Source: Clostridia bacterium (GTDB lineage: Bacteria > Bacillota > Clostridia > Christensenellales > Maliibacteriaceae). From it: DNA of 64,000 bases. Within the stretch, counting starts at the first letter, position 1. Each line of letters opens with the position of its first letter. The translations under genes and the position numbers were made by a program. This document shows positions 1 to 64,000 of this stretch, in pieces. Under the pieces are notes generated by a model that was not told the DNA's origin, searched no databases, and saw nothing but the letters and a program-made list of their open reading frames with translations. The stretch covers positions 1 to 64,000 of the forward strand of contig JAFRLQ010000143.1 of NCBI GenBank assembly GCA_017431145.1, written 5' to 3'.

Positions 1-134
1 AACAACGTAGGGCGGGGCACGCCCGAACGTATACGCCCGTGGAGATCGCGTAAGACTTCCCAACGGAAGCAATGGTCGAAGAAGCGGGAATCTCCCTCCT
101 CAAGCTGACATGTCAGGTAGGTGGAGAGAGGATG
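1..134 (+). mobile_element. Probable right end of an IS200/IS605-family element (tnpB 3' remnant and omega-RNA-like tail)
   Basis: In frame 3 the first 50 bases read a tail ending T-Y-T-P-V-E-I-A before a TAA at 51-53; in frame 1 the same stretch reads N-N-V-G-R-G-T-P-E. Both strings resemble the C-terminal tails I recall for TnpB proteins, so a frameshift may lie between them. Then comes a non-coding stretch with a pyrimidine block (91-100), a 12-nt palindrome CTGACATGTCAG (105-116) and a purine block (119-134) that can pair back. This resembles the RNA-guide scaffold at the right end of such elements. The element seems to stop right at the degV stop codon. Only the end is in the window, so this is an inference from pattern. 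Confidence 0.4.
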
Positions 135-1013
135 TCAACTGCTTCTTACCCCTTCATCGCTCTCAAAAAACAGCGCGATCGTTCCCGGGCCCACGTGTGC
201 GCCTGTCACCGGCTCATAGCAGACAGTCAGTATCTCCCGAGGCTCCGCGGCTTCGCGAAGCATCCCGGCCAGTTCCTCCGCCTCCTGCGCGCAGTCCGCA
301 TGCGCGATGCCCACGATCTGGTCCTTTGCATTCACGACCCAGCTTCGGTATTTTTCCGCAAGCGCGGCGATCGCCTTTTTACGTGTCCTGATCTTGTCCG
401 TGCTCACGATCTTTCCCTGCTCGTTTCCCTTCAGAAGCGGCTTGATCCTGAGGACCGTCCCGATCACTGCGGCGGCATTCGAAAGCCTTCCTGTCCTTCT
501 CAGATGCATGAGATCGTCCACCATGAAGACCTGGCACATACGCCGGCACATCGCGGTGATCTCACCGTATACCGTATCCAGATCCGCACCCTGCTCTTTT
601 CGCTCCGCAGCCTTCATGACCGGGATCCCTTCTCCGAGGGAGGCTCCCAGCGTATCGATCAGCAGGATCCTGCGATGCGGATAGGCTTCTTTCAGTTCCT
701 CCGCCGCGACCTGCGCGGAACTGAAGGAGCTGCTGATCCCGGATGACATGCCGATGAACAGAATGTCTTCTTCTCTCTCAAGGATAGGCCGGAATATCTC
801 TTCATATTTGTCCGGCGTGATCTGGGATGTCGTCGGATGCGCGCCTTCCCGCATGCTCTCGTAATAGGCATGTCCGTCAAACGCCTCCGTATCCAAACAG
901 GTCAGTTCCTTTCCCTCAACGATATATATGAACGGGATCACCGTGATGTCATGTTCCGTCAGCCACGGTGTCGGCAGATTCGCGGACGTGTCCGTTGCGA
1001 TCCTGTATCCCAT
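135..1013 (-). CDS. DegV family fatty-acid-binding protein
   Basis: About 292 residues, the usual size for DegV proteins, which bind a fatty acid in a cleft between two alpha/beta domains and in Firmicutes act as FakB-type partners of a fatty acid kinase. The N-terminus carries the expected D-T-S-A-N-L segment and the middle the S-S-G-I-S-S-S-F-S-S-A lipid-head-group loop, plus T-T-S-Q-I-T-P. Three in-frame starts lie close together (GTG 1019, ATG 1016, ATG 1013). The last is chosen because a GGAGG sits 7 nt upstream. No fakA kinase is near. The stop codon lies exactly at the edge of the IS-like sequence, so the last few residues may have been altered by an insertion. It is divergent from the DUF1836 gene. 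Confidence 0.9.
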   Translation of the reverse strand: MGYRIATDTSANLPTPWLTEHDITVIPFIYIVEGKELTCLDTEAFDGHAYYESMREGAHPTTSQITPDKYEEIFRPILEREEDILFIGMSSGISSSFSSAQVAAEELKEAYPHRRILLIDTLGASLGEGIPVMKAAERKEQGADLDTVYGEITAMCRRMCQVFMVDDLMHLRRTGRLSNAAAVIGTVLRIKPLLKGNEQGKIVSTDKIRTRKKAIAALAEKYRSWVVNAKDQIVGIAHADCAQEAEELAGMLREAAEPREILTVCYEPVTGAHVGPGTIALFFESDEGVRSS

Positions 1014-1028
1014 CATCACACCTCCAAT

Positions 1029-1072
1029 CTAATATACTTTATTAGGTTACATCACTTATACCATTATGTCAA
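1029..1072 (-). promoter_or_regulatory. Likely degV promoter with small inverted repeat
   Basis: On the minus strand TTGACA (1072-1067), a 17-nt spacer and TAACCT (1049-1044) form a plausible sigma-A promoter about 20 nt before the degV ribosome site. CTAATA-N5-TATTAG (1029-1045) overlaps the -10 end and could be an operator. It lies in the divergent region shared with the DUF1836 regulator-like gene, whose product could act here; that link is a guess. Confidence 0.5.
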
Positions 1073-1177
1073 TCGTTTTTCCTTCATAACTTCTTGTGTG
1101 TCTCTTAAGAAAACCTTGCAAACAGAAGCGAATCATGTTTCAATACATTCAAGAAACATGATTTGGAGCGATGCACT

Positions 1178-1777
1178 ATGTCTTTTGATACCAGGCTCGT
1201 CGCGGCAAAACTGCGCCGCTGGGAAAAATTCCTCAATCAGTATCATCTTCCGGACTGGGACTCCATCCCGAACTTCGGACTGTATATGGAGCAGGTCATC
1301 ACCCTGCTCAAGGAGTATCTGGATTATCTTCCTCCGGAACTGAAGGAGGAACAGTTCATCACTGCCGCGACCATCAACAACTATGTCCGTACGAAGATCA
1401 TGCCGGGTCCCGTAAAAAAGAAATACTACCGGATCCAGATCGCGTATCTTCTGATGATCCTCTCCCTGAAACAGAGTCTGAGCATCAGCATGATCCACCG
1501 CCTGATCCCAATGGATCTTTCAGAGGAGGAAGTCCGCGGGATCTATGAGGCCTATGCCGCGCGTCACCGCATCGCCTGCAGATACTTCACCGATCAGGTA
1601 CGACTGATCGCAGCTCCGATCCTGAATCACGAGCCGGAAACGGATATCGTGACCGAGACCCCTGTGGATCTCATCACCACGACTTCGATGATCGGAGGCC
1701 TCGCCTGCCTTATGGCGGAAAAGCTCCTGCTCCTGGAAGACCTGACGCTGGAGGACGTCAGCAGGGATCTGCTTTAG
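1178..1777 (+). CDS. DUF1836 domain-containing protein
   Basis: A 199-residue cytoplasmic protein matching the DUF1836 family of Firmicutes, recognised by the N-I-P-N-x-G/F-G-L-Y-M-E-Q-V segment near residues 25-40 and the following T-I-N-N-Y-V-R-T-K-I-M-P-G-P motif. That motif resembles a MerR-like winged-helix DNA-binding region with a recognition helix. The family is thought to be regulatory, but no target is known. The start at 1178 is preferred to 1163 because GGAG lies 9 nt upstream of it. It is transcribed away from degV and is followed by a strong hairpin shared with the convergent VOC gene. Confidence 0.8.
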   Translation: MSFDTRLVAAKLRRWEKFLNQYHLPDWDSIPNFGLYMEQVITLLKEYLDYLPPELKEEQFITAATINNYVRTKIMPGPVKKKYYRIQIAYLLMILSLKQSLSISMIHRLIPMDLSEEEVRGIYEAYAARHRIACRYFTDQVRLIAAPILNHEPETDIVTETPVDLITTTSMIGGLACLMAEKLLLLEDLTLEDVSRDLL

Positions 1778-1811
1778 AGGTCATCCCCGCATGAAAAGAA
1801 AAACGAAAAAC

Positions 1812-1853
1812 AAAGCACCTCTTCGCCGCAAACACAGGCAAAAGAGGTGCTTT
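1812..1853. terminator. Bidirectional intrinsic terminator between DUF1836 and VOC genes
   Basis: A perfect 12-bp stem (AAAGCACCTCTT at 1812-1823 with AAGAGGTGCTTT at 1842-1853) lies between two convergent genes. A-rich sequence on one side and T on the other would let it serve both strands. Confidence 0.85.
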
Positions 1854-1871
1854 GATATTCAGAATAACATT

Positions 1872-2255
1872 TCAGACGGTGATCTCTACAAGGTTGCCCT
1901 CAGGGTCTCTGATGCAGCTTTCATAATAACCGTCTCCGGTCGTGCGCGGTCCGCTCAGCACTGGATACCCTTCCTGTTTCAGACATGCAGTCAGTTCGTC
2001 CACTTTTTCCTTCGATTCGACGCTGAAGGAAAGATGCGTAAATCCTGTCCGAAGCTCCCTCTTTTCCGGATCCTCCAGTTCCGGACGCGTCATGAGCTCC
2101 AGCCGTGCGCCGTCTTCAAAGGTCAGGAAATATGTCCTGAGCCCAGTTCTCGGATTATGGTACATCGCATTGGACGTTCCGCCGAAATACTTTTCATAGA
2201 ATTCACGCATCCGTTCCATATCGGCTGTATAGATTGCGATATGTTCGATCCGCAT
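1872..2255 (-). CDS. VOC (glyoxalase/bleomycin-resistance fold) protein
   Basis: 127 residues, one complete VOC domain. It begins with M-R-I-E-H-I-A-I-Y-T, giving the first metal-ligand His at residue 5, and ends with D-P-E-G-N-L-V-E-I, where the final Glu is the usual metal ligand. An internal T-H-L-S-F-S-V supplies the second His. These are the positions used by glyoxalase I-like and related metal-dependent enzymes. The arrangement suggests a divalent-metal lyase or dioxygenase-like enzyme, but the substrate is unknown. An AAGGAGG site precedes the ATG. It lies downstream of the MFS gene on the same strand, after a 64-nt gap. Confidence 0.85.
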   Translation of the reverse strand: MRIEHIAIYTADMERMREFYEKYFGGTSNAMYHNPRTGLRTYFLTFEDGARLELMTRPELEDPEKRELRTGFTHLSFSVESKEKVDELTACLKQEGYPVLSGPRTTGDGYYESCIRDPEGNLVEITV

Positions 2256-2319
2256 AGAATCCGCCTCCTTTTTTGTTGCAGTATATCATACCGGGGAAAC
2301 GCCGCGCAAAAACCGCTTA

Positions 2320-3594
2320 TTATGCCGCGTCCGTGTCGTGCAGCTGGAACCTTTCAGGAGTCCTGTTGGGCCTCCAGCCGAGTTTCGTGAATACCGTCAC
2401 CGCGGCGACGATCGTACCGATGCAGAGGATCGAGATGCCGAGGAAGACGAACCGCTGCATATGCTCGCCCACTGCCCTGATCGCGAATCCGCCGCCCAGC
2501 GTCCCGAGCACGGACCCGAAGGACAGCGCCGTTCCGTTAAGGAGCCCCTGCGCTCTGGAATGCATCTTGTCCTCGATGGCGCGCTGGATGAAGACGGACA
2601 GCGTGTAGGAAAAGATCGCCCAGGAGAAGGGCTGCGTGAAGAACTGCACGCCCATGATCACGGGAATCGACGTCGTCACGGAAAAGATCATCCACCGTGT
2701 CGCCACAAGGCACAGATCGATCAGCATGAGGTTCAGGATCCCGGTCTTGCGGATGATCCTATAGCTGGTGAAAAACAGGATGATCTCCAGAACGGAGCTG
2801 ATCGCGGAACTCATTCCGACGATCCTTTCCCCTGCGTGCAGCTGGTCTCTCAGATAGGTCGAGAAATGTGAAGCGTAGAATCCCATGGTCGTCGCGCATA
2901 CGAACGCCATGATCAGGATCATCACGAACCACGGATCCTTGAACAGCACGGCCGCAGGCTCCTTGTCTTTCTTTTCCTGCTTTCCGGGGACCTTCGGAAG
3001 GAATGTGAGCACCGCCAGCATGAGGATCACAACGCCCATTTGGACAAAGAAGATCACGCCCGTTCCGTGTCTGCTGACCTCAATCAGCGAACCGACGGAA
3101 AGGGACACGATCATGAATGCGATCGTTCCGGTCATCCGCGCAGGCCCGTATTTGAACCTCGGTTTCGTCTGATAGATGTACTCCAGCGTGATGGTATCCG
3201 AGAGCGGCTGCATCGGGGAGCGGAAGAAGTTGTACAGGATCAGCGCAGGAAGCACGAACATCGACGTCACTGCAATAGGCTTCAATCCGGGCATGAGTTT
3301 TCTCACGGCCGGAAGAAACGACAGGATGTACAGGATCGTGACCAGCACCATGCCCAGCGCCATGATCCGCATGATATTCGACTTGTCTTTCGCCCTGTCA
3401 CCGAAGCTCCCCCACATGGGCTGCGTCAGCATCGCCACGACAGGCCCGATGGACAGCAGCAGGCTTCGCGCCGTCACGCCGTATCCCATATCCTCAAGGA
3501 ACAGCGGCAGAAACGGCGTGTTCAGCCCGTTGAACGCATGGATGCAAAAGAACATGGCAAAAATCGCGAAGATCTCGGTCTTTCGGTTTTTCAT
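2320..3594 (-). CDS. MFS transporter, paralogue 1
   Basis: A 424-residue, 12-helix major facilitator protein of the MFS_1-like / nucleoside-symporter-like type. The N-terminus reads M-K-N-R-K-T-E-I-F-A-I-F and is followed by a helix ending P-F-L-P-L-F-L-E-D-M-G-Y. The first cytoplasmic loop has the typical G-D-R-x-K-x-K-S-N motif. The start at 3594 is chosen over a longer frame because AGAGGTG sits 7 nt before it and the paralogue at 7463-8737 starts with almost the same residues. The two paralogues are clearly related along their whole length and flank a small redox gene group. The substrate cannot be deduced. Confidence 0.85.
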   Translation of the reverse strand: MKNRKTEIFAIFAMFFCIHAFNGLNTPFLPLFLEDMGYGVTARSLLLSIGPVVAMLTQPMWGSFGDRAKDKSNIMRIMALGMVLVTILYILSFLPAVRKLMPGLKPIAVTSMFVLPALILYNFFRSPMQPLSDTITLEYIYQTKPRFKYGPARMTGTIAFMIVSLSVGSLIEVSRHGTGVIFFVQMGVVILMLAVLTFLPKVPGKQEKKDKEPAAVLFKDPWFVMILIMAFVCATTMGFYASHFSTYLRDQLHAGERIVGMSSAISSVLEIILFFTSYRIIRKTGILNLMLIDLCLVATRWMIFSVTTSIPVIMGVQFFTQPFSWAIFSYTLSVFIQRAIEDKMHSRAQGLLNGTALSFGSVLGTLGGGFAIRAVGEHMQRFVFLGISILCIGTIVAAVTVFTKLGWRPNRTPERFQLHDTDAA

Positions 3595-3739
3595 GTGCCT
3601 ACACCTCTTCTTGTGCTTTTCAGCTGCAGAGCCTGTTTTTACAAGAAAACCGCCCCGACTCACGGAAACATTATAGCATTGCTTCACAGAACACAACATC
3701 CGCTGTTTCTTTTTTCACGATTCTTTTTTCCTGCACCGT

Positions 3740-3815
3740 TTGACGCATACACGTATCCAACGTAAAATGGAAACAAGAAAAACATTCAAGGCACTTTCCT
3801 TCAACGGGAAAGTGC
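3740..3815 (+). promoter_or_regulatory. Promoter and leader hairpin before the aldo/keto reductase operon
   Basis: TTGACG (3740-3745), a 17-nt spacer and TAAAAT (3763-3768) make a good sigma-A promoter. The transcript leader holds a perfect 9-bp hairpin (GCACTTTCC 3791-3799 with GGAAAGTGC 3807-3815) just before the ribosome site at about 3830, so a role in translation or RNA stability is possible. Confidence 0.6.
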
Positions 3816-3841
3816 TGTCCTGCGGAAAAGGAGGAAAACCC

Positions 3842-4768
3842 ATGAAAATGATGAATGTGGTCAACGGACCGCAGAACGTATCCGTGATCATCCAGGGCTG
3901 CATGCGCATGCCCGCACTGACGGTAGACGAGGCGGCGGAAGTGATCCGCAACGCAGCGGAGCTCGGGATCAACTTCTTCGATCACGCCACGGTCTACGGG
4001 CACGGCGACGCGGAGACCCGTTTCGGCGACGCGTTCCCCAAGAGCGGCGTCAAACGCGAGGATGTCTTTATCCAGTCCAAGTGCGGTATCAACAACGAAC
4101 GCGGTGAATTCGACTGGACCTATGAAAACATCCTGGATGCGGTAGACGGAAGTCTGCAGCGTCTGAAAATGGACTACATGGACGTGCTTCTGCTGCACCG
4201 TCCCGATCTGATCTTCGAGCCGGAAGAGGTCGCAGCCGCATTCGATAAACTGGAGGAAAGCGGAAAAGTGCGCTGGTTCGGCGTCAGCAATCTTCCTCCC
4301 ATGCAGATCGAGCTTCTGAAGAAATACGTGAAACAGCCTCTGGTCTTCAACCAGCTTCAGCTGTCACTGGAACAGTCCCAGCTGATCGACCAGACCTTCT
4401 ACCTCAACAATCTGACCACGGAGCGCTCCATCGACCGTGACAACGGCACACTGGATTACTGCCGTCTTCACGACATCACCATCCAGGCCTGGTCTCCCCT
4501 TCAGAAGGGCTTCTTCCAGGGCTGCTTCGTCGACGATCCGGAGTTCCCCGAGCTGAACGCTGTCCTCGGCAAGCTCGCCGAGAAATACGGCGTGGCCAAG
4601 ACCGCGATCGCCATTGCCTGGATCCTGCGCCATCCGGCAAAGATGCAGGTCCTTGCGGGCGCCATGAATCCGGCGCATCTTCGTGACTTCTGCGACGCCG
4701 TGAAGGTCGAGCTCACCCATCACGAGTGGTATGAGCTGTACATCGCGTCCGGCAAATTCCTTCCGTGA
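3842..4768 (+). CDS. Aldo/keto reductase
   Basis: 308 residues forming a full (beta/alpha)8 aldo/keto reductase, NADPH-dependent reduction of aldehydes or ketones in the cytoplasm. The catalytic set is visible: D and Y in N-F-F-D-H-A-T-V-Y-G, K in Q-S-K-C-G-I and H in L-L-L-H-R-P-D. The short S-N-L-P segment and the Q-L-Q-L-S-L-E segment match the YdhF-like branch. GGAGG lies 7 nt before the ATG at 3842; longer upstream frames are not needed. The next gene, an iron alcohol dehydrogenase, starts 63 nt downstream on the same strand with no terminator between, suggesting a two-gene redox operon. Confidence 0.92.
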   Translation: MKMMNVVNGPQNVSVIIQGCMRMPALTVDEAAEVIRNAAELGINFFDHATVYGHGDAETRFGDAFPKSGVKREDVFIQSKCGINNERGEFDWTYENILDAVDGSLQRLKMDYMDVLLLHRPDLIFEPEEVAAAFDKLEESGKVRWFGVSNLPPMQIELLKKYVKQPLVFNQLQLSLEQSQLIDQTFYLNNLTTERSIDRDNGTLDYCRLHDITIQAWSPLQKGFFQGCFVDDPEFPELNAVLGKLAEKYGVAKTAIAIAWILRHPAKMQVLAGAMNPAHLRDFCDAVKVELTHHEWYELYIASGKFLP

Positions 4769-4831
4769 TCCACAGAGCCATGCTCCATTGTTCCCTGTAT
4801 TTCAACAATACCAAGGAGGTTTTATTCCACT

Positions 4832-6001
4832 ATGCTGAATTTCGTACATGACATCCCGACAAGATACTACTTCGGTGAAGGCCAGATCTCCAATCTTGCA
4901 GGCGAGCTTTCCCGTTTCGGAAAAAACGTGCTTCTGACCTACGGCGGCGGTTCCGTCAAACGCAGCGGTCTGTATGACACCATCATGGATATCCTGAACG
5001 GTCATGATTTCAAAGTGACCGAACTGAACGGCATCGATCCCAATCCGCGCATCACTTCCGTGAGAGAAGGTGTGCGCCTGTGCAAAGAAAACGGCGTCGA
5101 CGTGATCCTCGCGGTCGGCGGCGGAAGCACCATCGACTGCTCCAAGGCCATCGCATGCGGTTTCTACTGGGAAGGCGACGATCTGTGGGATATGATCCGC
5201 AATCCCGGCCGGAACATGAAAGCGCTGCCCCTGGTCGATATCCTGACCCTCAGCGCCACCGGATCAGAATTCGATCCCTTCGGCGTCATCTCCAACATGG
5301 AGACCAACGAAAAACTCGGCGTGCCGCTGTGCTATCCCAGCGTCTCCATCTGCGATCCGACCTATACCTTCTCCGTGCCCGCTTACCACACGGCTGCGGG
5401 ATCCGCGGACATCATGAGCCATATCATCGAGGGCTACTTCTCCCGTACGGACGACAGCGATCTTGCGGACGGCATGTGCGAAACGATCCTGAAATCCGTC
5501 ATGAAGAACTGCCCCGTCGCGCTGAAGGATCCTTCCAATTACTCCGCGCGCGCAAACCTCATGCACAATTCCTCCATCGCCTGCTCCCATATCACGGAAT
5601 ACGGCAAACAGGGAACGATGTGGCCCTGCCACGGCATGGAGCATGAGCTGTCCGCCTTCTACGACATCACGCACGGCGTGGGCCTTGCGATCCTCACTCC
5701 GCGCTGGATGCGTTTCATTCTTGCCAAGGATCCGACAGTCACCGGACGTTTCGCGAGATTCGCCCGCAATGTCATCGGTCTTGAGGGGAACGACGATGCC
5801 GCGCTTGCAAAAGAGGGCATCGACGCTCTGGAAGCATACTTTGCCTCCACTGGCATTCCCATGAAGCTGTCCGAGCTCGGGATCGGTGAAGAGCATTTCT
5901 CGGAGATGGCGGATCACGCCAACAAGATCAATCATCTGGAGCTGGCTTATGTGCCGCTTACCAACGAGGATATCGTGGAGATCTTCAGAGCAAGCCTCTG
6001 A
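4832..6001 (+). CDS. Iron-containing alcohol dehydrogenase (butanol dehydrogenase type)
   Basis: 389 residues, the normal size for group III alcohol dehydrogenases. These oxidise or reduce alcohols and aldehydes with NAD(P)H and a bound iron or zinc. The cofactor loop G-G-G-S-x-x-D-C-S-K and the G-S-G/S-A-T-G-S-E region are present. The metal ligands are D and H in S-A-D-I-M-S-H-I-I-E-G-Y, H in P-C-H-G-M-E-H-E-L and H in D-I-T-H-G-V-G-L-A. AAGGAGG precedes the ATG by 12 nt, a slightly long spacing. The closest known group is BdhA/YqdH-like NADPH-dependent butanol dehydrogenase. It probably works with the preceding aldo/keto reductase on aldehydes; substrate not shown. Confidence 0.93.
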   Translation: MLNFVHDIPTRYYFGEGQISNLAGELSRFGKNVLLTYGGGSVKRSGLYDTIMDILNGHDFKVTELNGIDPNPRITSVREGVRLCKENGVDVILAVGGGSTIDCSKAIACGFYWEGDDLWDMIRNPGRNMKALPLVDILTLSATGSEFDPFGVISNMETNEKLGVPLCYPSVSICDPTYTFSVPAYHTAAGSADIMSHIIEGYFSRTDDSDLADGMCETILKSVMKNCPVALKDPSNYSARANLMHNSSIACSHITEYGKQGTMWPCHGMEHELSAFYDITHGVGLAILTPRWMRFILAKDPTVTGRFARFARNVIGLEGNDDAALAKEGIDALEAYFASTGIPMKLSELGIGEEHFSEMADHANKINHLELAYVPLTNEDIVEIFRASL

Positions 6002-6065
6002 TCCCCCTCCTGAGATACGACTCTACGTGCCGCAGCGTTCTCTTTGAACGCCGGCATCTGCAAAT

Positions 6066-6097
6066 GACGCCGCTTTTATGCGGCGTCTGTTTTTTTC
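6066..6097 (+). terminator. Intrinsic terminator after the alcohol dehydrogenase
   Basis: GACGCCGC (6066-6073), a 6-nt loop and GCGGCGTC (6080-6087) are followed by a run of Ts at 6090-6097, a textbook plus-strand terminator. Confidence 0.9.
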
Positions 6098-6130
6098 CCA
6101 TTTTCCTCTTTTCTTTTTGTATTTTCCGTG

Positions 6131-6163
6131 TATAATTGAGACATAGAGTTAGTTTAAACTAAC
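6131..6163 (+). promoter_or_regulatory. Orphan promoter element with 16-nt palindrome
   Basis: TATAAT (6131-6136) is followed 11 nt later by the perfect palindrome GTTAGTTTAAACTAAC (6148-6163), the layout of a repressed promoter. The -35 is weak (CTTTTC with a 17-nt spacer). No credible gene follows on the plus strand in the remaining roughly 150 bases before the convergent DUF362 terminator, and I see nothing else in 6164-6315. Either a small RNA or peptide is made here or the gene was lost. Confidence 0.45.
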
Positions 6164-6315
6164 AATAGTCCGGAGCAATCCGGATGACGGGCGGAAAGGA
6201 CCCGCATCAAACTGAAGCGACTGCCGTTTCGATTCATTGTTGTGTCTCACCAACACCCCCTTACGTTACCAAAATACCTTCCCTTTCATTTTTCTCCTCG
6301 GAACGGCTGCTTACG

Positions 6316-6349
6316 AAAAAGATGGACCTGCGAAAAACGCAGGTCCATC
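6316..6349 (-). terminator. Intrinsic terminator of the DUF362 gene
   Basis: A perfect 12-bp stem (6321-6332 with 6338-6349, loop AAAAA) follows the DUF362 stop and on the minus strand ends in TTTTTC. Confidence 0.88.
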
Positions 6350-6377
6350 GCCTTATTTATTCTTCTTTTTGTGCAGT

Positions 6378-7370
6378 TTACTCGGCAACGAAAGGAACGA
6401 CATCCGCGACAGCGTCAGCGGGAGTGATGCGTTTCTCGTCATTGTCCAGATCGATCAGCACATAGCGGTCGTTGCCCATTCCGAGCTCCTTCATGTAGGA
6501 AAGCTGGCGCAGGCCGTGCCTTGTGGTGATGCGCTCGTACATCGCCTTGCGGTCCTCGTCCTTCATTGCGAAGAGCATATCCACAGACGCCTGATCCGCG
6601 GCGAGGATATCCAGGGAAGCAAGGATGCCGATATTGGGTGTCACGACCGGTTCCGCCGCAACGCCTTCGCAGTCGCAGGAAACGGAGATGTTCCGCATCA
6701 CGTTGATGAAGATGATGTTCTTTCCGAAGTAATCGACTGTGGCTTTGGCGGACTCACTGATGCGCTCCATCAGTTCCTCTTCCACGATGCCCCACATATT
6801 GTCGGAACCCTCCGGCTGATGGATCATCTTTTTGCCGATACGGCCGTCCGCGCATCCGATGCCCAGGTTCTTGTTCGATCCGCCGAAACCGCCCATCGTA
6901 TGGCCTTTGAAGTGCGTCAGTGCGACAAGGGAGTCATACTGCGGCATATGGCTGCCGACAGACATCTCGGTGAACCATTTGCCGTCTTTGACCGGCAGCA
7001 TGGTCGTGCCTTCCTCGTCCATGATATCCACAGGCGCAAAATCCCATCCGTTGACGGAAAGCGTCAGACGGTGAAGATCCGTGGTGTAACGGTCACCTGC
7101 ATAGAAAGTGTTGGTCTCCACGATCGTAGCGTCCGGCAGTTCCTTGTCCAGAAACGCTTTCACCCACGCGGGAGGAATGATGTTCGGGCCGTGCTGTTCG
7201 CCGGTATGAAGCTTTACAGCAACTTTTCCCTTGATATTGGCGCAGACCTTCTCATAGACCTTGCAGATGCCCTCGGGAGAAAGATCGCGGGTAAAATACA
7301 CGACAGACTCGTTGCCTTTGCGTTCGTCATAAGGCACATACTGGTCACCGTTTGTTCCGGGTACTGGCAT
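6378..7370 (-). CDS. DUF362 domain-containing protein
   Basis: 330 residues, a DUF362 protein without the ferredoxin domain that many homologues carry. Recognisable parts are K-V-A-V-K-L-H-T-G-E near the N-terminus, the central H-F-K-G-H-T-M-G-G-F-G-G-S-N-K-N-L-G motif, and C-A-D-G-R. Conserved Cys residues lie around I-S-V-S-C-D-C-E-G. The family is often near redox genes, but its reaction is unknown. ATG 7370 is chosen because GGAGG lies 8 nt upstream. The gene is downstream of the second MFS paralogue on the same strand, with only a 92-nt gap, so the two may be cotranscribed. Confidence 0.85.
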   Translation of the reverse strand: MPVPGTNGDQYVPYDERKGNESVVYFTRDLSPEGICKVYEKVCANIKGKVAVKLHTGEQHGPNIIPPAWVKAFLDKELPDATIVETNTFYAGDRYTTDLHRLTLSVNGWDFAPVDIMDEEGTTMLPVKDGKWFTEMSVGSHMPQYDSLVALTHFKGHTMGGFGGSNKNLGIGCADGRIGKKMIHQPEGSDNMWGIVEEELMERISESAKATVDYFGKNIIFINVMRNISVSCDCEGVAAEPVVTPNIGILASLDILAADQASVDMLFAMKDEDRKAMYERITTRHGLRQLSYMKELGMGNDRYVLIDLDNDEKRITPADAVADVVPFVAE

Positions 7371-7462
7371 AGAATTGACCTCCAAGAAATTTTTTCCAGA
7401 AACATATTAAACGATTTGTTTCCGTTTGAACAGAGTTTTTCGATAAATCCCCCCACAGGGGA

Positions 7463-8737
7463 TCAGATCGCGTCGTTTTCGCCCAATGCGAAGCGGTCCG
7501 GCGCCTTTTTGAACTTCCATCCGAGTCTGCGGAAAACGATGACCGCGACGGCCAGCGTAACTACGCACATGACGCTGATCCCAAGGAAAACGATCTGCTG
7601 ACGCGTTTCCCCTACCGCCTTGATCGCGAAGGATCCGCCGAGCGTGCCGAGCACTCTTCCGAAGGAGAGCGCCGTGCCGTTCAGGATCCCCTGCGCTCTT
7701 GAATGCATCTTCCCCTCGATCGCGCGCTGCACGAATACGGAAAGCGTATAGGAAAAGATCGCCCAGGAGAAAGGCTGCGTCAGAAACTGCATGAGCATGA
7801 TCACTGCGATCGAGCGCGTGATTGCGAACACCAGCCAGCGGACCGCAACAAGGAGAAGGTCGATGAGCATCAGGTTCAGGATCCCCGTTTTGCGGATGAT
7901 CCTGTGCGTCACGAAAAACAGGAAGATCTCCAGAAGCGCGCTCACGGAGGAACTCAGTCCGATGAGTTTCTCTCCCGCATGCAGCTGGCCTCTGAGATAA
8001 GGCGAGAAGTTGCCGACATAGAAGCCCATGGTCGTCGCCACGACGAACGCCATGACCGTGATCATCAGGAACCAGGGATCTTTAAACAGCGACACAGCGG
8101 ACGTTTTTTCCTGTCTTACCTGCTTCCCCGGCATCTTCGGGAGGAACAGCATCGCCAGCGTCATAAATACGGCGACTGCCATCTGGATCGGGAACATCGT
8201 GCTCGTACCGCCGGGACTGCGTTCGATCACGACCCCCGTAACATACGTAATGATCGTGAAGGAGATGGTCCCCATGACGCGCGCGATCCCGTACTTGAAT
8301 CCCGGCCTGTTCTGATAGATATACTCCATCGTGACCGTGTCCGCCATCGGCTGCATCGGGGACTGAAAGAAAGAATACAGAATCAGCGCCGGCAGCACGA
8401 AGATCGACGTCACCGTCATCGCCGGCAGTCCGGAAAGGAGACTGCGTATCCCCTTCTGATAGGACAGCATATACAGAGCAGTCACAACGATCATGCCGGC
8501 CGCCATCGCCCAGATCGTACGGGACTTGTTTTTGGACCGGTCCCCGATCCCGCCCCACATGGGCTGCGTCAGCATCGCCACCACCGGACCGATGGAAAGA
8601 AGGATTCCGCGCATGGTCACATCATAACCCATATCTTCCAGAAACAACGGAAGGAACGGACTCGTGATGCCGTTGAACGCATGGATGCAGAAATAGACGG
8701 CAAAGATCGCAAAGATTTCAGTTTTACGGTTTCTCAT
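7463..8737 (-). CDS. MFS transporter, paralogue 2
   Basis: 424 residues, same length and organisation as the MFS protein at 2320-3594. Shared landmarks are the M-R-N-R-K-T-E-I-F-A-I-F start, the P-F-L-P-L-F-L-E-D-M-G-Y-D loop after helix 1, the G-D-R-S-K-N-K-S loop and the C-terminal R-A-I-E-G-K-M-H-S-R-A-Q-G segment. Twelve membrane helices are expected. GGAG is 8 nt before the ATG. The identity with paralogue 1 is high enough to suggest a duplication around the reductase/dehydrogenase genes. Substrate unknown. Confidence 0.85.
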   Translation of the reverse strand: MRNRKTEIFAIFAVYFCIHAFNGITSPFLPLFLEDMGYDVTMRGILLSIGPVVAMLTQPMWGGIGDRSKNKSRTIWAMAAGMIVVTALYMLSYQKGIRSLLSGLPAMTVTSIFVLPALILYSFFQSPMQPMADTVTMEYIYQNRPGFKYGIARVMGTISFTIITYVTGVVIERSPGGTSTMFPIQMAVAVFMTLAMLFLPKMPGKQVRQEKTSAVSLFKDPWFLMITVMAFVVATTMGFYVGNFSPYLRGQLHAGEKLIGLSSSVSALLEIFLFFVTHRIIRKTGILNLMLIDLLLVAVRWLVFAITRSIAVIMLMQFLTQPFSWAIFSYTLSVFVQRAIEGKMHSRAQGILNGTALSFGRVLGTLGGSFAIKAVGETRQQIVFLGISVMCVVTLAVAVIVFRRLGWKFKKAPDRFALGENDAI

Positions 8738-8787
8738 ATGATTTGCTCCAAAACTTTTTCTGAACTCATTATATGCTCCCTCTTTCC

Positions 8788-8824
8788 ACAAAAAAAGACG
8801 CGTCAGAAAATTGATGCGTCTTTT
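8788..8824 (-). terminator. Intrinsic terminator between tauE/safE and MFS paralogue 2
   Basis: AAAAGACGC (8793-8801) pairs with GCGTCTTTT (8816-8824); on the minus strand the stem is followed by a run of seven Ts. It would stop transcription coming from the TauE gene. Confidence 0.75.
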
Positions 8825-8894
8825 GCGGATACAGTCAAACATACCGATCCGCCTGTTTCAGAACCGGAAACATGACCTTCACAGCTGATTCAGA

Positions 8895-9623
8895 TCAGAG
8901 AAGATAGGATACGAGCAGTGATGCGCCTGATGCGATGATCATGACATACGCGATCTTCAGGAAGGTCTGCTTGTTGATCTTCCTTGAAAGAAGCCCCGCC
9001 AGCCACGCGATGACCAACGCGGGCACGATGCAGATCGCAGAGATCACGCCGACATCCTTCGTCATCGTCCCATCGATGAAGTACGTGACGATCATGAATA
9101 CATTGATGATCCCCCAGATCGCGTTCGACGTCGCGCGGAATTCCTGTTTGTCCTTCAGTTTCGCTGTCGAATACACCGCAAGGAAGCTGCCGCCTGAAAC
9201 AAACAGTCCCTGCATGAGGCCGGCGAGTCCCAGCGCCGTGTACTTGACTGCCTCTGAAGCCTCCTTCTTCGGCGGAAAAAACAGTTTCCGTACACCGATG
9301 GCGATGACCACCAGTGCGTACGCGATCAGAAGGAAATCCAGTTTCACGGACTTGAAGACAAATATCCCCAGTATGACGCCGGCGAGCATCACGGCGCTCA
9401 TCTTGCCAAGTTCCTTCCAGTTGATGTGCTTGTACTCCTTTGCAGCGACAAGGATCCCGATGATGCACGCAAGGATCGTCAGGACCGGTTTTGCGATCCC
9501 TACGCCTACAAGCAGGATGCCCGGCGGCATGGCGATAGGGTTACCTCCGAATCCCACAAGGGACTGAATGAAAATAGCAAGCATCGCCACCAGCATGAAC
9601 AGAATATCATTGACCGTAAACAC
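8895..9623 (-). CDS. Sulfite exporter TauE/SafE family membrane protein
   Basis: 242 residues with about eight hydrophobic helices, the TauE/SafE (DUF81) type. The first half begins with an I-Q-S-L-V-G-F-G-G-N loop typical of the family, and the second half repeats the theme in A-G-L-M-Q-G-L-F-V-S-G-G. The family exports sulfite, sulfoacetate or other small organic anions across the inner membrane; the substrate here is not predictable. GTG at 9623 is used, with a GGTGA-type ribosome site about 6 nt upstream. It is a single-gene unit by its terminator at 8788-8824. Confidence 0.88.
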   Translation of the reverse strand: MFTVNDILFMLVAMLAIFIQSLVGFGGNPIAMPPGILLVGVGIAKPVLTILACIIGILVAAKEYKHINWKELGKMSAVMLAGVILGIFVFKSVKLDFLLIAYALVVIAIGVRKLFFPPKKEASEAVKYTALGLAGLMQGLFVSGGSFLAVYSTAKLKDKQEFRATSNAIWGIINVFMIVTYFIDGTMTKDVGVISAICIVPALVIAWLAGLLSRKINKQTFLKIAYVMIIASGASLLVSYLL

Positions 9624-9671
9624 AAGATTTCACCGTCCGTTTTTGATTGCAACCGCAGTCGCTCTTAAAAC

Positions 9672-10346
9672 TTATCCTTCGTAAAGATCCGGCATCGGAA
9701 TCAGGCCGATCCCGTCTACCTTGATTCTGCAGGGAAGCATCCTTATCCTGACACCCGCTTCTTCCGCCTTCTCCAGCACATCAGCGAAGTCTGGATCCTG
9801 AACACGATTCGCCTTGACACGCGTCACCCCGTTCATCTGGATCACGAACCAGATCTCCGCCTGATATCCTTCCTTTACGGCTCGGATCAGTTCATGTACG
9901 TGACGGGTCCCGCGCTGTGTCGGAGCGTCAGGAAAATAGCCTGTTCCTCCACGCTCCAGCGTACAGCCCTTGACTTCGATCAGCGTCTCTTTCCCGGCAT
10001 TTTTCATATAAAAGTCAAGTCTGGACTCTCCGAACCTGTATTCCGGCCTGAGGATCTGCGGTTTCTGTTTCTCAAGAAACGTCCGTACCAATACGTTCGG
10101 GATCTGGCTGTCCACATTGACCAGCATTCCGTCCCCTCTTTCGACCGTCACGAGATCATATGCTGTTTTTCTGTCCGGATTCTGCGCCCGCGAGATCCAG
10201 ACCCGCGCACCGGGCACAAAAAGTTCCGCGCATCTTCCCGTATTCTTCACATGGACCGTCAGTTCTTCTTCCCCGCACCGGATTTTTGCAAGAAAACGGT
10301 TCGGCCGGGACACGAAGCGCGCTTCCTTCACATCGGGATAGATCAC
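9672..10346 (-). CDS. sfsA: SfsA family DNA/RNA nuclease (sugar fermentation stimulation protein)
   Basis: 224 residues, the normal length for SfsA, with an N-terminal OB-fold-like part and a C-terminal PD-(D/E)XK nuclease-like part. Family landmarks: R-F-L-A-K near residue 17, N-T-G-R-C-A-E-L, the E-S-R-L-D-F-Y and I-E-V-K-G-C-T-L motif holding the nuclease D, E and K, and F-P-D-A-P-T-Q-R-G. The role in the cell is poorly defined; E. coli SfsA binds DNA and affects maltose gene expression. GTG at 10346 follows the stop of the upstream gene by one nucleotide, and GGAG is 7 nt upstream, inside that gene, so translation is probably coupled. Confidence 0.93.
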   Translation of the reverse strand: MIYPDVKEARFVSRPNRFLAKIRCGEEELTVHVKNTGRCAELFVPGARVWISRAQNPDRKTAYDLVTVERGDGMLVNVDSQIPNVLVRTFLEKQKPQILRPEYRFGESRLDFYMKNAGKETLIEVKGCTLERGGTGYFPDAPTQRGTRHVHELIRAVKEGYQAEIWFVIQMNGVTRVKANRVQDPDFADVLEKAEEAGVRIRMLPCRIKVDGIGLIPMPDLYEG

Positions 10347-10347
10347 T

Positions 10348-11208
10348 TCAAAGCTCCAGCGGAGGCATCTCGTCTTCGTGCGTCAGGATCCCCGCAAACT
10401 TCTCCGCCTGGAAACGGTCGCGGAAAAGGCGGCATTTGCAAAGCAGGATATAGAACACATTGCGGCCGCATCCGTTCCAGCTCTCGTAATTTGCCTGCCC
10501 CTTGGAGATCAGCACATCCGCCCTGTCGAACGCTTCCTTCATCGGGCGGTCGTCCCCGCAGCGCCAGTCCGGCACGATCGTGCAGATCTTGTCCAATCCG
10601 ATCTGCTCCGCGTCCTCCCTCGTCGCGTCGTTCACCGTCGGCGCACCGCGTACGAGCACAGATACGTGCAGTCCGGGATTCATCCGCATGAGGAGACGGA
10701 TCATGATCTTGTCCATCACGATCTCTCCGCAGTTATCCACGATGAACAGCAGTTCCTTCGCCGCCATGATTTCTTTCTCCAGGCGTCTCAGCATATCATC
10801 CGGCACCGGGATCTGCTGCGCTTTTTCGATGCCTTCCATCAGCTGATTCTCGTCCACGCTGTCCAGCGCCGCGAAATCCACGAGATTTCCCGTCATTGCG
10901 TACTGCACCGCCAGCCTGAGCGGATCACCGCTCTGTGCGAGACACCTTTCCATATACGGCTCCTGCTCCATGACAAGCGCGTTGAAGTAACGCTTGACCG
11001 GACCGAAATCCTCTTCCTCCACTCCGAAAAAATGCTTCCGCAGCGCCTTGACCCGTTTGTCCGCTTCCGCAGCAGACGGCGCGGTCCTGCACTCTTCCAT
11101 CAGCGCGCGGAGCTCTTCCCGGTATGCCTGTGCAGTATCCGCCTGAACGCCGTCGGGGATCTTGTTCAGATTCTTCTCCAGAATGCACACTCTGCAGTAT
11201 TCGTTCAT
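10348..11208 (-). CDS. ARMT1/DUF89-like metal-dependent phosphatase
   Basis: 286 residues matching the DUF89 damage-control phosphatase family. The N-terminal part carries Cys residues (N-E-Y-C-R-V-C) as in bacterial members. The catalytic core has D-N-C-G-E-I-V-M-D, V-R-G-A-P-T-V-N-D-A-T and I-S-K-G-Q-A-N-Y-E-S, where the Asp and Asn residues bind the metal. Such enzymes remove phosphate from damaged phosphometabolites. The start at 11208 has AAGGAT upstream; a longer frame to 11250 is less likely because it runs into the terminator hairpin of the preceding gene. It is coupled to sfsA. Confidence 0.85.
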   Translation of the reverse strand: MNEYCRVCILEKNLNKIPDGVQADTAQAYREELRALMEECRTAPSAAEADKRVKALRKHFFGVEEEDFGPVKRYFNALVMEQEPYMERCLAQSGDPLRLAVQYAMTGNLVDFAALDSVDENQLMEGIEKAQQIPVPDDMLRRLEKEIMAAKELLFIVDNCGEIVMDKIMIRLLMRMNPGLHVSVLVRGAPTVNDATREDAEQIGLDKICTIVPDWRCGDDRPMKEAFDRADVLISKGQANYESWNGCGRNVFYILLCKCRLFRDRFQAEKFAGILTHEDEMPPLEL

Positions 11209-11222
11209 AAGATATCCTTTCT

Positions 11223-11261
11223 GAAAAAAGGAGCGGTCTGTTTTGTTCACGGGCCGCTCCT
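11223..11261 (-). terminator. Intrinsic terminator of the flavodoxin/lipoprotein operon
   Basis: AGGAGCGG (11229-11236) pairs with CCGCTCCT (11254-11261); on the minus strand it ends in TTTTTTC. It lies between the lipoprotein stop and the ARMT1-like start. Confidence 0.85.
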
Positions 11262-11280
11262 GTCATTGTCCTGTTGTCTC

Positions 11281-11622
11281 TTACGGAAAGAATCCCTCGA
11301 TCTCTTCCTTCAGTTCATCCAGATCCTGTGGAAGTTCCTCTCCCAGTTCCTTCGTCGCGTCCACGACCTCCTCCGGGATATCTTTGCCCCACTCCTGGAC
11401 CGTATCGGCAGCATCCTGCACTATGTCTGCGGCGTCCTGTCCGAGATCCTCAAGGTCCTCTTTCCCCGCAGCGTTCTCGATCACTTCCTGTGCTGCATTT
11501 GCGACGTCCGTCACGCTTTCCGCGGCGTCCTGGACCGCGTTGGATGCCCTGCGGATCGCACAGCCTGTAAGGGAAAGGATCAGCAGCGAGGCCGCCAGGA
11601 TCCAGACAATCCTTTTACGCAT
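11281..11622 (-). CDS. Small hypothetical lipoprotein
   Basis: 113 residues. The N-terminus is a signal peptide with a lipobox ending L-T-G-C at Cys21, so the mature protein should be lipid-anchored outside the membrane. The rest is highly acidic, rich in A, D, E and V, and probably a continuous amphipathic helix or coiled coil (repeated A-A-D-x-V-Q-D/E-A-A-D pattern around residues 60-80). No family recognised. It overlaps the preceding flavodoxin gene by 8 nt and is the last gene of that operon. Confidence 0.75.
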   Translation of the reverse strand: MRKRIVWILAASLLILSLTGCAIRRASNAVQDAAESVTDVANAAQEVIENAAGKEDLEDLGQDAADIVQDAADTVQEWGKDIPEEVVDATKELGEELPQDLDELKEEIEGFFP

Positions 11623-12091
11623 ACTGTTTCACCCAGCTTTCAAGGTCCTGCGCTTTCACGCGTGCCTGCAGCCGTTTTCCCTCTTTTACGTTCGCAGCCG
11701 GCACGATCTTCTGCATCAGTTCCGCAGTATTGCCCATTCCGCTCGATCCGGACGTGGCAAACGGAACGACGGTCTTTCCCGAAAAATCATATGCCTCAAG
11801 GAACGTATCGATGATGCTGGGATGACGGTACCACCAGATGGGAAAACCAACATAGATCACATCCGCTTCCGCGACCGGAGCGTCAAAATCCGCAAGTTCC
11901 GGACGCGAAGAAGCGTCCGCCATCTCCACGGAGCTGCGGGACTTCTTGTTCATCCAGTTCAGATCCGCTTTCGTATAGGGAACCTTCGGACGGATCTCGT
12001 AGAGCGCCGCGTCCGCGGCTTTTGCCAGTTCTGCGGCTGCTTTCGCCGTTACACCGCTGGCGGAAAAATAAGCGACCAGTTTCTGACTCAT
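11615..12091 (-). CDS. Flavodoxin (long-form flavodoxin_4 type)
   Basis: 158 residues. The FMN phosphate loop is modified (Y-F-S-A-S-G-V-T-A near residue 9), and the F-P-I-W-W-Y segment near residue 88 would cover the flavin ring, as in the flavodoxin_4 family. A flavin-binding P-F-A-T-S-G-S-S-G-M-G loop follows at about 113. It probably carries electrons in the cytoplasm. ATG 12091 is chosen because the family begins directly with the first beta strand. It is the third of three flavoprotein genes on the minus strand, with the small lipoprotein overlapping its end. Confidence 0.88.
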   Translation of the reverse strand: MSQKLVAYFSASGVTAKAAAELAKAADAALYEIRPKVPYTKADLNWMNKKSRSSVEMADASSRPELADFDAPVAEADVIYVGFPIWWYRHPSIIDTFLEAYDFSGKTVVPFATSGSSGMGNTAELMQKIVPAANVKEGKRLQARVKAQDLESWVKQYA

Positions 12092-12113
12092 ATTCACATA
12101 CTTCCTTTCTTGT

Positions 12114-12659
12114 TCAGAGCGTCGCGCCCGCCTGATAGGCGCGCTTTGCCAGGGGATGCTCCGGTGTGACCTCTCCGTCGTCGCGCACATGCACGATCAG
12201 ATCCTTCGTCACCATTTTCCGGTTCTCAAAATCCGCCACGAACCAGCGGTAGACGTCCATATACATCTCTCTGTCCCCGTTGCCCTGCGCAAACAGCGCG
12301 ATCACCTGGATCCCGGGATGGATCCTCGGTTTCCAGTTCTTGTCGATCAGGCAGTAATGCCTGTTCATATACGTGATCATGGGACCGCAGACATTCGCCG
12401 CATAATTCGGCGCAGAGAGGATCAGCGCGTCCGCTTCGTGGAGTTTTCCCCAATAGGGTTTCAGGTCGTCCTGCAGAATGCAGTCGATCCCGTTGTTTTT
12501 GCACGTCCCGCATCCCTGGCAGCCGCGCACATTCATGTCATTGAGATAATAGACCGTTACCTCATGTCCGGCGTCACGCGCACCGCGCACCGCTTCCAGC
12601 GCAAGACGCGTGCTCGGACCGTCCTTATGCGGCGAACCGATCATTGCAACTACTTTCAT
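12114..12659 (-). CDS. Flavodoxin-fold NAD(P)H-dependent FMN reductase / iron-sulfur flavoprotein-like
   Basis: 181 residues. M-K-V-V-A-M-I-G-S-P-H-K-D-G gives the FMN phosphate loop of the NADPH-dependent FMN reductase family. C-Q-G-C-G-T-C-K near residue 48, followed by a Cys at about 59, is the compact Cys motif of iron-sulfur flavoproteins (Isf type), which carry a [4Fe-4S] cluster beside FMN. S-A-P-N-Y-A-A-N is the flavin ring loop. A role in electron transfer or quinone/nitro reduction is likely. Its start overlaps the stop of the small membrane protein gene by 4 nt (ATGA). Confidence 0.87.
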   Translation of the reverse strand: MKVVAMIGSPHKDGPSTRLALEAVRGARDAGHEVTVYYLNDMNVRGCQGCGTCKNNGIDCILQDDLKPYWGKLHEADALILSAPNYAANVCGPMITYMNRHYCLIDKNWKPRIHPGIQVIALFAQGNGDREMYMDVYRWFVADFENRKMVTKDLIVHVRDDGEVTPEHPLAKRAYQAGATL

Positions 12660-12859
12660 CTCATTCTTGCCCTCCTCATCAGTTCGATCAGATTGATCCT
12701 GGTATACGGGAGAACGAACAGCACGAGCACGGCGAGAAGAATCAGAAGCAGGATCGCCCCCGCCGCTCCGATCACGGGCATCGGATCCTTTCTGCTCTTT
12801 CTTTTCGTCCCCTTCACATGATCGTAGAAGTCATGCTGTTTTGTGTTCTTCTCCTGCAT
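12656..12859 (-). CDS. Small single-span membrane protein
   Basis: 67 residues. The first 30 are polar and basic (K/R-rich), followed by one strongly hydrophobic stretch at about residues 30-54 and a short basic tail R-R-A-R-M-R. No known family. Placed between two flavodoxin genes in one operon and overlapping the next gene by ATGA, so it may anchor one of the flavoproteins at the membrane; this is a guess from context only. Confidence 0.6.
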   Translation of the reverse strand: MQEKNTKQHDFYDHVKGTKRKSRKDPMPVIGAAGAILLLILLAVLVLFVLPYTRINLIELMRRARMR

Positions 12860-12875
12860 GAAACAATCGCCTTCC

Positions 12876-13352
12876 TTACGCCTGTGCAAAACGTCTTCCG
12901 TATTCGCGGAAGAGCTCCTCAAAATCTTTCAGATCCGCGGAGGAGATCGCCACCGGTCCGTAGTGGATCACGGGATTTCCATATGCGCATCCGCCGGAAT
13001 ACGTTTTCATTCCGTAAAAGAGCATGTGGTTCAGGATCCCGAGGACCGCCTGATCCGCTCCGCCGTGGATGTACGCAGCCGTCGCGAACGCGCCGCCCGT
13101 TTTTCCCGCAGGCTCAAGTTCTCCGAACTTCTCCTCCAGGAAGAGTTTGATCTTCGCACAGTATGTTCCGTGATACGTCGGGGTGCCCAGCAGGATCCCG
13201 TCGCATTCCTTCACATACGCGTCATCGACTCCGTCCAGCGGAAACATGCGCGCTTCCGCGCCTTTTTCCCTGATGCCTTCACAAATCATCTGTGCCATTT
13301 TCTCTGTGTTTCCGGACTGTGTATAATACAGCACCGCGATCTTTTTCAGCAT
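12876..13352 (-). CDS. Flavodoxin/WrbA-like FMN-binding protein
   Basis: 158 residues. The FMN phosphate loop Y-Y-T-Q-S-G-N-T-E lies at residues 9-17, with G-T-P-T-Y-H-G-T for the flavin ring near residue 57 and T-A-A-Y-I-H-G-G-A downstream. This pattern is closest to WrbA/flavodoxin_5-like proteins that accept electrons from NAD(P)H or pass them to other enzymes. First gene of the flavoprotein operon running to 11281; the start follows a GGAGG-like site. Three flavodoxin-fold genes in a row is unusual and suggests a dedicated redox function. Confidence 0.88.
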   Translation of the reverse strand: MLKKIAVLYYTQSGNTEKMAQMICEGIREKGAEARMFPLDGVDDAYVKECDGILLGTPTYHGTYCAKIKLFLEEKFGELEPAGKTGGAFATAAYIHGGADQAVLGILNHMLFYGMKTYSGGCAYGNPVIHYGPVAISSADLKDFEELFREYGRRFAQA

Positions 13353-13415
13353 TGTTTTACCTCCGATCGTTTCTTTGTTCTGATTATAGCATGTTCTCTC
13401 TTCTGTGCGACAGGA

Positions 13416-15239
13416 CTACAAAGAGAGAATATGGTCAAAGATCCAGTGATACAGCGTCTCTGCGATCAGTACTGCCTCCGGACGCGACTCGATCTGCGCC
13501 GCAGTCTCCTGAGCCTGTGCGACCCTGTCCGTGATGACCGCATCCGCCCCGCTCAGCAGAAACCGTCTCTGTGACGCCTCGTCGTTCACCGTCCACACGA
13601 GAATCTTCTTCCCGTTCCTGTGGGCGCGCCGGATCTGCGCCGGCGTCGCGGATTCCTCTTCCAGTCCCAGGTAATCACAGCTGAGATGCGCCGTCTTTCC
13701 GTATGAGGCGAATGTCAGATATCCTGTCTGGATCTCGGGATAATGTGTCTCGATATACTCCACGAGTTCGTATTTCATGCTGATCAGCACTGCCTGCTGC
13801 GTCATGCCTCTGTCCATGATCATCTTCACGGCGTCATCCGCCATCCTGTGATCCGCGGTCGCGCCCTTAAGTTCGACAAAGAGCATCACTCTGCCCCTCG
13901 ATGCGTCCAGCATCTCCTCCAGCGTCGCGACAGGCTGTCCTGCGGGATCCGCCGTATCCAGAACACGCAGCTGCCGGATCTCATTCATCGTCATGTCCTG
14001 TGCACGGCGCGAGTCACCTGCCGTGCGTTTGAAAGTCGAGTCGTGATTGACGACGTAATGTCCGTCTGCCGTACGCTGGATATCGATCTCGCTTCCCCAC
14101 ACGCCAAGTTCCGCCGCCTTCAGAAGACCGTCCACAGTGTTTTCCGCGCCGAGCGTGCCTCCGCCTCTGTGTGCGATCACCTCCGTCTGCAGATCATGCG
14201 GAAAGACACTTTCAAAACGCACGGTCAGGATCCCCGAGATCACCGCACACACCAGAAGTCCCGCAACGATCAGAACGATCGCCATTTCCGGGTCCCGTTT
14301 TCTGCGCACGGGAAAACGTATGTCATGCCTGTGGCTGTAGCGGTGATACAGCTCCGTGGTCTTCATCACATAGAACGGCGTGATGAGGAGCGCACTGTAG
14401 GCAAGATACAGGATCCCCCGGATCGCGTAGTCGATATTCAGAAACCGGAAGAGCCAAAGCGGCATCGGCGCCAGATTCGCAACGATCAGGCCCGCCCCGA
14501 AGACAAGGATCCCCACGCCGATGAAAACGAGAAGCATCCGCAGCGAATGCAGGAACATTTCCTTCAGAAAATCCCATTTGTTCTCCCAGAACAGTTTTCT
14601 CGCACTGCGCATGGCGCGGATGCCCCTCTTTTTCCCGATCACGATCTCATGAACGGTGAATACATAGACGAACCCGGCAAGGAACATCAGTACATAGAAC
14701 ACGGCATATGCGGCGTAAAAAAAAGGTTTCGACCGGATCGTCTCCATGATGAAGCGCGGCACGTAGAAGTTCCGCGTCAGAGAAACGGAGATCCCGTGTC
14801 CCACGAGCGGCGCCAACAACACGATATACAGCAGCGTGAGAAATCCGCCCAGATTGAAAAACCGCCCCTGCGCCAGCAATCCCCTGCCTGCATTGCGGAA
14901 AAAATTGTCCTTTTTCCCCGTCAGGATGTCGTCGCTGTACAGGATCTTCGCGTTCAGGTCCAGACTCACGTACAGGAACAGCGCGCTGATCCCCAGAAGC
15001 AGAAACAGTCCTCCCTGCCACGTCTGAAAGAGAAACCGGAAATCCCCCGTACTAACCGCGGTCTTTCCCGCGCTGTTCAGGATCCTCACGGCAAGTGCGC
15101 CTAGTCCCCACGCAAGAAGCGCGAGGATGCCTTTCGTCAGGATCTGGTATTTCATGATCTCGGGAAGCGCCTGGAAATAGGCCCTGTAGCGTCCCGGGAT
15201 CCTTTTTCTTTTTTCTCTCCGTTTCTCTTTTTTCTCCAC
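13416..15239 (-). CDS. Membrane-anchored glycerophosphodiester phosphodiesterase
   Basis: About 607 residues. The first 350 or so hold around eight hydrophobic segments forming the GPDPase membrane domain. The last 250 are a complete GDPD domain with I-A-H-R-G-G, G-A-E-N-T, S-E-I-D-I-Q and V-N-H-D-S, i.e. the catalytic His pair and the metal-binding Glu/Asp residues. It hydrolyses glycerophosphodiesters to glycerol 3-phosphate, probably from lipid or teichoic acid turnover at the cell surface. The GTG at 15239 starts a very basic cytoplasmic tail (K/R-rich); longer upstream starts are possible but their residues look non-coding. Confidence is high for function, lower for start. Confidence 0.9.
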   Translation of the reverse strand: MEKKEKRREKRKRIPGRYRAYFQALPEIMKYQILTKGILALLAWGLGALAVRILNSAGKTAVSTGDFRFLFQTWQGGLFLLLGISALFLYVSLDLNAKILYSDDILTGKKDNFFRNAGRGLLAQGRFFNLGGFLTLLYIVLLAPLVGHGISVSLTRNFYVPRFIMETIRSKPFFYAAYAVFYVLMFLAGFVYVFTVHEIVIGKKRGIRAMRSARKLFWENKWDFLKEMFLHSLRMLLVFIGVGILVFGAGLIVANLAPMPLWLFRFLNIDYAIRGILYLAYSALLITPFYVMKTTELYHRYSHRHDIRFPVRRKRDPEMAIVLIVAGLLVCAVISGILTVRFESVFPHDLQTEVIAHRGGGTLGAENTVDGLLKAAELGVWGSEIDIQRTADGHYVVNHDSTFKRTAGDSRRAQDMTMNEIRQLRVLDTADPAGQPVATLEEMLDASRGRVMLFVELKGATADHRMADDAVKMIMDRGMTQQAVLISMKYELVEYIETHYPEIQTGYLTFASYGKTAHLSCDYLGLEEESATPAQIRRAHRNGKKILVWTVNDEASQRRFLLSGADAVITDRVAQAQETAAQIESRPEAVLIAETLYHWIFDHILSL

Positions 15240-15320
15240 GGTATGTGCCCTGCCTGTTTCTTCCCGTTCATTATACGACACGCACGGGAAAGAAGCGAGA
15301 AGCCGTCTCCTGCATCCCCG

Positions 15321-15355
15321 GAAAAGAAAGAGCACACGGCGTATGCCGTATGCTC
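15321..15355 (-). terminator. Intrinsic terminator after the DUF1287 gene
   Basis: An 11-bp hairpin with one mismatch (15330-15340 with 15345-15355, loop GTAT), followed on the minus strand by a T-rich tract. Confidence 0.75.
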
Positions 15356-15367
15356 CATGTTCCTTTT

Positions 15368-16072
15368 TCAGCTGATCCTGTAGTGTCCCGTGATGCTGTC
15401 CCGGAGAAGTTCAAGTTTGTTCTCTTCGTAGGAGACCTGCAGCGGGCTTCCATTGTGAAGAAGATACGGAATCCCGTTTGCGTTGAGGCGGTCCGAAAGC
15501 ACGCCGATGTGTTCCGTATCGCCGAACACGACGATGTCCCCCGGCTGCCACGCCTGCGTATCGTCAAGATCCGTCGTCAGCATGACGGCGTGTCTGCGCA
15601 GCCAGACGTCCTGATTGCGCACCCTGCGGAAATCGATGTTCGCGTCTGGTGTTTCCACCGGATAGGCCTCCGGATGCTCCCGGATGTCCCTGTCGATCAG
15701 TTCCATGAGGTCGTATCCCGCGGCAAGCATGCCCTGCGCGACCACGTCCGTGCAGACCCCGTGCTCATCGTCCGGCCAGCCGCCCTCATAGTAGATGCTT
15801 TCGTATTGCGGCTCTGTCTCCAGATACGCATGCACGCCCATGAGCAGATCCAGCTGGTCGTCAAATCCGTCGCCGTCCTCGTCATGTGCGCTGTGGTAGG
15901 CGATCTGCGGCACCTCCTGCTTCGCGTTTTCCGCCGGGAAGAAACCTTTCCTGACGATCGAAACCGTCAGACGCGCCGCAAGAAACACCGCCGCGGCGCT
16001 CAGAAGAAGTCCCGCAGCAACGATCGCAAATCTTCCCCACCGGATCCGGACTCTCTGCTGCCGCACTGTCAT
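15368..16072 (-). CDS. DUF1287 domain-containing, membrane-anchored NlpC/P60-like protein
   Basis: 234 residues: a basic N-tail, a single transmembrane segment at about residues 12-38, then an extracellular DUF1287 domain. The domain shows H-G-V-C-T-D-V-V (candidate catalytic Cys), the N-I-D-F-R-R-V-R-N motif and G-D-I-V-V-F-G-D-T-E-H-I-G-V with the partner His. This is the layout of papain-like NlpC/P60 cell-wall peptidases, to which DUF1287 is distantly related. An Asp-rich stretch D-E-D-G-D-G-F-D-D before the domain resembles a calcium-binding loop. ATG 16072 has GGAGAGG 8 nt upstream. Located just after a VanS-like sensor kinase, so it may be a cell-wall response target. Confidence 0.8.
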   Translation of the reverse strand: MTVRQQRVRIRWGRFAIVAAGLLLSAAAVFLAARLTVSIVRKGFFPAENAKQEVPQIAYHSAHDEDGDGFDDQLDLLMGVHAYLETEPQYESIYYEGGWPDDEHGVCTDVVAQGMLAAGYDLMELIDRDIREHPEAYPVETPDANIDFRRVRNQDVWLRRHAVMLTTDLDDTQAWQPGDIVVFGDTEHIGVLSDRLNANGIPYLLHNGSPLQVSYEENKLELLRDSITGHYRIS

Positions 16073-16167
16073 ATCGCACGCCTCTCCTTTTCTGTTCTGC
16101 GTGCCGAGTATACCGCGTTTCATCCTGACCTTCTTTTGGAAAACCTTCCCTTTTTCTTACGGGAACC

Positions 16168-17295
16168 TTACGCCTGAGGCTGCTGTTCCGTTTTCTGTGT
16201 ATGCGCCTGTTTGGGCAGGTAGACGGTAAAGATCACTGTCTCGTCACGGCTGTCCGCAGTGATCGTTCCCTGATGGAGCGTAGCGATCTGACGCGCGATG
16301 GCAAGCCCGAGTCCCGCGCCGCCCTGTCTGGTCTCCCTGGCGCTGTCCAGGCGGTAGAACTGCTCGAACAGATGCGACAGCTGCTCCTTTGGGATCGTGG
16401 GTCCGCGGTTGATGATCCGGATCATCACCATCTGCTCCGTCTCCCACATCTGTACGTGGATCGGCGTTTTGGCATAACTGTAGTGCACCGCGTTGCGCAG
16501 AAGGTTATCGATCATGCGCTCAAGCTTGTCCGGGTCGCACAGGTACTCGTAATGCGCAGGCAGATCCGTCTGCCAGCGCAGTTCCTTGTCCTTCAGCTGC
16601 GGCTCAAATTCCGACAGGATCTGCCGCATCATGAGCGCCAGATCTACCGTCGCGTATTCCAGCTGCGGCTGCGCGAAAGAATAGCGCGCGATATCGAAGA
16701 ACTCGTTGATCAGATCCTCCAGCCGCAGCGCCTTGTCGTAGGCGATCTGCGTATACTTCGCCCGCTGCCCCGCAGGAAGATCCGGGTTCTCCTCCAGCAA
16801 AGAAAGATATCCGATGACGCTGGTCAGCGGCGTCTTCAGATCGTGCGCCAGATAGACGATGAGATTGTCCTTCTTCTGTTCCGCCTCCCGCATCATGCGC
16901 TCGTTGTACAGGCTGCGGATACGGATGTCGTTGAGTTCTTCCTCGATCTCCGACAGATGCTTGGGCAGTACGACGGGCGTCTGTGCGTCCTCGGACAGCG
17001 CGCGCGTGGCGCCGATGATCCTTCCGATATCCCGGTACGGCAGCCACATGAACGCGACCGTAATGATGACCATGCCTGCTGCCATGAAAAACGCATAGTT
17101 CTTCTGGATCCAGTTCAGCACCTGATAGACGGGATCGTCCGCGTACCAGATAAAGAACTGGCTGAACAGACGCCCGAAAAGATAGACCAGCGCAAGCGCT
17201 ACGGCATACGCTCCCATGACGGCAAGATACCGTCCGATGATGCGCATCGACAGCGTCCTGCTGTAGAAGACGCGTTTGTGTTCCTGATTATTCAA
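16168..17295 (-). CDS. Sensor histidine kinase (VanS-like)
   Basis: 375 residues. Two transmembrane helices (about 20-46 and 66-86) frame a short extracellular loop. A HAMP-like linker follows, then a HisKA domain with the phospho-acceptor His151 in L-A-H-D-L-K-T-P-L. An ATPase domain has the N box (L-L-R-N-A-V-H-Y-S, about 263-271) and G box G-G-A-G-L-G-L-A. The short loop and the domain order match the VanSB/VanSD-type kinases and their housekeeping relatives. The start overlaps the stop of the response regulator by 8 nt, so both are translated together. The stimulus is unknown; cell-wall state is the usual guess. Confidence 0.9.
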   Translation of the reverse strand: MNNQEHKRVFYSRTLSMRIIGRYLAVMGAYAVALALVYLFGRLFSQFFIWYADDPVYQVLNWIQKNYAFFMAAGMVIITVAFMWLPYRDIGRIIGATRALSEDAQTPVVLPKHLSEIEEELNDIRIRSLYNERMMREAEQKKDNLIVYLAHDLKTPLTSVIGYLSLLEENPDLPAGQRAKYTQIAYDKALRLEDLINEFFDIARYSFAQPQLEYATVDLALMMRQILSEFEPQLKDKELRWQTDLPAHYEYLCDPDKLERMIDNLLRNAVHYSYAKTPIHVQMWETEQMVMIRIINRGPTIPKEQLSHLFEQFYRLDSARETRQGGAGLGLAIARQIATLHQGTITADSRDETVIFTVYLPKQAHTQKTEQQPQA

Positions 17296-17977
17296 TGGTA
17301 TATCCCACTCCCCATACGGTCTTGATGTACTTGGGTTTCTTTCCGTTGTCGTTCATCTTGGACCGGATCCTCGACACATGCGCCATGATGGTATTGTTGC
17401 TGTCGAAGTATTTTTCCTTCCAGACACGCTCGAACAGTTCCTCCGACGGGATCACCTTCCCCTGATTGGCGGAAAGCTCCCAGAGAAGATTGAACTCCGT
17501 AGGCGTCAGGTCCAGCAGACGGCCGTCCACGGTGCACCGGCGCGACGCGCGGTCGATACTCATGCCGCGGATGTCGATCACATCCTGCTCTTCCTTTTTC
17601 CCCACGTTGTATTTGCTGTTGCGCCGAAGCTGCGCGCGCACGCGCGCCATGAGTTCCATGGCGTTGAAGGGTTTCGTCACATAATCGTCCGCGCCGACAG
17701 ACAGCCCGCGGATCTTGTCGATGTCCGCGACCTTCGCCGTGAGAAAGATGATGGGAAAAAGATGCTCCTCCCGGATCTTTGCGCAAAGCTCGAAACCGTC
17801 CATATCCGGCAGCATGATGTCCAGAAGCGCAAGATCGAACGTCTCCCGCCCCACCGCTTCCAGCGCGCCTGCCGCGTCGTAGCAGGACGTCACCTCATAT
17901 CCGTCATTTTTCAGGTAAACGCCGATAAGATCCGTGATCTCACGTTCGTCGTCCACCACAAGGATGTGTTCACTCAT
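17288..17977 (-). CDS. OmpR/VanR-family response regulator
   Basis: 229 residues with a receiver domain (acidic D9-D10, phospho-acceptor Asp53 in A-L-L-D-I-M-L-P-D, T/K switch in F-L-T-A-K) and a C-terminal winged-helix OmpR-type DNA-binding domain (L-T-P-T-E-F-N-L-L-W and V-W-x-E-K-Y-F-D near the end). The very similar VanR consensus includes N-N-T-I-M-A-H-V-S-R-I-R, which is present. ATG 17977 is used. Its start overlaps the Pr6Pr gene by 8 nt, forming a three-gene operon with the sensor kinase. No vanHAX or other resistance genes are present. Confidence 0.93.
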   Translation of the reverse strand: MSEHILVVDDEREITDLIGVYLKNDGYEVTSCYDAAGALEAVGRETFDLALLDIMLPDMDGFELCAKIREEHLFPIIFLTAKVADIDKIRGLSVGADDYVTKPFNAMELMARVRAQLRRNSKYNVGKKEEQDVIDIRGMSIDRASRRCTVDGRLLDLTPTEFNLLWELSANQGKVIPSEELFERVWKEKYFDSNNTIMAHVSRIRSKMNDNGKKPKYIKTVWGVGYTIE

Positions 17978-18629
17978 TGTTTTTTCCCTCAACTCTCTTT
18001 TTCTGCTTTCTGCCTGCAAAGCGGTTCAGGAAGACGATCCCTCTTGCGATCGCCCAGGATCCGGAAAGGATTAGGACGTACCAGAACACGCTCTCCCACA
18101 CGGGGATCTCATAGACATGCAGGAACGGGTAAGGCCCGTACAGCACCCGTGCCAGATTGAGCGACACCGCGACCAGTCCGTACAGGAACGTCACGGCAGG
18201 CACGAGCAGCGCGTTCTTTTTCTCAAGAGGCGGTTCTGTCTCAAAGAAGATCTGCGTCACCGCCGCAAGAATCGGACAGAGCGTGTGATTGTACAGGAGT
18301 CCCCGTACGAACAGGAGATGGTGCAGATCGCCCAGCATGGGATACAGCACCGTCACCACGACGATCAGCGTCACGGCAAGACAGGACGTCGCGACGAAAC
18401 GCAGCATCCGCACCCAGTCCGGAACAGCCGTTCCTCTCTTCAGTGAGCGGATGGCAAAAACCACGAACAGGGTGCTGGCGATCAGAGAGAGGAGATTGGA
18501 GTCCACCGTATAGAACCGAAGCGTGGCAAGCCCCGAGTCATGCAGATTGTATGCCATCGCGACGCATTCCAGGATCACCAGAAGCGCATTGAGCACAACC
18601 GCTGCCTTCAGTCTCGTTCTGCGGCCCAT
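17970..18629 (-). CDS. Pr6Pr family membrane protein
   Basis: 219 residues with six predicted membrane helices, matching the Pr6Pr family (six-helix proteins distantly like FAR-17a/AIG1 hydrolases). Landmarks: Y-T-V-D-S-N-L-L-S after helix 1-2 and L-Y-N-H-T-L-C-P-I-L near the middle, whose Thr/His could be the catalytic pair seen in eukaryotic relatives. The C-terminus is basic. It is first in an operon with the VanRS-like genes, suggesting a membrane function controlled by, or sensed through, that pair. Reaction unproven. Confidence 0.75.
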   Translation of the reverse strand: MGRRTRLKAAVVLNALLVILECVAMAYNLHDSGLATLRFYTVDSNLLSLIASTLFVVFAIRSLKRGTAVPDWVRMLRFVATSCLAVTLIVVVTVLYPMLGDLHHLLFVRGLLYNHTLCPILAAVTQIFFETEPPLEKKNALLVPAVTFLYGLVAVSLNLARVLYGPYPFLHVYEIPVWESVFWYVLILSGSWAIARGIVFLNRFAGRKQKKRVEGKNNE

Positions 18630-18735
18630 TCTCCCCTTTTCCTCCTTAATTTCATGTCCTTCCTTATTCTATCATAAGACACGCGCCGTTTTCTTCCGCC
18701 CGCCGTACCGCAACTCTTTCGATTTTCTTGCGAAT

Positions 18736-18779
18736 AAATGTCAAGGTACCTTGACATTTAAAATCCCATCTGCTATCCT
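18736..18779 (+). promoter_or_regulatory. MarR-type operator overlapping a sigma-A promoter
   Basis: A perfect 24-nt palindrome (AAATGTCAAGGTACCTTGACATTT, 18736-18759) contains the -35 box TTGACA (18751-18756). A 17-nt spacer leads to TATCCT (18774-18779), about 40 nt before the MarR-like start. This is the classic layout of an autoregulated MarR-ABC exporter operon. Confidence 0.85.
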
Positions 18780-18816
18780 TTCTCCTGTTGTGCCAAAAAA
18801 GCAAGGAGGTGCCCGC

Positions 18817-19289
18817 ATGCACGATTCACAGCTGCATCACGAACTGGCGGCGCGCGGCGTCTCGGATCTGCACGCGGCAGGCCATTTTCTGCATTTCAAC
18901 GCAAAAGGCAGGCGCATGCGCCGAAGGACGCTCAACCTGCTGAACGAACGCGGTCCTCTTCCCCAGAAAGAAGTGCAGGATATCCTGCAGATCAAATCCG
19001 GATCCGTCAGCGAGATGCTGGGCAAAATGGAAAAGAAGGGCTGCTCGAACGCGTTCGCGACGAACACGACCGGCGCAGTACCCTTCTTCAGATCACACCG
19101 GAGGGACAGAAGGAAGCCGCGAAGCTGCAGACGCTTTACGAAGCGCGGATGTCCCGGATGATGGACTGTTTCAGCGAGGACGAACTGCTCACGCTCTGCG
19201 AGAGCCTGGAAAAAATGCAGCGCCACTGGCTCGCGCTGGAGGAAACAGGTTTCTTTGAGATACCCAGGGAGGAAGAAACACACACATGA
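18817..19289 (+). pseudogene. MarR-family transcriptional regulator, frameshifted
   Basis: ATG 18817 follows GCAAGGAGG. The first 70 residues read as a MarR winged helix, with L-P-Q-K-E-V-Q-D-I-L-Q-I-K-S-G-S-V-S-E-M-L-G-K-M-E as the helix-turn-helix region split here for length. At about 19038-19040 (AAG AAG GGC TGC) the frame breaks. Shifting frame at GG|CTG restores L-L-E-R-V-R-D-E-H-D-R-R, the conserved MarR wing, and a good C-terminal helix up to TGA 19287-19289. One deleted base in a G run explains it. The restored stop overlaps the ATG of the ABC gene (ATGA), proving the original coupling. In the present sequence the protein would lack its dimer helix, so the operon may be derepressed; a sequencing error is possible. 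Confidence 0.85.
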
Positions 19290-21031
19290 TCAAACAACTG
19301 CTCAAATCCGTACGCGAATACAAAAAGCCGTCGCTTCTGGCGCCTGCCATGGTGTCCCTCGAGGTCGTCATGGAGGTCATCATCCCCTTCATAATCGCAC
19401 GGCTCATCAACAAGATCAAAGCCGGCTGCACGCTGCAGGTCATCATCATGCACGGACTTCTTCTGGTCGTTCTTGCGCTGCTGTCCCTGACGTTCGGCAT
19501 CCTGTCCGGCAATTTCTGCGCGCAGGCTTCCTGCGGTTTCGCCAAGAACCTGCGTCAGGACATCTATTACAGCATCCAGAACTTTTCATTCGACAACATC
19601 GACCGTTTCCTCACCTCCTCTCTGGTCACGCGTCTGACCACGGACGTGGGAAACGTGCAGATGGCCTACATGATGATCATCCGCATCGCGGTGCGCGCGC
19701 CGTTCATGCTCGTGTTCGCCTTCATCATGGCGTTCGTCATGGGCGGTAAACTGGCCTGGATCTTCCTGTTCGTCCTTCCTTTCCTCGGCGCGGGACTGTC
19801 CTTTATCATTTACAAGGCGATGCCCGTATTCCGGAAAGTCTTCAAAAAATATGACCGCCTGAACGAATCCATACAGGAAAACGTCCAGGGGATCCGTGTC
19901 GTCAAATCCTTCGTGCGTGAATCCTACGAACAGGAGAAATTCGGCGAGGCCGCCGATGACGTGCGGCGCGACTTCACGAAAGCGGAAAGGATCCTCGCTT
20001 TCAACGGTCCGCTCATGCAGTTCTGCATGTATACGGTCATGACGTTCGTGCTGTCCTTCGGTTCCTATACGGTCATCACCTCGCGCGGTCTGGCACTGGA
20101 CGTCGGACAGCTGTCATCCATGCTGACCTACAGTTTCATGATGCTGATGAGCCTCAACATGGTCTCCATGATCTTCGTCATGCTGACGCTTTCCGCGGAA
20201 TCCGCCAAGAGGATCGTCGAGGTCCTGACAGAGCGTCCGACGCTCTCCAACCCCGAGCATCCCGTTTTCGAGATTCCGGACGGCTCCATCGACTTTGAGA
20301 ACGTCAGTTTCAAATACGACAACAAGGCGCGTCTGTACGCGCTGAAAGACGTGGACCTGCACATCTCATCCGGCGAGGTCATCGGGATCATCGGCGGCAC
20401 GGGATCGGCGAAGTCCTCGCTGGTCCAGCTCATTCCGCGTCTGTACGACGTCAACGAAGGCTCCGTCCGCGTCGGCGGTCGCGACGTCAGAGAATACGAC
20501 CTTGAAACGCTCCGTGACCAGGTCGCCATGGTCCTTCAGAAAAACGTCCTGTTCTCCGGCACCATCGCGGAGAACCTCAGATGGGGCAATCCGGACGCCA
20601 CGGACGAAGAACTCGTCCAGGCCTGCAGGATGGCCTGTGCCGACGAATTCATCGACACGTTCCCGGACGGCTACCAGACCCAGATCACACAGGGCGGCAC
20701 CAACGTGTCCGGCGGTCAGAAACAGCGCCTGTGCATCGCGCGCGCCCTTTTGAAAAAGCCGAAGATCCTGATCCTGGACGATTCGACCAGCGCCGTAGAT
20801 ACGCGCACCGACGCGCGGATCCGCCAGGCGTTCCGCTCCTTCATCCCGGAGACCACCAAGATCATCATCGCGCAGCGCACCGCCTCCGTGGAGGACGCGG
20901 ACCGCATCGTCGTGATGGACAGCGGAAGGATCCACGCCGTCGGAACGCATGCCGAACTCATGGAAAACTGTGAGATCTACCGCGAGATCTACGAATCCCA
21001 GAACAAGGCGGGAGGTGAGGATCATGAATAA
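19286..21031 (+). CDS. Heterodimeric ABC exporter subunit 1 (degenerate ATPase site)
   Basis: 581 residues: six-helix type IV exporter membrane domain (about 1-300) then an ATPase domain. Walker A is G-G-T-G-S-A-K-S-S and the signature V-S-G-G-Q. Walker B ends I-L-I-L-D-D-S, so the catalytic Glu is replaced by Asp, and the switch His is replaced by Gln in I-A-Q-R-T. These two changes mark the non-hydrolysing half of BmrCD/TM287-288-type exporters. Together with the next gene it should form a multidrug or peptide exporter. Coupled to the MarR remnant upstream (ATGA) and overlapping the second subunit by 8 nt. Confidence 0.93.
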   Translation: MIKQLLKSVREYKKPSLLAPAMVSLEVVMEVIIPFIIARLINKIKAGCTLQVIIMHGLLLVVLALLSLTFGILSGNFCAQASCGFAKNLRQDIYYSIQNFSFDNIDRFLTSSLVTRLTTDVGNVQMAYMMIIRIAVRAPFMLVFAFIMAFVMGGKLAWIFLFVLPFLGAGLSFIIYKAMPVFRKVFKKYDRLNESIQENVQGIRVVKSFVRESYEQEKFGEAADDVRRDFTKAERILAFNGPLMQFCMYTVMTFVLSFGSYTVITSRGLALDVGQLSSMLTYSFMMLMSLNMVSMIFVMLTLSAESAKRIVEVLTERPTLSNPEHPVFEIPDGSIDFENVSFKYDNKARLYALKDVDLHISSGEVIGIIGGTGSAKSSLVQLIPRLYDVNEGSVRVGGRDVREYDLETLRDQVAMVLQKNVLFSGTIAENLRWGNPDATDEELVQACRMACADEFIDTFPDGYQTQITQGGTNVSGGQKQRLCIARALLKKPKILILDDSTSAVDTRTDARIRQAFRSFIPETTKIIIAQRTASVEDADRIVVMDSGRIHAVGTHAELMENCEIYREIYESQNKAGGEDHE

Positions 21032-22919
21032 GAAACGCTACAAAAAGGGTACTGTGCGCCGTCTGATCCGCACGATGGTCCAGTTCTATCCGGTCCTGAT
21101 CCCCCTGACGGTCATGTTCATCCTCTTCAACGCCGTGATCTCATCGATCCCGACCATGTTCATGCAGCGTGTCATCGCCGTGATCGAGACGACCTGGAAG
21201 ACAGGCGACTGGGCAGCCGCAAAAGGACCGATCCTGAAGTATGTCGGCACGCTCGTGTCGCTGTATATCTTCTCTCTCGCCTCCGGTCTGACCTTTCATC
21301 TCTTGATGGCGACCATTACGCAGGGAACGCTCAAAAAACTGCGCGTGCGGCTCTTCGACAATATGCAGGAGCTTCCGATCTCCTACTTCGACCAGCATCA
21401 GCACGGCGATATCATGAGCCACTATACCAACGATATCGATGCGCTGCGGCAGATGATCTCCCAGAGTTTCCCGCAGCTGCTGATCTCGGCGGTCACGGTC
21501 CTCACCATCTTCTTCATCATGCTGTACTACAGCGTCTGGATGGCGCTGGTCGTGCTGATGGGCTTCTTCGCGATCATGCTGATCACCAAGAAGATCGGCG
21601 GACGCTCCGCCCGCTACTTTATCGCGCGTCAGAAAAAACTCGGACAGATCGAAGGGTTCGCGGAAGAAATGATGACCGGCCAGAAAGTGGTCAAGGTCTT
21701 CAACCATGAAGAGCAGAGCAAGCGGGATTTCGACGCCATCAACGACGAACTGTACAATACCGCCTACAAAGCGAACAAGAACGCAAACATCCTCGGCCCC
21801 ATCCTGAACAACACGGGAAACATCCTTTACGTGATCGTTGCCGTGACCGGCGGCATCTTCCTCACCACACATGTGAAGAACGTGAGCATCTCCGGTCTGG
21901 CGCTTGGGATCAGCATCGTCGTACCCTTCCTCAACATGACCAAGCAGTTCTGCGGAAACATCGGACAGGTCTCCCACCAGATCAATTCCATCGTCATGGG
22001 GCTTGCCGGAGCGAGCCGCATCTTCGAGCTGATGGATCAGGAGCCTGAAACAGACGAAGGATACGTGACGCTGGTCAACGTGAACGAAGCGGAAGACGGC
22101 ACGCTCACCGAATCGGAAAAACCGACCGGGAAATGGGCGTGGAAACATCCGCACAGTGCAGACGAGACCATCACCTACACTCCCCTTCGCGGCGACGTCC
22201 GCCTGTTCGACGTGGATTTCTCCTATGTGCCGGACAAACCCGTTCTGCAGAATATCTCTCTGTACGCAAAACCGGGACAGAAGGTCGCCTTCGTCGGCGC
22301 GACAGGCGCGGGCAAAACGACCATCACGAATCTGCTCAACCGTTTCTACGACATCGAGGACGGAAAGATCCGCTACGACGGGATCAACATCAACAAGATC
22401 AAAAAGGACGATCTGCGCCACTCTCTGGGGATCGTGCTCCAGGACGTAAACCTCTTCACCGGCACCGTCATGGAAAACATCCGCTACGGAAAACTGGACG
22501 CTACCGACGAGGAATGCATCCGCGCGGCAAAGCTCGCGGGAGCGGACGACTTCATCACCCGTCTTCCTGAAGGCTACGACACCATGCTGACCGGAAACGG
22601 CGCGAACCTGTCCCAGGGACAGCGCCAGCTGCTTTCCATCGCAAGAGCTGCTGTGGCAGATCCTCCTGTCATGATCCTGGACGAGGCGACTTCCTCCATC
22701 GACACGCGTACAGAAGCCATCGTACAGCGCGGTATGGACGCGCTCATGGAAGGACGCACGGTCTTCGTCATCGCGCACCGACTGTCCACGGTCAAGAACG
22801 CCAACGTCATCATCGTGCTGGATCACGGCAGGATCATCGAGCGCGGAACGCACGACGATCTCATCGCGCAGAAAGGCCAGTATTACCAGCTGTACACCGG
22901 TGCGTTCGAATTGGAATGA
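21024..22919 (+). CDS. Heterodimeric ABC exporter subunit 2 (catalytic)
   Basis: 631 residues: membrane domain, then a long insertion (about residues 340-400) and the ATPase domain. Walker A G-A-T-G-A-G-K-T-T, Walker B V-M-I-L-D-E-A-T with the catalytic Glu, and I-A-H-R-L-S with the switch His are all canonical. The signature is L-S-Q-G-Q. It completes the asymmetric exporter with the preceding subunit. The insertion includes a charged linker before a strand that leads into the ATPase domain. GGAGGTGAGG lies before ATG 21024. The operon ends at a hairpin at 22971-23015. Confidence 0.93.
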   Translation: MNKKRYKKGTVRRLIRTMVQFYPVLIPLTVMFILFNAVISSIPTMFMQRVIAVIETTWKTGDWAAAKGPILKYVGTLVSLYIFSLASGLTFHLLMATITQGTLKKLRVRLFDNMQELPISYFDQHQHGDIMSHYTNDIDALRQMISQSFPQLLISAVTVLTIFFIMLYYSVWMALVVLMGFFAIMLITKKIGGRSARYFIARQKKLGQIEGFAEEMMTGQKVVKVFNHEEQSKRDFDAINDELYNTAYKANKNANILGPILNNTGNILYVIVAVTGGIFLTTHVKNVSISGLALGISIVVPFLNMTKQFCGNIGQVSHQINSIVMGLAGASRIFELMDQEPETDEGYVTLVNVNEAEDGTLTESEKPTGKWAWKHPHSADETITYTPLRGDVRLFDVDFSYVPDKPVLQNISLYAKPGQKVAFVGATGAGKTTITNLLNRFYDIEDGKIRYDGININKIKKDDLRHSLGIVLQDVNLFTGTVMENIRYGKLDATDEECIRAAKLAGADDFITRLPEGYDTMLTGNGANLSQGQRQLLSIARAAVADPPVMILDEATSSIDTRTEAIVQRGMDALMEGRTVFVIAHRLSTVKNANVIIVLDHGRIIERGTHDDLIAQKGQYYQLYTGAFELE

Positions 22920-22970
22920 TCATCAGAACACATCTGATGATCAACTGCAATCAGGGATATTAGGCACTTC

Positions 22971-23015
22971 AAACGGCAGCCTCCTCTTCCAAACCGGAAA
23001 GGAATGCTGCCGTTT
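22971..23015 (+). terminator. Terminator after the ABC exporter pair
   Basis: AAACGGCAGC (22971-22980) pairs with GCTGCCGTTT (23006-23015), 10 bp, followed by GTGTTCTCTTTTC. It also lies in the diverged repeat shared with 28495-28640. Confidence 0.75.
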
Positions 23016-23115
23016 GTGTTCTCTTTTCTTCTGAAAAGATCTTTTTTGGGTTTCATAAGATGGATCGGTCCGCTGAGCTGACCATAATCAGGTTGATCAC
23101 AAACATTATTTGATA
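22974..23115 (-). repeat. Diverged copy of a permease 3' end (repeat R1 of a flanking pair)
   Basis: This stretch resembles 28490-28640, which covers the terminator and the last codons of permease B. Shared runs include CCTCCTCTTCCAAAC, CTTTTCTTCTGAAA, GGGTTTCATAAGAT and ATCAGGTTGATC. Read on the minus strand it gives V-I-N-L-I and, in another frame, L-M-K-P-K-K, equivalents of the I-N-L-I-T and L-M-K-P-Q-K end of permease B. A small deletion and frame breaks show it is a decayed remnant. Confidence 0.7.
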
Positions 23116-23140
23116 GATGAACAGATATCACTACAAATGA

Positions 23141-23191
23141 ATCATCGATCATCAAAATTATAAATACACGCGTTGGTGATCGATGATTCTG
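23141..23191 (-). terminator. Hairpin after precursor A
   Basis: GAATCATCGATCATCA (23141-23156) pairs with TGGTGATCGATGATTC (23176-23191), 16 bp with one G-U pair, directly after precursor A. The T tract is weak, so it may act as terminator or 3' stabiliser of the precursor mRNA. Confidence 0.65.
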
Positions 23192-23202
23192 AAGAGTTTT
23201 AA

Positions 23203-23400
23203 TCAACCACATCCACTGTCCTGATTCGCAGCATAATCGTTATGACTTGCAGAAGAACTATAGTTATAAACTGAAGTCCTTGCGCTCGCAGATTGTGCTG
23301 TTGTTGTGCATCTGCATCCGCAAGCAATGCAATAGCACGACGCCCTCTGAGCTTTAATATGTTTTTCGTTTTTTAAAAAACTTTTCGCAAATCGTTTCAC
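23203..23400 (-). CDS. RiPP precursor peptide A (Cys-rich, ASCYC family)
   Basis: 65 residues. A basic leader, starting with a GTG-encoded residue then K-R-F-A-K-S-F-L-K, leads to I-K-A-Q-R and the core A-S-C-Y-C-I-A-C-G-C-R-C. The rest is S/T/A/Y-rich and ends N-D-Y-A-A-N-Q-D-S-G-C-G. There are six Cys in all, five of them packed in 11 residues (C-x-C-x2-C-x-C-x-C). The start is placed at GTG 23400 because all five precursors then begin x-K-[K/R/K]-L/F; AGGAGGTGA precedes it. An ATG two codons earlier is also possible. It lies 77 nt downstream of permease A and ends in a hairpin. Modification chemistry is inferred from the radical SAM gene in the module. Confidence 0.8.
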   Translation of the reverse strand: MKRFAKSFLKNEKHIKAQRASCYCIACGCRCTTTAQSASARTSVYNYSSSASHNDYAANQDSGCG

Positions 23401-23477
23401 AGTCATTCACCTCCTGTTCGTTATTCATTGCTCGCAATAAGTAATGGTAAATCTTTGTTTTTTATCAAAACATATCG

Positions 23478-25064
23478 TTACGCTCTCATTCTTTGTAAGC
23501 TTTTGCGATTTGCCAATAAGATTGTAAAAATTATCAAAAAAGAAATAAGCAAAAACACAATGATTACTTCTTTTGAATTAATGCCCAATTCAATGCTCAT
23601 CGGAGTAAGGTTTTTATGACTTGTTAAAAACCTTCTTGTGCCCACGCGTGTATCTTTGGATTTCCAAGGCATATCGATCTCAAGCAATGACTCCTGCTCT
23701 GTCTCTATCGCTGACTGCTGAATGATTTGAGTTGTATCAATCTTTTGTGTCGTCCAAAAAGCAATCGGTACAGCTAAAGCAACCCCTACCGTCGCCAATG
23801 TTAGGCATTCAATTATCAACTGGGAGACAATACTGCCTTTTTTTACACCTAAAGAACGAAGTTGCCATATTTCCTTGAATCTGGTTTTATTCCAAAAAAG
23901 AAAAACAAAAAACAGGAGTACCAACCCAGCAAAAAACAAAACAATTATTGACAAAACAATAGTTTTTCTTATCCATTGCAGTGGTGCTATAGAAGCAGCA
24001 AAGGCGTCTTGATTTGTTGACCAAAGCAACAAATCCGAATCAGGAATCATCTGTTTTAATTCCACCATCGTATCTCGCAGTTTTGATGGGTCAGACACAC
24101 GGAACACCATTTCTTGATTATCAAAAACCATTGTGCCTAATAATTCAGATTTACCCCCATCAGAATAGTAATCACGTGAAAACCGCATTAAAGAAAGCGC
24201 TGTTTGATAATCACAAAAGAAACAATTCTCTGGCATATAAGACATCTCTTCTGAGGAAAATTCCCACACAGCAGGAAGATCAGCTGTGAAAATCCCAACT
24301 ACTTGTACAGGACATTCAAAAGCAAATTCTCTTGAGTCGAATTCTTCAAGATGTGCCAGATAGAAATCCGCATAATAATCCGGATCCTCCTCCATCTCTT
24401 CCCATTGGTCTCCCCACATTTCAGCCATTCTTGAATGACCAACATGCAAAACATCTCCAATGCTTAGCTGGTTTTGTTCTGCAAACTGTTTGGATATCAA
24501 AATTGCACCGTTATCACTTTCACTTATATGTCTTCCCTCAATCAATTCAAATTGACCAGACACAAACTGAATATCAAGCTCTGAATTCTGTTCTCCATAA
24601 ACCTTGAATTCTTCAGACATAACAAGACATTCAAGTCTATCATATTCAACCGGCGGACCGATTTTTATGCCTTTTGCTCTATTCGCAAACAATCCGGGAA
24701 CCAATGATACCCTGTCATGAAATTCATAATGAGATGGAACAGTAATAATCCAGTTTGAATCAGAGATCGATTCAATTCGATTTGCATTCTCAAAATACTC
24801 TTTTGTCAGCAACGGGCCTTTATAATATTCATTTTCCAAAGAGTCCCAATCTCCGTACAAATCAGCATTATACGGATCATACTGCACGGAAATAGTAGTC
24901 ATGAGTCGATTCTGTAATCCTTTTGATGCTTTTTCTATTCCTCCTCCTGCAGCAATAACAATCAACAACATTACTGACAAGCTCAACACGAGAAACAATA
25001 CTAATAACGAATACCACCATTTTCGAAACAACCATAGAAATGCTCGCTTCACAGGGTTCATCAT
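23478..25064 (-). CDS. FtsX/MacB-type permease A (long class)
   Basis: 528 residues: one N-terminal helix (about 17-42), an extracytoplasmic region of some 320 residues, and three C-terminal helices (about 368-391, 415-435, 500-520). This is the MacB/FtsX topology. It has the landmarks common to the six long permeases of this island: L-M-T-T-I-S-V-Q-Y-D-P-Y-N-A-D-L-Y near the start, Y-K-G-P-L-L, L-I-E-G-R-H-I and G-D-V-L-H-V-G. No ATPase gene lies in this module, so it must use the distant one at 30139-30771 or work without one. The coding region is AT-rich. Possible roles: producer immunity, peptide sensing or export. Confidence 0.85.
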   Translation of the reverse strand: MMNPVKRAFLWLFRKWWYSLLVLFLVLSLSVMLLIVIAAGGGIEKASKGLQNRLMTTISVQYDPYNADLYGDWDSLENEYYKGPLLTKEYFENANRIESISDSNWIITVPSHYEFHDRVSLVPGLFANRAKGIKIGPPVEYDRLECLVMSEEFKVYGEQNSELDIQFVSGQFELIEGRHISESDNGAILISKQFAEQNQLSIGDVLHVGHSRMAEMWGDQWEEMEEDPDYYADFYLAHLEEFDSREFAFECPVQVVGIFTADLPAVWEFSSEEMSYMPENCFFCDYQTALSLMRFSRDYYSDGGKSELLGTMVFDNQEMVFRVSDPSKLRDTMVELKQMIPDSDLLLWSTNQDAFAASIAPLQWIRKTIVLSIIVLFFAGLVLLFFVFLFWNKTRFKEIWQLRSLGVKKGSIVSQLIIECLTLATVGVALAVPIAFWTTQKIDTTQIIQQSAIETEQESLLEIDMPWKSKDTRVGTRRFLTSHKNLTPMSIELGINSKEVIIVFLLISFLIIFTILLANRKSLQRMRA

Positions 25065-25332
25065 ACCATCACCTCGATTCTGTCAAAATGCTAATTTGAC
25101 GACCAATATAATGCAGCAATCAAAGAATCATTCAGAGTAACTACTCGTGTTTTGCAATATGATCCTTATCCTAATTTGAGGCTACCATATCGTGTCGAAA
25201 CCCTAACATCGCGTTTTGATTAATTAACGTACCGCTTCTTCTAATAAATTATAGATCCGAAAACTCAACTATTACTTTTTCCACAATTGAAAACGAATCA
25301 ACTGCAACTAACAATAGCTTTAGAATACTGCA
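25065..25332 (-). other. AT-rich intergenic region
   Basis: 268 bases between carrier-like gene 1 and permease A. I checked for a further Cys-rich precursor (C-Y-C codon patterns) and saw none. No clear promoter or hairpin. Confidence 0.4.
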
Positions 25333-25587
25333 TTACTCTTCTTTCGTGTCGTTACATATCATTTCCGCTAAGTTCTCCATCGACATAACTGAATAATCGT
25401 TCATTTCAATTAGTCGACTTACTGAAACACCAAGTTGTTCTTCTATTCTTTCAATCCAATACAAATAATCAATGATATAATTACCAAGTTTCGGACTCAT
25501 CAAGTTCTCATCTGTTGGGGGAGGTTCTTTTCCAAAAATTTCACAGTATTGATCCTGCATGATGCTTATTACTTCTTGTTTTTTCAC
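25333..25587 (-). CDS. Acyl-carrier-like peptide maturation protein 1
   Basis: 84 residues, helical, same overall shape as an acyl carrier protein: an N-terminal helix with E-I-F-G-K, then M-S-P-K-L-G-N, a long helix Y-L-Y-W-I-E-R-I-E-E-Q-L-G-V and a C-terminal helix. The residue where a carrier protein has the phosphopantetheine Ser is Ile here, so it should not carry acyl groups. I recall a family named peptide maturation system acyl-carrier-related protein in clostridial Clo7bot clusters, which fits. GTG 25587 is the start. It lies between the CGKF-motif protein and permease A. The role may be to bind the leader peptide or the maturase; inference. Confidence 0.75.
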   Translation of the reverse strand: MKKQEVISIMQDQYCEIFGKEPPPTDENLMSPKLGNYIIDYLYWIERIEEQLGVSVSRLIEMNDYSVMSMENLAEMICNDTKEE

Positions 25588-25604
25588 ATTACTTCACTCT
25601 CCAC

Positions 25605-26657
25605 TTAAAGCGAATGTATTCCATCCTGCATTTCATCTACCATATGGTCCAGTACACAGTAAATTCCCCGCATATCACCTGTGTCTACAATCCAACTCCC
25701 TGTTTCACGACGCACGCATGGTTGTTTCTCTGTTACATATGAATGAGTATCTAGCATTTCATATTCGTCCGAATCGTTAATCCTTTTTGCGATCATACTA
25801 GACACGCCGTACATATAAACCGATGTTGTAAATATATATGCCATATATGAATCGATAGCATCAAGAATCTCATCTGTCCGTTCCTCATTTCTAAATAGAT
25901 TGAGCGAAACAGCGTCAAACTTTAATACATGACTGAAAACATGTGCAAATTCAGAATAATAATCATTTTCATTGTCCTGTAAGCTAAAAACACCACCCGG
26001 CACACCAAGCACTATCATATCCGGTTTCATTTCAAAATAAATATTGCTTAAATACTGGTTTAGATATGATACTTTCTCGGAAAAAGTGTAAGTATTCCCA
26101 AATAATTCCTCTGGAATCGTATACATACCTGAGAGTGCTCCAAGATGATTTGAGCAGACAAATGCTGTTTTAATGCTGTGATCATCAAAGTATTTCTTTA
26201 AAGACAACTGCAGGCGGAACTTGCCACAACTCTCTTCCGTTCCCAATACACCGAACACAGGAACAGGAAACTCAAACAGTTTCCGATAATCCTTTTGAAA
26301 TGTAAAAGATTCAGGAAGCTTTTCTATTTTCTTCACATGTGAACCGCTAATCCCCAGTTTTACCGCATGTCTCTGTGAGAGCAGTATTTGTCTTTCCTCT
26401 TCATGTGCTTTAAGGATCGGAATCGGATATCGCAAAAGTTTTTCTATATCGGCATCTGGCGGAACAACTACAATCTCTTTCTCATTCGGAGCGTAATTCT
26501 TGTTTATACGTATGTTGTCCGTTATACGTCTCAGTTTTTTACTGTCTTCTTTATATGTACCAATGTCTCCAACCTGTACAGTTAGCAACTCTGTAAAATC
26601 CAGCAGTGTCTCAATATCATGTGTAAGAGGAAAGAACGAAACAGTTTCATTTGACAT
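25605..26657 (-). CDS. Peptide maturation system protein 1 (TIGR04066-like)
   Basis: 350 residues, cytoplasmic. An N-terminal alpha/beta part (about 1-100) is followed by a second domain with V-F-G-V-L-G-T-E-E-S-C-G-K-F, a P-loop-like turn without the usual Ser/Thr after Lys, then S-N-H-L-G-A-L-S-G-M-Y and G-V-P-G-G-V-F-S. It is homologous along its length to 35758-36750. I recall this as the TIGR04066 family always found with a particular radical SAM maturase. The reaction is unknown; NTP binding is suggested but the Walker motif is atypical. ATG 26657 has GAGGAGG 9 nt upstream; it follows the maturase gene by 14 nt. Confidence 0.78.
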   Translation of the reverse strand: MSNETVSFFPLTHDIETLLDFTELLTVQVGDIGTYKEDSKKLRRITDNIRINKNYAPNEKEIVVVPPDADIEKLLRYPIPILKAHEEERQILLSQRHAVKLGISGSHVKKIEKLPESFTFQKDYRKLFEFPVPVFGVLGTEESCGKFRLQLSLKKYFDDHSIKTAFVCSNHLGALSGMYTIPEELFGNTYTFSEKVSYLNQYLSNIYFEMKPDMIVLGVPGGVFSLQDNENDYYSEFAHVFSHVLKFDAVSLNLFRNEERTDEILDAIDSYMAYIFTTSVYMYGVSSMIAKRINDSDEYEMLDTHSYVTEKQPCVRRETGSWIVDTGDMRGIYCVLDHMVDEMQDGIHSL

Positions 26658-26671
26658 TCTCTCTTGCCTCC

Positions 26672-28075
26672 TCAATTCATGGCATCATAACCAAATTCAT
26701 TCAAGACAGCAATAATATGCAGGTATTGTGTGATGATTCTTTCCTGGAGCGTGCATTGTTTTTGTTTGTCTGCTTTTTGAGGCACAACTCCCTTAAACTC
26801 AATCTGCTGTGCACATATGCTGCATAGTCTCAGTTTCCAGCAATCTCTGCACTCATCCTTTGTCAGTGCTCCAATGTTTAACATGTGCTCAATCTTGTCT
26901 AAAAGAAATCCTTCTTTCAAAGAGCCAATCCTGAAATAATCCTGTATTTCACTTGTGTTCTGACACGGAAATAAATCTCCATCAACTGTCACAAACAATC
27001 TTCTTACCCCAGGAATGCACGGTCCATTATGATGCATGCATTCCGTCATTTGACTATGTTTCATCATTCGGCTCCGGATTTCAAGAACATTTGCCAAAGT
27101 CTTCTGCGCCATGAGACTTACATGATCCATACTGATTTTTCCAATTAAAGCAAGATAGTATTTCAGATATTCATAATTCCTGACTGTCCAAAACCGGTCT
27201 TCTTCATCGGTATCGCTTTTGAATCCAGTAGCAACGTCACTAAACATAATGTAGTGATCTGATATGACTTCATCCACATCAAAGAAATCCATCACACATG
27301 CCAGATCCATTTCCGGCGTCATCACAGCATTAAACTGAACTTTTTTGATTTCCTCAGGATACTTTTCCTGCAGCATTTTGATGTTTTGCATGATTGTGTC
27401 AAAGCTTCCCTCTCCATTCGATGCAAATCTTCTATGCTTATCATGTTCATCCTTATTTCCATCAAGGCTAATCAGAATGTGAAAGCCATGTTCAGACATA
27501 AAACTAAACTTTTCTTTTGTCAAAAGTGTTCCGTTTGTCGTTATATGAAACTCTATTTCTTTTCCCTGTACTTCGTTTTCAACAAACGAAACACATTTTC
27601 TAATCAGTTCGAATTCCAGAAGTGGTTCTCCCCCATAGAATCCGATCATGATCTTTTTAGAATCAATGCTATGCGCCAAATAAAACTGAAGTGCTTTCTT
27701 TGCTGTCTCCCAAGACATCCTTTTTGGCGAATGCGTTCTCTGGTTCTCATATGTGCCTGAATAAATACAGTACTCACAGCGAAGATTACAATTCTGTGTT
27801 ACCTGCAATGTCATATATTGAACATAGCGATCAACATAGTATTGAAGATAACTTTTATCCGGATGCTCAATGCATTTCACACAATTCTCGGTTAAATACC
27901 CTGCTAAAAGGTATTTTGAGATTGTCAGATCATCGCTTGATTTCAATTTCCCTTTTTCCAGTGACTGGAACGTCAGAAATTCTTCCTTTGAGATTCTAAA
28001 AAATGTATTAAGACTACGGTCGTAAATATAACAACCACCGTACGTTCGAAAAGGCTTAAAGACATACTTTTTCAT
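26672..28075 (-). CDS. Radical SAM/SPASM peptide maturase 1
   Basis: 467 residues. N-terminal peptide-recognition-like region (about 1-85), then a radical SAM core with C-N-L-R-C-E-Y-C (Cys 96, 100, 103) binding the SAM-cleaving [4Fe-4S] cluster, and the G-F-Y-G-G-E-P-L-L SAM-binding motif. The C-terminal SPASM-type region has the Cys series around G-P-C-I-P-G, L-F-P-C-Q-N and C-R-D-C-W-K-L-R-L-C-S-I-C for auxiliary clusters. It should form thioether or other cross-links in the Cys-rich precursors. The start is ATG 28075 rather than TTG 28096. A good promoter lies at 28189-28217. It looks like the Clo7bot/CcpM-type maturases as I remember them. Confidence 0.92.
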   Translation of the reverse strand: MKKYVFKPFRTYGGCYIYDRSLNTFFRISKEEFLTFQSLEKGKLKSSDDLTISKYLLAGYLTENCVKCIEHPDKSYLQYYVDRYVQYMTLQVTQNCNLRCEYCIYSGTYENQRTHSPKRMSWETAKKALQFYLAHSIDSKKIMIGFYGGEPLLEFELIRKCVSFVENEVQGKEIEFHITTNGTLLTKEKFSFMSEHGFHILISLDGNKDEHDKHRRFASNGEGSFDTIMQNIKMLQEKYPEEIKKVQFNAVMTPEMDLACVMDFFDVDEVISDHYIMFSDVATGFKSDTDEEDRFWTVRNYEYLKYYLALIGKISMDHVSLMAQKTLANVLEIRSRMMKHSQMTECMHHNGPCIPGVRRLFVTVDGDLFPCQNTSEIQDYFRIGSLKEGFLLDKIEHMLNIGALTKDECRDCWKLRLCSICAQQIEFKGVVPQKADKQKQCTLQERIITQYLHIIAVLNEFGYDAMN

Positions 28076-28096
28076 AAAGAATCTCTTTCTCCTCAA

Positions 28097-28493
28097 TAAT
28101 TAAACAGCTATCTGTCAACTATAATGGTCATTCTTCGCAAATAAGCTTTTAATGATTAACTTTATAATTTCGAACATCATTTAATTCGATTGTATGATAC
28201 CGCTTTTGTTTTTTCAACACTTATTCTACATCTATGTGTAAATGTTGAAATTTTAATTACAACTATCTCCAAATCTAAACATTTAGTTTAATATGAATGT
28301 GTAGTTTTTGCATTACAAATAATCTTTTACTATCTCCATGCACCCACAAAAGAATCATTCAACAAATGAGTTCCTCTCCAATTCTTGTACCCGAAATATA
28401 GTAGCAAAACTGAATTTAATGCCGAGATACTTTCTAAAAGTATCAAATTGATTTATGCTCCGTCGTTTTACAAGAAGTCATCGCAACTAAAAG
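28097..28493. other. AT-rich intergenic region, module I upstream region
   Basis: About 400 AT-rich bases between maturase 1 and the terminator of permease B. It holds one strong promoter and the inverted repeats TTCAACA (28214-28220) / TGTTGAA (28243-28249). I saw no further precursor, RNA gene or insertion element here. Confidence 0.5.
28189..28217 (-). promoter_or_regulatory. Promoter of module I
   Basis: On the minus strand TTGAAA (28217-28212), a 17-nt spacer and TACAAT (28194-28189), about 115 nt before the maturase 1 start. A 7-bp inverted repeat overlapping the -35 (28214-28220 and 28243-28249) could be an operator. Confidence 0.7.
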
Positions 28494-28640
28494 AGCCTCC
28501 TCTTCCAAACTGAAAAAGGAGGCTGTCGTTTGTGTTCACTTTTCTTCTGAAAGGATCTTTTGGGGTTTCATAAGATAAATCGGTATGCCGGAAATAAGGA
28601 CCGCCGCACTGACTGTGATCAGGTTGATCGCAAGCATTGC
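28490..28640 (-). repeat. Repeat R2: permease B 3' end matching R1
   Basis: The intact counterpart of 22974-23115: terminator, then the last ~35 codons of permease B (…I-N-L-I-T-V-S… to K-P-Q-K-I-L-S-E-E-K). With R1 it brackets the 5.4-kb AT-rich module I in direct orientation. Confidence 0.7.
28494..28524 (-). terminator. Terminator after permease B
   Basis: AGCCTCCT (28494-28501) pairs with AGGAGGCT (28517-28524), followed on the minus strand by TCTTTTAG. It closes the transcript of the central module. Confidence 0.7.
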
Positions 28641-30110
28641 TGCGACTTCCTTTGCTGTGATAGTTGTTGCGACTGTTTCCGGAGTAAAATCTCTCAGTTT
28701 GTTATATGTTCTTCTTGCGTAGATATCACTGACACTGTCCATGCTGCCTCTCAGCAGTTTCTCCTTCTCCCCCTGCGTTTCACTCACAGCCTGGTTCGCC
28801 AGAGAATCCTGCAGTTTGTTGCTTACGATCTTTGCAGGGAATATGGCAATGATCGACGCGATCAAAACAAGGATCAGGCCCTCAAGAAGCAGCTGTCCCA
28901 GAACGCTCCCTTTTCTGATGCCATAGGAAAGAAGCGTTCCTGCCTCCTGCCTTCTCGCCTTTGTCCAGAACAGCATGACCAGTGTCAGAAGAACCGCGCC
29001 CGCCGCAATGATCCCGATCATCACAGTGCGCAGCAGTTTCATCATCCACAGAGCTGGTGCCGACGCTGCTTCAACGGCAGTCGCATTGGTGACCCAGAGG
29101 AAACCCTCCGTTTCCGGCATTTTCTCATAAAGCTCTTTCTGAATCCGCTCCATATGCGATGGATCATCGATCTCAAATGTCATCGTCTGTGAATACCGGT
29201 TGATTTCACTGACCGCCTCGTCCTTTGATACATAGGGAAGCAGCATCTGAAGTCTGTAATCCCAGTATTCTTCCCCTGTTTTCGCGTCGATCAGGATCAT
29301 GTTTTCCGGCTGATTTGGAGTCGAACTATTCGATTCGTCGATCTCCGGTACGACCTTGATCTCATAGATCCCGATGATCGTCATAACATAAGGTCCAAAC
29401 ACACAGTCATCGAACCGGTGTTTCATTGCCTCTTCCAGCTCCTCATCTCCCGGCCCTTCGTCCAAAAGCCGGCTTGCACCGATCCGAATCGTATCTCCAA
29501 GCGACAATCCGTTTTTTTCTGCCAGATCCCTAGAGATCAGCGCAACACATTCGTCTGTTTCTTCAATATGCCTTCCTTCTACAAGTTCGAGTCTTCCTGA
29601 GGTAAAATATTCACAAAGACGGCTGTTGTACTCCGATGGAAACAGGCAATGTGTCAGTCCAACACGCAAGACCCAATCATTCGGCAGTTCTTCTGCGGCA
29701 TTGCGAAGAACGCCTGTCTCGTATTCCTCGCGATCCGTTCCGTAAAACAGTTCAAGCTGATCTGTTTCCATATAGGCACCGGTTGATCGTTCCCAGTTTC
29801 CAGCTTTCACGCCATCGATGGATAGCACTGTCTCATACAGTTCCTCTGAAAATAAGGGCCCGCTGTAATACGGCACGCCTTCCTCATAAAACGCTTCCAT
29901 ATGATACAGATCTGAATTGTATTTGTCCTTTTCCAGTGTGAACGTCGTCATCAGTTTTTGGTTCAGTGCTTCCGTCTGCGCATTCGCAGCTGTTCTGATC
30001 ATCAGCGTTGAAAGGATCATCACACCGATCATCGTCATAATCAGCAGAAGCAGAACCGATCTCAGTGGTTTTCGCACCAGGGTCGCAATGCTGCGTTTCC
30101 ATATATTCAC
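28536..30110 (-). CDS. FtsX/MacB-type permease B (long class)
   Basis: 524 residues. N-terminal helix at about 15-40, ectodomain to about 355, then three helices. It shows the long-class marks L-M-T-T-F-T-L-E-K-D-K-Y-N-S-D-L-Y, Y-Y-S-G-P-L-F-S-E-E-L-Y, L-V-E-G-R-H-I, G-D-T-I-R-I-G and the P-E-N-M-I-L-I-D-A-K-T-G-E segment before the C-terminal helices. It lies directly downstream of the only MacB-type ATPase gene (28-nt gap) and probably pairs with it and with permease C. The last codons are copied in the decayed repeat at 22974-23115. GC content is like the host genes, unlike permease A. Confidence 0.88.
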   Translation of the reverse strand: MNIWKRSIATLVRKPLRSVLLLLIMTMIGVMILSTLMIRTAANAQTEALNQKLMTTFTLEKDKYNSDLYHMEAFYEEGVPYYSGPLFSEELYETVLSIDGVKAGNWERSTGAYMETDQLELFYGTDREEYETGVLRNAAEELPNDWVLRVGLTHCLFPSEYNSRLCEYFTSGRLELVEGRHIEETDECVALISRDLAEKNGLSLGDTIRIGASRLLDEGPGDEELEEAMKHRFDDCVFGPYVMTIIGIYEIKVVPEIDESNSSTPNQPENMILIDAKTGEEYWDYRLQMLLPYVSKDEAVSEINRYSQTMTFEIDDPSHMERIQKELYEKMPETEGFLWVTNATAVEAASAPALWMMKLLRTVMIGIIAAGAVLLTLVMLFWTKARRQEAGTLLSYGIRKGSVLGQLLLEGLILVLIASIIAIFPAKIVSNKLQDSLANQAVSETQGEKEKLLRGSMDSVSDIYARRTYNKLRDFTPETVATTITAKEVAAMLAINLITVSAAVLISGIPIYLMKPQKILSEEK

Positions 30111-30138
30111 TGCGATTCATCCTTTCCTGTTTTAATTT

Positions 30139-30771
30139 TTACTTCACTCTGTTCAATAAACCGTGCGACAGTTCCAGCACGATGTCCGATGCTTCCGCCA
30201 CTGCGTTGGAGTGGGACACGATCACCACGCACCGGTTCAGTTCGCGTGCGTTCTGCTTCAGAAGCTCAATGATCTCATCCGCCGTGTCCTCGTCAAGGTT
30301 CCCTGTCGGCTCGTCCGCCAGGATCACGGGCGCTCCCGACGCCAGCGCCCTCGCGATCGCCACACGCTGCTGCTGTCCGCCGGAAAGCTTCATCACGTTC
30401 CTGCGCGCTTCCGTCCGCTTCAGTCCCACCTGTGTCAGATACTTCAGCGGATTCTCCTTCGTCGTCAGACGCACGTTCTCCTCCGGTGTCATATAGTCGA
30501 TCAGGTTGTAGTTCTGGAACACGAATGATACGCAGTGTCTCCTGTATTCCGAGTCCCCGATCTCTTTGATCGTCTTTCCTCCGAACAGGATCTCTCCCGA
30601 TGTCGGCACATCCAGTCCGCCCATCAGGGACAGCAATGTCGTCTTTCCGCATCCCGATGGTCCGAAGATGCAGTAGACCAGTCCTTGTTCAAGGTCCAGA
30701 TCCACGTTTTTCAGCACCGGTTTTCCCTTGATGTACTCATAGCACACATCTCTTACCGTCATGATCGGCAT
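30139..30771 (-). CDS. ABC transporter ATP-binding protein (MacB/LolD type)
   Basis: 210 residues, one ATPase domain. Walker A G-P-S-G-C-G-K-T-T at about residues 38-46, Q-loop V-F-Q-N-Y-N-L, signature L-S-G-G-Q-Q-Q-R-V-A, Walker B V-I-L-A-D-E-P-T-G-N-L-D and switch His in I-V-S-H-S-N. This is the LolD/MacB-like group that powers FtsX-type permeases working by mechanotransmission rather than by transport through a pore. It sits between permeases C and B in an operon. As the only such ATPase in the island it may serve several of the eight permeases, which is inference. Confidence 0.93.
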   Translation of the reverse strand: MPIMTVRDVCYEYIKGKPVLKNVDLDLEQGLVYCIFGPSGCGKTTLLSLMGGLDVPTSGEILFGGKTIKEIGDSEYRRHCVSFVFQNYNLIDYMTPEENVRLTTKENPLKYLTQVGLKRTEARRNVMKLSGGQQQRVAIARALASGAPVILADEPTGNLDEDTADEIIELLKQNARELNRCVVIVSHSNAVAEASDIVLELSHGLLNRVK

Positions 30772-30795
30772 CGTTCCGTCCTCCTCTATTCTCTT

Positions 30796-32085
30796 TCAGC
30801 TCATCATGGATAATATCTTCTTCGGCTGCAGGGCGAGCACCTGCAGTGCCGAGATCATCGTTGCCAGCATGGTGATCCCCACTGCTACGCCGATCGTGGC
30901 GAATACCGCAGCGGCGGACACCTGTACATTGAAATCCGCTGCCGTTCTCCCTGACTGCTGCGCCACCGCCCGGAACAGGGACTGTCCGATCCCTCCGCTC
31001 ACCGCAGCCGAGACCGGCCACGCGATCAGCACCGCGATCAGAGCGATCACCAGCATCTCGGTCAGCAGCTGCAGGATGATATCTTTCTTTCCATATCCCA
31101 CGGAAAGATAGATCCCCATCTCATGCACTCTGTTCTTCACCCAAAGCGCTGTCACCAGGATCAGGATCACAGAAAAGATCACCAGCATCACCGTCATCAG
31201 CACCTTCAGGAGTCTTTGCATCATGCGGAACGGTCCCGACAGCTGCTCAAAGGCGCCGTCTTCCGTTTCGATCAGATAATCCGGGAATTTCTCCTTCAGA
31301 TCACGGCATACCTCTTCCAGCTGTGCCTGTTCCACCGGATACACCTGTAACCCTTTCCGGTAGGAGAATTCCTGTCCCGGTTTCGCGTCCGGATCCGCTT
31401 CGTCGATCTTTTGAATGTCCGCATGCGTAATGAAAAGCGTGTTGGCCGGCACTTCCGCATAGTCCTCGTTTGTCATGTTTGCCGTCTCATCCTGCACTCT
31501 GTAGATCCCCACGATCGTCCATGTGAAGGGTCTTGTCTCATCATAGGTCTCAGCCGAGTTGCGGAAATACCCTGTCACGGTATCCCCCAGCGTAAGACCG
31601 CTGTTGAAGGACACGACGTCCGAGATCATACAGTTCCCGGAATCGCTTTCCTCCAGCATTCGTCCTCTGGCAAGCGTGAATGTAGCGTCCATGAACCAGA
31701 CCTGTTTTTCCATATCCGTACTGCTGTAAAGCGTCGTCATCTGCTTGGCAAGAGGCGCGGTATCCGTCGTGTCATCCAGCAGGACAAGCTCGGGAAACAC
31801 AAGTCTCTGGGAGGAATTGGCGTTGACTTCCGCCACACCGCTCTGGACACGGATCTCATTCATCGTCTTCTCCGTAACGGAAGGTCCTTTATTCTTTGTA
31901 TCACGCAGAACGGACACATAACCCGGCACACTGCGTCTGAGTTCCTCTCCCACTCTCGCGGAGGCATTCAGTACAGAGAAACCCAGCAATGCCAGAAGAA
32001 GGGTCACCAGAAAGATCCCGAACAGGATCAATGAGCGGACCCTCTGCCGTCCGATATAGATCAATGCGCGTTTGATGTTGCTCAT
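30796..32085 (-). CDS. FtsX-type permease C (short class)
   Basis: 429 residues, MacB-like topology with an N-terminal helix (about 20-40), ectodomain and three C-terminal helices. It lacks the Y-S-G-P and D-x-Y-N-x-D-L-Y marks of the long class. Its ectodomain contains S-V-P-G-Y-V-S-V-L-R-D-T near residue 53 and a L-A-R-G-R-M-L-E-E-S-D-S motif equivalent to the G-R-H-I turn of the long class. The C-terminus ends L-Q-P-K-K-I-L, a usual FtsX end. Just upstream of the ATPase gene by 24 nt, so it is the best candidate partner along with permease B. Confidence 0.88.
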   Translation of the reverse strand: MSNIKRALIYIGRQRVRSLILFGIFLVTLLLALLGFSVLNASARVGEELRRSVPGYVSVLRDTKNKGPSVTEKTMNEIRVQSGVAEVNANSSQRLVFPELVLLDDTTDTAPLAKQMTTLYSSTDMEKQVWFMDATFTLARGRMLEESDSGNCMISDVVSFNSGLTLGDTVTGYFRNSAETYDETRPFTWTIVGIYRVQDETANMTNEDYAEVPANTLFITHADIQKIDEADPDAKPGQEFSYRKGLQVYPVEQAQLEEVCRDLKEKFPDYLIETEDGAFEQLSGPFRMMQRLLKVLMTVMLVIFSVILILVTALWVKNRVHEMGIYLSVGYGKKDIILQLLTEMLVIALIAVLIAWPVSAAVSGGIGQSLFRAVAQQSGRTAADFNVQVSAAAVFATIGVAVGITMLATMISALQVLALQPKKILSMMS

Positions 32086-32096
32086 TCCTGACTCCC

Positions 32097-32753
32097 TTAC
32101 GGTTCAGCACCGTCTCCGATATCTCCTGTCTCCTCTGCCGGTTCTTCCTCCACATGTATTACTTCGATCCGATCACTTGACAACAGGTCCCCGTCATCAT
32201 ACATATCATCGATGAGTCTGTATATCCTGATCTCGATCGGCGTTTCTGAAAGAGGTTTTCCGTAGAAGTATCCCTCGATCGTTTCGTCTTTTCCGATCTC
32301 TTTCCAGGATCCTGACGCACCGCTTGCCCACATCGAAATATTTTTCCCGTCCTGCGTCACTTCCAAAGTGATCACATCAGACAGCGTGACAGGTTCCTCC
32401 GCATGACTCGTAAACGTAAAATGCACCATGACTTTGTTTTGTGTTGCTTCGCTTCCTGTATAAACCAGTTCATAAGATGCAAACCGATATGTCACCGTTT
32501 CGCCATCCGCGCTTCTGATGACAGTTGTCGGGATCCTCTGCGCGTCCATGAACTGCGTATATTCCTCTTCAAGATCCGCATACTCTTTCTTGAGTTCTTC
32601 ATGTTCACGGGTCAGCAGGTCAAACTGCGCCTGCACATTGTTGTATCTGTACTCCAGATTTTCATACTCCGAGATCGGAACGGTTTCTTCTTCGCATCCG
32701 GCGCAGAAGAGGATACAGACCAGAACAAGCAATGCAATACTAATTCGTTTCAT
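32097..32753 (-). CDS. Lipoprotein with coiled coil and Ig-like (DUF5067/DUF4352-like) domain
   Basis: 218 residues. The signal peptide ends C-A-G-C, an acceptable lipobox, so the protein is probably lipid-anchored. Residues about 28-75 form a coiled coil (E-x-E-x-L-K-K-E-Y-A-D-L-E-E-E-Y). The rest reads as a beta-sandwich with V-T-Y-R-F-A-S-Y-E-L-V and V-M-V-H-F-T-F-T-S, like the telomeric-type DUF4352/5067 immunoglobulin folds. An acidic tail follows. GGGGAGGAG precedes ATG 32753. In the operon between SBP-like protein 1 and permease C, it could be an accessory of the transporter, like the membrane-fusion coiled coils of MacA-type systems; inference only. Confidence 0.75.
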   Translation of the reverse strand: MKRISIALLVLVCILFCAGCEEETVPISEYENLEYRYNNVQAQFDLLTREHEELKKEYADLEEEYTQFMDAQRIPTTVIRSADGETVTYRFASYELVYTGSEATQNKVMVHFTFTSHAEEPVTLSDVITLEVTQDGKNISMWASGASGSWKEIGKDETIEGYFYGKPLSETPIEIRIYRLIDDMYDDGDLLSSDRIEVIHVEEEPAEETGDIGDGAEP

Positions 32754-32766
32754 TTGTCTCCTCCCC

Positions 32767-33720
32767 TTAAGATCCCGAGTCATCCTCCGTAACATATTCG
32801 TGAATGTTTTTCTTGTCCAGAACGACCGGTGCGACACTGACTGTCCGTTCATCCAGCGGTCCGTCTGCGTAAAGCCTGTACATGACCTTCACCGCCTCTT
32901 CGCCGTGCAGGATCGGATCATCAAAAGTAGTCGCCAGAAGAAGTCCGTCCTCGATCAGATAATAGGAACTGTCATACGATCTCGCATCCGCAACAAGAAT
33001 CTTTCTTTCTCCCAGTCCGGCGATCCCGTTGTCCGACGCCAAGCCGTTCATGAACCAGATCCCGTCTGCATCCGGATACCTGTCCGCAGTCTCTTTTACT
33101 GTCATTCTTATCTGATATGCATCCTGCCCTTCAAGGCTGCATTCTTCCAGTACAGCAATCTTTGGATACTGTTCTTCCAGCGCTGCTTTTGCTCCATCCG
33201 CGCGTTCCCTGTTCGCTTCGTCTGAAAAGAGAAGAACGTTTCCCTCTCCGCCCATTTCCTGCGCCAGCGCGCTCATGGACTGATAGCCAGCCTGATATCT
33301 GTCCGTTTCGATATATGCATCCGCTTTGTTCTTTACGACGCTTGAAGCATCGATCACGACAACAGGCACGCCGATCTTCATCAGCGCTTCCAGACTCTTC
33401 TCGCTTCCGCTGTAATCTGCAGACGTAAAAAACACGCCGTCGAATCCGCCGTTCAGAACTTCCTCAACATGATCGTGTTCCTTATCCGCATCAAATTCGC
33501 AGTCGTACACGATGAGACTGTCTCCATCTTTGAGTCCGTTCTCTATTCCATCGATCACGTCATACCAGTAATCGTTCTGCAAATCCCTTGTGATATAGGC
33601 GAACGTCTTTTCCGCACCCGTTTCCTGAAACGATCGTGTTTTCTTTCCGCATCCGTTCAACGCGATACAGGTCACCGCACAAAGCACCGCAACCACAATT
33701 GTCAGAAAAGACTTCTTCAA
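32767..33720 (-). CDS. Orphan periplasmic-binding-protein-like lipoprotein 1
   Basis: 317 residues. Signal peptide with a lipobox (A-L-N-G-C), then a type I periplasmic-binding protein fold (sugar-binding Peripla_BP_4 type): A-Y-I-T-R-D-L-Q-N-D-Y-W first strand/loop, V-F-F-T-S-A, V-V-V-I-D-A-S and later repeats of Rossmann strands. TTG 33720 is chosen: GGAGGG is 7 nt upstream. It is one of four paralogues in this island, none beside a sugar ABC permease or ATPase. It may bind peptide or a cell-wall sugar for sensing or immunity. Directly downstream of permease D in the minus-strand operon. Confidence 0.82.
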   Translation of the reverse strand: MKKSFLTIVVAVLCAVTCIALNGCGKKTRSFQETGAEKTFAYITRDLQNDYWYDVIDGIENGLKDGDSLIVYDCEFDADKEHDHVEEVLNGGFDGVFFTSADYSGSEKSLEALMKIGVPVVVIDASSVVKNKADAYIETDRYQAGYQSMSALAQEMGGEGNVLLFSDEANRERADGAKAALEEQYPKIAVLEECSLEGQDAYQIRMTVKETADRYPDADGIWFMNGLASDNGIAGLGERKILVADARSYDSSYYLIEDGLLLATTFDDPILHGEEAVKVMYRLYADGPLDERTVSVAPVVLDKKNIHEYVTEDDSGS

Positions 33721-33751
33721 TCCAAACCCCTCCGTTATGATCCCTCTCATC

Positions 33752-35308
33752 TCATTGAATGAGTTTTTTGGGTCTTGAACCCAGAAAGCCCACATTGGCG
33801 ATCAGCACAGAAACGACTGTCCCTGCGACGAGCATACCCGCTCCTATGGCAACAATCTCCGGCGTCATTTCAATCGCCAGCGTATGAGGCGTATAATCCC
33901 GCAATTGCGTAAACATTCTTCTCGTATTGAAATCCGTCTGGATCCGCGTCTCTCCTGCCAGGATCTCGTCACGTTCCTCCTCAGAACGGGTGATCCCCTT
34001 GTCCACGAGGTAATCTCCTGCCTGGGATCCCAAACGCGCAGCCGGCCAGACCGCCAGGCAGGCAGCCAGTACCGCAATCGTCAGCGCCTCCGCGAGAAAC
34101 TGCAGCAGAATGCTTCTCTTTCTTATTCCGTATGCCAGAAGCACCCCCGTTTCTTTTTTTCTCCCCCTCGCCCACAGAAGCAGAACCAGAGACAGGATCA
34201 CCAGTCCCGTCACAACTGTGAGGATAACCATCAGGAGCGTCAGTTTCATCATCCACCGCAGCGGCATTGACGATGCCTGCATCATTTTCTCATTTGTAAC
34301 AAACGAAAGCAGTTTTGTCTCCGGCATCTGTCTGTATAGTTCCGCCCGAACTTTTTCAATCTGCCCCGGATCCGACACGGAGAAATTCATCTGCTGGTAG
34401 TACTTATCCATGTATGCGTCAACTTCGACCTGGGAAAGCCCGCTCTCAGCAAGTTTCTCCCTCTGCCACGTCTCAAACGCAGCGCCTGTCTTTGCATCAA
34501 TATATAACAGGTTTTCCGGAATATTTCCCGTTGCGCTGCTCTGATCCGTCGGCTGCACTTCCCTTTTAAACAGCCCGATGATCTCCAGACTGTAAGGTCC
34601 GAGCACGATCTGCTCCGTCCGGTGTGCGAACTCCTCTTCATAATCCGCTGTCTGTGCACCATATGCGCCAAAAGCCGTCAGGCCGATGCTGATTCTGTCG
34701 CCGATCTGCAGATCGTTAAGCTGTGCAAGATCCTCGGACATCAGCACCACATACGCATCCTCCGGTGTGATATGTCTTCCCTGAACCAGTTCAAATCTGC
34801 CAGATGTAAAGTAGTAATTCAGTGCCGTATCGGTATTGACAGAAGCTCTGGTCTGCACAAGCGCCGCCTGCAGAAAAGACAGCGGCATCTCGGTCTCTCT
34901 GATCTTTCCCGTTTCAAGTTCCATCACTTCATATCCTGGAAACAGATCAAAATCCAGTGCTTCCGGGGAAAAGCCTCCCCATTTTTCCCAGTTGGAACCT
35001 GTAACGCCATCCATGTTCCGGACTGCCTCATACAGTTCCTGTGTCAGCTCCGGTCCGGAATAGAATCCGCTGTACATCCCGGGAACCGCTGCGTCAAGAT
35101 CATACAGATCCTTGTTGTACGCATCCTTTTCCAGCGAAAATGTCGTCATCAATTCTTTTTCCAGCATCTGCTTTTCACGGTATGCTGCAAGGCATATCAT
35201 GAGCGACGCAAACAGCAGGATGCTGATCAGAAACATGATAAGAAAAAGCAGAAGCGTACGCCGCCACTTTCTGACCAGATTGAGTCCTGCCCTTGCGATT
35301 GCGATCAT
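33752..35308 (-). CDS. FtsX/MacB-type permease D (long class)
   Basis: 518 residues. N-terminal helix about 15-37, ectodomain to about 355, three helices and an end R-P-K-K-L-I-Q. The long-class motifs are clear: L-M-T-T-F-S-L-E-K-D-A-Y-N-K-D-L-Y-D-L-D, F-Y-S-G-P-E-L-T-Q-E-L-Y, G-S-N-W-E-K-W, L-V-Q-G-R-H-I and N-I-P-E-N-L-L-Y-I-D-A-K-T-G. It starts only 9 nt after the stop of precursor B, the closest pairing of precursor and permease in the island, which supports a direct functional link such as immunity or export. Confidence 0.88.
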   Translation of the reverse strand: MIAIARAGLNLVRKWRRTLLLFLIMFLISILLFASLMICLAAYREKQMLEKELMTTFSLEKDAYNKDLYDLDAAVPGMYSGFYSGPELTQELYEAVRNMDGVTGSNWEKWGGFSPEALDFDLFPGYEVMELETGKIRETEMPLSFLQAALVQTRASVNTDTALNYYFTSGRFELVQGRHITPEDAYVVLMSEDLAQLNDLQIGDRISIGLTAFGAYGAQTADYEEEFAHRTEQIVLGPYSLEIIGLFKREVQPTDQSSATGNIPENLLYIDAKTGAAFETWQREKLAESGLSQVEVDAYMDKYYQQMNFSVSDPGQIEKVRAELYRQMPETKLLSFVTNEKMMQASSMPLRWMMKLTLLMVILTVVTGLVILSLVLLLWARGRKKETGVLLAYGIRKRSILLQFLAEALTIAVLAACLAVWPAARLGSQAGDYLVDKGITRSEEERDEILAGETRIQTDFNTRRMFTQLRDYTPHTLAIEMTPEIVAIGAGMLVAGTVVSVLIANVGFLGSRPKKLIQ

Positions 35309-35316
35309 GCCAGGCC

Positions 35317-35505
35317 TCAGCTGTTGGAGTTGTAATCCGCGTCGATGATGAATCCGACATCGAGTTTACAGGGCATAAATGCGCCGACGACCGTTCCGCA
35401 CTGTGACGAACAGGTCGGATAACAGTAGCAGGACGCGCGCAGGATACTGGATCTGCGCTGCGCTTTCAGGTCTTTCTTCTGAAATTTCTTCTTCAGTTTT
35501 TTCAA
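35317..35505 (-). CDS. RiPP precursor peptide B (Cys-rich, ASCYC family)
   Basis: 62 residues. Basic leader L-K-K-L-K-K-K-F-Q-K-K-D-L-K-A-Q-R, then R-A-S-C-Y-C-Y-P-T-C-S-S-Q-C-G as the core (C-x-C-x3-C-x3-C), a further Cys in M-P-C-K, and the tail D-V-G-F-I-I-D-A-D-Y-N-S-N-S. Start placed at TTG 35505, with AGAGGTGA 5 nt upstream acting as ribosome site; GTG 35514 is the other option. It begins at the very end of carrier-like gene 2 (stop 35507-35509), so translation is coupled. It is an intact version of the broken precursor C. Confidence 0.82.
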   Translation of the reverse strand: MKKLKKKFQKKDLKAQRRSSILRASCYCYPTCSSQCGTVVGAFMPCKLDVGFIIDADYNSNS

Positions 35506-35506
35506 A

Positions 35507-35755
35507 TCATTCACCTCTCTGCGCCAAAAGTATGCTCAGCCTTCCGATCGTCATATCCGTATAATCCACACGTTCAAGGATGCGGTATACGGGAAGACCC
35601 AACTCTTTTTCGATCTTCTCCAACCAATAAAGATACATAGCGATCTGATTTCCCAGCGACGGGCTCATCAGATTAACATCGTCCGCAGGAGCTCCCCGCC
35701 CGAACACGCTCACATAAAGCCGCCTGAGTTCCTCCCTGATCTGTTCCTCCGTCAT
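35507..35755 (-). CDS. Acyl-carrier-like peptide maturation protein 2
   Basis: 82 residues, clear homologue of carrier-like proteins 1 and 3. It shows L-Y-V-S-V-F-G-R, N-L-M-S-P-S-L-G-N-Q-I-A-M-Y-L-Y-W-L-E-K-I-E and V-D-Y-T-D-M-T-I. The phosphopantetheine Ser position holds a hydrophobic residue (Ile), as in the others, so acyl loading is unlikely. The stop overlaps the ribosome site of precursor B, coupling the two. It starts 2 nt after the CGKF-motif protein. Confidence 0.78.
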   Translation of the reverse strand: MTEEQIREELRRLYVSVFGRGAPADDVNLMSPSLGNQIAMYLYWLEKIEKELGLPVYRILERVDYTDMTIGRLSILLAQRGE

Positions 35756-35757
35756 GT

Positions 35758-36750
35758 CTATACCTCCGAGGTGCCTTCCTGCATCTCCTGAATCAGGACG
35801 GCAACCGTCTCTTTCAGCTCATCTTTTCCGTTGATCACCAAGTCTTCCTCTTTTCTGCCTGCCAAAGGAAGATGGTAATACTCATAAATACCTGTCTCCT
35901 CGTTCCGTCTTGCAATCACACGCTGACGCATGATCGAATAGACAGAAAAACCGAATCTGTACTGCAGGTTGGTTGCGAGATCCTCCATATCCTCCTGTGT
36001 ATCGATCTGCATATCATCATATATATTCAGGATCACGGCGTCCGCCTCAACTGCCTGAGAAAAGATGCCGAGATACTCTCCGTAAGGTTCTTTCGGATCA
36101 TCCGTTCTGAAAAAGACGCCTCCGGGAACAGACAGGATGATCACGTCCGGCTTTTCCTTCTGATAAACACACCAGACATACTTGTTCAGCGTTCTGATCT
36201 TTTCGCCGTATCCGATTGTACCGGAATCAAGAAACGGCGGAACCGTATACATCCCGAACAATGCTCCGAGCGGATTGCTGCAAAGATCCGTCACCTTGTA
36301 TCCTGCTTTTTCAAACTCCTCAGAAACAGTTAAATGCGTCTCGAATTTGCCGCAGGAACATCCTGCGCTCACGATCATCACGACCGGCACAGGGATCGGA
36401 TAACGCTTGTCCACCATTCCGCTGTATTCATCGACGGGCAGTTCTTTTTTCAGGGGCTCATAATTCAACCTGTCTGTTTCATCTGTTATCCGTCTCAGAA
36501 CCGGAATTCCGCGTTCTCTCGTGATCCCCGAGATCCTGCGGATCTCTTCTTCCCCTTCCGGGAGTGTGTCCGGAAGAATCACGAGTCCTTCTGCACCCAC
36601 AGAATCGGAAAGATCTATTCTCCTGCTCTCAGGGATCCTGACCCGGTTTTCCGGAAAGGAATCCGCGCCAATGATCTGAAGGTCGCGGAAACCGTCATGT
36701 ACGAGGATCACTTCCATATCATCCGTGTAGGGAAAAAGAACTGTTTTCAT
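35758..36750 (-). CDS. Peptide maturation system protein 2 (TIGR04066-like)
   Basis: 330 residues, homologous to 25605-26657. The P-loop-like motif here is V-S-A-G-C-S-C-G-K-F-E, followed by C-S-N-P-L-G-A-L-F-G-M-Y and S-V-P-G-G-V-F-F. Several Cys residues cluster in and near the loop. The N-terminal third is a separate alpha/beta unit. The conserved CGKF, S-N-x-L-G-A-L and P-G-G-V-F sites probably form an active or nucleotide-binding site. Overlaps the maturase stop by 4 nt (ATGA). Function unknown; it may assist the radical SAM reaction or act on the peptide. Confidence 0.78.
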   Translation of the reverse strand: MKTVLFPYTDDMEVILVHDGFRDLQIIGADSFPENRVRIPESRRIDLSDSVGAEGLVILPDTLPEGEEEIRRISGITRERGIPVLRRITDETDRLNYEPLKKELPVDEYSGMVDKRYPIPVPVVMIVSAGCSCGKFETHLTVSEEFEKAGYKVTDLCSNPLGALFGMYTVPPFLDSGTIGYGEKIRTLNKYVWCVYQKEKPDVIILSVPGGVFFRTDDPKEPYGEYLGIFSQAVEADAVILNIYDDMQIDTQEDMEDLATNLQYRFGFSVYSIMRQRVIARRNEETGIYEYYHLPLAGRKEEDLVINGKDELKETVAVLIQEMQEGTSEV

Positions 36751-38177
36751 CGTTTCGCACCATAATCCATCTCATAATCCAGATCGCGCAGGATCGCGAT
36801 CGTCATGAGATAATCCAGAAGCAGTCCTTCCTGCTGTCTGCAGTTGACCATTTTGTCATCCTCTGTAATGGTTTTTCCGCCAAATTTGATGTTCTGCGAA
36901 CAGATCGAGCAGAGGCGCAGTTTCCAGCAATCGATGCACCTGTTTTCCGTGATGATCCCATTGTTGACCAGACGCCGTACTTTTTCCACATCGATCCCGT
37001 CTCGCAGGTTTCCGATCCTGAAATAATCATAAAGCTCACTGACGTTCTGACAGGGATACAGGTCTCCGTTCGTCGTCACGAACAGCCTCGCACTTCCCGC
37101 CACGCACGGTCCATTGTGATGCATGCACGAAGTCATTTGTTCTCTGCCCTGCATTTGTTCATAGGTCGTGTAAAGATTCGAAAGCGCACGTTCCGCCATT
37201 GGGCTCACTGCGCTCCACGGGAGTTTATTTCCAAGCGCAAGATAGAATTTCAGATATTCAAAGCGCCTGAGCGACCAGAACCGCTCATGCGCCTCAGGAT
37301 CATCTCCCAACGCATCCGCAACGTCATTGAACATGACGTGATGATCGCTCAGCACTTCATCTGTCCGGAATGTCTCCATCATGCAGGACAGGTCTGACTG
37401 CGGCGTCATTACAGCATTAAACATGATCGTTTTCACATCTTCCGGATACAATTCCCTGATCCTTCTGATATTGTTCATGATCACGTCAAAACTTCCCGTT
37501 CCATCCACAAATCGCCTGTTCCGATCATGCTCCGTCTTCCCACCGTCAAGGCTGATCAGGATCTGAAAGCCCTGCTCATTCAAATACGCAAACGTTTCCG
37601 GATCAAGGAGCGTTCCGTTGGTCGTAATATGAAAAGCAATCTTCTTTCCCTTCACGTGATCCTTCACATACTGCACGCATCGTTTGATCAGACCCAGTGC
37701 AAGAAGAGGTTCTCCCCCGTAGAAACCGACTGTCACGCGGGAAGCGTCAGTGCTGTGTTCCAGATAATAATCCAGCGCTTCCTTCGCCGTTTCCCATGTC
37801 ACTTTCTGCACGGAATGCGTTCTCTGATGCGGATAAGCTCCGGAATAAATGCAGTATCCGCATCTCAGATTGCATTGCTGCGTGACCTGAAGAATCAGGT
37901 ACTGAATCCGGTTCTGCAGATAGTATTCAAGATAAGGAACCTCAGGGTGCTCGATTCTCGTAACACAGTTTTCCTGAAGATATCCCATCTGCTGATACTT
38001 CTCCAGATTCTTAACGATCCCCTCATTCTTCAGCGCGGCATTCTCATTCGCACTCAATCGTGAAAACTGCGCATATTCTTCCGCGTCCTTCAGTGTGATC
38101 ACTGTTCCCGTGCTTCGATCATACAGATAAAACCGCCCATATGCATCAAACAGTCTGAATACATACTTTTTGATCAG
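36747..38177 (-). CDS. Radical SAM/SPASM peptide maturase 2 (non-ATG start)
   Basis: About 476 residues. Its N-terminus must begin near 38177 since codons from there read L-I-K-K-Y-V-F-R-L-F-D-A-Y-G, matching M-K-K-Y-V-F-K-P-F-R-T-Y-G-G of maturase 1. The only codons available are CTG (38177) or ATC (38174), as a TGA lies directly upstream and AGAGGTGA is the ribosome site. The radical SAM motif is C-N-L-R-C-G-Y-C (Cys about 102, 106, 109), with G-F-Y-G-G-E-P-L-L. The SPASM region has G-P-C-V-A-G, L-Y-P-C-Q-N and C-I-D-C-W-K-L-R-L-C-S-I-C. If translation used GTG 38102 it would lose 25 conserved residues. Confidence 0.88.
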   Translation of the reverse strand: MIKKYVFRLFDAYGRFYLYDRSTGTVITLKDAEEYAQFSRLSANENAALKNEGIVKNLEKYQQMGYLQENCVTRIEHPEVPYLEYYLQNRIQYLILQVTQQCNLRCGYCIYSGAYPHQRTHSVQKVTWETAKEALDYYLEHSTDASRVTVGFYGGEPLLALGLIKRCVQYVKDHVKGKKIAFHITTNGTLLDPETFAYLNEQGFQILISLDGGKTEHDRNRRFVDGTGSFDVIMNNIRRIRELYPEDVKTIMFNAVMTPQSDLSCMMETFRTDEVLSDHHVMFNDVADALGDDPEAHERFWSLRRFEYLKFYLALGNKLPWSAVSPMAERALSNLYTTYEQMQGREQMTSCMHHNGPCVAGSARLFVTTNGDLYPCQNVSELYDYFRIGNLRDGIDVEKVRRLVNNGIITENRCIDCWKLRLCSICSQNIKFGGKTITEDDKMVNCRQQEGLLLDYLMTIAILRDLDYEMDYGAKR

Positions 38178-38257
38178 TGATCACCTCTCGATTTCATTTA
38201 TTGACACCTGCGGAAAGAATACAGCTCAAAACAACCAGGAAAAACCTATTATAAAAC

Positions 38258-38452
38258 TTAGTTATTCGCATTATAATCCTTGTTGACGATCCAGCCCACA
38301 TCAAGTTTCTGCTAGGCAAACATATTCGTTCCGATTCCACACTGCGACGCACAGGTCGGATGGCAGTAGCATGAAGCACGCTTCGAACCCGAACTCTTCT
38401 GCGCATTTAACTGATTCCTAGGTATAAAACGTTTATTCAATTTCTTCTTCGT
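38258..38452 (-). pseudogene. RiPP precursor peptide C, decayed (ACG start position, in-frame TAG)
   Basis: Frame from ACG 38452: T-K-K-K-L-N-K-R-F, L-N-A-Q-K, then the core R-A-S-C-Y-C-H-P-T-C-A-S-Q-C-G, and after G-T-N-M-F-A a TAG at 38314-38312. Past the TAG the frame continues Q-K-L-D-V-G-W-I-V-N-K-D-Y-N-A-N-N and TAA, in perfect register with precursor B. GGAGG lies 4 nt before the ACG, but no ATG, GTG or TTG is well placed. Both start and interior suggest decay, though start and stop changes could also be tolerated. Sits just upstream of maturase 2. Confidence 0.78.
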
Positions 38453-38495
38453 AAAACCTCCAATTCCTGTATTCTTTCCGCACATCATTTGCTTT

Positions 38496-38523
38496 ATTGT
38501 ACCACAATACAGTTCAGTCAAAA
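38496..38523 (-). promoter_or_regulatory. Possible promoter before precursor C and maturase 2
   Basis: On the minus strand TTTTGA (38523-38518), 16 nt and TACAAT (38501-38496), placed between the protease stop and precursor C; TTGACT at 38521-38516 with a 14-nt spacer is an alternative -35. The leader would be about 40 nt. Confidence 0.4.
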
Positions 38524-38550
38524 TACTGTGTTCCAATAAAGTTTCTTTCA

Positions 38551-39717
38551 TCATTGAAAAGAATTCATTATCGTTTCAAGGATCATGTTAATCTCACCAT
38601 TTATTTCTCCACCTTCACAAGAGATCCATATCCCTGTATTTGTCTCTTTGATCGTCATGTCTTCTGCAAACAAAGCTTTCTTGTTATGTTCAGCATTATC
38701 TTTTTCTATCTTTTCCTCTTCTGCAGGCTGTTGTACTAGCAGCCACACCATTTCCGTCTGAAAATGACGCTGCAGAAACGCCGGCAGATTCATTCCCCAT
38801 CGATCGAGTTGGTTCCTGTCGATTACATACGGAGGTGTTTCTTTATCGCCGGTACCGATGATCAGTGTGTCGTATCCATATCTGTCATGACACTCTCTCG
38901 CCAGTGTTATACAGGTGTCTTCTGTCAAATCCTTACCCGTAACAAATCGGATCCTGATCTGTTCATCTTCCGAATCTTTTGGAAAGACATAATCTATCTG
39001 ATCGATGTATCTGTCGGACATTTTATCCAGTTTCTGCAGGATCTCTTCTTTTTCTCTTTTTTCCTTTTTCAGAAGTCCACAAACAGCTGCTGCCGCGACA
39101 GGAACCGCATAACTGTTTGACGGGGTCTCTTTTGTTTCAGCGTTTATATATGTCCCTCTGTTTTGCCGACACAAGGGTTCTTCCTCATCCTCTTCGGTGT
39201 CACAATTTGCAATGACGTCGATCCCGATTGGATCATCTTTCACCACGGCATACGTTCCCGGATTCAGTCTCTTTTTCTTGTCACAGCACACACCGATCAC
39301 TTCCGGATAACAGGCTGGAACCGCTCTGTACTGCCTGTTATCGCCTGCAGCAAGGATCACAGTCCCTCTTGCAGTATTACGCCTGATCGCTTCATGCAGT
39401 TCCTGTTCCTCATAAAGATCTGTACTGGCAGCGCTGATCATGATGATGTCAGGCGCCTCATGTTCCGCACACCATTTCAGCGCTTCTGTCAGTCTGTCAA
39501 GATCCACCGGGATATCCGCATCATACAGGATCTGAAGATTCGTAATACAGACAGGCGTTTTTGCATACTGAAGCAGGATCTGTGCGATCCTTGTTCCGTG
39601 TCCGGGTTTCTCCTGTCCCTTCTCTTCCTCTGTCAGAAAACAGACGCGTTCTGTCACAGCGGGAAAAGACAGTTTTTCGTTCTCGATTCTGTCGTCGATG
39701 ATCGTAACTCTGATCAT
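38551..39717 (-). CDS. Intracellular S8 (subtilisin-like) serine protease
   Basis: 388 residues with no signal peptide. The S8 triad is recognisable: Asp8 or Asp9 in T-I-I-D-D, His40 in G-H-G-T, and Ser202 in P-S-N-S-Y-A-V-P-V-A-A-A, the counterpart of the G-T-S-M-A-x-P motif. The oxyanion Asn is in A-A-G-D-N at 123-127. About 180 extra residues follow the catalytic part. It overlaps the exporter gene by ATGA, so it most likely removes precursor leaders in the cytoplasm before or during export. It replaces the C39 peptidase that many bacteriocin exporters carry. Only one in the island, so it should serve all precursors. Confidence 0.88.
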   Translation of the reverse strand: MIRVTIIDDRIENEKLSFPAVTERVCFLTEEEKGQEKPGHGTRIAQILLQYAKTPVCITNLQILYDADIPVDLDRLTEALKWCAEHEAPDIIMISAASTDLYEEQELHEAIRRNTARGTVILAAGDNRQYRAVPACYPEVIGVCCDKKKRLNPGTYAVVKDDPIGIDVIANCDTEEDEEEPLCRQNRGTYINAETKETPSNSYAVPVAAAAVCGLLKKEKREKEEILQKLDKMSDRYIDQIDYVFPKDSEDEQIRIRFVTGKDLTEDTCITLARECHDRYGYDTLIIGTGDKETPPYVIDRNQLDRWGMNLPAFLQRHFQTEMVWLLVQQPAEEEKIEKDNAEHNKKALFAEDMTIKETNTGIWISCEGGEINGEINMILETIMNSFQ

Positions 39718-41345
39718 GTTCTCTTCCCCGTTTCCCGGATCGTTCCGTTCTCCAGTTCCAGCACCCTGTCCTTTTCCGTAAACGCTGTCGTCCTGTGAGA
39801 GACCGCGATACTGACCGGGAAGGCGCTCTCCTCACGCAGCCAGCGGTTCATCTCTTCGTCGGATTCCCTGTCATACCCTGATGTCGCTTCATCCAGGATC
39901 AGTACCTGGGACGGTACGCAAACCGCCCTCAGAAAAGCGATCTTCTGCTTCTCTCCTCCCGAGAGCTTCGTCCCTTCCGTCCCCGTTTTTGTCTGCCAGC
40001 CTTCTTCTTTCTCCAAAATGAAATCCGAAGCAAAACGGTACTGCTCAAGGTCTTCTTTTCGTATCTCTCTTCCCATGGAGATGTTCTCCAGGATCGTTCC
40101 ATCAAATAGTGCAACATCCTGTGGCACGGTACAGAAGCACTTCCTGTAGGAGGCAAGATCGTATTCCTGTACCGGGATCCCGTTCACCGAAACAGTCCCT
40201 TCATTGGGTTCGATAAACCGAAGCAGCACGTTCAGCAACGTGCTTTTTCCGCTGCCGTTCTCTCCCCTCAGCCAGATATGCTCTCCTCTTCTGATGGCAA
40301 AGGACACGTCCTTCAGGATCTCCTTTTCCTCAAGCGTCACATGCACGTGGTCGAAGCGGATCTCTTCGATCTCCTCCAGAGTCCTTGTCCCCTTATTCTC
40401 TTCCTCTTCTAGCTCGAAGAAGGACTTCAGTCCCTCGATGTTCGGCGCGATCCTGTGCGTGAAGAACCGGAAGCTCATCAGCATGTCCACCGTTCCAAGC
40501 AGCGTCCCCATATAGGTGATAAACGTCACAAGGCTTCCCACCGTGAAATCCGTCTTCAGCAGAATGATGCCGCCCGTGACATAGGCAGCGCTTACGAACA
40601 GCTGATGCAGGATCCCCGACGCCGCTCCTTCTCTTCTCTCGTGCAGCAGGATTCTTTTCTCCGCCTGCTGGATCGTACGGATCTTTCCGTCGTACTCCCC
40701 GACCTTTCTGTCATACAGTCCCCACAGCTTGATCTCCCGGATCCCGCCAAGAAGGTTCTCGAACCACTTATGATAGCCCCTGTGGGCGTCCCGCATCTCA
40801 TCGGCGAGTTTCTCCACTCTCTTTGAGAACCAAAGGTTCAAAAGGATCCTTATGGGCAGAAGCGCCATCAAAAACAGGGACAGGCGCCAGTCCAGAAAGA
40901 ACAGCGCGGCGGTGACGCCGAACATCTCGAACACGGTCACGACGGAGGTCAGGAAGATCCCGTCCGCGATACTCATGATATGGTCGACGTCATACATGGC
41001 GTCATGGATGATCTTGAAGAAACTTCTGTCCTGAAAGTAGCCTGCCTTCAGACGCAGGCTGTGAGCAAAGGCTTTCTCCTTCCATTCCGCTCCCATGTTC
41101 TGGCTCAGGAGCGTTTCCTGTCTCGCCTGCAAAAGCTGCAGCAGATGCTGGATCACGGAGAACACGAGCAGAAGACCCGCAAAGATCAGGACGGCTTTCA
41201 GGTCCCGTCCGATCAGGCCGTCGTCCAGAAGATGCTTGCTGAAAAAAGGAAGCACAAAAGAAACTCCTGCCGTGACCAGCATCAGAAGCAGGATCACAGC
41301 AAGACGTTTTTTATACGGTTTCAGCAGGTTCCAGGCGGTTCTCAT
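39714..41345 (-). CDS. Peptide-exporter ABC transporter (membrane domain plus ATPase)
   Basis: 543 residues. Six-helix exporter membrane domain (about 1-310) followed by an ATPase domain with G-E-N-G-S-G-K-S-T, L-S-G-G-E-K-Q-K signature, L-I-L-D-E-A-T-S-G-Y-D Walker B and V-S-H-R-T switch. No N-terminal C39 peptidase. As the only full exporter in the island, coupled to the leader protease, it is the likely secretion route for the matured peptides. GC content matches the host genes. The upstream gene is an AT-rich SBP-like gene, so a composition boundary lies around 41.35 kb. Confidence 0.9.
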   Translation of the reverse strand: MRTAWNLLKPYKKRLAVILLLMLVTAGVSFVLPFFSKHLLDDGLIGRDLKAVLIFAGLLLVFSVIQHLLQLLQARQETLLSQNMGAEWKEKAFAHSLRLKAGYFQDRSFFKIIHDAMYDVDHIMSIADGIFLTSVVTVFEMFGVTAALFFLDWRLSLFLMALLPIRILLNLWFSKRVEKLADEMRDAHRGYHKWFENLLGGIREIKLWGLYDRKVGEYDGKIRTIQQAEKRILLHERREGAASGILHQLFVSAAYVTGGIILLKTDFTVGSLVTFITYMGTLLGTVDMLMSFRFFTHRIAPNIEGLKSFFELEEEENKGTRTLEEIEEIRFDHVHVTLEEKEILKDVSFAIRRGEHIWLRGENGSGKSTLLNVLLRFIEPNEGTVSVNGIPVQEYDLASYRKCFCTVPQDVALFDGTILENISMGREIRKEDLEQYRFASDFILEKEEGWQTKTGTEGTKLSGGEKQKIAFLRAVCVPSQVLILDEATSGYDRESDEEMNRWLREESAFPVSIAVSHRTTAFTEKDRVLELENGTIRETGKRT

Positions 41346-41405
41346 GTGAATACCTAACTCTTTTAATCGTTTGAACCTTTCTTTGATTCTTTATTTACAG
41401 GTATG

Positions 41406-42350
41406 TCAGAACGGCAAATCCTTATACTGATCGATGTTTTCTTTCGTAACAAGAATCCCCTTCAGCAGATATGTCCCAAAATCTTCTTTTCCCTCTTTAT
41501 ACCGTTTTGTCATGATCTGTGCTGCTTTTTCTCCAAAGGAATACGGATCATAAACGATAACGCATAAAACATCACCATTTTCAACGTGAATCGGAGAATC
41601 AAAATATGAAATTGTTCCTGCAATTTGAGGTTTCTCACCGTCTGCATTTATCAGTTGCGAGTCGATGATATACTCTGTCGACATTTCAGCTGTAAACCAA
41701 ACCCCGCATATATCCTTGTTCTGGTCCATCGCCGATTGATAATCATCACTCACATGATAATATGTATCGATATGATCCATATCATACTCTTCTGCAACAG
41801 CAATATCCGGATAATTAACTAGACAGTCATGTGCTCCTTTAACCATCTCATCTGTATTTCCCAAACGTATATTGAACATGAGAACGCTTCCCATTCCATC
41901 CATTTCTTCAGCAAGTGCTTCCATCGTTCTGAAGCCGGCATCATAATTATCTAGTCCGATCAAACAGACCTGCTCGTCAAACCCGGTCGTATTTACATTC
42001 TCCCCAACCAGCACAACATAGATTCCGGCATCCAAAAGCTGTTCAATATGAGGGATGCTATCCGCTCCTTTGGCAGGAGAGAAAAAAACGCACTGATAGC
42101 CTTTGTCAATTACCTGTATGATATTATTTGCTTCCTGTTCAAACGAACTTGCAGAATCATACACGTCTAACGTAAACCCGTCAATGTTCTCCTCAATACC
42201 CTTGACGACGCTTTGCCAATATGGATTTCTCATTTCTCTGACAATGTATGCAGCATTATTCTGGGCATCCTTTTTCCTGCAGCCTGATGTATTTAAAGCG
42301 AGGACAACAGCAAGCAAGAGCAGAAGAATTGAACATTTTCTGTGTTTCAT
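41406..42350 (-). CDS. Orphan periplasmic-binding-protein-like lipoprotein 2
   Basis: 314 residues. Lipobox N-T-S-G-C near residue 24, then the type I binding-protein fold: A-Y-I-V-R-E-M-R-N-P-Y-W opening, V-F-F-S-P-A-K-G-A-D, V-V-L-V-G-E-N, and a hinge-type two-lobe order. The opening motif is shared with the three paralogues here. AT-rich coding sequence. Directly before the exporter gene on the minus strand, with no CUT-type sugar transporter partner anywhere in the window. Likely extracytoplasmic ligand binding, perhaps of the peptide product. Confidence 0.82.
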   Translation of the reverse strand: MKHRKCSILLLLLAVVLALNTSGCRKKDAQNNAAYIVREMRNPYWQSVVKGIEENIDGFTLDVYDSASSFEQEANNIIQVIDKGYQCVFFSPAKGADSIPHIEQLLDAGIYVVLVGENVNTTGFDEQVCLIGLDNYDAGFRTMEALAEEMDGMGSVLMFNIRLGNTDEMVKGAHDCLVNYPDIAVAEEYDMDHIDTYYHVSDDYQSAMDQNKDICGVWFTAEMSTEYIIDSQLINADGEKPQIAGTISYFDSPIHVENGDVLCVIVYDPYSFGEKAAQIMTKRYKEGKEDFGTYLLKGILVTKENIDQYKDLPF

Positions 42351-42427
42351 TCAGCATTTCTCCATCCGCACTAGGTAACATCTTATGCAAGCATGAGGTT
42401 TTTTATTCAGTCACAGAACAAATGATC

Positions 42428-42613
42428 TTAACTGTTTACTCGAGCGTCTCCATCATAATTGTTGCTGTATAGACTTATATATCCAGATCCAGCAATATTA
42501 CAATAGTATTTACAATCATGCGGAGTGATACAATAACAAGATGCTGCCTGCGCTTTGATCAGAGCATTCTTCTTGTTTTTCTTTTTCTTCAAGGTTTTAT
42601 TCAGTTTCTTCAT
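42428..42613 (-). CDS. RiPP precursor peptide D (Cys-rich, ASCYC family)
   Basis: 61 residues, the only precursor with an ordinary ATG (42613, with TGGAGG 8 nt upstream). Leader M-K-K-L-N-K-T-L with a long Lys run, then A-L-I-K-A-Q-A and the core A-S-C-Y-C-I-T-P-H-D-C-K-Y-Y-C-N (C-x-C-x5-C-x3-C). The tail is G-S-G-Y-I-S-L-Y-S-N-N-Y-D-G-D-A-R-V-N-S. Its own leader ATG sets the start choice for the other precursors. It sits between SBP-like proteins 2 and 3. A weak promoter may lie in the 247-base gap upstream (TTACAT, 17 nt, TACTGT on the minus strand around 42.67-42.71 kb). Confidence 0.85.
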   Translation of the reverse strand: MKKLNKTLKKKKNKKNALIKAQAASCYCITPHDCKYYCNIAGSGYISLYSNNYDGDARVNS

Positions 42614-42860
42614 GGTTCTTTCCTCCATCTGCCAGTTCCCAAACTTTTATCATTCAAATCGTTGCCAATAAATAAAGCATACAGTATCGAGTCAGTATCA
42701 TACATGTAATGTGTGCACAATAAGTGTTTGTTCGGCTTCATTTTTTAATCACTGGCGATATTTTGTTGTGGGAAAAGCATAAAATTCGTTTAATCATCAA
42801 TCCAGGTTGTATTGAGATTCTATTGTTTTACTGATAATACAACTTCAGAATCGGTTCTAA

Positions 42861-43790
42861 TCAATATGAAAGATCTGAATAATCCTCAATATTATCTCTT
42901 GTAACCAGTATGCCCGGAATGAGAATTGTTGCCCCTTTCTCCACTGTATCTTCCTCGATTTGTTTCATCAGTTCTCCAGCAGCTTTTCCAAAAGCGGATG
43001 GGTCTTCTGCGATTGACGCTAAAGGGCAACCTCTTTTCAGTTCATTTGGAGTATTTGGATAAGAACGCCCTTCTGAAACCAGCACTTTTTCTTCAAGGCC
43101 GTTACTTATTATGTAATTGACAATACCCTCGCCCATAAGTCCGTTTACACACCATATACCTTGAATACCCGGTTTTTCTTCCATTGTGCTTTGAAATTGT
43201 TCCAAAGCGTCATTGCTATTTGAAATCTTCTGCGTGAATACATCCACAACAGTCACTCCCGGGTGCTCATCGAGTGCCGCCTGAACCCCTTCCGTCATCT
43301 GCTCAGTGTTTTCCAGATTCATGACCATTATCTCAGTTTTTTCCGGCAAAGCTTCAAGCAATACCGTCATTGACTGATAGCCGTTTGTGAATCTGTCTGT
43401 CTGAACCTGATAGGCTTCCTCGCATCCGTTGACAATGGAATCCACAAGCACGACAGTTACCCCATCTGAAATCAACATCTGTACGTTTTCTGTGCTCTCT
43501 GTTTGACTGACAGCTGATACGAATACTCTTTGATAACCTTCTGCCATGACTTTGTTTACATTATTTGTTTCGATTTCAATATCACCTGTTGAATCAAACA
43601 CTATTAATTCTTTTCCTTCCGGAAGTTCTTCCTTGATCGCATTTACAACCGCTTCCCAGTATGGGTTTCTGCAATCCCGGACGATATAAGCCCAGTTCTC
43701 ATTCTTTTTTGCATTCGCATCACAGCCGAAAAGCGATATGATAAGACACAACAAAAGAGCCAAACAGACCAACCGTTTTCTTTGAACCAT
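42861..43790 (-). CDS. Orphan periplasmic-binding-protein-like lipoprotein 3
   Basis: 309 residues. Lipobox S-L-F-G-C near residue 22, followed by A-Y-I-V-R-D-C-R-N-P-Y-W, V-F-V-S-A-V-S-Q, V-V-L-V-D-S-I and the same two-lobe organisation as paralogue 2. ATG 43790 is used rather than the codon just before. It is 13-17 nt downstream of paralogue 4, in the same transcript. Ligand unknown. Confidence 0.82.
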   Translation of the reverse strand: MVQRKRLVCLALLLCLIISLFGCDANAKKNENWAYIVRDCRNPYWEAVVNAIKEELPEGKELIVFDSTGDIEIETNNVNKVMAEGYQRVFVSAVSQTESTENVQMLISDGVTVVLVDSIVNGCEEAYQVQTDRFTNGYQSMTVLLEALPEKTEIMVMNLENTEQMTEGVQAALDEHPGVTVVDVFTQKISNSNDALEQFQSTMEEKPGIQGIWCVNGLMGEGIVNYIISNGLEEKVLVSEGRSYPNTPNELKRGCPLASIAEDPSAFGKAAGELMKQIEEDTVEKGATILIPGILVTRDNIEDYSDLSY

Positions 43791-43806
43791 CATTTCAACC
43801 CACCTT

Positions 43807-44784
43807 TCACCTTTCTCTGTTGGAAATAATCAGCTGCGGTTCCATGACTATTGTTTCACTAATAAACATCTTTTTCACGGATCCGTATTCATGATACATC
43901 ATACTCGCCGCTTTCAGACCTATTTCATAATTCTGATCAGTCGCAGTACAAATCACACTTCCCTCATCAATCAGATTCTGTAATTCCTCTGACCATCCGA
44001 CAGTTGCAATCACCACATCTTTTTCTTTTCCCGCTTCAGCGACGGCTCGCGCAGCGCCAATCGCCTCCACCTCATCCATCGTCCATATGCCACGGATATC
44101 ACTGTTCTCGCTCAGAAGTTTTTGGATTTTTTCATATGATTCCCGGCAAACCCGCTCTCTTAACTGATCGGCATCCTCTCTTATAACTGCATTTGATACT
44201 GTTGTAAAATCAGAGAAGAAAATGAATTCCGTCTCCGCGTGTTTTTTCATTGCCTTTTTACATGCCTTGAAACGCTCCATATAAACTGATTGATCATTGG
44301 CGCAGTAAACCAGAATCGAACCATCTTCTGGTAATTGCTGTATAAGATACTCAAGCGATTGGATAACAAGACTTTTCTCGCTAGTAAGCACTCTGAAACG
44401 CATATAATCATCGAAAATGTTCATTGGTTCTTCCTTCACCATAATCGCTGGGATTGATCCTTCTGCACATGATGCATATGCCTCATCATTGAAAACTGTT
44501 AAAAAAACACCATCGTATCCCTCTTGTACGCAACGATGAGCAATTGCTTTCTCAATGCTAAAATCTCCATAACTCCCCAACACATCCAGCGTATCGTTAT
44601 CTGAAAGTCCTGCTCTGATCCCTTCTGCAACATCTGAGTAATTCTTTGCTTCAGGATCCGGACAGATATATGCAAAACGATTGTTCTTTGTTGTATCCAC
44701 CAGTGTTTTCCTGCACCCCGTCAGCATGAACAGCACGCAAATAATAGCAACAATAGAAAGTGTCTTTGTTATTCTATTCACCAT
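43807..44784 (-). CDS. Orphan periplasmic-binding-protein-like lipoprotein 4
   Basis: 325 residues. Lipobox M-L-T-G-C near residue 25; then F-A-Y-I-C-P-D-P-E-A-K-N-Y-S, V-F-L-T-V-F and P-A-I-M-V-K-E as in the other paralogues, though the N-P-Y-W motif is missing. The most divergent of the four. ATG 44784 preferred over 44829, with AGGAG 6 nt upstream. Downstream of permease E by 99 nt on the same strand. Confidence 0.8.
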   Translation of the reverse strand: MVNRITKTLSIVAIICVLFMLTGCRKTLVDTTKNNRFAYICPDPEAKNYSDVAEGIRAGLSDNDTLDVLGSYGDFSIEKAIAHRCVQEGYDGVFLTVFNDEAYASCAEGSIPAIMVKEEPMNIFDDYMRFRVLTSEKSLVIQSLEYLIQQLPEDGSILVYCANDQSVYMERFKACKKAMKKHAETEFIFFSDFTTVSNAVIREDADQLRERVCRESYEKIQKLLSENSDIRGIWTMDEVEAIGAARAVAEAGKEKDVVIATVGWSEELQNLIDEGSVICTATDQNYEIGLKAASMMYHEYGSVKKMFISETIVMEPQLIISNRER

Positions 44785-44883
44785 ATGTTTTCTCCTGATT
44801 GTATTTGAGCAAAGGTCGCTTTTCTTCACTAGTACTAATATTGCCGCAGCGTTTAAGTGTTCCTCTGCAATAACAGTTCCGTT

Positions 44884-46434
44884 CTACTGATTCAGTGTCA
44901 GCAATCGTCTCGGCGTCAACCTCCATAGCGGTATACATGAAACAAGCACTGTAAATACTGTTGTTAACAACATCAAGAATCCCGTCATGATTATTGTTTT
45001 TCCGGACAGAACAACGCGGATCTCAGGTGACAGATCCCTATACACTGTAAAAAACCTTTGTTTTTCAAACATATCCACCATTTCATAGCGATTATAGTCA
45101 TCGTTCAACAGTTCTTCCTGTCCGGATTGCTCCGCTGCCACCGGTATTGCTTTTTGAACAATCAGCTTCCCCAGGAAAAGAGACGGCAGGATTGCCAACG
45201 CTATGGCCAAAACAACTAAAACTATCTTTTCCAGAATCATTTGAAATACAATCTTTCCTTTATTCATTCCGTTTGACATCATGACCGCCATTTCCCGCAT
45301 CCTCGTCCTGAGCATAAACACATTCATCAGAACAAGAATCACTATAATCAGTATCATAATGCCCGCAAGTCCCAGCAGAATCGCTTTGCTCAGCCATACA
45401 AGTGGGGCCGTTGTCGCGGTATAGGTCCCTTCATTCGTTTCCCATTTCAACAACTCACCTTCCGGGATCCTGTCCTTTGATTCCTGAATGGTTTTTTCAA
45501 GCAATCCGGGATCTTTTACTGTAAAGTCCATCTCCTGGAATTCTTCATCATGGAAAACAGTATTCAAATCAAGGTCTTTTCTGACATCTGCCATCAGATC
45601 ACCTGTATACCGGTCTACAAAAAACAAATTCTGCGGCATGTTCTGTTCGTTATCGAGCCCGTCTTCATATGCCCCGCTCCAAGGCAGCATGATTTTGTAA
45701 ATGCCAATAACCGTAAGGTCATACGGTCCACTGACAATCTGCGACCTCATGCTGCTGAATTCATTATCTGAATAGAATTGGAAATCCACCTTGAACGCAT
45801 CCCATTCCGTAATACCGATGCTGATTGTATCCTCCAGCTCAATCTGATTATACTTTGCATAATCTTCGGATACGATTACGGCAAATCGGTCATTGTTCGT
45901 GATATGCCTTCCTTCAACAAGCATGAATTGTCCGCTTTTAAAATACCTGTTTAGAGATGTATCGTTGTTCGAATCAAATAGCGGTCTGACCCTTAATTCC
46001 TGAAGGTCTGTTTTAAGCCACTGTTCATTCCCTTCCCGCAGCCATTGATCTGCCTTCCCAGGTACAAGTTCCTGCTCCAATAACGAAAACGGGCCGAGGC
46101 GGTTCTCTTTCTCCCAGTTATAACCCACAACGTTTTTATTCTCAGTAATAGCGTTTAGAATATCCTCGTCAAGCCGAGGTCCACTGTAAAACCCGACAGA
46201 ATCCTTCTGCGAAATCCTGTCATAATCATACAATTCTGCATTGGCCGGATCTCTGCAGACAGAAAAACTCGACATCAGTTGTTTTGACATGTTCAGCATT
46301 GCTTCCCTGACCCCATGGATCATCGTTATGGATGTCAGCACAACAACACATATAATTGAGAAAACCAGAAGCTGTATGCAAGTCTGCTTCGTTTTTCTAA
46401 ACAAGTATAAGACAGCTCGACGAAGACAATCCAT
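44884..46434 (-). CDS. FtsX/MacB-type permease E (long class)
   Basis: 516 residues. N-terminal helix about 20-40, ectodomain to about 350, three C-terminal helices and a T-P-R-R-L-L-T-L-N-Q end. It carries L-M-S-S-F-S-V-C-R-D-P-A-N-A-E-L-Y-D-Y-D, F-Y-S-G-P-R-L-D-E-D-I, Y-N-W-E-K-E, L-V-E-G-R-H-I and N-M-P-Q-N-L-F-F-V-D-R-Y-T-G. Very similar to permease G (48140-49696), so the two are recent duplicates. AT-rich. Confidence 0.88.
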   Translation of the reverse strand: MDCLRRAVLYLFRKTKQTCIQLLVFSIICVVVLTSITMIHGVREAMLNMSKQLMSSFSVCRDPANAELYDYDRISQKDSVGFYSGPRLDEDILNAITENKNVVGYNWEKENRLGPFSLLEQELVPGKADQWLREGNEQWLKTDLQELRVRPLFDSNNDTSLNRYFKSGQFMLVEGRHITNNDRFAVIVSEDYAKYNQIELEDTISIGITEWDAFKVDFQFYSDNEFSSMRSQIVSGPYDLTVIGIYKIMLPWSGAYEDGLDNEQNMPQNLFFVDRYTGDLMADVRKDLDLNTVFHDEEFQEMDFTVKDPGLLEKTIQESKDRIPEGELLKWETNEGTYTATTAPLVWLSKAILLGLAGIMILIIVILVLMNVFMLRTRMREMAVMMSNGMNKGKIVFQMILEKIVLVVLAIALAILPSLFLGKLIVQKAIPVAAEQSGQEELLNDDYNRYEMVDMFEKQRFFTVYRDLSPEIRVVLSGKTIIMTGFLMLLTTVFTVLVSCIPLWRLTPRRLLTLNQ

Positions 46435-46527
46435 TTCTTTAAACTCCCATTCATAACAGGCGCAGCATCAGGCACGTAGTTAATATTGAATCATTTATGC
46501 ATTATAAAAACTACACTTAATAACCAA

Positions 46528-47772
46528 TTAATCCGCAAGCTCAAACAGCAAAACTCTCGGAGTTAGTTTCCTGATTACATGAAATGACAGCAAAGATACG
46601 CTTAAAATCAATGCTGACGCGACTACCATGAGCATTCCAGCGATCTGTAAAACAGGCACGGTTTGAATCATCGCTATATCCGTTTGCAGCACAGAATCAA
46701 TCATTTTTTGCAAAGACATTCTTATAATCTGAGACAACGGAAGGCTCATCAGGATCGCAATGATGAGCGCAGGCAAGACCACACATGCCTCTTCAAAACA
46801 GAGTTGAGCAAGAATATTCTGCGGCCATACACCAAAAGCCTTGAACAAGCCAAATTCTTTCTTCCTTTTTGTCATCCAAAGATGATTCAGCAAAAAAACA
46901 ATGATGATTAGCAGTGCAGCAATCAACACAAAAACGATCTGAATGATGTGAACAATCCTGAAAACAGAGCTCTGAATCATTCGATAGCCCAGATCATGGA
47001 CCTGTATTTCGGCATTAGTGTTTTGGCTTTGTAATTCATGTTTGATATCCTGTACGCTTTGTCTCGTCTCAGGACGAATCACCAGATTCGTTGTGACATT
47101 CTCAATCTGATAAAACGAACAGACTTCATCGGCAAAAGCACTCCCGGAAAAAACCATATTTTCCTGCATTTCAAATGATGGAATCTTTTCCTCGGAAGCA
47201 GTTTTAATCCCATAGATGCCTATTACACGCAGTGAAAAGGAGTTCTCATTATCAATCGTATATTGATCCATTTGTTTGCTGACCAGTATTTCATCGCCAA
47301 TTTCAATATCGTTCATCGCCGCAAGATCTGCTGAGATAATGCATTCTTTTCCCGATAGGCTGTCAGAATAATCTCCCCGCAGCAAAACAAGCTCTCCTTC
47401 CTGCGCTGCAAAGTATTCTTTACTATCGCCGCAAATGAATCTAACAATATCTTTACTGACCTCATCCTGATTGATTCCCGGAACAGCTTTCTTCGGCACG
47501 ATTGACATGTCTACTGAAGAATACAAAGCATATTCTTCTATGCTTTCATAATTCTGTACAAAGTCAATCATGTTTTTGTCAATTGATCTTGCTTCAGCCG
47601 TTATATAGCATTTTAATGAAGATTCAACTGCTGACCTGACACTTGTTAGCATGCTGATCAGAATAAAAACACAAACGAGAAAAATGAATACTGCCAAAAA
47701 AACAATACTCAATAAGACATTTCTTTTTTTCATTCTAGTTAAATAAAGCGTTGCACGTTTCCAATCTGTCAT
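46528..47772 (-). CDS. FtsX-type permease F (short class)
   Basis: 414 residues with the MacB/FtsX topology: N-terminal helix about 20-42, ectodomain, three C-terminal helices. It lacks the Y-S-G-P mark but keeps E-G-E-L-V-L-L-R-G-D-Y and G-D-E-I-L-V-S. More like permease C than the long class. No adjacent ATPase. It ends T-P-R-V-L-L-F-E-L-A-D. Placed between the broken carrier-like gene 3 and permease E. Confidence 0.83.
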   Translation of the reverse strand: MTDWKRATLYLTRMKKRNVLLSIVFLAVFIFLVCVFILISMLTSVRSAVESSLKCYITAEARSIDKNMIDFVQNYESIEEYALYSSVDMSIVPKKAVPGINQDEVSKDIVRFICGDSKEYFAAQEGELVLLRGDYSDSLSGKECIISADLAAMNDIEIGDEILVSKQMDQYTIDNENSFSLRVIGIYGIKTASEEKIPSFEMQENMVFSGSAFADEVCSFYQIENVTTNLVIRPETRQSVQDIKHELQSQNTNAEIQVHDLGYRMIQSSVFRIVHIIQIVFVLIAALLIIIVFLLNHLWMTKRKKEFGLFKAFGVWPQNILAQLCFEEACVVLPALIIAILMSLPLSQIIRMSLQKMIDSVLQTDIAMIQTVPVLQIAGMLMVVASALILSVSLLSFHVIRKLTPRVLLFELAD

Positions 47773-47805
47773 GATACATCATCACTTTTCTACACCAAAA
47801 CGTCT

Positions 47806-48074
47806 TCACCATTTTTCTTCAGATATCAAGTTGTAAAAAGCATCTGTCAGTTTGTTTGCTGTCATCACCGAATAGGGATATTGTTCAAGCACTTGAAATG
47901 TCGGAATATGCAGCCGTTCCTCAATCATCTGAAAGAAATACAGATAATAAACCACACGATTTCCTGCGGAAGGTGCAATCAGCAGCTGATCGTCATTCGA
48001 AATTCTGCTATCAAAAACAGACTTATATATTTCATGTATAAGTTTCTTATCTCTTCTTTTGATGTTTTGCCCAT
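47806..48074 (-). pseudogene. Acyl-carrier-like protein 3, frameshifted near the start
   Basis: From ATG 48074 the frame reads M-G-K-T-S-K-E-E-I-R-N-L-Y, then fails after about 31 codons. In the next frame the sequence continues I-H-E-I-Y-K-S-V-F-D-S-R, L-L-I-A-P-S-A-G-N-R-V-V-Y-Y-L-Y-F-F and Q-Y-P-Y-S-V-M-T-A-N to TGA 47808-47806, matching carrier-like proteins 1 and 2 along their length. That second frame has a stop before it and no start, so a single-base indel in the purine-rich start (about 48045-48065) is implied. Ser position is Val. Not detectable as an ordinary open frame. Confidence 0.75.
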
Positions 48075-48139
48075 TTTATCACCCGTATTTGCACATTACA
48101 AGGCTAACTTGTTATTACTCTGGAATCTTTTTGCACAAA

Positions 48140-49696
48140 CTAGTTCCTAATCTGCATCAATTCTTTGGGTGTCATCCTCCATATCGGAATACACGACAAC
48201 AACATCGTTGTAATCGTTGTAGCAAGCATTATAAAACCGGATACTGCGACTGTCTGTCCTGTCACTTCCGCCTTGATCTCTGGTGCAAAATCTCTATACT
48301 TAGTGAAAAACCTGCTTTGATCAAACATGTCTTTAATCTGATACCGGTCAAAATCGGACATCAATAATTCTTCCTGTCCCACTTGTTCTCTCGCCACCGG
48401 CATAGCTTCTTTTACTATTATTTCCCCTAACAGAATGGATGGGAGCGTTGATAAAAACAATGCAATGATAACAACGATTATTTTCTCTAAAATCAGCTGC
48501 GATATGATTCTTCTTTTTTTTATGCCGATTGACATCAGTATCGCTATTTCCTGTGTTCTTGTTCTAATCATAAATACATTCATCAGAACAAGAATCACCA
48601 TGACCAGAATCACAATTCCTGCTGAGCTGATTATAATTACTTTTTCCAGCCATTCAAGCGATGCTGTTGAAGCTGTATATGTCCCTTCATCTGTTTCCCA
48701 CTTAAAAGCTCCTCCATCCGATACTTTGCTGCGCAACCTTTCAATCGTATCTTCAAGAAGGGCCGGATCTTTCACTGAAAAAACCATTTCCTGAAACTGG
48801 TCTTCATCTAAAAATGTTTCTCTACCAATCTCTTTTCTTGCATTAACCATTGTTTGACCGGTAAACTGATCTATAAAAACAACATTTTCGGGCATCCACA
48901 CTTCCGCATCAAGGCCATCGCTATAATGCCCCCTCCAGGGAATCATGACGCTATAAATGCCGACTATCTTCAACTCATATGGTCCATTGACGATATGGGA
49001 ACGCATACTGTTATATTCATCATCTGTATAAAAATGAAAATCCTCAAAACAAGCATCCCATTCTGTTACTCCGATACTTACGCTGTCTCCCAGCATCAGA
49101 TGATTATGCTTTGCAAACTCATCAGATATAATCGTCACAAACTGGTCATCATACGTAATATGTCTGCCCTCTACAAGTGCAAACTGTCCGCTTTTAAAGA
49201 ATCTGTTCAGACTTGTATTAGTATTTGAATCGAAAAGTGGTTTCACCTGTGCATACTTTAAATCAGTCATGGACAGCCCGTGTCCAACATCACCTTTCTC
49301 CAGGTATTGGTGTTCTTTTCCGGGAACAACAGTTTGTTCCAGAAGTGTTACCGATGATAAAATAAGTTCTTTTTCCCAATTATAGTCTTCAATTGCTTTG
49401 TCTTCGATAATCGTATCCAGCAGTGCTTCGTTTAATCTTGGTCCGACATAAAAACTCATGGGAGTTTCGTGTTCAAGACGTTCATAGTCATAGAGTTTAT
49501 CGTTCGTAGGATCCCTATATATTGAGAAACTTGACATCAGCTGTTTTGAAAGATTCCGTATAGCATCGCCGATCCCACTGACCATCATTGTTGAAGTCAA
49601 TATAACAACACTCAAAAACAAATAAACAAGTGTCTGCAACACCGTCTTTGTTTTCTTCCGGAATAAATAACAAATAGCACAGCGAAACTTGTTCAT
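48140..49696 (-). CDS. FtsX/MacB-type permease G (long class)
   Basis: 518 residues. Same plan as permease E and closely alike: L-M-S-S-F-S-I-Y-R-D-P-T-N-D-K-L-Y-D-Y-E, F-Y-V-G-P-R-L-N-E-A-L, D-Y-N-W-E-K-E, L-V-E-G-R-H-I, and W-M-P-E-N-V-V-F-I-D-Q-F-T-G. Three C-terminal helices and an end T-P-K-E-L-M-Q-I-R-N. It lies downstream of precursor E, with a large hairpin between, so it may be expressed at a lower level. AT-rich. Confidence 0.88.
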   Translation of the reverse strand: MNKFRCAICYLFRKKTKTVLQTLVYLFLSVVILTSTMMVSGIGDAIRNLSKQLMSSFSIYRDPTNDKLYDYERLEHETPMSFYVGPRLNEALLDTIIEDKAIEDYNWEKELILSSVTLLEQTVVPGKEHQYLEKGDVGHGLSMTDLKYAQVKPLFDSNTNTSLNRFFKSGQFALVEGRHITYDDQFVTIISDEFAKHNHLMLGDSVSIGVTEWDACFEDFHFYTDDEYNSMRSHIVNGPYELKIVGIYSVMIPWRGHYSDGLDAEVWMPENVVFIDQFTGQTMVNARKEIGRETFLDEDQFQEMVFSVKDPALLEDTIERLRSKVSDGGAFKWETDEGTYTASTASLEWLEKVIIISSAGIVILVMVILVLMNVFMIRTRTQEIAILMSIGIKKRRIISQLILEKIIVVIIALFLSTLPSILLGEIIVKEAMPVAREQVGQEELLMSDFDRYQIKDMFDQSRFFTKYRDFAPEIKAEVTGQTVAVSGFIMLATTITTMLLSCIPIWRMTPKELMQIRN

Positions 49697-49842
49697 GTTT
49701 TCACTCCGTCAAATCGAATCGCTCCATCTTCTCTCTCGCAAAAATGATTAATAAGAATAATTGCCTCTCGCTTTTAGATAAACTGTTAAAATGTTAGGTC
49801 GTAAAACAACAAATATATCTGCTTTTAAACATTAGACGAAGA

Positions 49843-49891
49843 GTATCACAATCGCAAAAGAGTAAGATAGATTCTTTTGCAATTATGATAC
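49843..49891 (-). terminator. Long imperfect hairpin between precursor E and permease G
   Basis: GTATCA-C-AAT-C-GCAAAAGA (49843-49861) pairs with TCTTTTGC-A-ATT-A-TGATAC (49873-49891) with two mismatches. No good T tract on the minus strand. It fits a partial terminator or RNA stabiliser that gives more precursor than permease message. Confidence 0.5.
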
Positions 49892-49910
49892 ATTTCTTCG
49901 CAGTCAGCAG

Positions 49911-50097
49911 CTAGTCGTTTGCACTTTTATTATTTGCTGCATAGTCCTTGTTCACGAACTGATTGCTGTTGATAAAACTTGTAGTTTTTATTGTCAACCT
50001 GACAAAGATATGAACATGTTGGCACACAATAACATGATGCGTGTTGTGCACGAATTACGCTTTCCTTGACAATAAACTTTTTGGCGAGCTTCTTCAC
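49911..50097 (-). pseudogene. RiPP precursor peptide E, frameshifted in an A5 run
   Basis: GTG 50097 (AGGTGA 5 nt upstream) begins V-K-K-L-A-K-K-F and V-I-R-A-Q-H, then the core A-S-C-Y-C-V-P-T-C-S-Y-L-C-Q. After V-D-N-K-N the actual frame gives an unrelated Q-rich tail to TAA 49932-49930. One A fewer in the AAAAA run (49985-49989) gives T-T-S-F-I-N-S-N-Q-F-V-N-K-D-Y-A-A-N-N and TAG at 49913-49911, matching the tails of precursors A and C. So the gene is either broken or sits in a slippage-prone switch. Confidence 0.78.
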
Positions 50098-50226
50098 GGT
50101 ATTCACCTTCCTCCTTCAACAATCGTTTCCATCACATCCCACATATGCAGTTCCTATTTCTGACATCTTGCAAATGCTCTTTTTGATTCGCGTTGCTGAT
50201 TCTTCAATGCTCTAGTACCGTATACA

Positions 50227-51804
50227 TCAGTTTTGCTCCAGTATCTTTTTCGGTGACTTGAATACCAATCCAATATTAGCTAGTAGCAATGCAATACAAA
50301 CTGTTAATAACATGATAACAAGTGTCATGGAAACAGTACCAAAATCCAGCGAAAGATCCAATTTCTCAGGAGTAAAATTTCTGTTTGTCACATCTAGCTT
50401 TCGAACCCCTCCTGTCAACGGAGTCTCAGCATTATCCTCAAATACTTGTTCTTGATACGTTTCTGCAGCAGCTGTCTTCAGCATCGAAGCAGTATCCATT
50501 TTGTTAATCACTAACGCAACTATTGGCAAGGAAATTAGTACCGCAATTAATGCAACAACAACACCTTCAGTAAGAATCTGAAAAATAATACTCCTCTTCT
50601 TTTCTCCTGTAGAAAGAAGAATTCCCACTTCACGTTTCCTGCTTTTGTTCCAGAACAACGCAATCAATGTGCAGAGGATTACGCCAGCACATGCTATTGC
50701 CACTGCAAATGAATATGCTATTTTCCCTATCCACTGAATCGGTGCAGTCGCAACTCTATCGCTGTCCGCATTTGTTGTCCACCTGAATAACTCTGTTTCC
50801 GGGATTTCTTCTTTGATTTTATCGATTGTCTCATCAAAAACCGATGGATCGCTTACTTCAAAACTAAATTCATCAAAATAGTATTGTCGTTGAAAGTCTG
50901 AAATCGTTGTCCCGTCTGCTTCTGCGCTTTTCTCTTTCATATATTCCATTGTGGAATAGTCCATGAATACAAGGTTCTCAGGTACCACAGATGGAATAAA
51001 ATCCAATGTAGACTCAACTTCTACCGTATAGAGTCCAACGATTCTGAAAGGTTCTGCAAAAACAAACTCCCGTGCATCCCATGCATCAGGGTCATCACGC
51101 ATCCAAGCTATGTCCTCACGCCAAGTCTTTTCATCAGCGGGATCAAGAATTTCATTCATCTGATCAACAGATAATTGCGATCTTCCAATATACACCGTAT
51201 CTCCAACCCTCAGCCCATTTAGATCTGCTACATCTTTGGATATCAACAATACATGATTGTCATCTGGTTGAATATGTCTCCCCTCAACCAACTCATATTT
51301 CCCTGATGTGAACAGGCTGTTTAATCGTGAATTTTCATTCCCATAGCAATTAATCTGCTCCGATGTCAAAAGATTGTTAATTATGCCGAAACTCATCTCG
51401 GAAACATAAGTCCAGTCCTCTGTTTTTGCAGCCATATACCAAGAATTAGGAAGCAAATCCATTCTTCCGCTAAATTCAAGCCGTGCTGTCCCACTGGATG
51501 TTTCTCTGTTTGAATCAATAATCTCTTCCATGGAGCAGATCTTATCATAGATTTCTTCTGTTAGTTTCGGGCCCTCGTAAAACACATTGTTGACAAACAG
51601 CTCACTATTATATGCATCTTGCTGCAACATAAACGTCGTCATCAAACGGTCATGTAAAGACTTTTCTGTCGTCTTGACCGCATGAACAATCACAAGTGCT
51701 GTTAAAACCAGTGCTGATACCGTTACCATCGTCAGTACCAACAATACCGTTTTCCATTTCCCTTTAAAAAGATGAAAAACAGAAAGTTTCAATGCCTTTC
51801 CCAT
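50227..51804 (-). CDS. FtsX/MacB-type permease H (long class)
   Basis: 525 residues. N-terminal helix about 17-42, ectodomain to about 360, three helices, ending S-P-K-K-I-L-E-Q-N. Motifs: L-M-T-T-F-M-L-Q-Q-D-A-Y-N-S-E-L-F, F-Y-E-G-P-K-L-T-E-E-I-Y, L-V-E-G-R-H-I, G-D-T-V-Y-I-G and V-V-P-E-N-L-V-F-M-D. The W-E-N position reads S-N-R-E-T. It is the first gene of the minus-strand island. ATG 51804 with GAGGGTG upstream is used. It is followed by precursor E. Confidence 0.88.
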   Translation of the reverse strand: MGKALKLSVFHLFKGKWKTVLLVLTMVTVSALVLTALVIVHAVKTTEKSLHDRLMTTFMLQQDAYNSELFVNNVFYEGPKLTEEIYDKICSMEEIIDSNRETSSGTARLEFSGRMDLLPNSWYMAAKTEDWTYVSEMSFGIINNLLTSEQINCYGNENSRLNSLFTSGKYELVEGRHIQPDDNHVLLISKDVADLNGLRVGDTVYIGRSQLSVDQMNEILDPADEKTWREDIAWMRDDPDAWDAREFVFAEPFRIVGLYTVEVESTLDFIPSVVPENLVFMDYSTMEYMKEKSAEADGTTISDFQRQYYFDEFSFEVSDPSVFDETIDKIKEEIPETELFRWTTNADSDRVATAPIQWIGKIAYSFAVAIACAGVILCTLIALFWNKSRKREVGILLSTGEKKRSIIFQILTEGVVVALIAVLISLPIVALVINKMDTASMLKTAAAETYQEQVFEDNAETPLTGGVRKLDVTNRNFTPEKLDLSLDFGTVSMTLVIMLLTVCIALLLANIGLVFKSPKKILEQN

Positions 51805-52188
51805 TATTTCACCCTCGCTTTCTTGCAAATATCATTATAGATATTATGTCGTTATACTATCCTTATAGAGTGCCACTAAACAGTATAAAGAACAGGCAAC
51901 TGTTTTCCATATGTACAGTTTCCTCCTGGCATTTCATGCCATGGTTGTTCTTTTTCCTTTTCATTGGTTTCTGTTCCCGTTATTCTAATTTGAGTTGTTT
52001 ATCATACATATTTATATTCATTTCTTCCTGTTTCTCTCTCATTGTGTTAATTATACTACGTTATTTACTTGTTACGATAGTTCATTATTATCATTTTTAA
52101 TTAATATAATTCTGATTCGTCTCTACAGAATCGCATAGATGCGATGAAGCACCTGCAGTTTAGTTGTCAGAATCCGAATGATTGTTCG
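51805..52188. other. AT-rich intergenic region at the island edge
   Basis: About 380 AT-rich bases upstream of permease H. Weak promoter-like pairs occur on the minus strand but none is convincing. A single BlaI-like half-site (ATACTAC, 52053-52059) is present. No small gene was recognised. Confidence 0.4.
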
Positions 52189-52241
52189 ACAGTATCAAAA
52201 TGATCCCACGAGTCAGACGCTTGGGATCATTTTGATACTGT
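52189..52241. terminator. Large inverted repeat after blaR1
   Basis: A perfect 20-bp stem (52189-52208 with 52222-52241, 13-nt loop) 54 nt beyond the blaR1 stop. It could end transcription from the regulator pair before it enters the island, or mark the island boundary; on the plus strand TTTTGTTGG follows. Confidence 0.75.
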
Positions 52242-52294
52242 TTTGTTGGTTATATGCGACAGTCATAATGACTTCTTGGTTTGTCTCCATCAAA

Positions 52295-53977
52295 TCAAAA
52301 CTGAATATGGTATAATGCATACTTTATCTGATCATCGGTAAATCCATCCAGTTCCAATGTCTGTTCGATATATGTCTCTGTATTAACACCGCATTCCATA
52401 TACCTCTCAGCAGTTTCCAGCGCCATCTTATTCCAGTCACAGTCACATTCCTGAAGCGCATACTGTATTTGTTCATCGGTAAAACCATACGCTCTCATTG
52501 TTGTGGTAATGGCTTCCGGTGTAAGCCAGCCGCCTGTTTCTTTATACTGCTCGACAAACCGCACTGCCTGTTCATCAAAATCAAAACCATTCTGATCGAC
52601 AGCCCAGTATGCGTCCTCCCTTTTAACACCTGCCATTCGCAGCGTTTCCACAAGTTCTTCATAAGAATATGGCCAGTAGTCAAAAAGGACGCCTGCTCTT
52701 TTCAATGCAGATGCTTTATCTGTGTTCGCTTCTCCATCTCCTGGTCTGAAATCGGCATTACAAATCTCCATCGTAATGACACGCACATCGTTTGTCGGGT
52801 TGTCCGTTCTTATGCCCACTCTGTACCAGATTTGTTTATCAAGAGCAAAACTCGTTTTCTCATTTGCATTTACTGCATCTTCATGCATTTCCTTTTCTTT
52901 CTCATTGATCGATTCTTCCAGAACAATCGACAGTTCTTCCGTGCCGCTTGAAGACTGTATGCTTACTCTTTTCCCCAAAGGACTGATCTCTTCTGACGCA
53001 TACCAGACTCCTTCCGGCATATTTGCCGGGATCTCGATGCTGATACTACGGCTGCCGGTCTTCGGCACTGTGAGAAAACAGCCTGCCATCATCACACAAA
53101 TCAGTAACGAGAGCACACTTACGGATATTCCCTTCTTTTTATATGCAATAATCCGTTTAACCCGTCTTCCGATATTGCTTTCGCCAAACATAACGCCTAA
53201 CCTCACTTTCTTATGATTCCATTTATTCTTTCCGTATTGAAGCAGTATATGCGCATAGCGTTTTCTGTCGTCATAGCTCATATGGCGGATCACACGCTCA
53301 TCGCATACGTTCTCTATGTCGCGGCTGAACAGGATCCAGGAGACCCAGACGAAAGGATTGAACCAATGAAGACAGAGAATCAGATAACCTGCGATCTTTG
53401 CAATGTGGTCACCATGCTTCCGGTGCATGCGTTCATGCTTCAGAACAAATCTCATCTCTTCTTCTTTCAGATCAGAAGGAAGATAAATCTTGGGTCTGAT
53501 CACGCCGAACAGAAACGGCGTATCGATCCCGTCGCAAAGATAAATGCCGTCCTTCAGCGGTTTTGATACACGCACCATACGCTTCACCCGCAGATACTGA
53601 ACGACCGCAAAAGCCAGAAAGACCAGACATCCTGCCAGCCACAGCATCGTCACGATCTTCATCCCGTTCAAACCCGAAATACGGATATTCGGATCCGCAT
53701 GCAGATATGGTTCTTTCAGATAGGTTTCTGCACCTGCAACCTGACTTTGCAGGACACCTGTTTCCCCGATCCCTGCTGTTCCGTTATTCCCATTCATCAC
53801 GGGAACAAGTGAGAACCTGAACGGTATTCTTACGGGAATCAGCAATGCAGCAGCAAGAAGAAGCCACAGGACCATATTGACCCATTTTGGAGCGAAGCGC
53901 AGGATCTCCCGGAACAGAAAGACCGCCAGCATGAACCAAACCGAGTTTATGCTCATGTACAGTACGCTGAAAAACAT
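52295..53977 (-). CDS. BlaR1/MecR1-type M56 antirepressor metalloprotease with C-terminal Ltp-like repeats
   Basis: 560 residues. N-terminal helices, then the M56 zinc site H-E-R-M-H near residue 195 and L-C-L-H-W-F-N-P-F-V-W-V typical of BlaR1. A further helix near 290 precedes an extracytoplasmic part. This part is not a penicillin-binding domain. After a beta-rich stretch it has repeated units: Y-S-Y-E-E-L-V-E-T-L, then I-T-T-T-M-R-A-Y-G-F-T-D-E-Q-I-Q-Y-A-L and T-Y-I-E-Q-T-L-E-L-D-G-F-T-D-D-Q-I-K-Y-A-L, like the Ltp lipoprotein repeat. It presumably senses a cell-surface signal and cuts BlaI. Downstream of blaI by 15 nt. Confidence 0.85.
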   Translation of the reverse strand: MFFSVLYMSINSVWFMLAVFLFREILRFAPKWVNMVLWLLLAAALLIPVRIPFRFSLVPVMNGNNGTAGIGETGVLQSQVAGAETYLKEPYLHADPNIRISGLNGMKIVTMLWLAGCLVFLAFAVVQYLRVKRMVRVSKPLKDGIYLCDGIDTPFLFGVIRPKIYLPSDLKEEEMRFVLKHERMHRKHGDHIAKIAGYLILCLHWFNPFVWVSWILFSRDIENVCDERVIRHMSYDDRKRYAHILLQYGKNKWNHKKVRLGVMFGESNIGRRVKRIIAYKKKGISVSVLSLLICVMMAGCFLTVPKTGSRSISIEIPANMPEGVWYASEEISPLGKRVSIQSSSGTEELSIVLEESINEKEKEMHEDAVNANEKTSFALDKQIWYRVGIRTDNPTNDVRVITMEICNADFRPGDGEANTDKASALKRAGVLFDYWPYSYEELVETLRMAGVKREDAYWAVDQNGFDFDEQAVRFVEQYKETGGWLTPEAITTTMRAYGFTDEQIQYALQECDCDWNKMALETAERYMECGVNTETYIEQTLELDGFTDDQIKYALYHIQF

Positions 53978-53992
53978 AGTCAGCACTCCGTC

Positions 53993-54352
53993 TCACTCCT
54001 TTGCTTGATCGATCATCTTCTGAAGCGCTTCCGCTTCCTCCTGTGTCAATCCTTTTCCTCCCGTAAATGCCGCGATGAAAGCCGGAAGCGATCCGTTGAA
54101 GGTCTCTTCAACAAACTGCCTGCTCTGTTTCGCATAATATTCCTCCCTGCTGATACAGGACGTCACGATACGGTTTCTTTTCTGGAACAGCCCCTTTTCG
54201 CACAGGCGGGTAATGACCGTATGCGTCGTTGTCAGTTTCCATTCAAATTCCTTTTCTGCCATTTTTACGAGTTCCGTTGTCGAGATCGGTTCGTTCTGCC
54301 AGATCATATCCGCAAACTGACTTTCGACGATTCCCATTTTTGTGTCTGCCAT
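53993..54352 (-). CDS. BlaI/MecI/CopY family transcriptional repressor
   Basis: 119 residues. Winged helix (E-S-Q-F-A-D-M-I-W, T-T-H-T-V-I-T-R-L-C-E-K-G-L-F) followed by a short dimer helix, normal for BlaI. The cleavage-region residues expected for BlaR1-type proteolysis lie after about residue 75. It should bind the two operators found immediately upstream and repress itself and blaR1. ATG 54352 with AAAGGA upstream is used. Usual targets are beta-lactamase or cell-wall genes; here no beta-lactamase is nearby. Confidence 0.92.
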   Translation of the reverse strand: MADTKMGIVESQFADMIWQNEPISTTELVKMAEKEFEWKLTTTHTVITRLCEKGLFQKRNRIVTSCISREEYYAKQSRQFVEETFNGSLPAFIAAFTGGKGLTQEEAEALQKMIDQAKE

Positions 54353-54370
54353 ATTGGTATCCTTTCGCAC

Positions 54371-54425
54371 ATACTATTGATTGTAGTATTTTCTTCATAC
54401 TACAATTCGTAGTATTATATGTCAA
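54371..54425 (-). promoter_or_regulatory. blaI promoter with two BlaI operators
   Basis: TTGACA (54425-54420), 17 nt and TAGTAT (54402-54397) on the minus strand form the promoter. ATACTAC-N5-GTAGTAT (54397-54415) covers it, and ATACTA-N7-TAGTAT (54371-54389) lies just downstream, both close to the TACTACA / TGTAGTA pattern of BlaI sites. Confidence 0.88.
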
Positions 54426-54572
54426 TACCTTTTGCAAAAATATGGAAACTTTTCTCTCATCAATCCTTCAGGCTTGTTCGGTATTACATTATGTTGTATT
54501 TCGGAGCTGGCGCTTTCGTTGTATAATGACATAAAGAAACACACCCCGATTCGAAAACAAAGGAGTGATCAT

Positions 54573-55367
54573 ATGTATTGCCCAAACTGCGGAAGACAGC
54601 TCCCTGATACCGCGCGGTTCTGCGATGTCTGCGGCTTCCGGATCCCTCAGGCGGCACCCTCTGCGCCTGTGTCCGCGGAGCCATTTCGAGCAGAGCCTGC
54701 AAAGGATCCGGAAAAAGAAACGAAGGCTCCGAAGAAAAGAAGCCCCGTGCTCGGGATCTTTCTGATCCTCTGCGCTGTCCTGTATTTCACCGCCCGGGTG
54801 CTCTATTTTGAGGCCGCTATGGAATTCAGACTGCCGTTCCGGGTCATCTTTACAGGCCGGGGATTCTTCTTCATGGATTTTCTTCCCGTAATGTTCCTTC
54901 CCGCGCTCGGCATGCTGCTGATCGGGCTGTACGGTGTCATCCAGTATCCGAAACGGAAGTATCCTTCGCTTGCCGCAATCGGCGCGCTGCTCTATGTCGC
55001 GGAGCCGTTCGGACAGATCTCCAGACGGTTCTTCGCCGCTTATCAGCCGTACCGTTTCATGTCCTGGCAGATCCCGGCACTTCTAATTCTTTTTCTGCTC
55101 CTTCTGATGGCGCTCGACTGCTTCCTCTACAGAAGGCCGGTCGTCCCCGCCATTCTCACCTGCGCGCTGATGCTTCCGCTGCCCATCTGGGCGTGGCTGT
55201 CGTATAATCATGTCCCGCTATATTCCCTGACTTCCTTCTTCCGTTTCCGCGCTCTTCCGATCATGATGCTCGGTGCAGCAGGCGGCATCCGTCTGATCTT
55301 CTGGACGCTTGCGCTGGTCATGATGATCCTTTCCGTGAACGACCGGAAAAAGAGAAACCGTCTGTGA
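54573..55367 (+). CDS. Zinc-ribbon membrane protein
   Basis: 264 residues. The N-terminus is a zinc ribbon: M-Y-C-P-N-C-G and F-C-D-V-C-G (two C-x2-C pairs). A P/K/E-rich linker (about 30-55) leads to six or so hydrophobic helices. Zinc-ribbon proteins of this plan are common and uncharacterised. ATG 54573 follows AAAGGAGTG; TATAAT lies at 54522-54527 with a weak -35. Divergent from blaI, with the operator region about 160 bases away. Confidence 0.8.
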   Translation: MYCPNCGRQLPDTARFCDVCGFRIPQAAPSAPVSAEPFRAEPAKDPEKETKAPKKRSPVLGIFLILCAVLYFTARVLYFEAAMEFRLPFRVIFTGRGFFFMDFLPVMFLPALGMLLIGLYGVIQYPKRKYPSLAAIGALLYVAEPFGQISRRFFAAYQPYRFMSWQIPALLILFLLLLMALDCFLYRRPVVPAILTCALMLPLPIWAWLSYNHVPLYSLTSFFRFRALPIMMLGAAGGIRLIFWTLALVMMILSVNDRKKRNRL

Positions 55368-55376
55368 CCGATCCGG

Positions 55377-55487
55377 ATGAAAAAGACTGATTCCATATCC
55401 TGTTTCAAATGCGGACACAAACTGCCCGACGGTGCGGCGTTCACCCTCGGCTGCTTCCGGTCCACGCAGCAGCCTCCTGTACCATGA
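55377..55487 (+). CDS. Short zinc-ribbon-like open reading frame
   Basis: 36 residues starting M-K-K-T-D-S-I-S-C-F-K-C-G-H-K-L and holding only one more Cys. It resembles half of the ribbon of the preceding protein and may be a decayed duplicate. No ribosome site of its own was seen; it starts 9 nt after the upstream stop. Beyond it, 55488-55645 has a possible terminator (55561-55589, paired with G-U or mismatch) and nothing else I recognise. Confidence 0.3.
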   Translation: MKKTDSISCFKCGHKLPDGAAFTLGCFRSTQQPPVP

Positions 55488-55645
55488 CGGTATAACTCCT
55501 ACATGCGTTTCCCGGTTTCGTCCCCGCAGAAAGCCCCATCGCTGTCTGCGTTCAAATCCGAAAAGCCTCGGACCTGTATCCGGGTTTTTCTTTTGTCTGC
55601 GCTCAAACAAAAACACGGATAAAACGTCATTTCTCTCTTTTTTCG

Positions 55646-55654
55646 TGATATAAT
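55646..55654 (+). promoter_or_regulatory. Extended -10 promoter of the MATE gene
   Basis: TGATATAAT gives an extended -10 about 80 nt before the MATE start; the -35 region is weak. Confidence 0.5.
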
Positions 55655-55735
55655 GCGTGAAGCTCACGGTACACAGTACCGCAGAAGAGCAGAAAGCATT
55701 ACCGACAGAACATACATCAGAGAAGGGCGCCGTAA

Positions 55736-57109
55736 ATGATGAGAAGACGTGAGATCGACATGACCGAGGGTAAGCTTGGCGGAAAGATCCTTCTTTTCGC
55801 GCTGCCCCTCGCGCTGACAGGGATCCTTCAGCAGCTGTTCAACGCGGCAGACGTCGCGGTGATCGGGCAGCTGCGCGGGACTGACTCGATGGCGGCAGTC
55901 GGAAGCAACAGCGCCCTGATCAGTCTGCTCGTCAATCTTTTCGTCGGGATCTCTCTTGGCACCAACGTCGTGATCGCGCGTCACACAGGCGAAGGCGATT
56001 ACAAAGGGATCCATGACGCGGTACATACCGCAATCCCCGTCGCCCTGATCGGCGGGCTCTTTCTGTCTGTGATCGGCGAACTCGCCGCAGAACCTCTGCT
56101 TCGGCTGATGGACGTCGATCCGAGAATCCTCCCGCTTTCGCTGCGCTATCTCCGAATCTATCTTCTGGGACTCCCTGTCATTTTTCTCTATAACTTTGAA
56201 GCAGCGATCTTCAGAAGCCGCGGAAACACCCGCACCCCTCTGTTCTGTCTGATGCTGTCCGGAGTCATAAACGTCGGCTTGAACATCTGGTTTGTGGCTG
56301 GCCTTGGCATGGACGTCGAAGGCGTCGCGCTTGCGACCGTCGCGTCGAATCTGATCAGCGCATCACTGCTCTTCGTGCTTCTTCTTCACGAGCAGTCCGA
56401 GATCCATCTGCGGCTCCGGGATCTGATGATCAGCGGAAAAGAGCTGGGTATGATGGTCCGGATCGGTCTTCCGGCAGGTCTGCAGAGCGCGGTGTTCTCC
56501 GTTTCCAACATGACGATCCAGCGGGCTGTCAACTCGTTCGGTCCTGATGTGATGGCAGCTTCCTCGGCAGCCTTCAACATCGAGATCTTCGCATATTTCA
56601 TCATCAACGCCTTCGGTCAGGCTTGTACGACTTTCGTCGGTCAGAATCTCGGTGCGGGTCGCATCGACCGCTGCAGGATCGCGACCAGGCTTTGTTTTCT
56701 TCTGGACGCAGCATTCACCGTGGGGATGTCATGCCTCATCCTTCTGTTTGGAAAACCGCTGCTTGCCATTTTCAATTCCTCCGCCGCTGTCGCTGAATTC
56801 GGAATGATCCGTCTCAGATTTCTTCTCTCCACTGAGATCCTGAACATGCTGATCGAAGTGCTGTCAGGCGCAATGCGCGGATACGGCAAGGCGCTGCTCC
56901 CTGCCTCGATCACAGTCCTCGGCGTCTGCGGTGTCAGGATCACGTGGGTCTTTACGATATTCCGAGCGTTCCGTTCTTTCGGTATGCTGATGGCTGTCTA
57001 CCCCGTAAGCTGGGTGGTCACCTCTGCCGCGCTGGGAATCGCCTACGCGGTCATGCAGCGGCATCTCCTGAAGGATCCCGATGAACATGCACAAACGAAT
57101 GCCGCATAA
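55736..57109 (+). CDS. MATE family efflux transporter
   Basis: 457 residues, 12 predicted helices. The start M-M-R-R-R-E-I-D-M-T-E-G-K-L-G-G-K is typical of the NorM/DinF-like multidrug branch, and the P-L-A-L-T-G-I-L-Q-Q-L-F-N-A-A-D segment matches MATE helix 1 with its A-D-V-A-V-I-G-Q loop. The second half repeats the pattern (G-L-P-A-G-L-Q-S). It exchanges Na+ or H+ for cationic drugs or metabolites. A later start, M9 at 55760, is also possible. Monocistronic by its terminator. Confidence 0.93.
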   Translation: MMRRREIDMTEGKLGGKILLFALPLALTGILQQLFNAADVAVIGQLRGTDSMAAVGSNSALISLLVNLFVGISLGTNVVIARHTGEGDYKGIHDAVHTAIPVALIGGLFLSVIGELAAEPLLRLMDVDPRILPLSLRYLRIYLLGLPVIFLYNFEAAIFRSRGNTRTPLFCLMLSGVINVGLNIWFVAGLGMDVEGVALATVASNLISASLLFVLLLHEQSEIHLRLRDLMISGKELGMMVRIGLPAGLQSAVFSVSNMTIQRAVNSFGPDVMAASSAAFNIEIFAYFIINAFGQACTTFVGQNLGAGRIDRCRIATRLCFLLDAAFTVGMSCLILLFGKPLLAIFNSSAAVAEFGMIRLRFLLSTEILNMLIEVLSGAMRGYGKALLPASITVLGVCGVRITWVFTIFRAFRSFGMLMAVYPVSWVVTSAALGIAYAVMQRHLLKDPDEHAQTNAA

Positions 57110-57127
57110 TATCTGGTATCAGGCTGA

Positions 57128-57185
57128 CTAAGGCTGTCTCATCCATGGTGAATGAATGAATCCATGCTCAGACAGTCTTTTTCTA
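57128..57185 (+). terminator. Terminator of the MATE gene
   Basis: GGCTGTCT…CATCCATGG pairs with ATCCATG…AGACAGTC with mismatches, followed by TTTTTC. The rest of 57186-57306 is AT-rich without a recognised feature. Confidence 0.7.
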
Positions 57186-57306
57186 TTCGAAAAAGTATTT
57201 AAACTTATTAAACATCATTCTGTCTTCTTCCTTTCCCGAAAACTGATGTATGGAAGCATGCTTTTTCTTTTGATGCTATATTTACATAATTTTTCTGAAA
57301 CATAAC

Positions 57307-57334
57307 TTTAAATGAAATTATTATGGTTTATAAT
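57307..57334 (+). promoter_or_regulatory. Promoter of the CnaB gene pair
   Basis: TTTAAA (57307-57312), 16 nt and TATAAT (57329-57334). Since the ATG at 57323 lies inside it, the start of the next gene must be downstream. Confidence 0.6.
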
Positions 57335-57382
57335 AAAAAGGCAATCTTTACGATATGTATCAAAAGAAAGGACAAACGGAAA

Positions 57383-58447
57383 TTGAAAAGAAGAATCTTA
57401 GGATTCGTCATCTGCCTTGCCGTTTTTCTGATGGTCGGCAGTGCTGTCATCTATGCCGCAACAGGCAGTTTTGTGATCCACAAAGTCGACCAGCACGGTG
57501 ACCCCGTCAAGGGCGCCGAATTTGAGATCTATGGAAAACCTGTTCTGACGACAGATGATACGACACGGATCACCGTTACCAAACAATGGCTTGACGGAGA
57601 GAACGCATATGAACTTAGGCCTGAAGTTGCAGCCTTCGCCGGCTCCCTGCATCTGCTGGCGGACGGGCAGGAAGTACAGGGCGCCGAACCGGAAATCGAG
57701 GGAATCGACGGACAGTACTGGCAGATCACTTATACCGGTCTTCCCAAAACAAACAGCAACGGAAAAGAGATCGCTTACACTGTATCCGAAGATGCGATCG
57801 AACATTACAAGACGGAAGGTTCCCCCGCCGCGGATTCCGGCACCATCACAAACACGCTGGTACAGGACGTCACATTCTATAAGATATGGAATGTCGGCGA
57901 ATACACCAGACGGACCGGAGCCAGCTTTGAGCCGATAGAAAACATGAAATGGATCCTGAACGAAGACGGTCTTTCCAGATACGCGGGTATACTTGAACTG
58001 TTCCGGACGACAGATACGCAAGAGGATTGGAAGAATCTGATGCAGCCCGACTTCGAGAACATCGAAGCGTTCACTTCGGCTGCCTCTCCGGTCATTGAGG
58101 TCTGCTCCGGGTTTCCGATCTATGCCCCGAACCGATATGCAAGAGACTGTTCGGATGCAATGGCAATCTGCTCGATCACCTATAAGGATCTGCCCAGATA
58201 CAACAGCGACAATGAGGAAGTCCTGTACATCGTAAGCGAGGAACGGGGCATAGAACGCGGTTTGTTTATATGGACTGTTGACGGCAGGGAAAAGTATTTC
58301 AATTCTTCTGCATGCGGTAAACCGTTCGATCCGAAAAATCTTACAGGATACACCTTTGAACCGATATCGGGCTGTCCTGTTACAATCGAAAACGGTGTGA
58401 TCATGAACAGCGATATAGCGATTCCGACGGGACCGATTTACTCATAA
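57383..58447 (+). CDS. Secreted CnaB/SpaA-type surface protein 1
   Basis: About 354 residues. A basic start K-R-R-I-L and a signal helix (about 5-28) precede a first CnaB-like strand set (F-V-I-H-K-V-D-Q-H-G-D-P-V-K-G-A-E-F-E-I). A second, clear CnaB domain follows (I-T-V-T-K-Q-W-L-D with G-T-I-T-N-T at its end). The rest is less familiar, with two Cys pairs. Lys, Glu and Asn needed for isopeptide bonds are visible in the CnaB units. No LPxTG signal. TTG 57383 is used since the upstream ATG lies within the promoter. 13 nt before protein 2. Confidence 0.72.
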   Translation: MKRRILGFVICLAVFLMVGSAVIYAATGSFVIHKVDQHGDPVKGAEFEIYGKPVLTTDDTTRITVTKQWLDGENAYELRPEVAAFAGSLHLLADGQEVQGAEPEIEGIDGQYWQITYTGLPKTNSNGKEIAYTVSEDAIEHYKTEGSPAADSGTITNTLVQDVTFYKIWNVGEYTRRTGASFEPIENMKWILNEDGLSRYAGILELFRTTDTQEDWKNLMQPDFENIEAFTSAASPVIEVCSGFPIYAPNRYARDCSDAMAICSITYKDLPRYNSDNEEVLYIVSEERGIERGLFIWTVDGREKYFNSSACGKPFDPKNLTGYTFEPISGCPVTIENGVIMNSDIAIPTGPIYS

Positions 58448-58460
58448 GGAGGAAAAGACG

Positions 58461-58925
58461 ATGATCAGAAAAGCAACTATTATAATTGCATCGCTTGTTC
58501 TTTGCTGCGTGATCCTGACTTCCGGCACGGTAAAGGCGGAAGGAGACACGATCTTTACGCTGACCTATCCCGACGGAACGGTCGTGACGACGGATGACGA
58601 GGAAGAGGCACAGCGCCTTGCAGACGAATGGAAACTTCTTTATACCGGCACAACGGACGATAAAGGAGAGATCACGCTGGAAGGTTGGGCACAGGAAGGC
58701 CAGATCCTGATCCGAGAGACTGAGGTCCCGTCCGGATACAAGGCGGAAACGACAGAAACGACGGCAGACCTGAAGGACGGCGAAGTAACGATCGTCAATC
58801 AGAAGATCGACGTGCCTTCGACGGGAGACACGATGAAATGGCTCCCCTGGGCTGTTGTAGGCTGTGCGGCGCTTATTGCGGTCATATGCATCATTGTGAT
58901 CAGGAAAAAAAGAACCATTGAATGA
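58461..58925 (+). CDS. CnaB/SpaA-type surface protein 2 with sortase-like sorting signal
   Basis: 154 residues. Signal peptide to about 24, one SpaA/CnaB-like domain (I-F-T-L-T-Y-P-D-G-T to V-T-I-V-N-Q-K), then V-P-S-T-G-D, a hydrophobic helix and a K-K-K-R tail, the layout of a sortase substrate with a variant of L-P-x-T-G. TAAGGAGG overlaps the stop of protein 1, so both are cotranslated. It may anchor protein 1 or act as its pilin partner. No sortase gene was found in the window. Confidence 0.78.
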   Translation: MIRKATIIIASLVLCCVILTSGTVKAEGDTIFTLTYPDGTVVTTDDEEEAQRLADEWKLLYTGTTDDKGEITLEGWAQEGQILIRETEVPSGYKAETTETTADLKDGEVTIVNQKIDVPSTGDTMKWLPWAVVGCAALIAVICIIVIRKKRTIE

Positions 58926-58939
58926 TTCCGGAATAGTAA

Positions 58940-58976
58940 ACGGCTGTCTCAAGTTTATTTGAGACAGCCGTATTTT
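58940..58976. terminator. Bidirectional terminator between CnaB pair and GNAT gene
   Basis: A 13-bp stem (ACGGCTGTCTCAA 58940-58952 with TTGAGACAGCCGT 58959-58971) lies between convergent genes. Confidence 0.85.
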
Positions 58977-59494
58977 CATACAATCGTTTTCTGATATGCC
59001 AGGCGCGGGTCTCCGTTCAGAAGATGGATAATTCCGCAGTACCTGAATCCGTTTTTCCGCACCACATGCTGCATCAGGCGGTTGTCCTCATGCGTGTCGA
59101 TACGCAGTTCCCGTATCCCCTGTTCCTTCGCGAAACGGACCACCGCTTCCAGTATCCCACTACATGTGCCGTCGCTTCCGACACGATGGATGGCGGCATA
59201 AGGCTTATCATTCAGCCAGGCCCCTTCGATCACACGGTAGGTAGGATCATCGCCGGGAATCAGAGCAAATGCAGCCACGATTCTTCCGTTGTTTGTCACC
59301 GCGTATCCGGTACCGTCCGAAACATCCTGTTCCAGCAGCTCCCGCGGCGGATGCGTATCCCCCCACTGATTGGGATTGCCGCTTTCACGCATGATCCTTC
59401 TTGCCGCTTCATAGACACGAAGAAGTTCCGGCATATCCTCCCGGACAGTCGGACGGATGATCAGTCGTCCGCACTCAGGATCACGTCTTTCCAT
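58976..59494 (-). CDS. GNAT family N-acetyltransferase
   Basis: 172 residues, a GNAT fold: L-I-I-R-P-T-V-R-E-D-M-P near the start (strand 1-helix 1), I-V-A-A-F-A-L-I-P strand 4 and I-R-E-L-R-I-D-T-H with N-R-L-M-Q-H-V-V-R-K-N-G-F (acetyl-CoA-side helix). It moves an acetyl group from acetyl-CoA to an unknown amine. The start overlaps the end of the SDR gene by 34 nt, so they are cotranslated. Confidence 0.87.
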   Translation of the reverse strand: MERRDPECGRLIIRPTVREDMPELLRVYEAARRIMRESGNPNQWGDTHPPRELLEQDVSDGTGYAVTNNGRIVAAFALIPGDDPTYRVIEGAWLNDKPYAAIHRVGSDGTCSGILEAVVRFAKEQGIRELRIDTHEDNRLMQHVVRKNGFRYCGIIHLLNGDPRLAYQKTIV

Positions 59495-60297
59495 TCCTCG
59501 ATCTCCTTCTTGCGGCTTTCCGCCATCTTTTCAAACACACTGATTGCCGTGCTTCCGAGCGGAAGGCGGAACGGAGGATCGTCCGACATGCATACGCTGA
59601 CAAGCGCGTCCATTCCCTTTTCGACATTTCCCCATTTTCGCGCGGGATCCGCTGCAGCAGGATCCTCACGGCGCACCTTGCGCTTCCCCGAGGTTTCCGC
59701 GTAATCCGGAATGTTTTGTAACGCGATATCCAGGGAACCGTTGTGGAAATCCGTCGGGAAAGGAGCCGGTTCAACGATCATGATCCGTATTCCCAAAGGA
59801 GCAACTTCCTTCTGCAGGCCTTCGGACAAGCCTTCGATCGCCGCTTTCGCAGAGCCGTAGTACGCCGAGCCCGCGCCTGCGCTGATCGCCGCAACGGAAG
59901 AAAAGTTCACGATGAGGCCGGAACGCCGCGCCCGCATCATCGGAAGAACGGCACGGATCAGCCGGATCGGCCCGAAAAGATTGGTCTCATATTCCCGGTA
60001 GACCGCGTCCATGTCGCATTCCTCCACCGCGCCGCGCAGGCAGTAGCCCGCGTTGTTGACCAGCACGTCTACTGTGCCGAAACGGTCTTTTGCCGCGGCG
60101 ACAGCGGTCTCGATCTCATCAGGGCAGTTAACATCCAGTTTCAGCGCAAGAGCGCTGTCCGGATACTTTTCCGCGAGGTCCCGCAGTGTTGCGGGATCCC
60201 GCGCGGTCAGGACGACATTGTCACCTGCCTCCAGCACACGTCGTGCGATGCCCCTTCCGAATCCCTTGGAGCATCCTGTGATCAGCCATGTTCTCAT
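59461..60297 (-). CDS. Short-chain dehydrogenase/reductase
   Basis: 278 residues. Cofactor loop T-G-C-S-K-G-F-G-R-G-I-A, N-N-A-G-Y, catalytic Ser in N-F-S-S-V-A-A and Y-x3-K as Y-Y-G-S-A-K. Classical SDR, NADP(H) likely from the R-D segment after strand 2 (T-A-R-D-P). C-terminal P-A-P-F-P-T-D is near the substrate lid. GAGGTG lies 8 nt before ATG 60297. It is 10 nt downstream of the Fe-S aldo/keto reductase in one operon. Confidence 0.92.
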   Translation of the reverse strand: MRTWLITGCSKGFGRGIARRVLEAGDNVVLTARDPATLRDLAEKYPDSALALKLDVNCPDEIETAVAAAKDRFGTVDVLVNNAGYCLRGAVEECDMDAVYREYETNLFGPIRLIRAVLPMMRARRSGLIVNFSSVAAISAGAGSAYYGSAKAAIEGLSEGLQKEVAPLGIRIMIVEPAPFPTDFHNGSLDIALQNIPDYAETSGKRKVRREDPAAADPARKWGNVEKGMDALVSVCMSDDPPFRLPLGSTAISVFEKMAESRKKEIEEWKDVILSADD

Positions 60298-60307
60298 AGA
60301 TTTCACC

Positions 60308-61438
60308 TCAGTCCAGCGCTTCCGCGACCCGGACGAGCTCGTCGCGGATCCTGATATGCTGCGGGCAGACCTGCTCGCAGGCGCCGCACTTGACGCACTC
60401 TGTCGCGAGCTTGCGGCCTTTGTTTGTGACCTGCAGCCGCTCCTGATGCTTGGCCAGCGCTTTGTTGCTGTAGAGCGTCAGGTAGTTCATCGCGGTGAAC
60501 GAACCGGAGATGCCGATCTCCATCGGACACACCTTCGCGCAGTAATTGCAGACCGTGCACGGGATCAGGGGGATCTTCCGCAGTTCCGCCTGAGCGTCCG
60601 CGATCACCTGCTTCTGCACCTCATTCATGCCTTTGAAATCCTTCATTGTAGCAAGGTTGTCTTTCATCTGGTCAAGATTGCTCATGCCGGAAAGCACCGT
60701 GATCACGCCCTCCAGGCTTGCGGCGAACCGGATCGCCCATGACGCTGTGGAGGAACCGGGCTCCGCTTTCTCAAAGACATCCTTCACTGTCTGCGGCGGA
60801 TTGGCCAGCATGCCGCCCTTGACCGGTTCCATGATGACGACCGGTTTATTGTACTTTCTCGCCATTTCATAGACAGCTCTGGACTGGATCGCAGGATTCT
60901 CCCAGTCAGCATAGTTGATCTGCAGCTGCACGAACTCCGCCTCCGGATGCGCCTGCAGGATCGCCTCCAGCTCTTCCGGTGTGGAATGGAAAGAGAATCC
61001 GATATGCTTGATCAGTCCCTGCTCCTTTTTTTCTTTCACGAAGGACCACATGTCCCAGTCGTCAAAGTAATGGGTCCTGTGTTCGCCCAGATTGTGGAGC
61101 AGATAGAAATCAAAGTATCCCGCCCCGGTGCGTTCCAGCGACACATCAAACTGCGCGACTGCCTCTTCGCGGTTCTTGCAGCGGATCCACGCGGCGTTTT
61201 TCGTCGCCAGCGTGTAGCTGTCGCGGGGGTAGCGCTTTACCAGTGCCTCGCGGATCGCTTCCTCGCTGCCGTTATACGCCCATGCTGTGTCAAAATACGT
61301 GAATCCCGCCTCCATGAAGGCATCCACCATTTCCTTGACCTGCTCAACATCGATCTCATCCGTTTCCGTTCCCGCAACACGCGGCAGACGCATGAGTCCG
61401 AACCCGAGTTTTTTTACGTCTTCACCCAAATATGCCAT
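60308..61438 (-). CDS. Aldo/keto reductase with C-terminal 4Fe-4S domain
   Basis: 376 residues. The (beta/alpha)8 domain has Y-F-D-T-A-W-A-Y-N (Asp, Tyr), A-T-K-N and L-L-H-N-L; it is followed by a ferredoxin-like domain with I-P-C-T-V-C-N-Y-C-A-K-V-C-P and E-C-V-K-C-G-A-C-E-Q-V-C-P, two four-Cys sets for [4Fe-4S] clusters. This combination is a known subfamily of radical-free oxidoreductases that couple NAD(P)H and ferredoxin-like electrons. ATG 61438 has GGGAGG 9 nt upstream. Confidence 0.92.
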   Translation of the reverse strand: MAYLGEDVKKLGFGLMRLPRVAGTETDEIDVEQVKEMVDAFMEAGFTYFDTAWAYNGSEEAIREALVKRYPRDSYTLATKNAAWIRCKNREEAVAQFDVSLERTGAGYFDFYLLHNLGEHRTHYFDDWDMWSFVKEKKEQGLIKHIGFSFHSTPEELEAILQAHPEAEFVQLQINYADWENPAIQSRAVYEMARKYNKPVVIMEPVKGGMLANPPQTVKDVFEKAEPGSSTASWAIRFAASLEGVITVLSGMSNLDQMKDNLATMKDFKGMNEVQKQVIADAQAELRKIPLIPCTVCNYCAKVCPMEIGISGSFTAMNYLTLYSNKALAKHQERLQVTNKGRKLATECVKCGACEQVCPQHIRIRDELVRVAEALD

Positions 61439-61592
61439 TTCCCATAACCTCCCGAAGGTCAAATATCGTTGTCTCCATCTTAACACACTTCCCCTGTATG
61501 TTCATTCCGGGGACGAAAAAAGAACGGTTCCGGAAATGAAAGAAAAAGAAACGGGATCCGGCATCTGCCTCATTCCCGCTTCTCTTGCCCGG

Positions 61593-64000
61593 TCATTCCA
61601 TTGAGATGACCTTGTATCCCTCATTCTCAACGGCTTTTTTCATTTCCTCAAACGGCACTTCTTTTTCAAGGATAATGTCAGCTTTTCCCTCTGTGTGGCT
61701 TGCTTTCGCTTCCTTGACACCGTCCAGGCTTTCCAGCGCGTTCTTCACCGCCCGTTCGCAGTGCTCACACATCATTCCCTCGATCCGGAGCGTTTTTTCA
61801 CTCTGTGACGTTTTGTTTTCGGATCCGAGGAACGTATAGCCTTCCTCTTCCACGGCCTTTTTCATCTCCTCCTCCGGGACTTCCTTTGTCAGTATGACGA
61901 CGGCTTTTCCGTCCGCGTGGCTCGCCTTCGCCTCTTTGACGCCGTCCAGTTTTTCAAGCGCGTTCTTCACCGCCCGTTCGCAGTGCTCGCACATCATTCC
62001 TTCGATCCGGATGACGGTCTCCTGCGTATCGGACACCTCCGTGCGTACAGGTTCAACCGCGGCAGGCTCCTCCCTCTCGACCTGCTTCAGCGCGACGGGA
62101 TGCTTTTTCTTTCTGTCCCGTTTCGTACTGTGCATATCAAAGAAGTTGAGACGCAGCGCGTTCGATACCACAAAGAAACTGGAGAGGCTCATGGCCGCCG
62201 CGCCGAACATGGGATTGAGCTGCCAGCCGAATACATTCACATAGGCGCCCGCGGCAAGCGGGATGCCGAGCACGTTGTAGAAGAACGCCCAGAACAGGTT
62301 CTGATGGATATTCCGCAGCGTCGCGCGGCTGAGCCGTACCGCGGCGGGAACATCGCTCAGTCTGTTCTTCATCAGGACGACGTCCGCAGCGTCCACCGCC
62401 ACATCCGCGCCTGCCCCGATCGCGATCCCCATATCCGCCCGCGTCAGCGCGGGGGCGTCGTTGATCCCGTCGCCTACCATCGCAACTTTACCCTGCTTTT
62501 TCAGTTCGCGGATCACGTTTTCCTTTCCGTCGGGCAGAACGCCCGCGATGACCTGATCCACGCCGGCCTGGCGTCCGATCGCTTTTGCCGTCCGCTCGTT
62601 GTCCCCGGTCAGCATGACGACCTGGATCCCCATATCCTGCAGCTCGCGCACCGCCTGCGGACTGTCTTCCTTGATGACGTCCGCCACGGCGATCATGCCG
62701 AGCAGTTTTTCGTTGCGGGTGAACAGAAGCGGCGTCTTTCCCTCTTCCGCGAGTTTCTCCGCTTTTTCTTTCATTTCAGCGGATACATCGCATCTTCCGC
62801 TGATAAACGCATAGCTTCCTCCCGTCAGGACAGCGCCGTTCAGTTTTGCGGTGAGTCCGTTACCTGCCAGCGCTTCAAAATCCGTAACTTCCTGTGAAAC
62901 GACTTTCTGCTCGTCCCCAAAGGCGATCACAGCCTTCGCCAGCGGGTGCTCGCTCTTTGCCTCGAGACTGTACGCAGCACTCAGAAGTTCCGCGTTCGAC
63001 ACATCCTGTGCCGGAATGAGATCCGTGACTTTGGGTTCGCCTGCGGTGATCGTTCCGGTCTTGTCCAGCGCGACGATATCCACTTTTCCTGTCTCCTCCA
63101 GAGACACCGCCGTCTTGAACAGAACACCGTTTTTGGCGCCTTTTCCGTTGCCCACCATGATCGCGACCGGCGTCGCGAGACCGAGCGCGCAGGGACAGCT
63201 GATCACCAGCACGGCTACCGCACGCGTCAGCGCGGTCCCGACGGGTTCTTTCAGGATCATCCAGATAAGGAATGTCACGACGGAGATCCCGATCACTGCA
63301 GGCACGAACACGCCTGACACCCTGTCCGCTACTTTTGCGATCGGCGCTTTGGTCGCCGCCGCGTCGCTGACCATCTGAATGATCTTTGACAGCGTCGTGT
63401 CCTCACCGACACGCGTAGCTTCGCAGCGGATAAATCCGGACTGATTCGTCGTCGCTGCGGAGACGAGATCTCCCGCCTCCTTGTCGACAGGGATACTCTC
63501 TCCGGTCAGCGCCGCCTCGTTGACTGCACTCGAACCATCCACGACGATGCCGTCCACCGGGATATTCTCTCCCGGCCGCACGACGAAAACATCGCCTTTT
63601 TTAACCTGTTCGATCGGCACTTCCTTTTCCGCACCGTCCACAAGGATCGTGGCGGTCTTGGGAGAAAGCTTCATCAGGCTTTTCAGCGCGTCGGTCGTCT
63701 TTCCCTTTGAACGCGCCTCCAGCATCTTCCCCACCGTGATCAGCGTCAGGATCATGGCCGCGCCTTCAAAATAGAACTCATGCGCGTAGTGCATCACCAT
63801 CTGTGCGTCGCCGTACAGCTGCGCACGGCTCATGGCAAGAAGGGCCCACACGCTGTACAGGAAGGACGCTGCGGATCCCAGTGCCACCAGCGTATCCATA
63901 TTCGGCGCAAGATGCAGCAGGCTTTTGAAGCCGCTGATAAAGAACCGCTGGTTGATCACCATCACGATGCCCGCAAGCAGCATCTGAATGATCCCGATCA
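61593..64000 (-). CDS. copA: Copper-type heavy-metal P-ATPase, N-terminus outside the window
   Basis: At least 801 residues in the window; the reading frame runs through the right edge. Signature C-P-C-A-L-G motif in the membrane, D-K-T-G-T-I-T phosphorylation site, S-E-H-P-L-A-K with the His of the HP motif, and G-D-G-I-N-D-A-P-A. Two heavy-metal-associated domains (each M-M-C-E-H-C) follow the last helix, at the C-terminal end, about 75 residues apart and nearly identical, where related enzymes carry them at the N-terminus. A CPC motif and M-x-C-x2-C binding sites suggest Cu(I) export. Whether an N-terminal domain also exists cannot be seen. Confidence 0.93.
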   Translation of the reverse strand, partial: IGIIQMLLAGIVMVINQRFFISGFKSLLHLAPNMDTLVALGSAASFLYSVWALLAMSRAQLYGDAQMVMHYAHEFYFEGAAMILTLITVGKMLEARSKGKTTDALKSLMKLSPKTATILVDGAEKEVPIEQVKKGDVFVVRPGENIPVDGIVVDGSSAVNEAALTGESIPVDKEAGDLVSAATTNQSGFIRCEATRVGEDTTLSKIIQMVSDAAATKAPIAKVADRVSGVFVPAVIGISVVTFLIWMILKEPVGTALTRAVAVLVISCPCALGLATPVAIMVGNGKGAKNGVLFKTAVSLEETGKVDIVALDKTGTITAGEPKVTDLIPAQDVSNAELLSAAYSLEAKSEHPLAKAVIAFGDEQKVVSQEVTDFEALAGNGLTAKLNGAVLTGGSYAFISGRCDVSAEMKEKAEKLAEEGKTPLLFTRNEKLLGMIAVADVIKEDSPQAVRELQDMGIQVVMLTGDNERTAKAIGRQAGVDQVIAGVLPDGKENVIRELKKQGKVAMVGDGINDAPALTRADMGIAIGAGADVAVDAADVVLMKNRLSDVPAAVRLSRATLRNIHQNLFWAFFYNVLGIPLAAGAYVNVFGWQLNPMFGAAAMSLSSFFVVSNALRLNFFDMHSTKRDRKKKHPVALKQVEREEPAAVEPVRTEVSDTQETVIRIEGMMCEHCERAVKNALEKLDGVKEAKASHADGKAVVILTKEVPEEEMKKAVEEEGYTFLGSENKTSQSEKTLRIEGMMCEHCERAVKNALESLDGVKEAKASHTEGKADIILEKEVPFEEMKKAVENEGYKVISME

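What the first reader, a model, noticed from the sequence alone, without database searches (positions are those of the whole stretch)
52295..54425. BlaR1-type antirepressor fused to Ltp-like repeats, with a canonical BlaI/operator pair beside the island
The sensor part of BlaR1 is replaced by a region with repeats of G-F-T-D-x-Q-I-x-Y-A-L, like the Ltp superinfection-exclusion lipoprotein. It lies at the edge of the peptide island, so it could sense a cell-surface or peptide signal.
Basis: partly seen in the sequence, partly recalled or inferred. Interest (0 to 1): 0.6.

Follow-up and report, generated by a model that had tools for sequence, protein, structure and literature searches.

The report
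BlaR1-type receptor with phage-exclusion repeats
A bacterial membrane receptor of the kind that senses penicillin carries, in place of its penicillin-binding part, a domain otherwise known from proteins that phages use to block rival phages; its DNA switch appears to control little beyond itself, and no second example turned up in the genomes searched.

Summary
Window 52298-53986 (-) encodes an intact M56/BlaR1 antirepressor (PF05569, 6.5e-45; HEXXH...E kept) followed by a low-confidence beta linker and three Ltp repeats (PF07553 2.8e-9; phrog_4980 'superinfection exclusion' 2.4e-23; predicted fold like Ltp, PDB 4EQQ). blaI (53993-54352, -) precedes it. Two 19-bp operators sit on the blaI promoter (54397-54415, 0 mismatches; 54371-54389, 1 mismatch).

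Replacing the penicillin sensor is ordinary for this family: all 47 related M56 loci checked also hold a blaI, and their C-termini carry DUF4825, VanW, BspA repeats and others. The Ltp module is not ordinary: it was fused to M56 nowhere else, neither in order, class and phylum samples (about 400 genomes each) nor in 151 further Ltp reading frames from genome and viral contigs.

The link to the peptide island is not supported. The dyad ACTACN3-7GTAGT occurs once in the 2.38-Mb assembly, at blaI. The only extra candidate nearby is a weak site before the divergent zinc-ribbon membrane gene (54573-55367, +).

Best reading: an autoregulated BlaI-M56 receptor with an extracellular Ltp domain and unknown ligand. 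Phage-entry sensing is the most novel reading not excluded.

The parts
53993..54352 (-). blaI-type repressor, 119 aa from ATG 54352 (frame open to GTG 54370); no C-terminal CxC copper motif
   Evidence: PF03965 6.8e-22; only PF03965 match over cut-off in the assembly; sequence read
52298..53986 (-). M56/BlaR1-type antirepressor with C-terminal Ltp repeats, 563 aa
   Evidence: PF05569 6.5e-45 and PF07553 2.8e-9; only PF05569 match in the assembly
53153..53965 (-). M56 metalloprotease/membrane part; HEXXH at residues 184-188 and Glu225 invariant among 48 relatives
53072..53128 (-). last transmembrane helix (residues 287-305), ending near a lipobox-like MAGC
   Evidence: AlphaFold2 helix 287-305; lipobox scan
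52718..53071 (-). linker, residues 306-423, predicted beta-rich with low confidence, no family match
52298..52717 (-). three Ltp repeats, residues 424-563, net charge -15
   Evidence: phrog_4980 2.4e-23; model pLDDT mostly above 90 with three three-helix repeats; Foldseek to 4EQQ TM 0.83-0.85 of the target; charge
54397..54415 (.). operator 1, overlapping spacer and -10 hexamer of the blaI promoter
54371..54389 (.). operator 2, between promoter and blaI start codon
54397..54425 (-). blaI promoter-like site TTGACA-17-TAGTAT, 10 of 12 matches
   Evidence: the number of such sites in the region is at chance, so this rests on position
54481..54499 (.). possible third, degenerate operator upstream of the divergent gene
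   Evidence: 3 mismatches; reached in 0.3% of shuffles of the 157-bp stretch; 34 sites this weak in the assembly
54573..55367 (+). divergent zinc-ribbon membrane protein, candidate second target
   Evidence: PF13240 1.2e-8; shared intergenic region
52190..52241 (.). perfect 20-bp hairpin after the antirepressor stop codon, possible transcription boundary (no T-run)
   Evidence: fold z-score -3.9; not called terminator-like; unique in the window

Best explanation
An autoregulated BlaI/BlaR1-type receptor pair whose extracellular sensor is an Ltp-repeat domain. At rest the BlaI dimer binds two operators over its own promoter and keeps the blaI-antirepressor operon low. A ligand outside the membrane contacts the Ltp repeats; the signal passes through the last transmembrane helix, activates the cytoplasmic M56 zinc protease, BlaI is removed and the operon is expressed, perhaps with the divergent zinc-ribbon membrane gene. 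Shown here: domain content, retained catalytic residues, operon order, operators and their rarity in the genome. Inferred from S. aureus BlaR1: topology, BlaI cleavage, signal transfer. Unknown: the ligand and any output beyond the operon.
For: Domains. H184, E185, H188 and E225 invariant in 48 M56 proteins. A blaI-like frame in each of 47 M56 loci from relatives, nearly always directly upstream, with varied C-terminal modules. Operators over the blaI promoter and almost nowhere else. Confident Ltp-like model. Precedent for topology, the HEXXH...E site and signalling: PMC9834060.
Against: No ligand, expression or binding data. Operator spacing differs by one base from the published TACANNTGTA core (PMC7253601). 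The assembly is about 91% complete, so a target in missing sequence is possible, and BlaI may accept sites that a dyad search does not find. The dyad is not shared with relatives, so comparison gives no support for it. The linker model is low confidence.
Confidence: 0.72

Rival explanations
1. Phage-entry sensor and effector in one protein: the Ltp repeats meet an incoming phage's tape measure protein, block DNA entry as Ltp does, and activate M56 so that more of the same protein is made.
For: Best family match of the repeats is a superinfection-exclusion family; Ltp repeats act on the tape measure protein, with negative charges important (PMC3952083), and these repeats carry net charge -15; the only strong operators are on its own promoter, so the operon itself would be the output.
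Against: Many chromosomal Ltp proteins have no shown phage role; most other Ltp domains compared are as acidic; no phage gene was recognised among the neighbours scanned, though the left 30 kb was not scanned by family; no defence-family match.
Confidence: 0.09
2. Envelope-stress or antibiotic receptor: the Ltp domain binds a cell-wall component, peptide or other envelope ligand, with no connection to phages. This is a more specific form of the best explanation.
For: Relatives carry VanW, G5, BspA-type and DUF4825 modules, which would fit envelope or matrix ligands; the known members sense cell-wall antibiotics (PMC9834060).
Against: No direct evidence for any such ligand of Ltp repeats.
Confidence: 0.3
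3. Regulator of, or sensor for, the neighbouring radical-SAM peptide island.
For: Adjacent and on the same strand; the island has a CcpM-like maturase and permeases.
Against: No operator in or before the island; about 470 bp with a strong hairpin between them.
Confidence: 0.06
4. CopY-type copper repressor system, since a copper-type ATPase lies at 61593-63983.
For: Weak TIGR02698 CopY match (38.5 bits) and a heavy-metal ATPase in the window.
Against: Score far below the curated 122 bits; the repressor ends in QKMIDQAKE without CxC motifs; no operator near the ATPase.
Confidence: 0.02
5. Assembly or recombination artefact joining an M56 gene to an Ltp gene.
For: Singleton in every search, from an assembly of 148 contigs.
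Against: One open frame of 563 codons with a linker between the parts; GC falls smoothly over M56, linker and Ltp: 0.47, 0.46, 0.43.
Confidence: 0.06

Closest known systems
S. aureus / B. licheniformis BlaI-BlaR1 (and MecI-MecR1)
   Same: Repressor and M56 antirepressor in one unit, HEXXH...E site, dyad operators over the promoter, sensor placed after the last transmembrane helix
   Different: No beta-lactam-binding sensor; Ltp repeats instead; no beta-lactamase or PBP target found by operator; operator spacing one base longer
Ltp, superinfection-exclusion lipoprotein of phage TP-J34 (PDB 4EQQ)
   Same: Tandem acidic helical repeats tethered to the membrane (outside here by inference)
   Different: Three repeats fused to a polytopic protease rather than a small lipid-anchored protein; no exclusion shown
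Clostridial BlaI-M56 pairs with other C-terminal modules (DUF4825, VanW, BspA repeats)
   Same: Gene order, M56 domain at about 30% identity, replaced sensor
   Different: Ltp module found only here; upstream regions of 45 of 46 relatives show no significant match to this dyad
RecX
   Same: Similar helical repeat fold
   Different: Cytosolic RecA regulator; Ltp and phage families match better by sequence

Membership tests
M56 / BlaR1-type antirepressor | PF05569 over its cut-off with HEXXH and downstream Glu | tested here: met
M56 / BlaR1-type antirepressor | Cognate BlaI gene in the same operon | tested here: met
M56 / BlaR1-type antirepressor | Signal-dependent inactivation of BlaI | not testable with these tools
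   needs experiment
BlaR1 beta-lactam sensor proper | C-terminal penicillin-binding/class D beta-lactamase-like domain | tested here: not met
   no such Pfam match; NCBIfam blaR1_generic 86.6 bits against a cut-off of 400, aligned only to residue 302
Ltp / PF07553 | PF07553 repeats over cut-off | tested here: met
   37.4 bits against 23.2; phrog_4980 2.4e-23
Ltp / PF07553 | Ltp-like fold | tested here: met
   predicted model; Foldseek to 4EQQ, probability 1.00, TM 0.83-0.85 of the target
Ltp superinfection-exclusion protein | Extracellular placement by lipid anchor or transmembrane helix | tested here: inconclusive
   follows the last transmembrane helix, lipobox-like MAGC there; side of the membrane not shown
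Ltp superinfection-exclusion protein | Blocks phage DNA entry | not testable with these tools
   needs experiment
BlaI/MecI operator | Dyad with TACA/TGTA core over the target promoter | tested here: inconclusive
   two dyads with TACTAC/GTAGTA arms over the promoter, but the exact TACANNTGTA core is absent because the spacing is one base longer
CopY copper repressor | C-terminal CxC motifs and curated score | tested here: not met

The most novel reading that the evidence does not exclude
A self-inducing phage-entry receptor: the Ltp domain is sensor and shield at once. Contact with an incoming phage activates the M56 protease, BlaI is cleaved, and the cell makes more of the same protein, whose own promoter is the only strong target of the repressor.
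Probability: 0.09. Interest if true: 0.88.

Novelty: new variant of a known kind. Interest (0 to 1): 0.5.

Why it matters
The BlaI-M56 pairs appear here as a general receptor chassis with exchangeable extracellular parts, most of unknown ligand. A member whose extracellular part comes from a family with a known molecular target (phage tape measure proteins) gives a concrete hypothesis for what a non-beta-lactam member senses, and the near-absence of other operators makes its output easy to measure.

Tried and rejected
The first genome-contig scan with the full protein found no relative. A combined alignment (A3) placed Ltp fragments on the M56 domain and was discarded. A4 had no stretch conserved enough to scan with; A5 was used instead. 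Searching relatives' blaI upstream regions for this operator found a significant site in 1 of 46, so the operator could not be supported by comparison. RecX identity was considered because of NCBIfam and Foldseek matches and set aside because Pfam and PHROG matches favour Ltp and the domain follows a transmembrane helix. The CopY reading and control of the peptide island were rejected on motif and operator evidence. Some weak Ltp profile matches in relatives look like RecX or chance (L042-L045). The count of blaI beside M56 rests on single-query searches; in a few loci the match is weak (down to 7e-5).

Full report
What is there. On the minus strand, blaI (ATG 54352 to 53993) is followed at once by a 563-codon gene (GTG 53986 to 52298). 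The repressor matches PF03965 at 6.8e-22; the second protein matches PF05569 at 6.5e-45 over residues 8-278 and PF07553 at 2.8e-9 over its C-terminus. Neither PF03965 nor PF05569 has another match over its cut-off in the assembly.

The Ltp part. The C-terminal 140 residues match phrog_4980 and phrog_15667, both annotated superinfection exclusion, at 2.4e-23 and 1.1e-13. Aligned with Ltp repeats from other genomes they form three repeats. Repeats 2 and 3 are alike beyond all 2000 shuffles; repeat 1 alone is not. The predicted structure has three three-helix repeats with pLDDT mostly above 90. It matches the solved Ltp (4EQQ, TM 0.83-0.85 by target length) and RecX (TM 0.54-0.72 by target length), and phage 'host cell surface-exposed lipoproteins' among viral models. 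Between it and the last transmembrane helix lies a beta-rich linker of low confidence.

The receptor part. H184, E185, H188 and E225 are invariant in an alignment of 48 M56 proteins. All 47 M56 loci collected from relatives contain a blaI-like frame, nearly always directly upstream. Pfam on these 48 proteins finds DUF4825 in 10, VanW in 4, BspA-type repeats in 2, single cases of RCC1, beta-helix, G5 and DUF5301, and Ltp only in the window protein. So a swapped sensor is normal in this group, and Ltp is the rare choice.

Rarity of the fusion. PF07553 in 396 genomes of the order: the window was the only M56 fusion; other frames are lipoproteins, membrane-anchored proteins or RecX-like. The Ltp part against 391 genomes of the class: none fused. 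The full protein and PF07553 against 398 genomes of the phylum: no listed M56 match extends into Ltp, and no other Ltp frame exceeds 353 aa. Of 151 Ltp frames in 146 further loci, from a scan of 84,980 species genomes (best 80 kept) and of viral contigs (66), none has M56 and no blaI was found within the loci. The samples overlap and the best-80 limit applies, so 'rare' is shown and 'unique' is not. No paper found combines the two domains; subscription literature and InterPro were not searched.

The switch. Two 19-bp dyads lie on the blaI promoter: one covers the spacer and -10 hexamer, the other lies between promoter and start codon. The pattern ACTACN3-7GTAGT occurs once in 2.38 Mb against 30 for the reversed control; with up to two mismatches the 19-bp pattern gives these two sites and one unrelated site. 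A third, three-mismatch site at 54481-54499 lies upstream of the divergent zinc-ribbon gene; 0.3% of shuffles of that stretch do as well, but 34 sites that weak exist in the assembly, so it is only a candidate. Relatives' blaI upstream regions do not carry this dyad, so their repressors probably read other sites.

The island. The genes to the left include a CcpM-like radical SAM maturase (TIGR04068, 478.8 bits, just under its cut-off of 500), a TIGR04066-like protein, a subtilase, ABC and FtsX permeases and Peripla_BP_4 lipoproteins. No operator was found there, and a 20-bp hairpin separates it from the antirepressor gene. The hairpin lacks a T-run and was not called a terminator.

How it probably works. 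By homology with S. aureus BlaR1 (PMC9834060) the Ltp domain should lie outside the membrane and the protease inside. Ligand contact would activate the protease, BlaI would be lost, and the operon would rise. The ligand is unknown. Ltp of TP-J34 acts on phage tape measure proteins and its negative charges matter (PMC3952083). The window repeats are acidic (net -15), as are most Ltp domains compared, so charge does not discriminate. Phage sensing is therefore kept as the most novel reading, at 0.09.

A side point. The last transmembrane helix ends in MAGC, a lipobox-like motif, found at this place in 7 of 48 proteins against 3 matches in all of their N-terminal parts before HEXXH. S. aureus signal peptidase cleaves BlaR1 shortly after this helix. 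Cleavage by lipoprotein signal peptidase would release an Ltp lipoprotein; this is speculation.

Verdict. A real and well-delimited feature: a known kind of receptor pair with a rare extracellular module and an unusually narrow predicted regulon. The mechanism follows the family; the ligand, which is the interesting part, cannot be settled by sequence.

Noticed in passing
window 30139-51828: Radical-SAM peptide island: CcpM-like maturase (36747-38102), TIGR04066-like protein, QhpE-like subtilase, ABC exporter, with several FtsX-type permeases and at least two Peripla_BP_4 lipoproteins (41406-42350, 42861-43793), an unusual mix.
   Followed up: partly
window 53072-53128 and relatives L020, L022, L023, L024, L025, L088: Lipobox-like motif at the end of the last transmembrane helix of M56 proteins, 7 of 48, suggesting that some sensor domains may be released as lipoproteins.
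   Followed up: partly
L061, L072, L076, L078, L080, L036: Recurring architecture in other genomes: zinc ribbon, a transmembrane helix, then Ltp repeats, without M56; the gene divergent from blaI here is also a zinc-ribbon membrane protein.
   Followed up: no
L091, L103 (upstream of blaI): Dyad of the form AGACT...AGTCT upstream of blaI, perhaps the operator type of these BlaI relatives.
   Followed up: no
window 57323-58925: Two surface-protein-like genes; the second ends in VPSTGD plus a membrane helix and basic tail, like a sortase substrate (NF053819 below cut-off).
   Followed up: no
window 52190-52241: Perfect 20-bp hairpin, unique in the window, without a T-run.
   Followed up: partly
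window 61593-63983: Copper-type P-type ATPase whose own C-terminus carries heavy-metal-binding (CopZ-like) domains; no BlaI-type operator near it.
   Followed up: no
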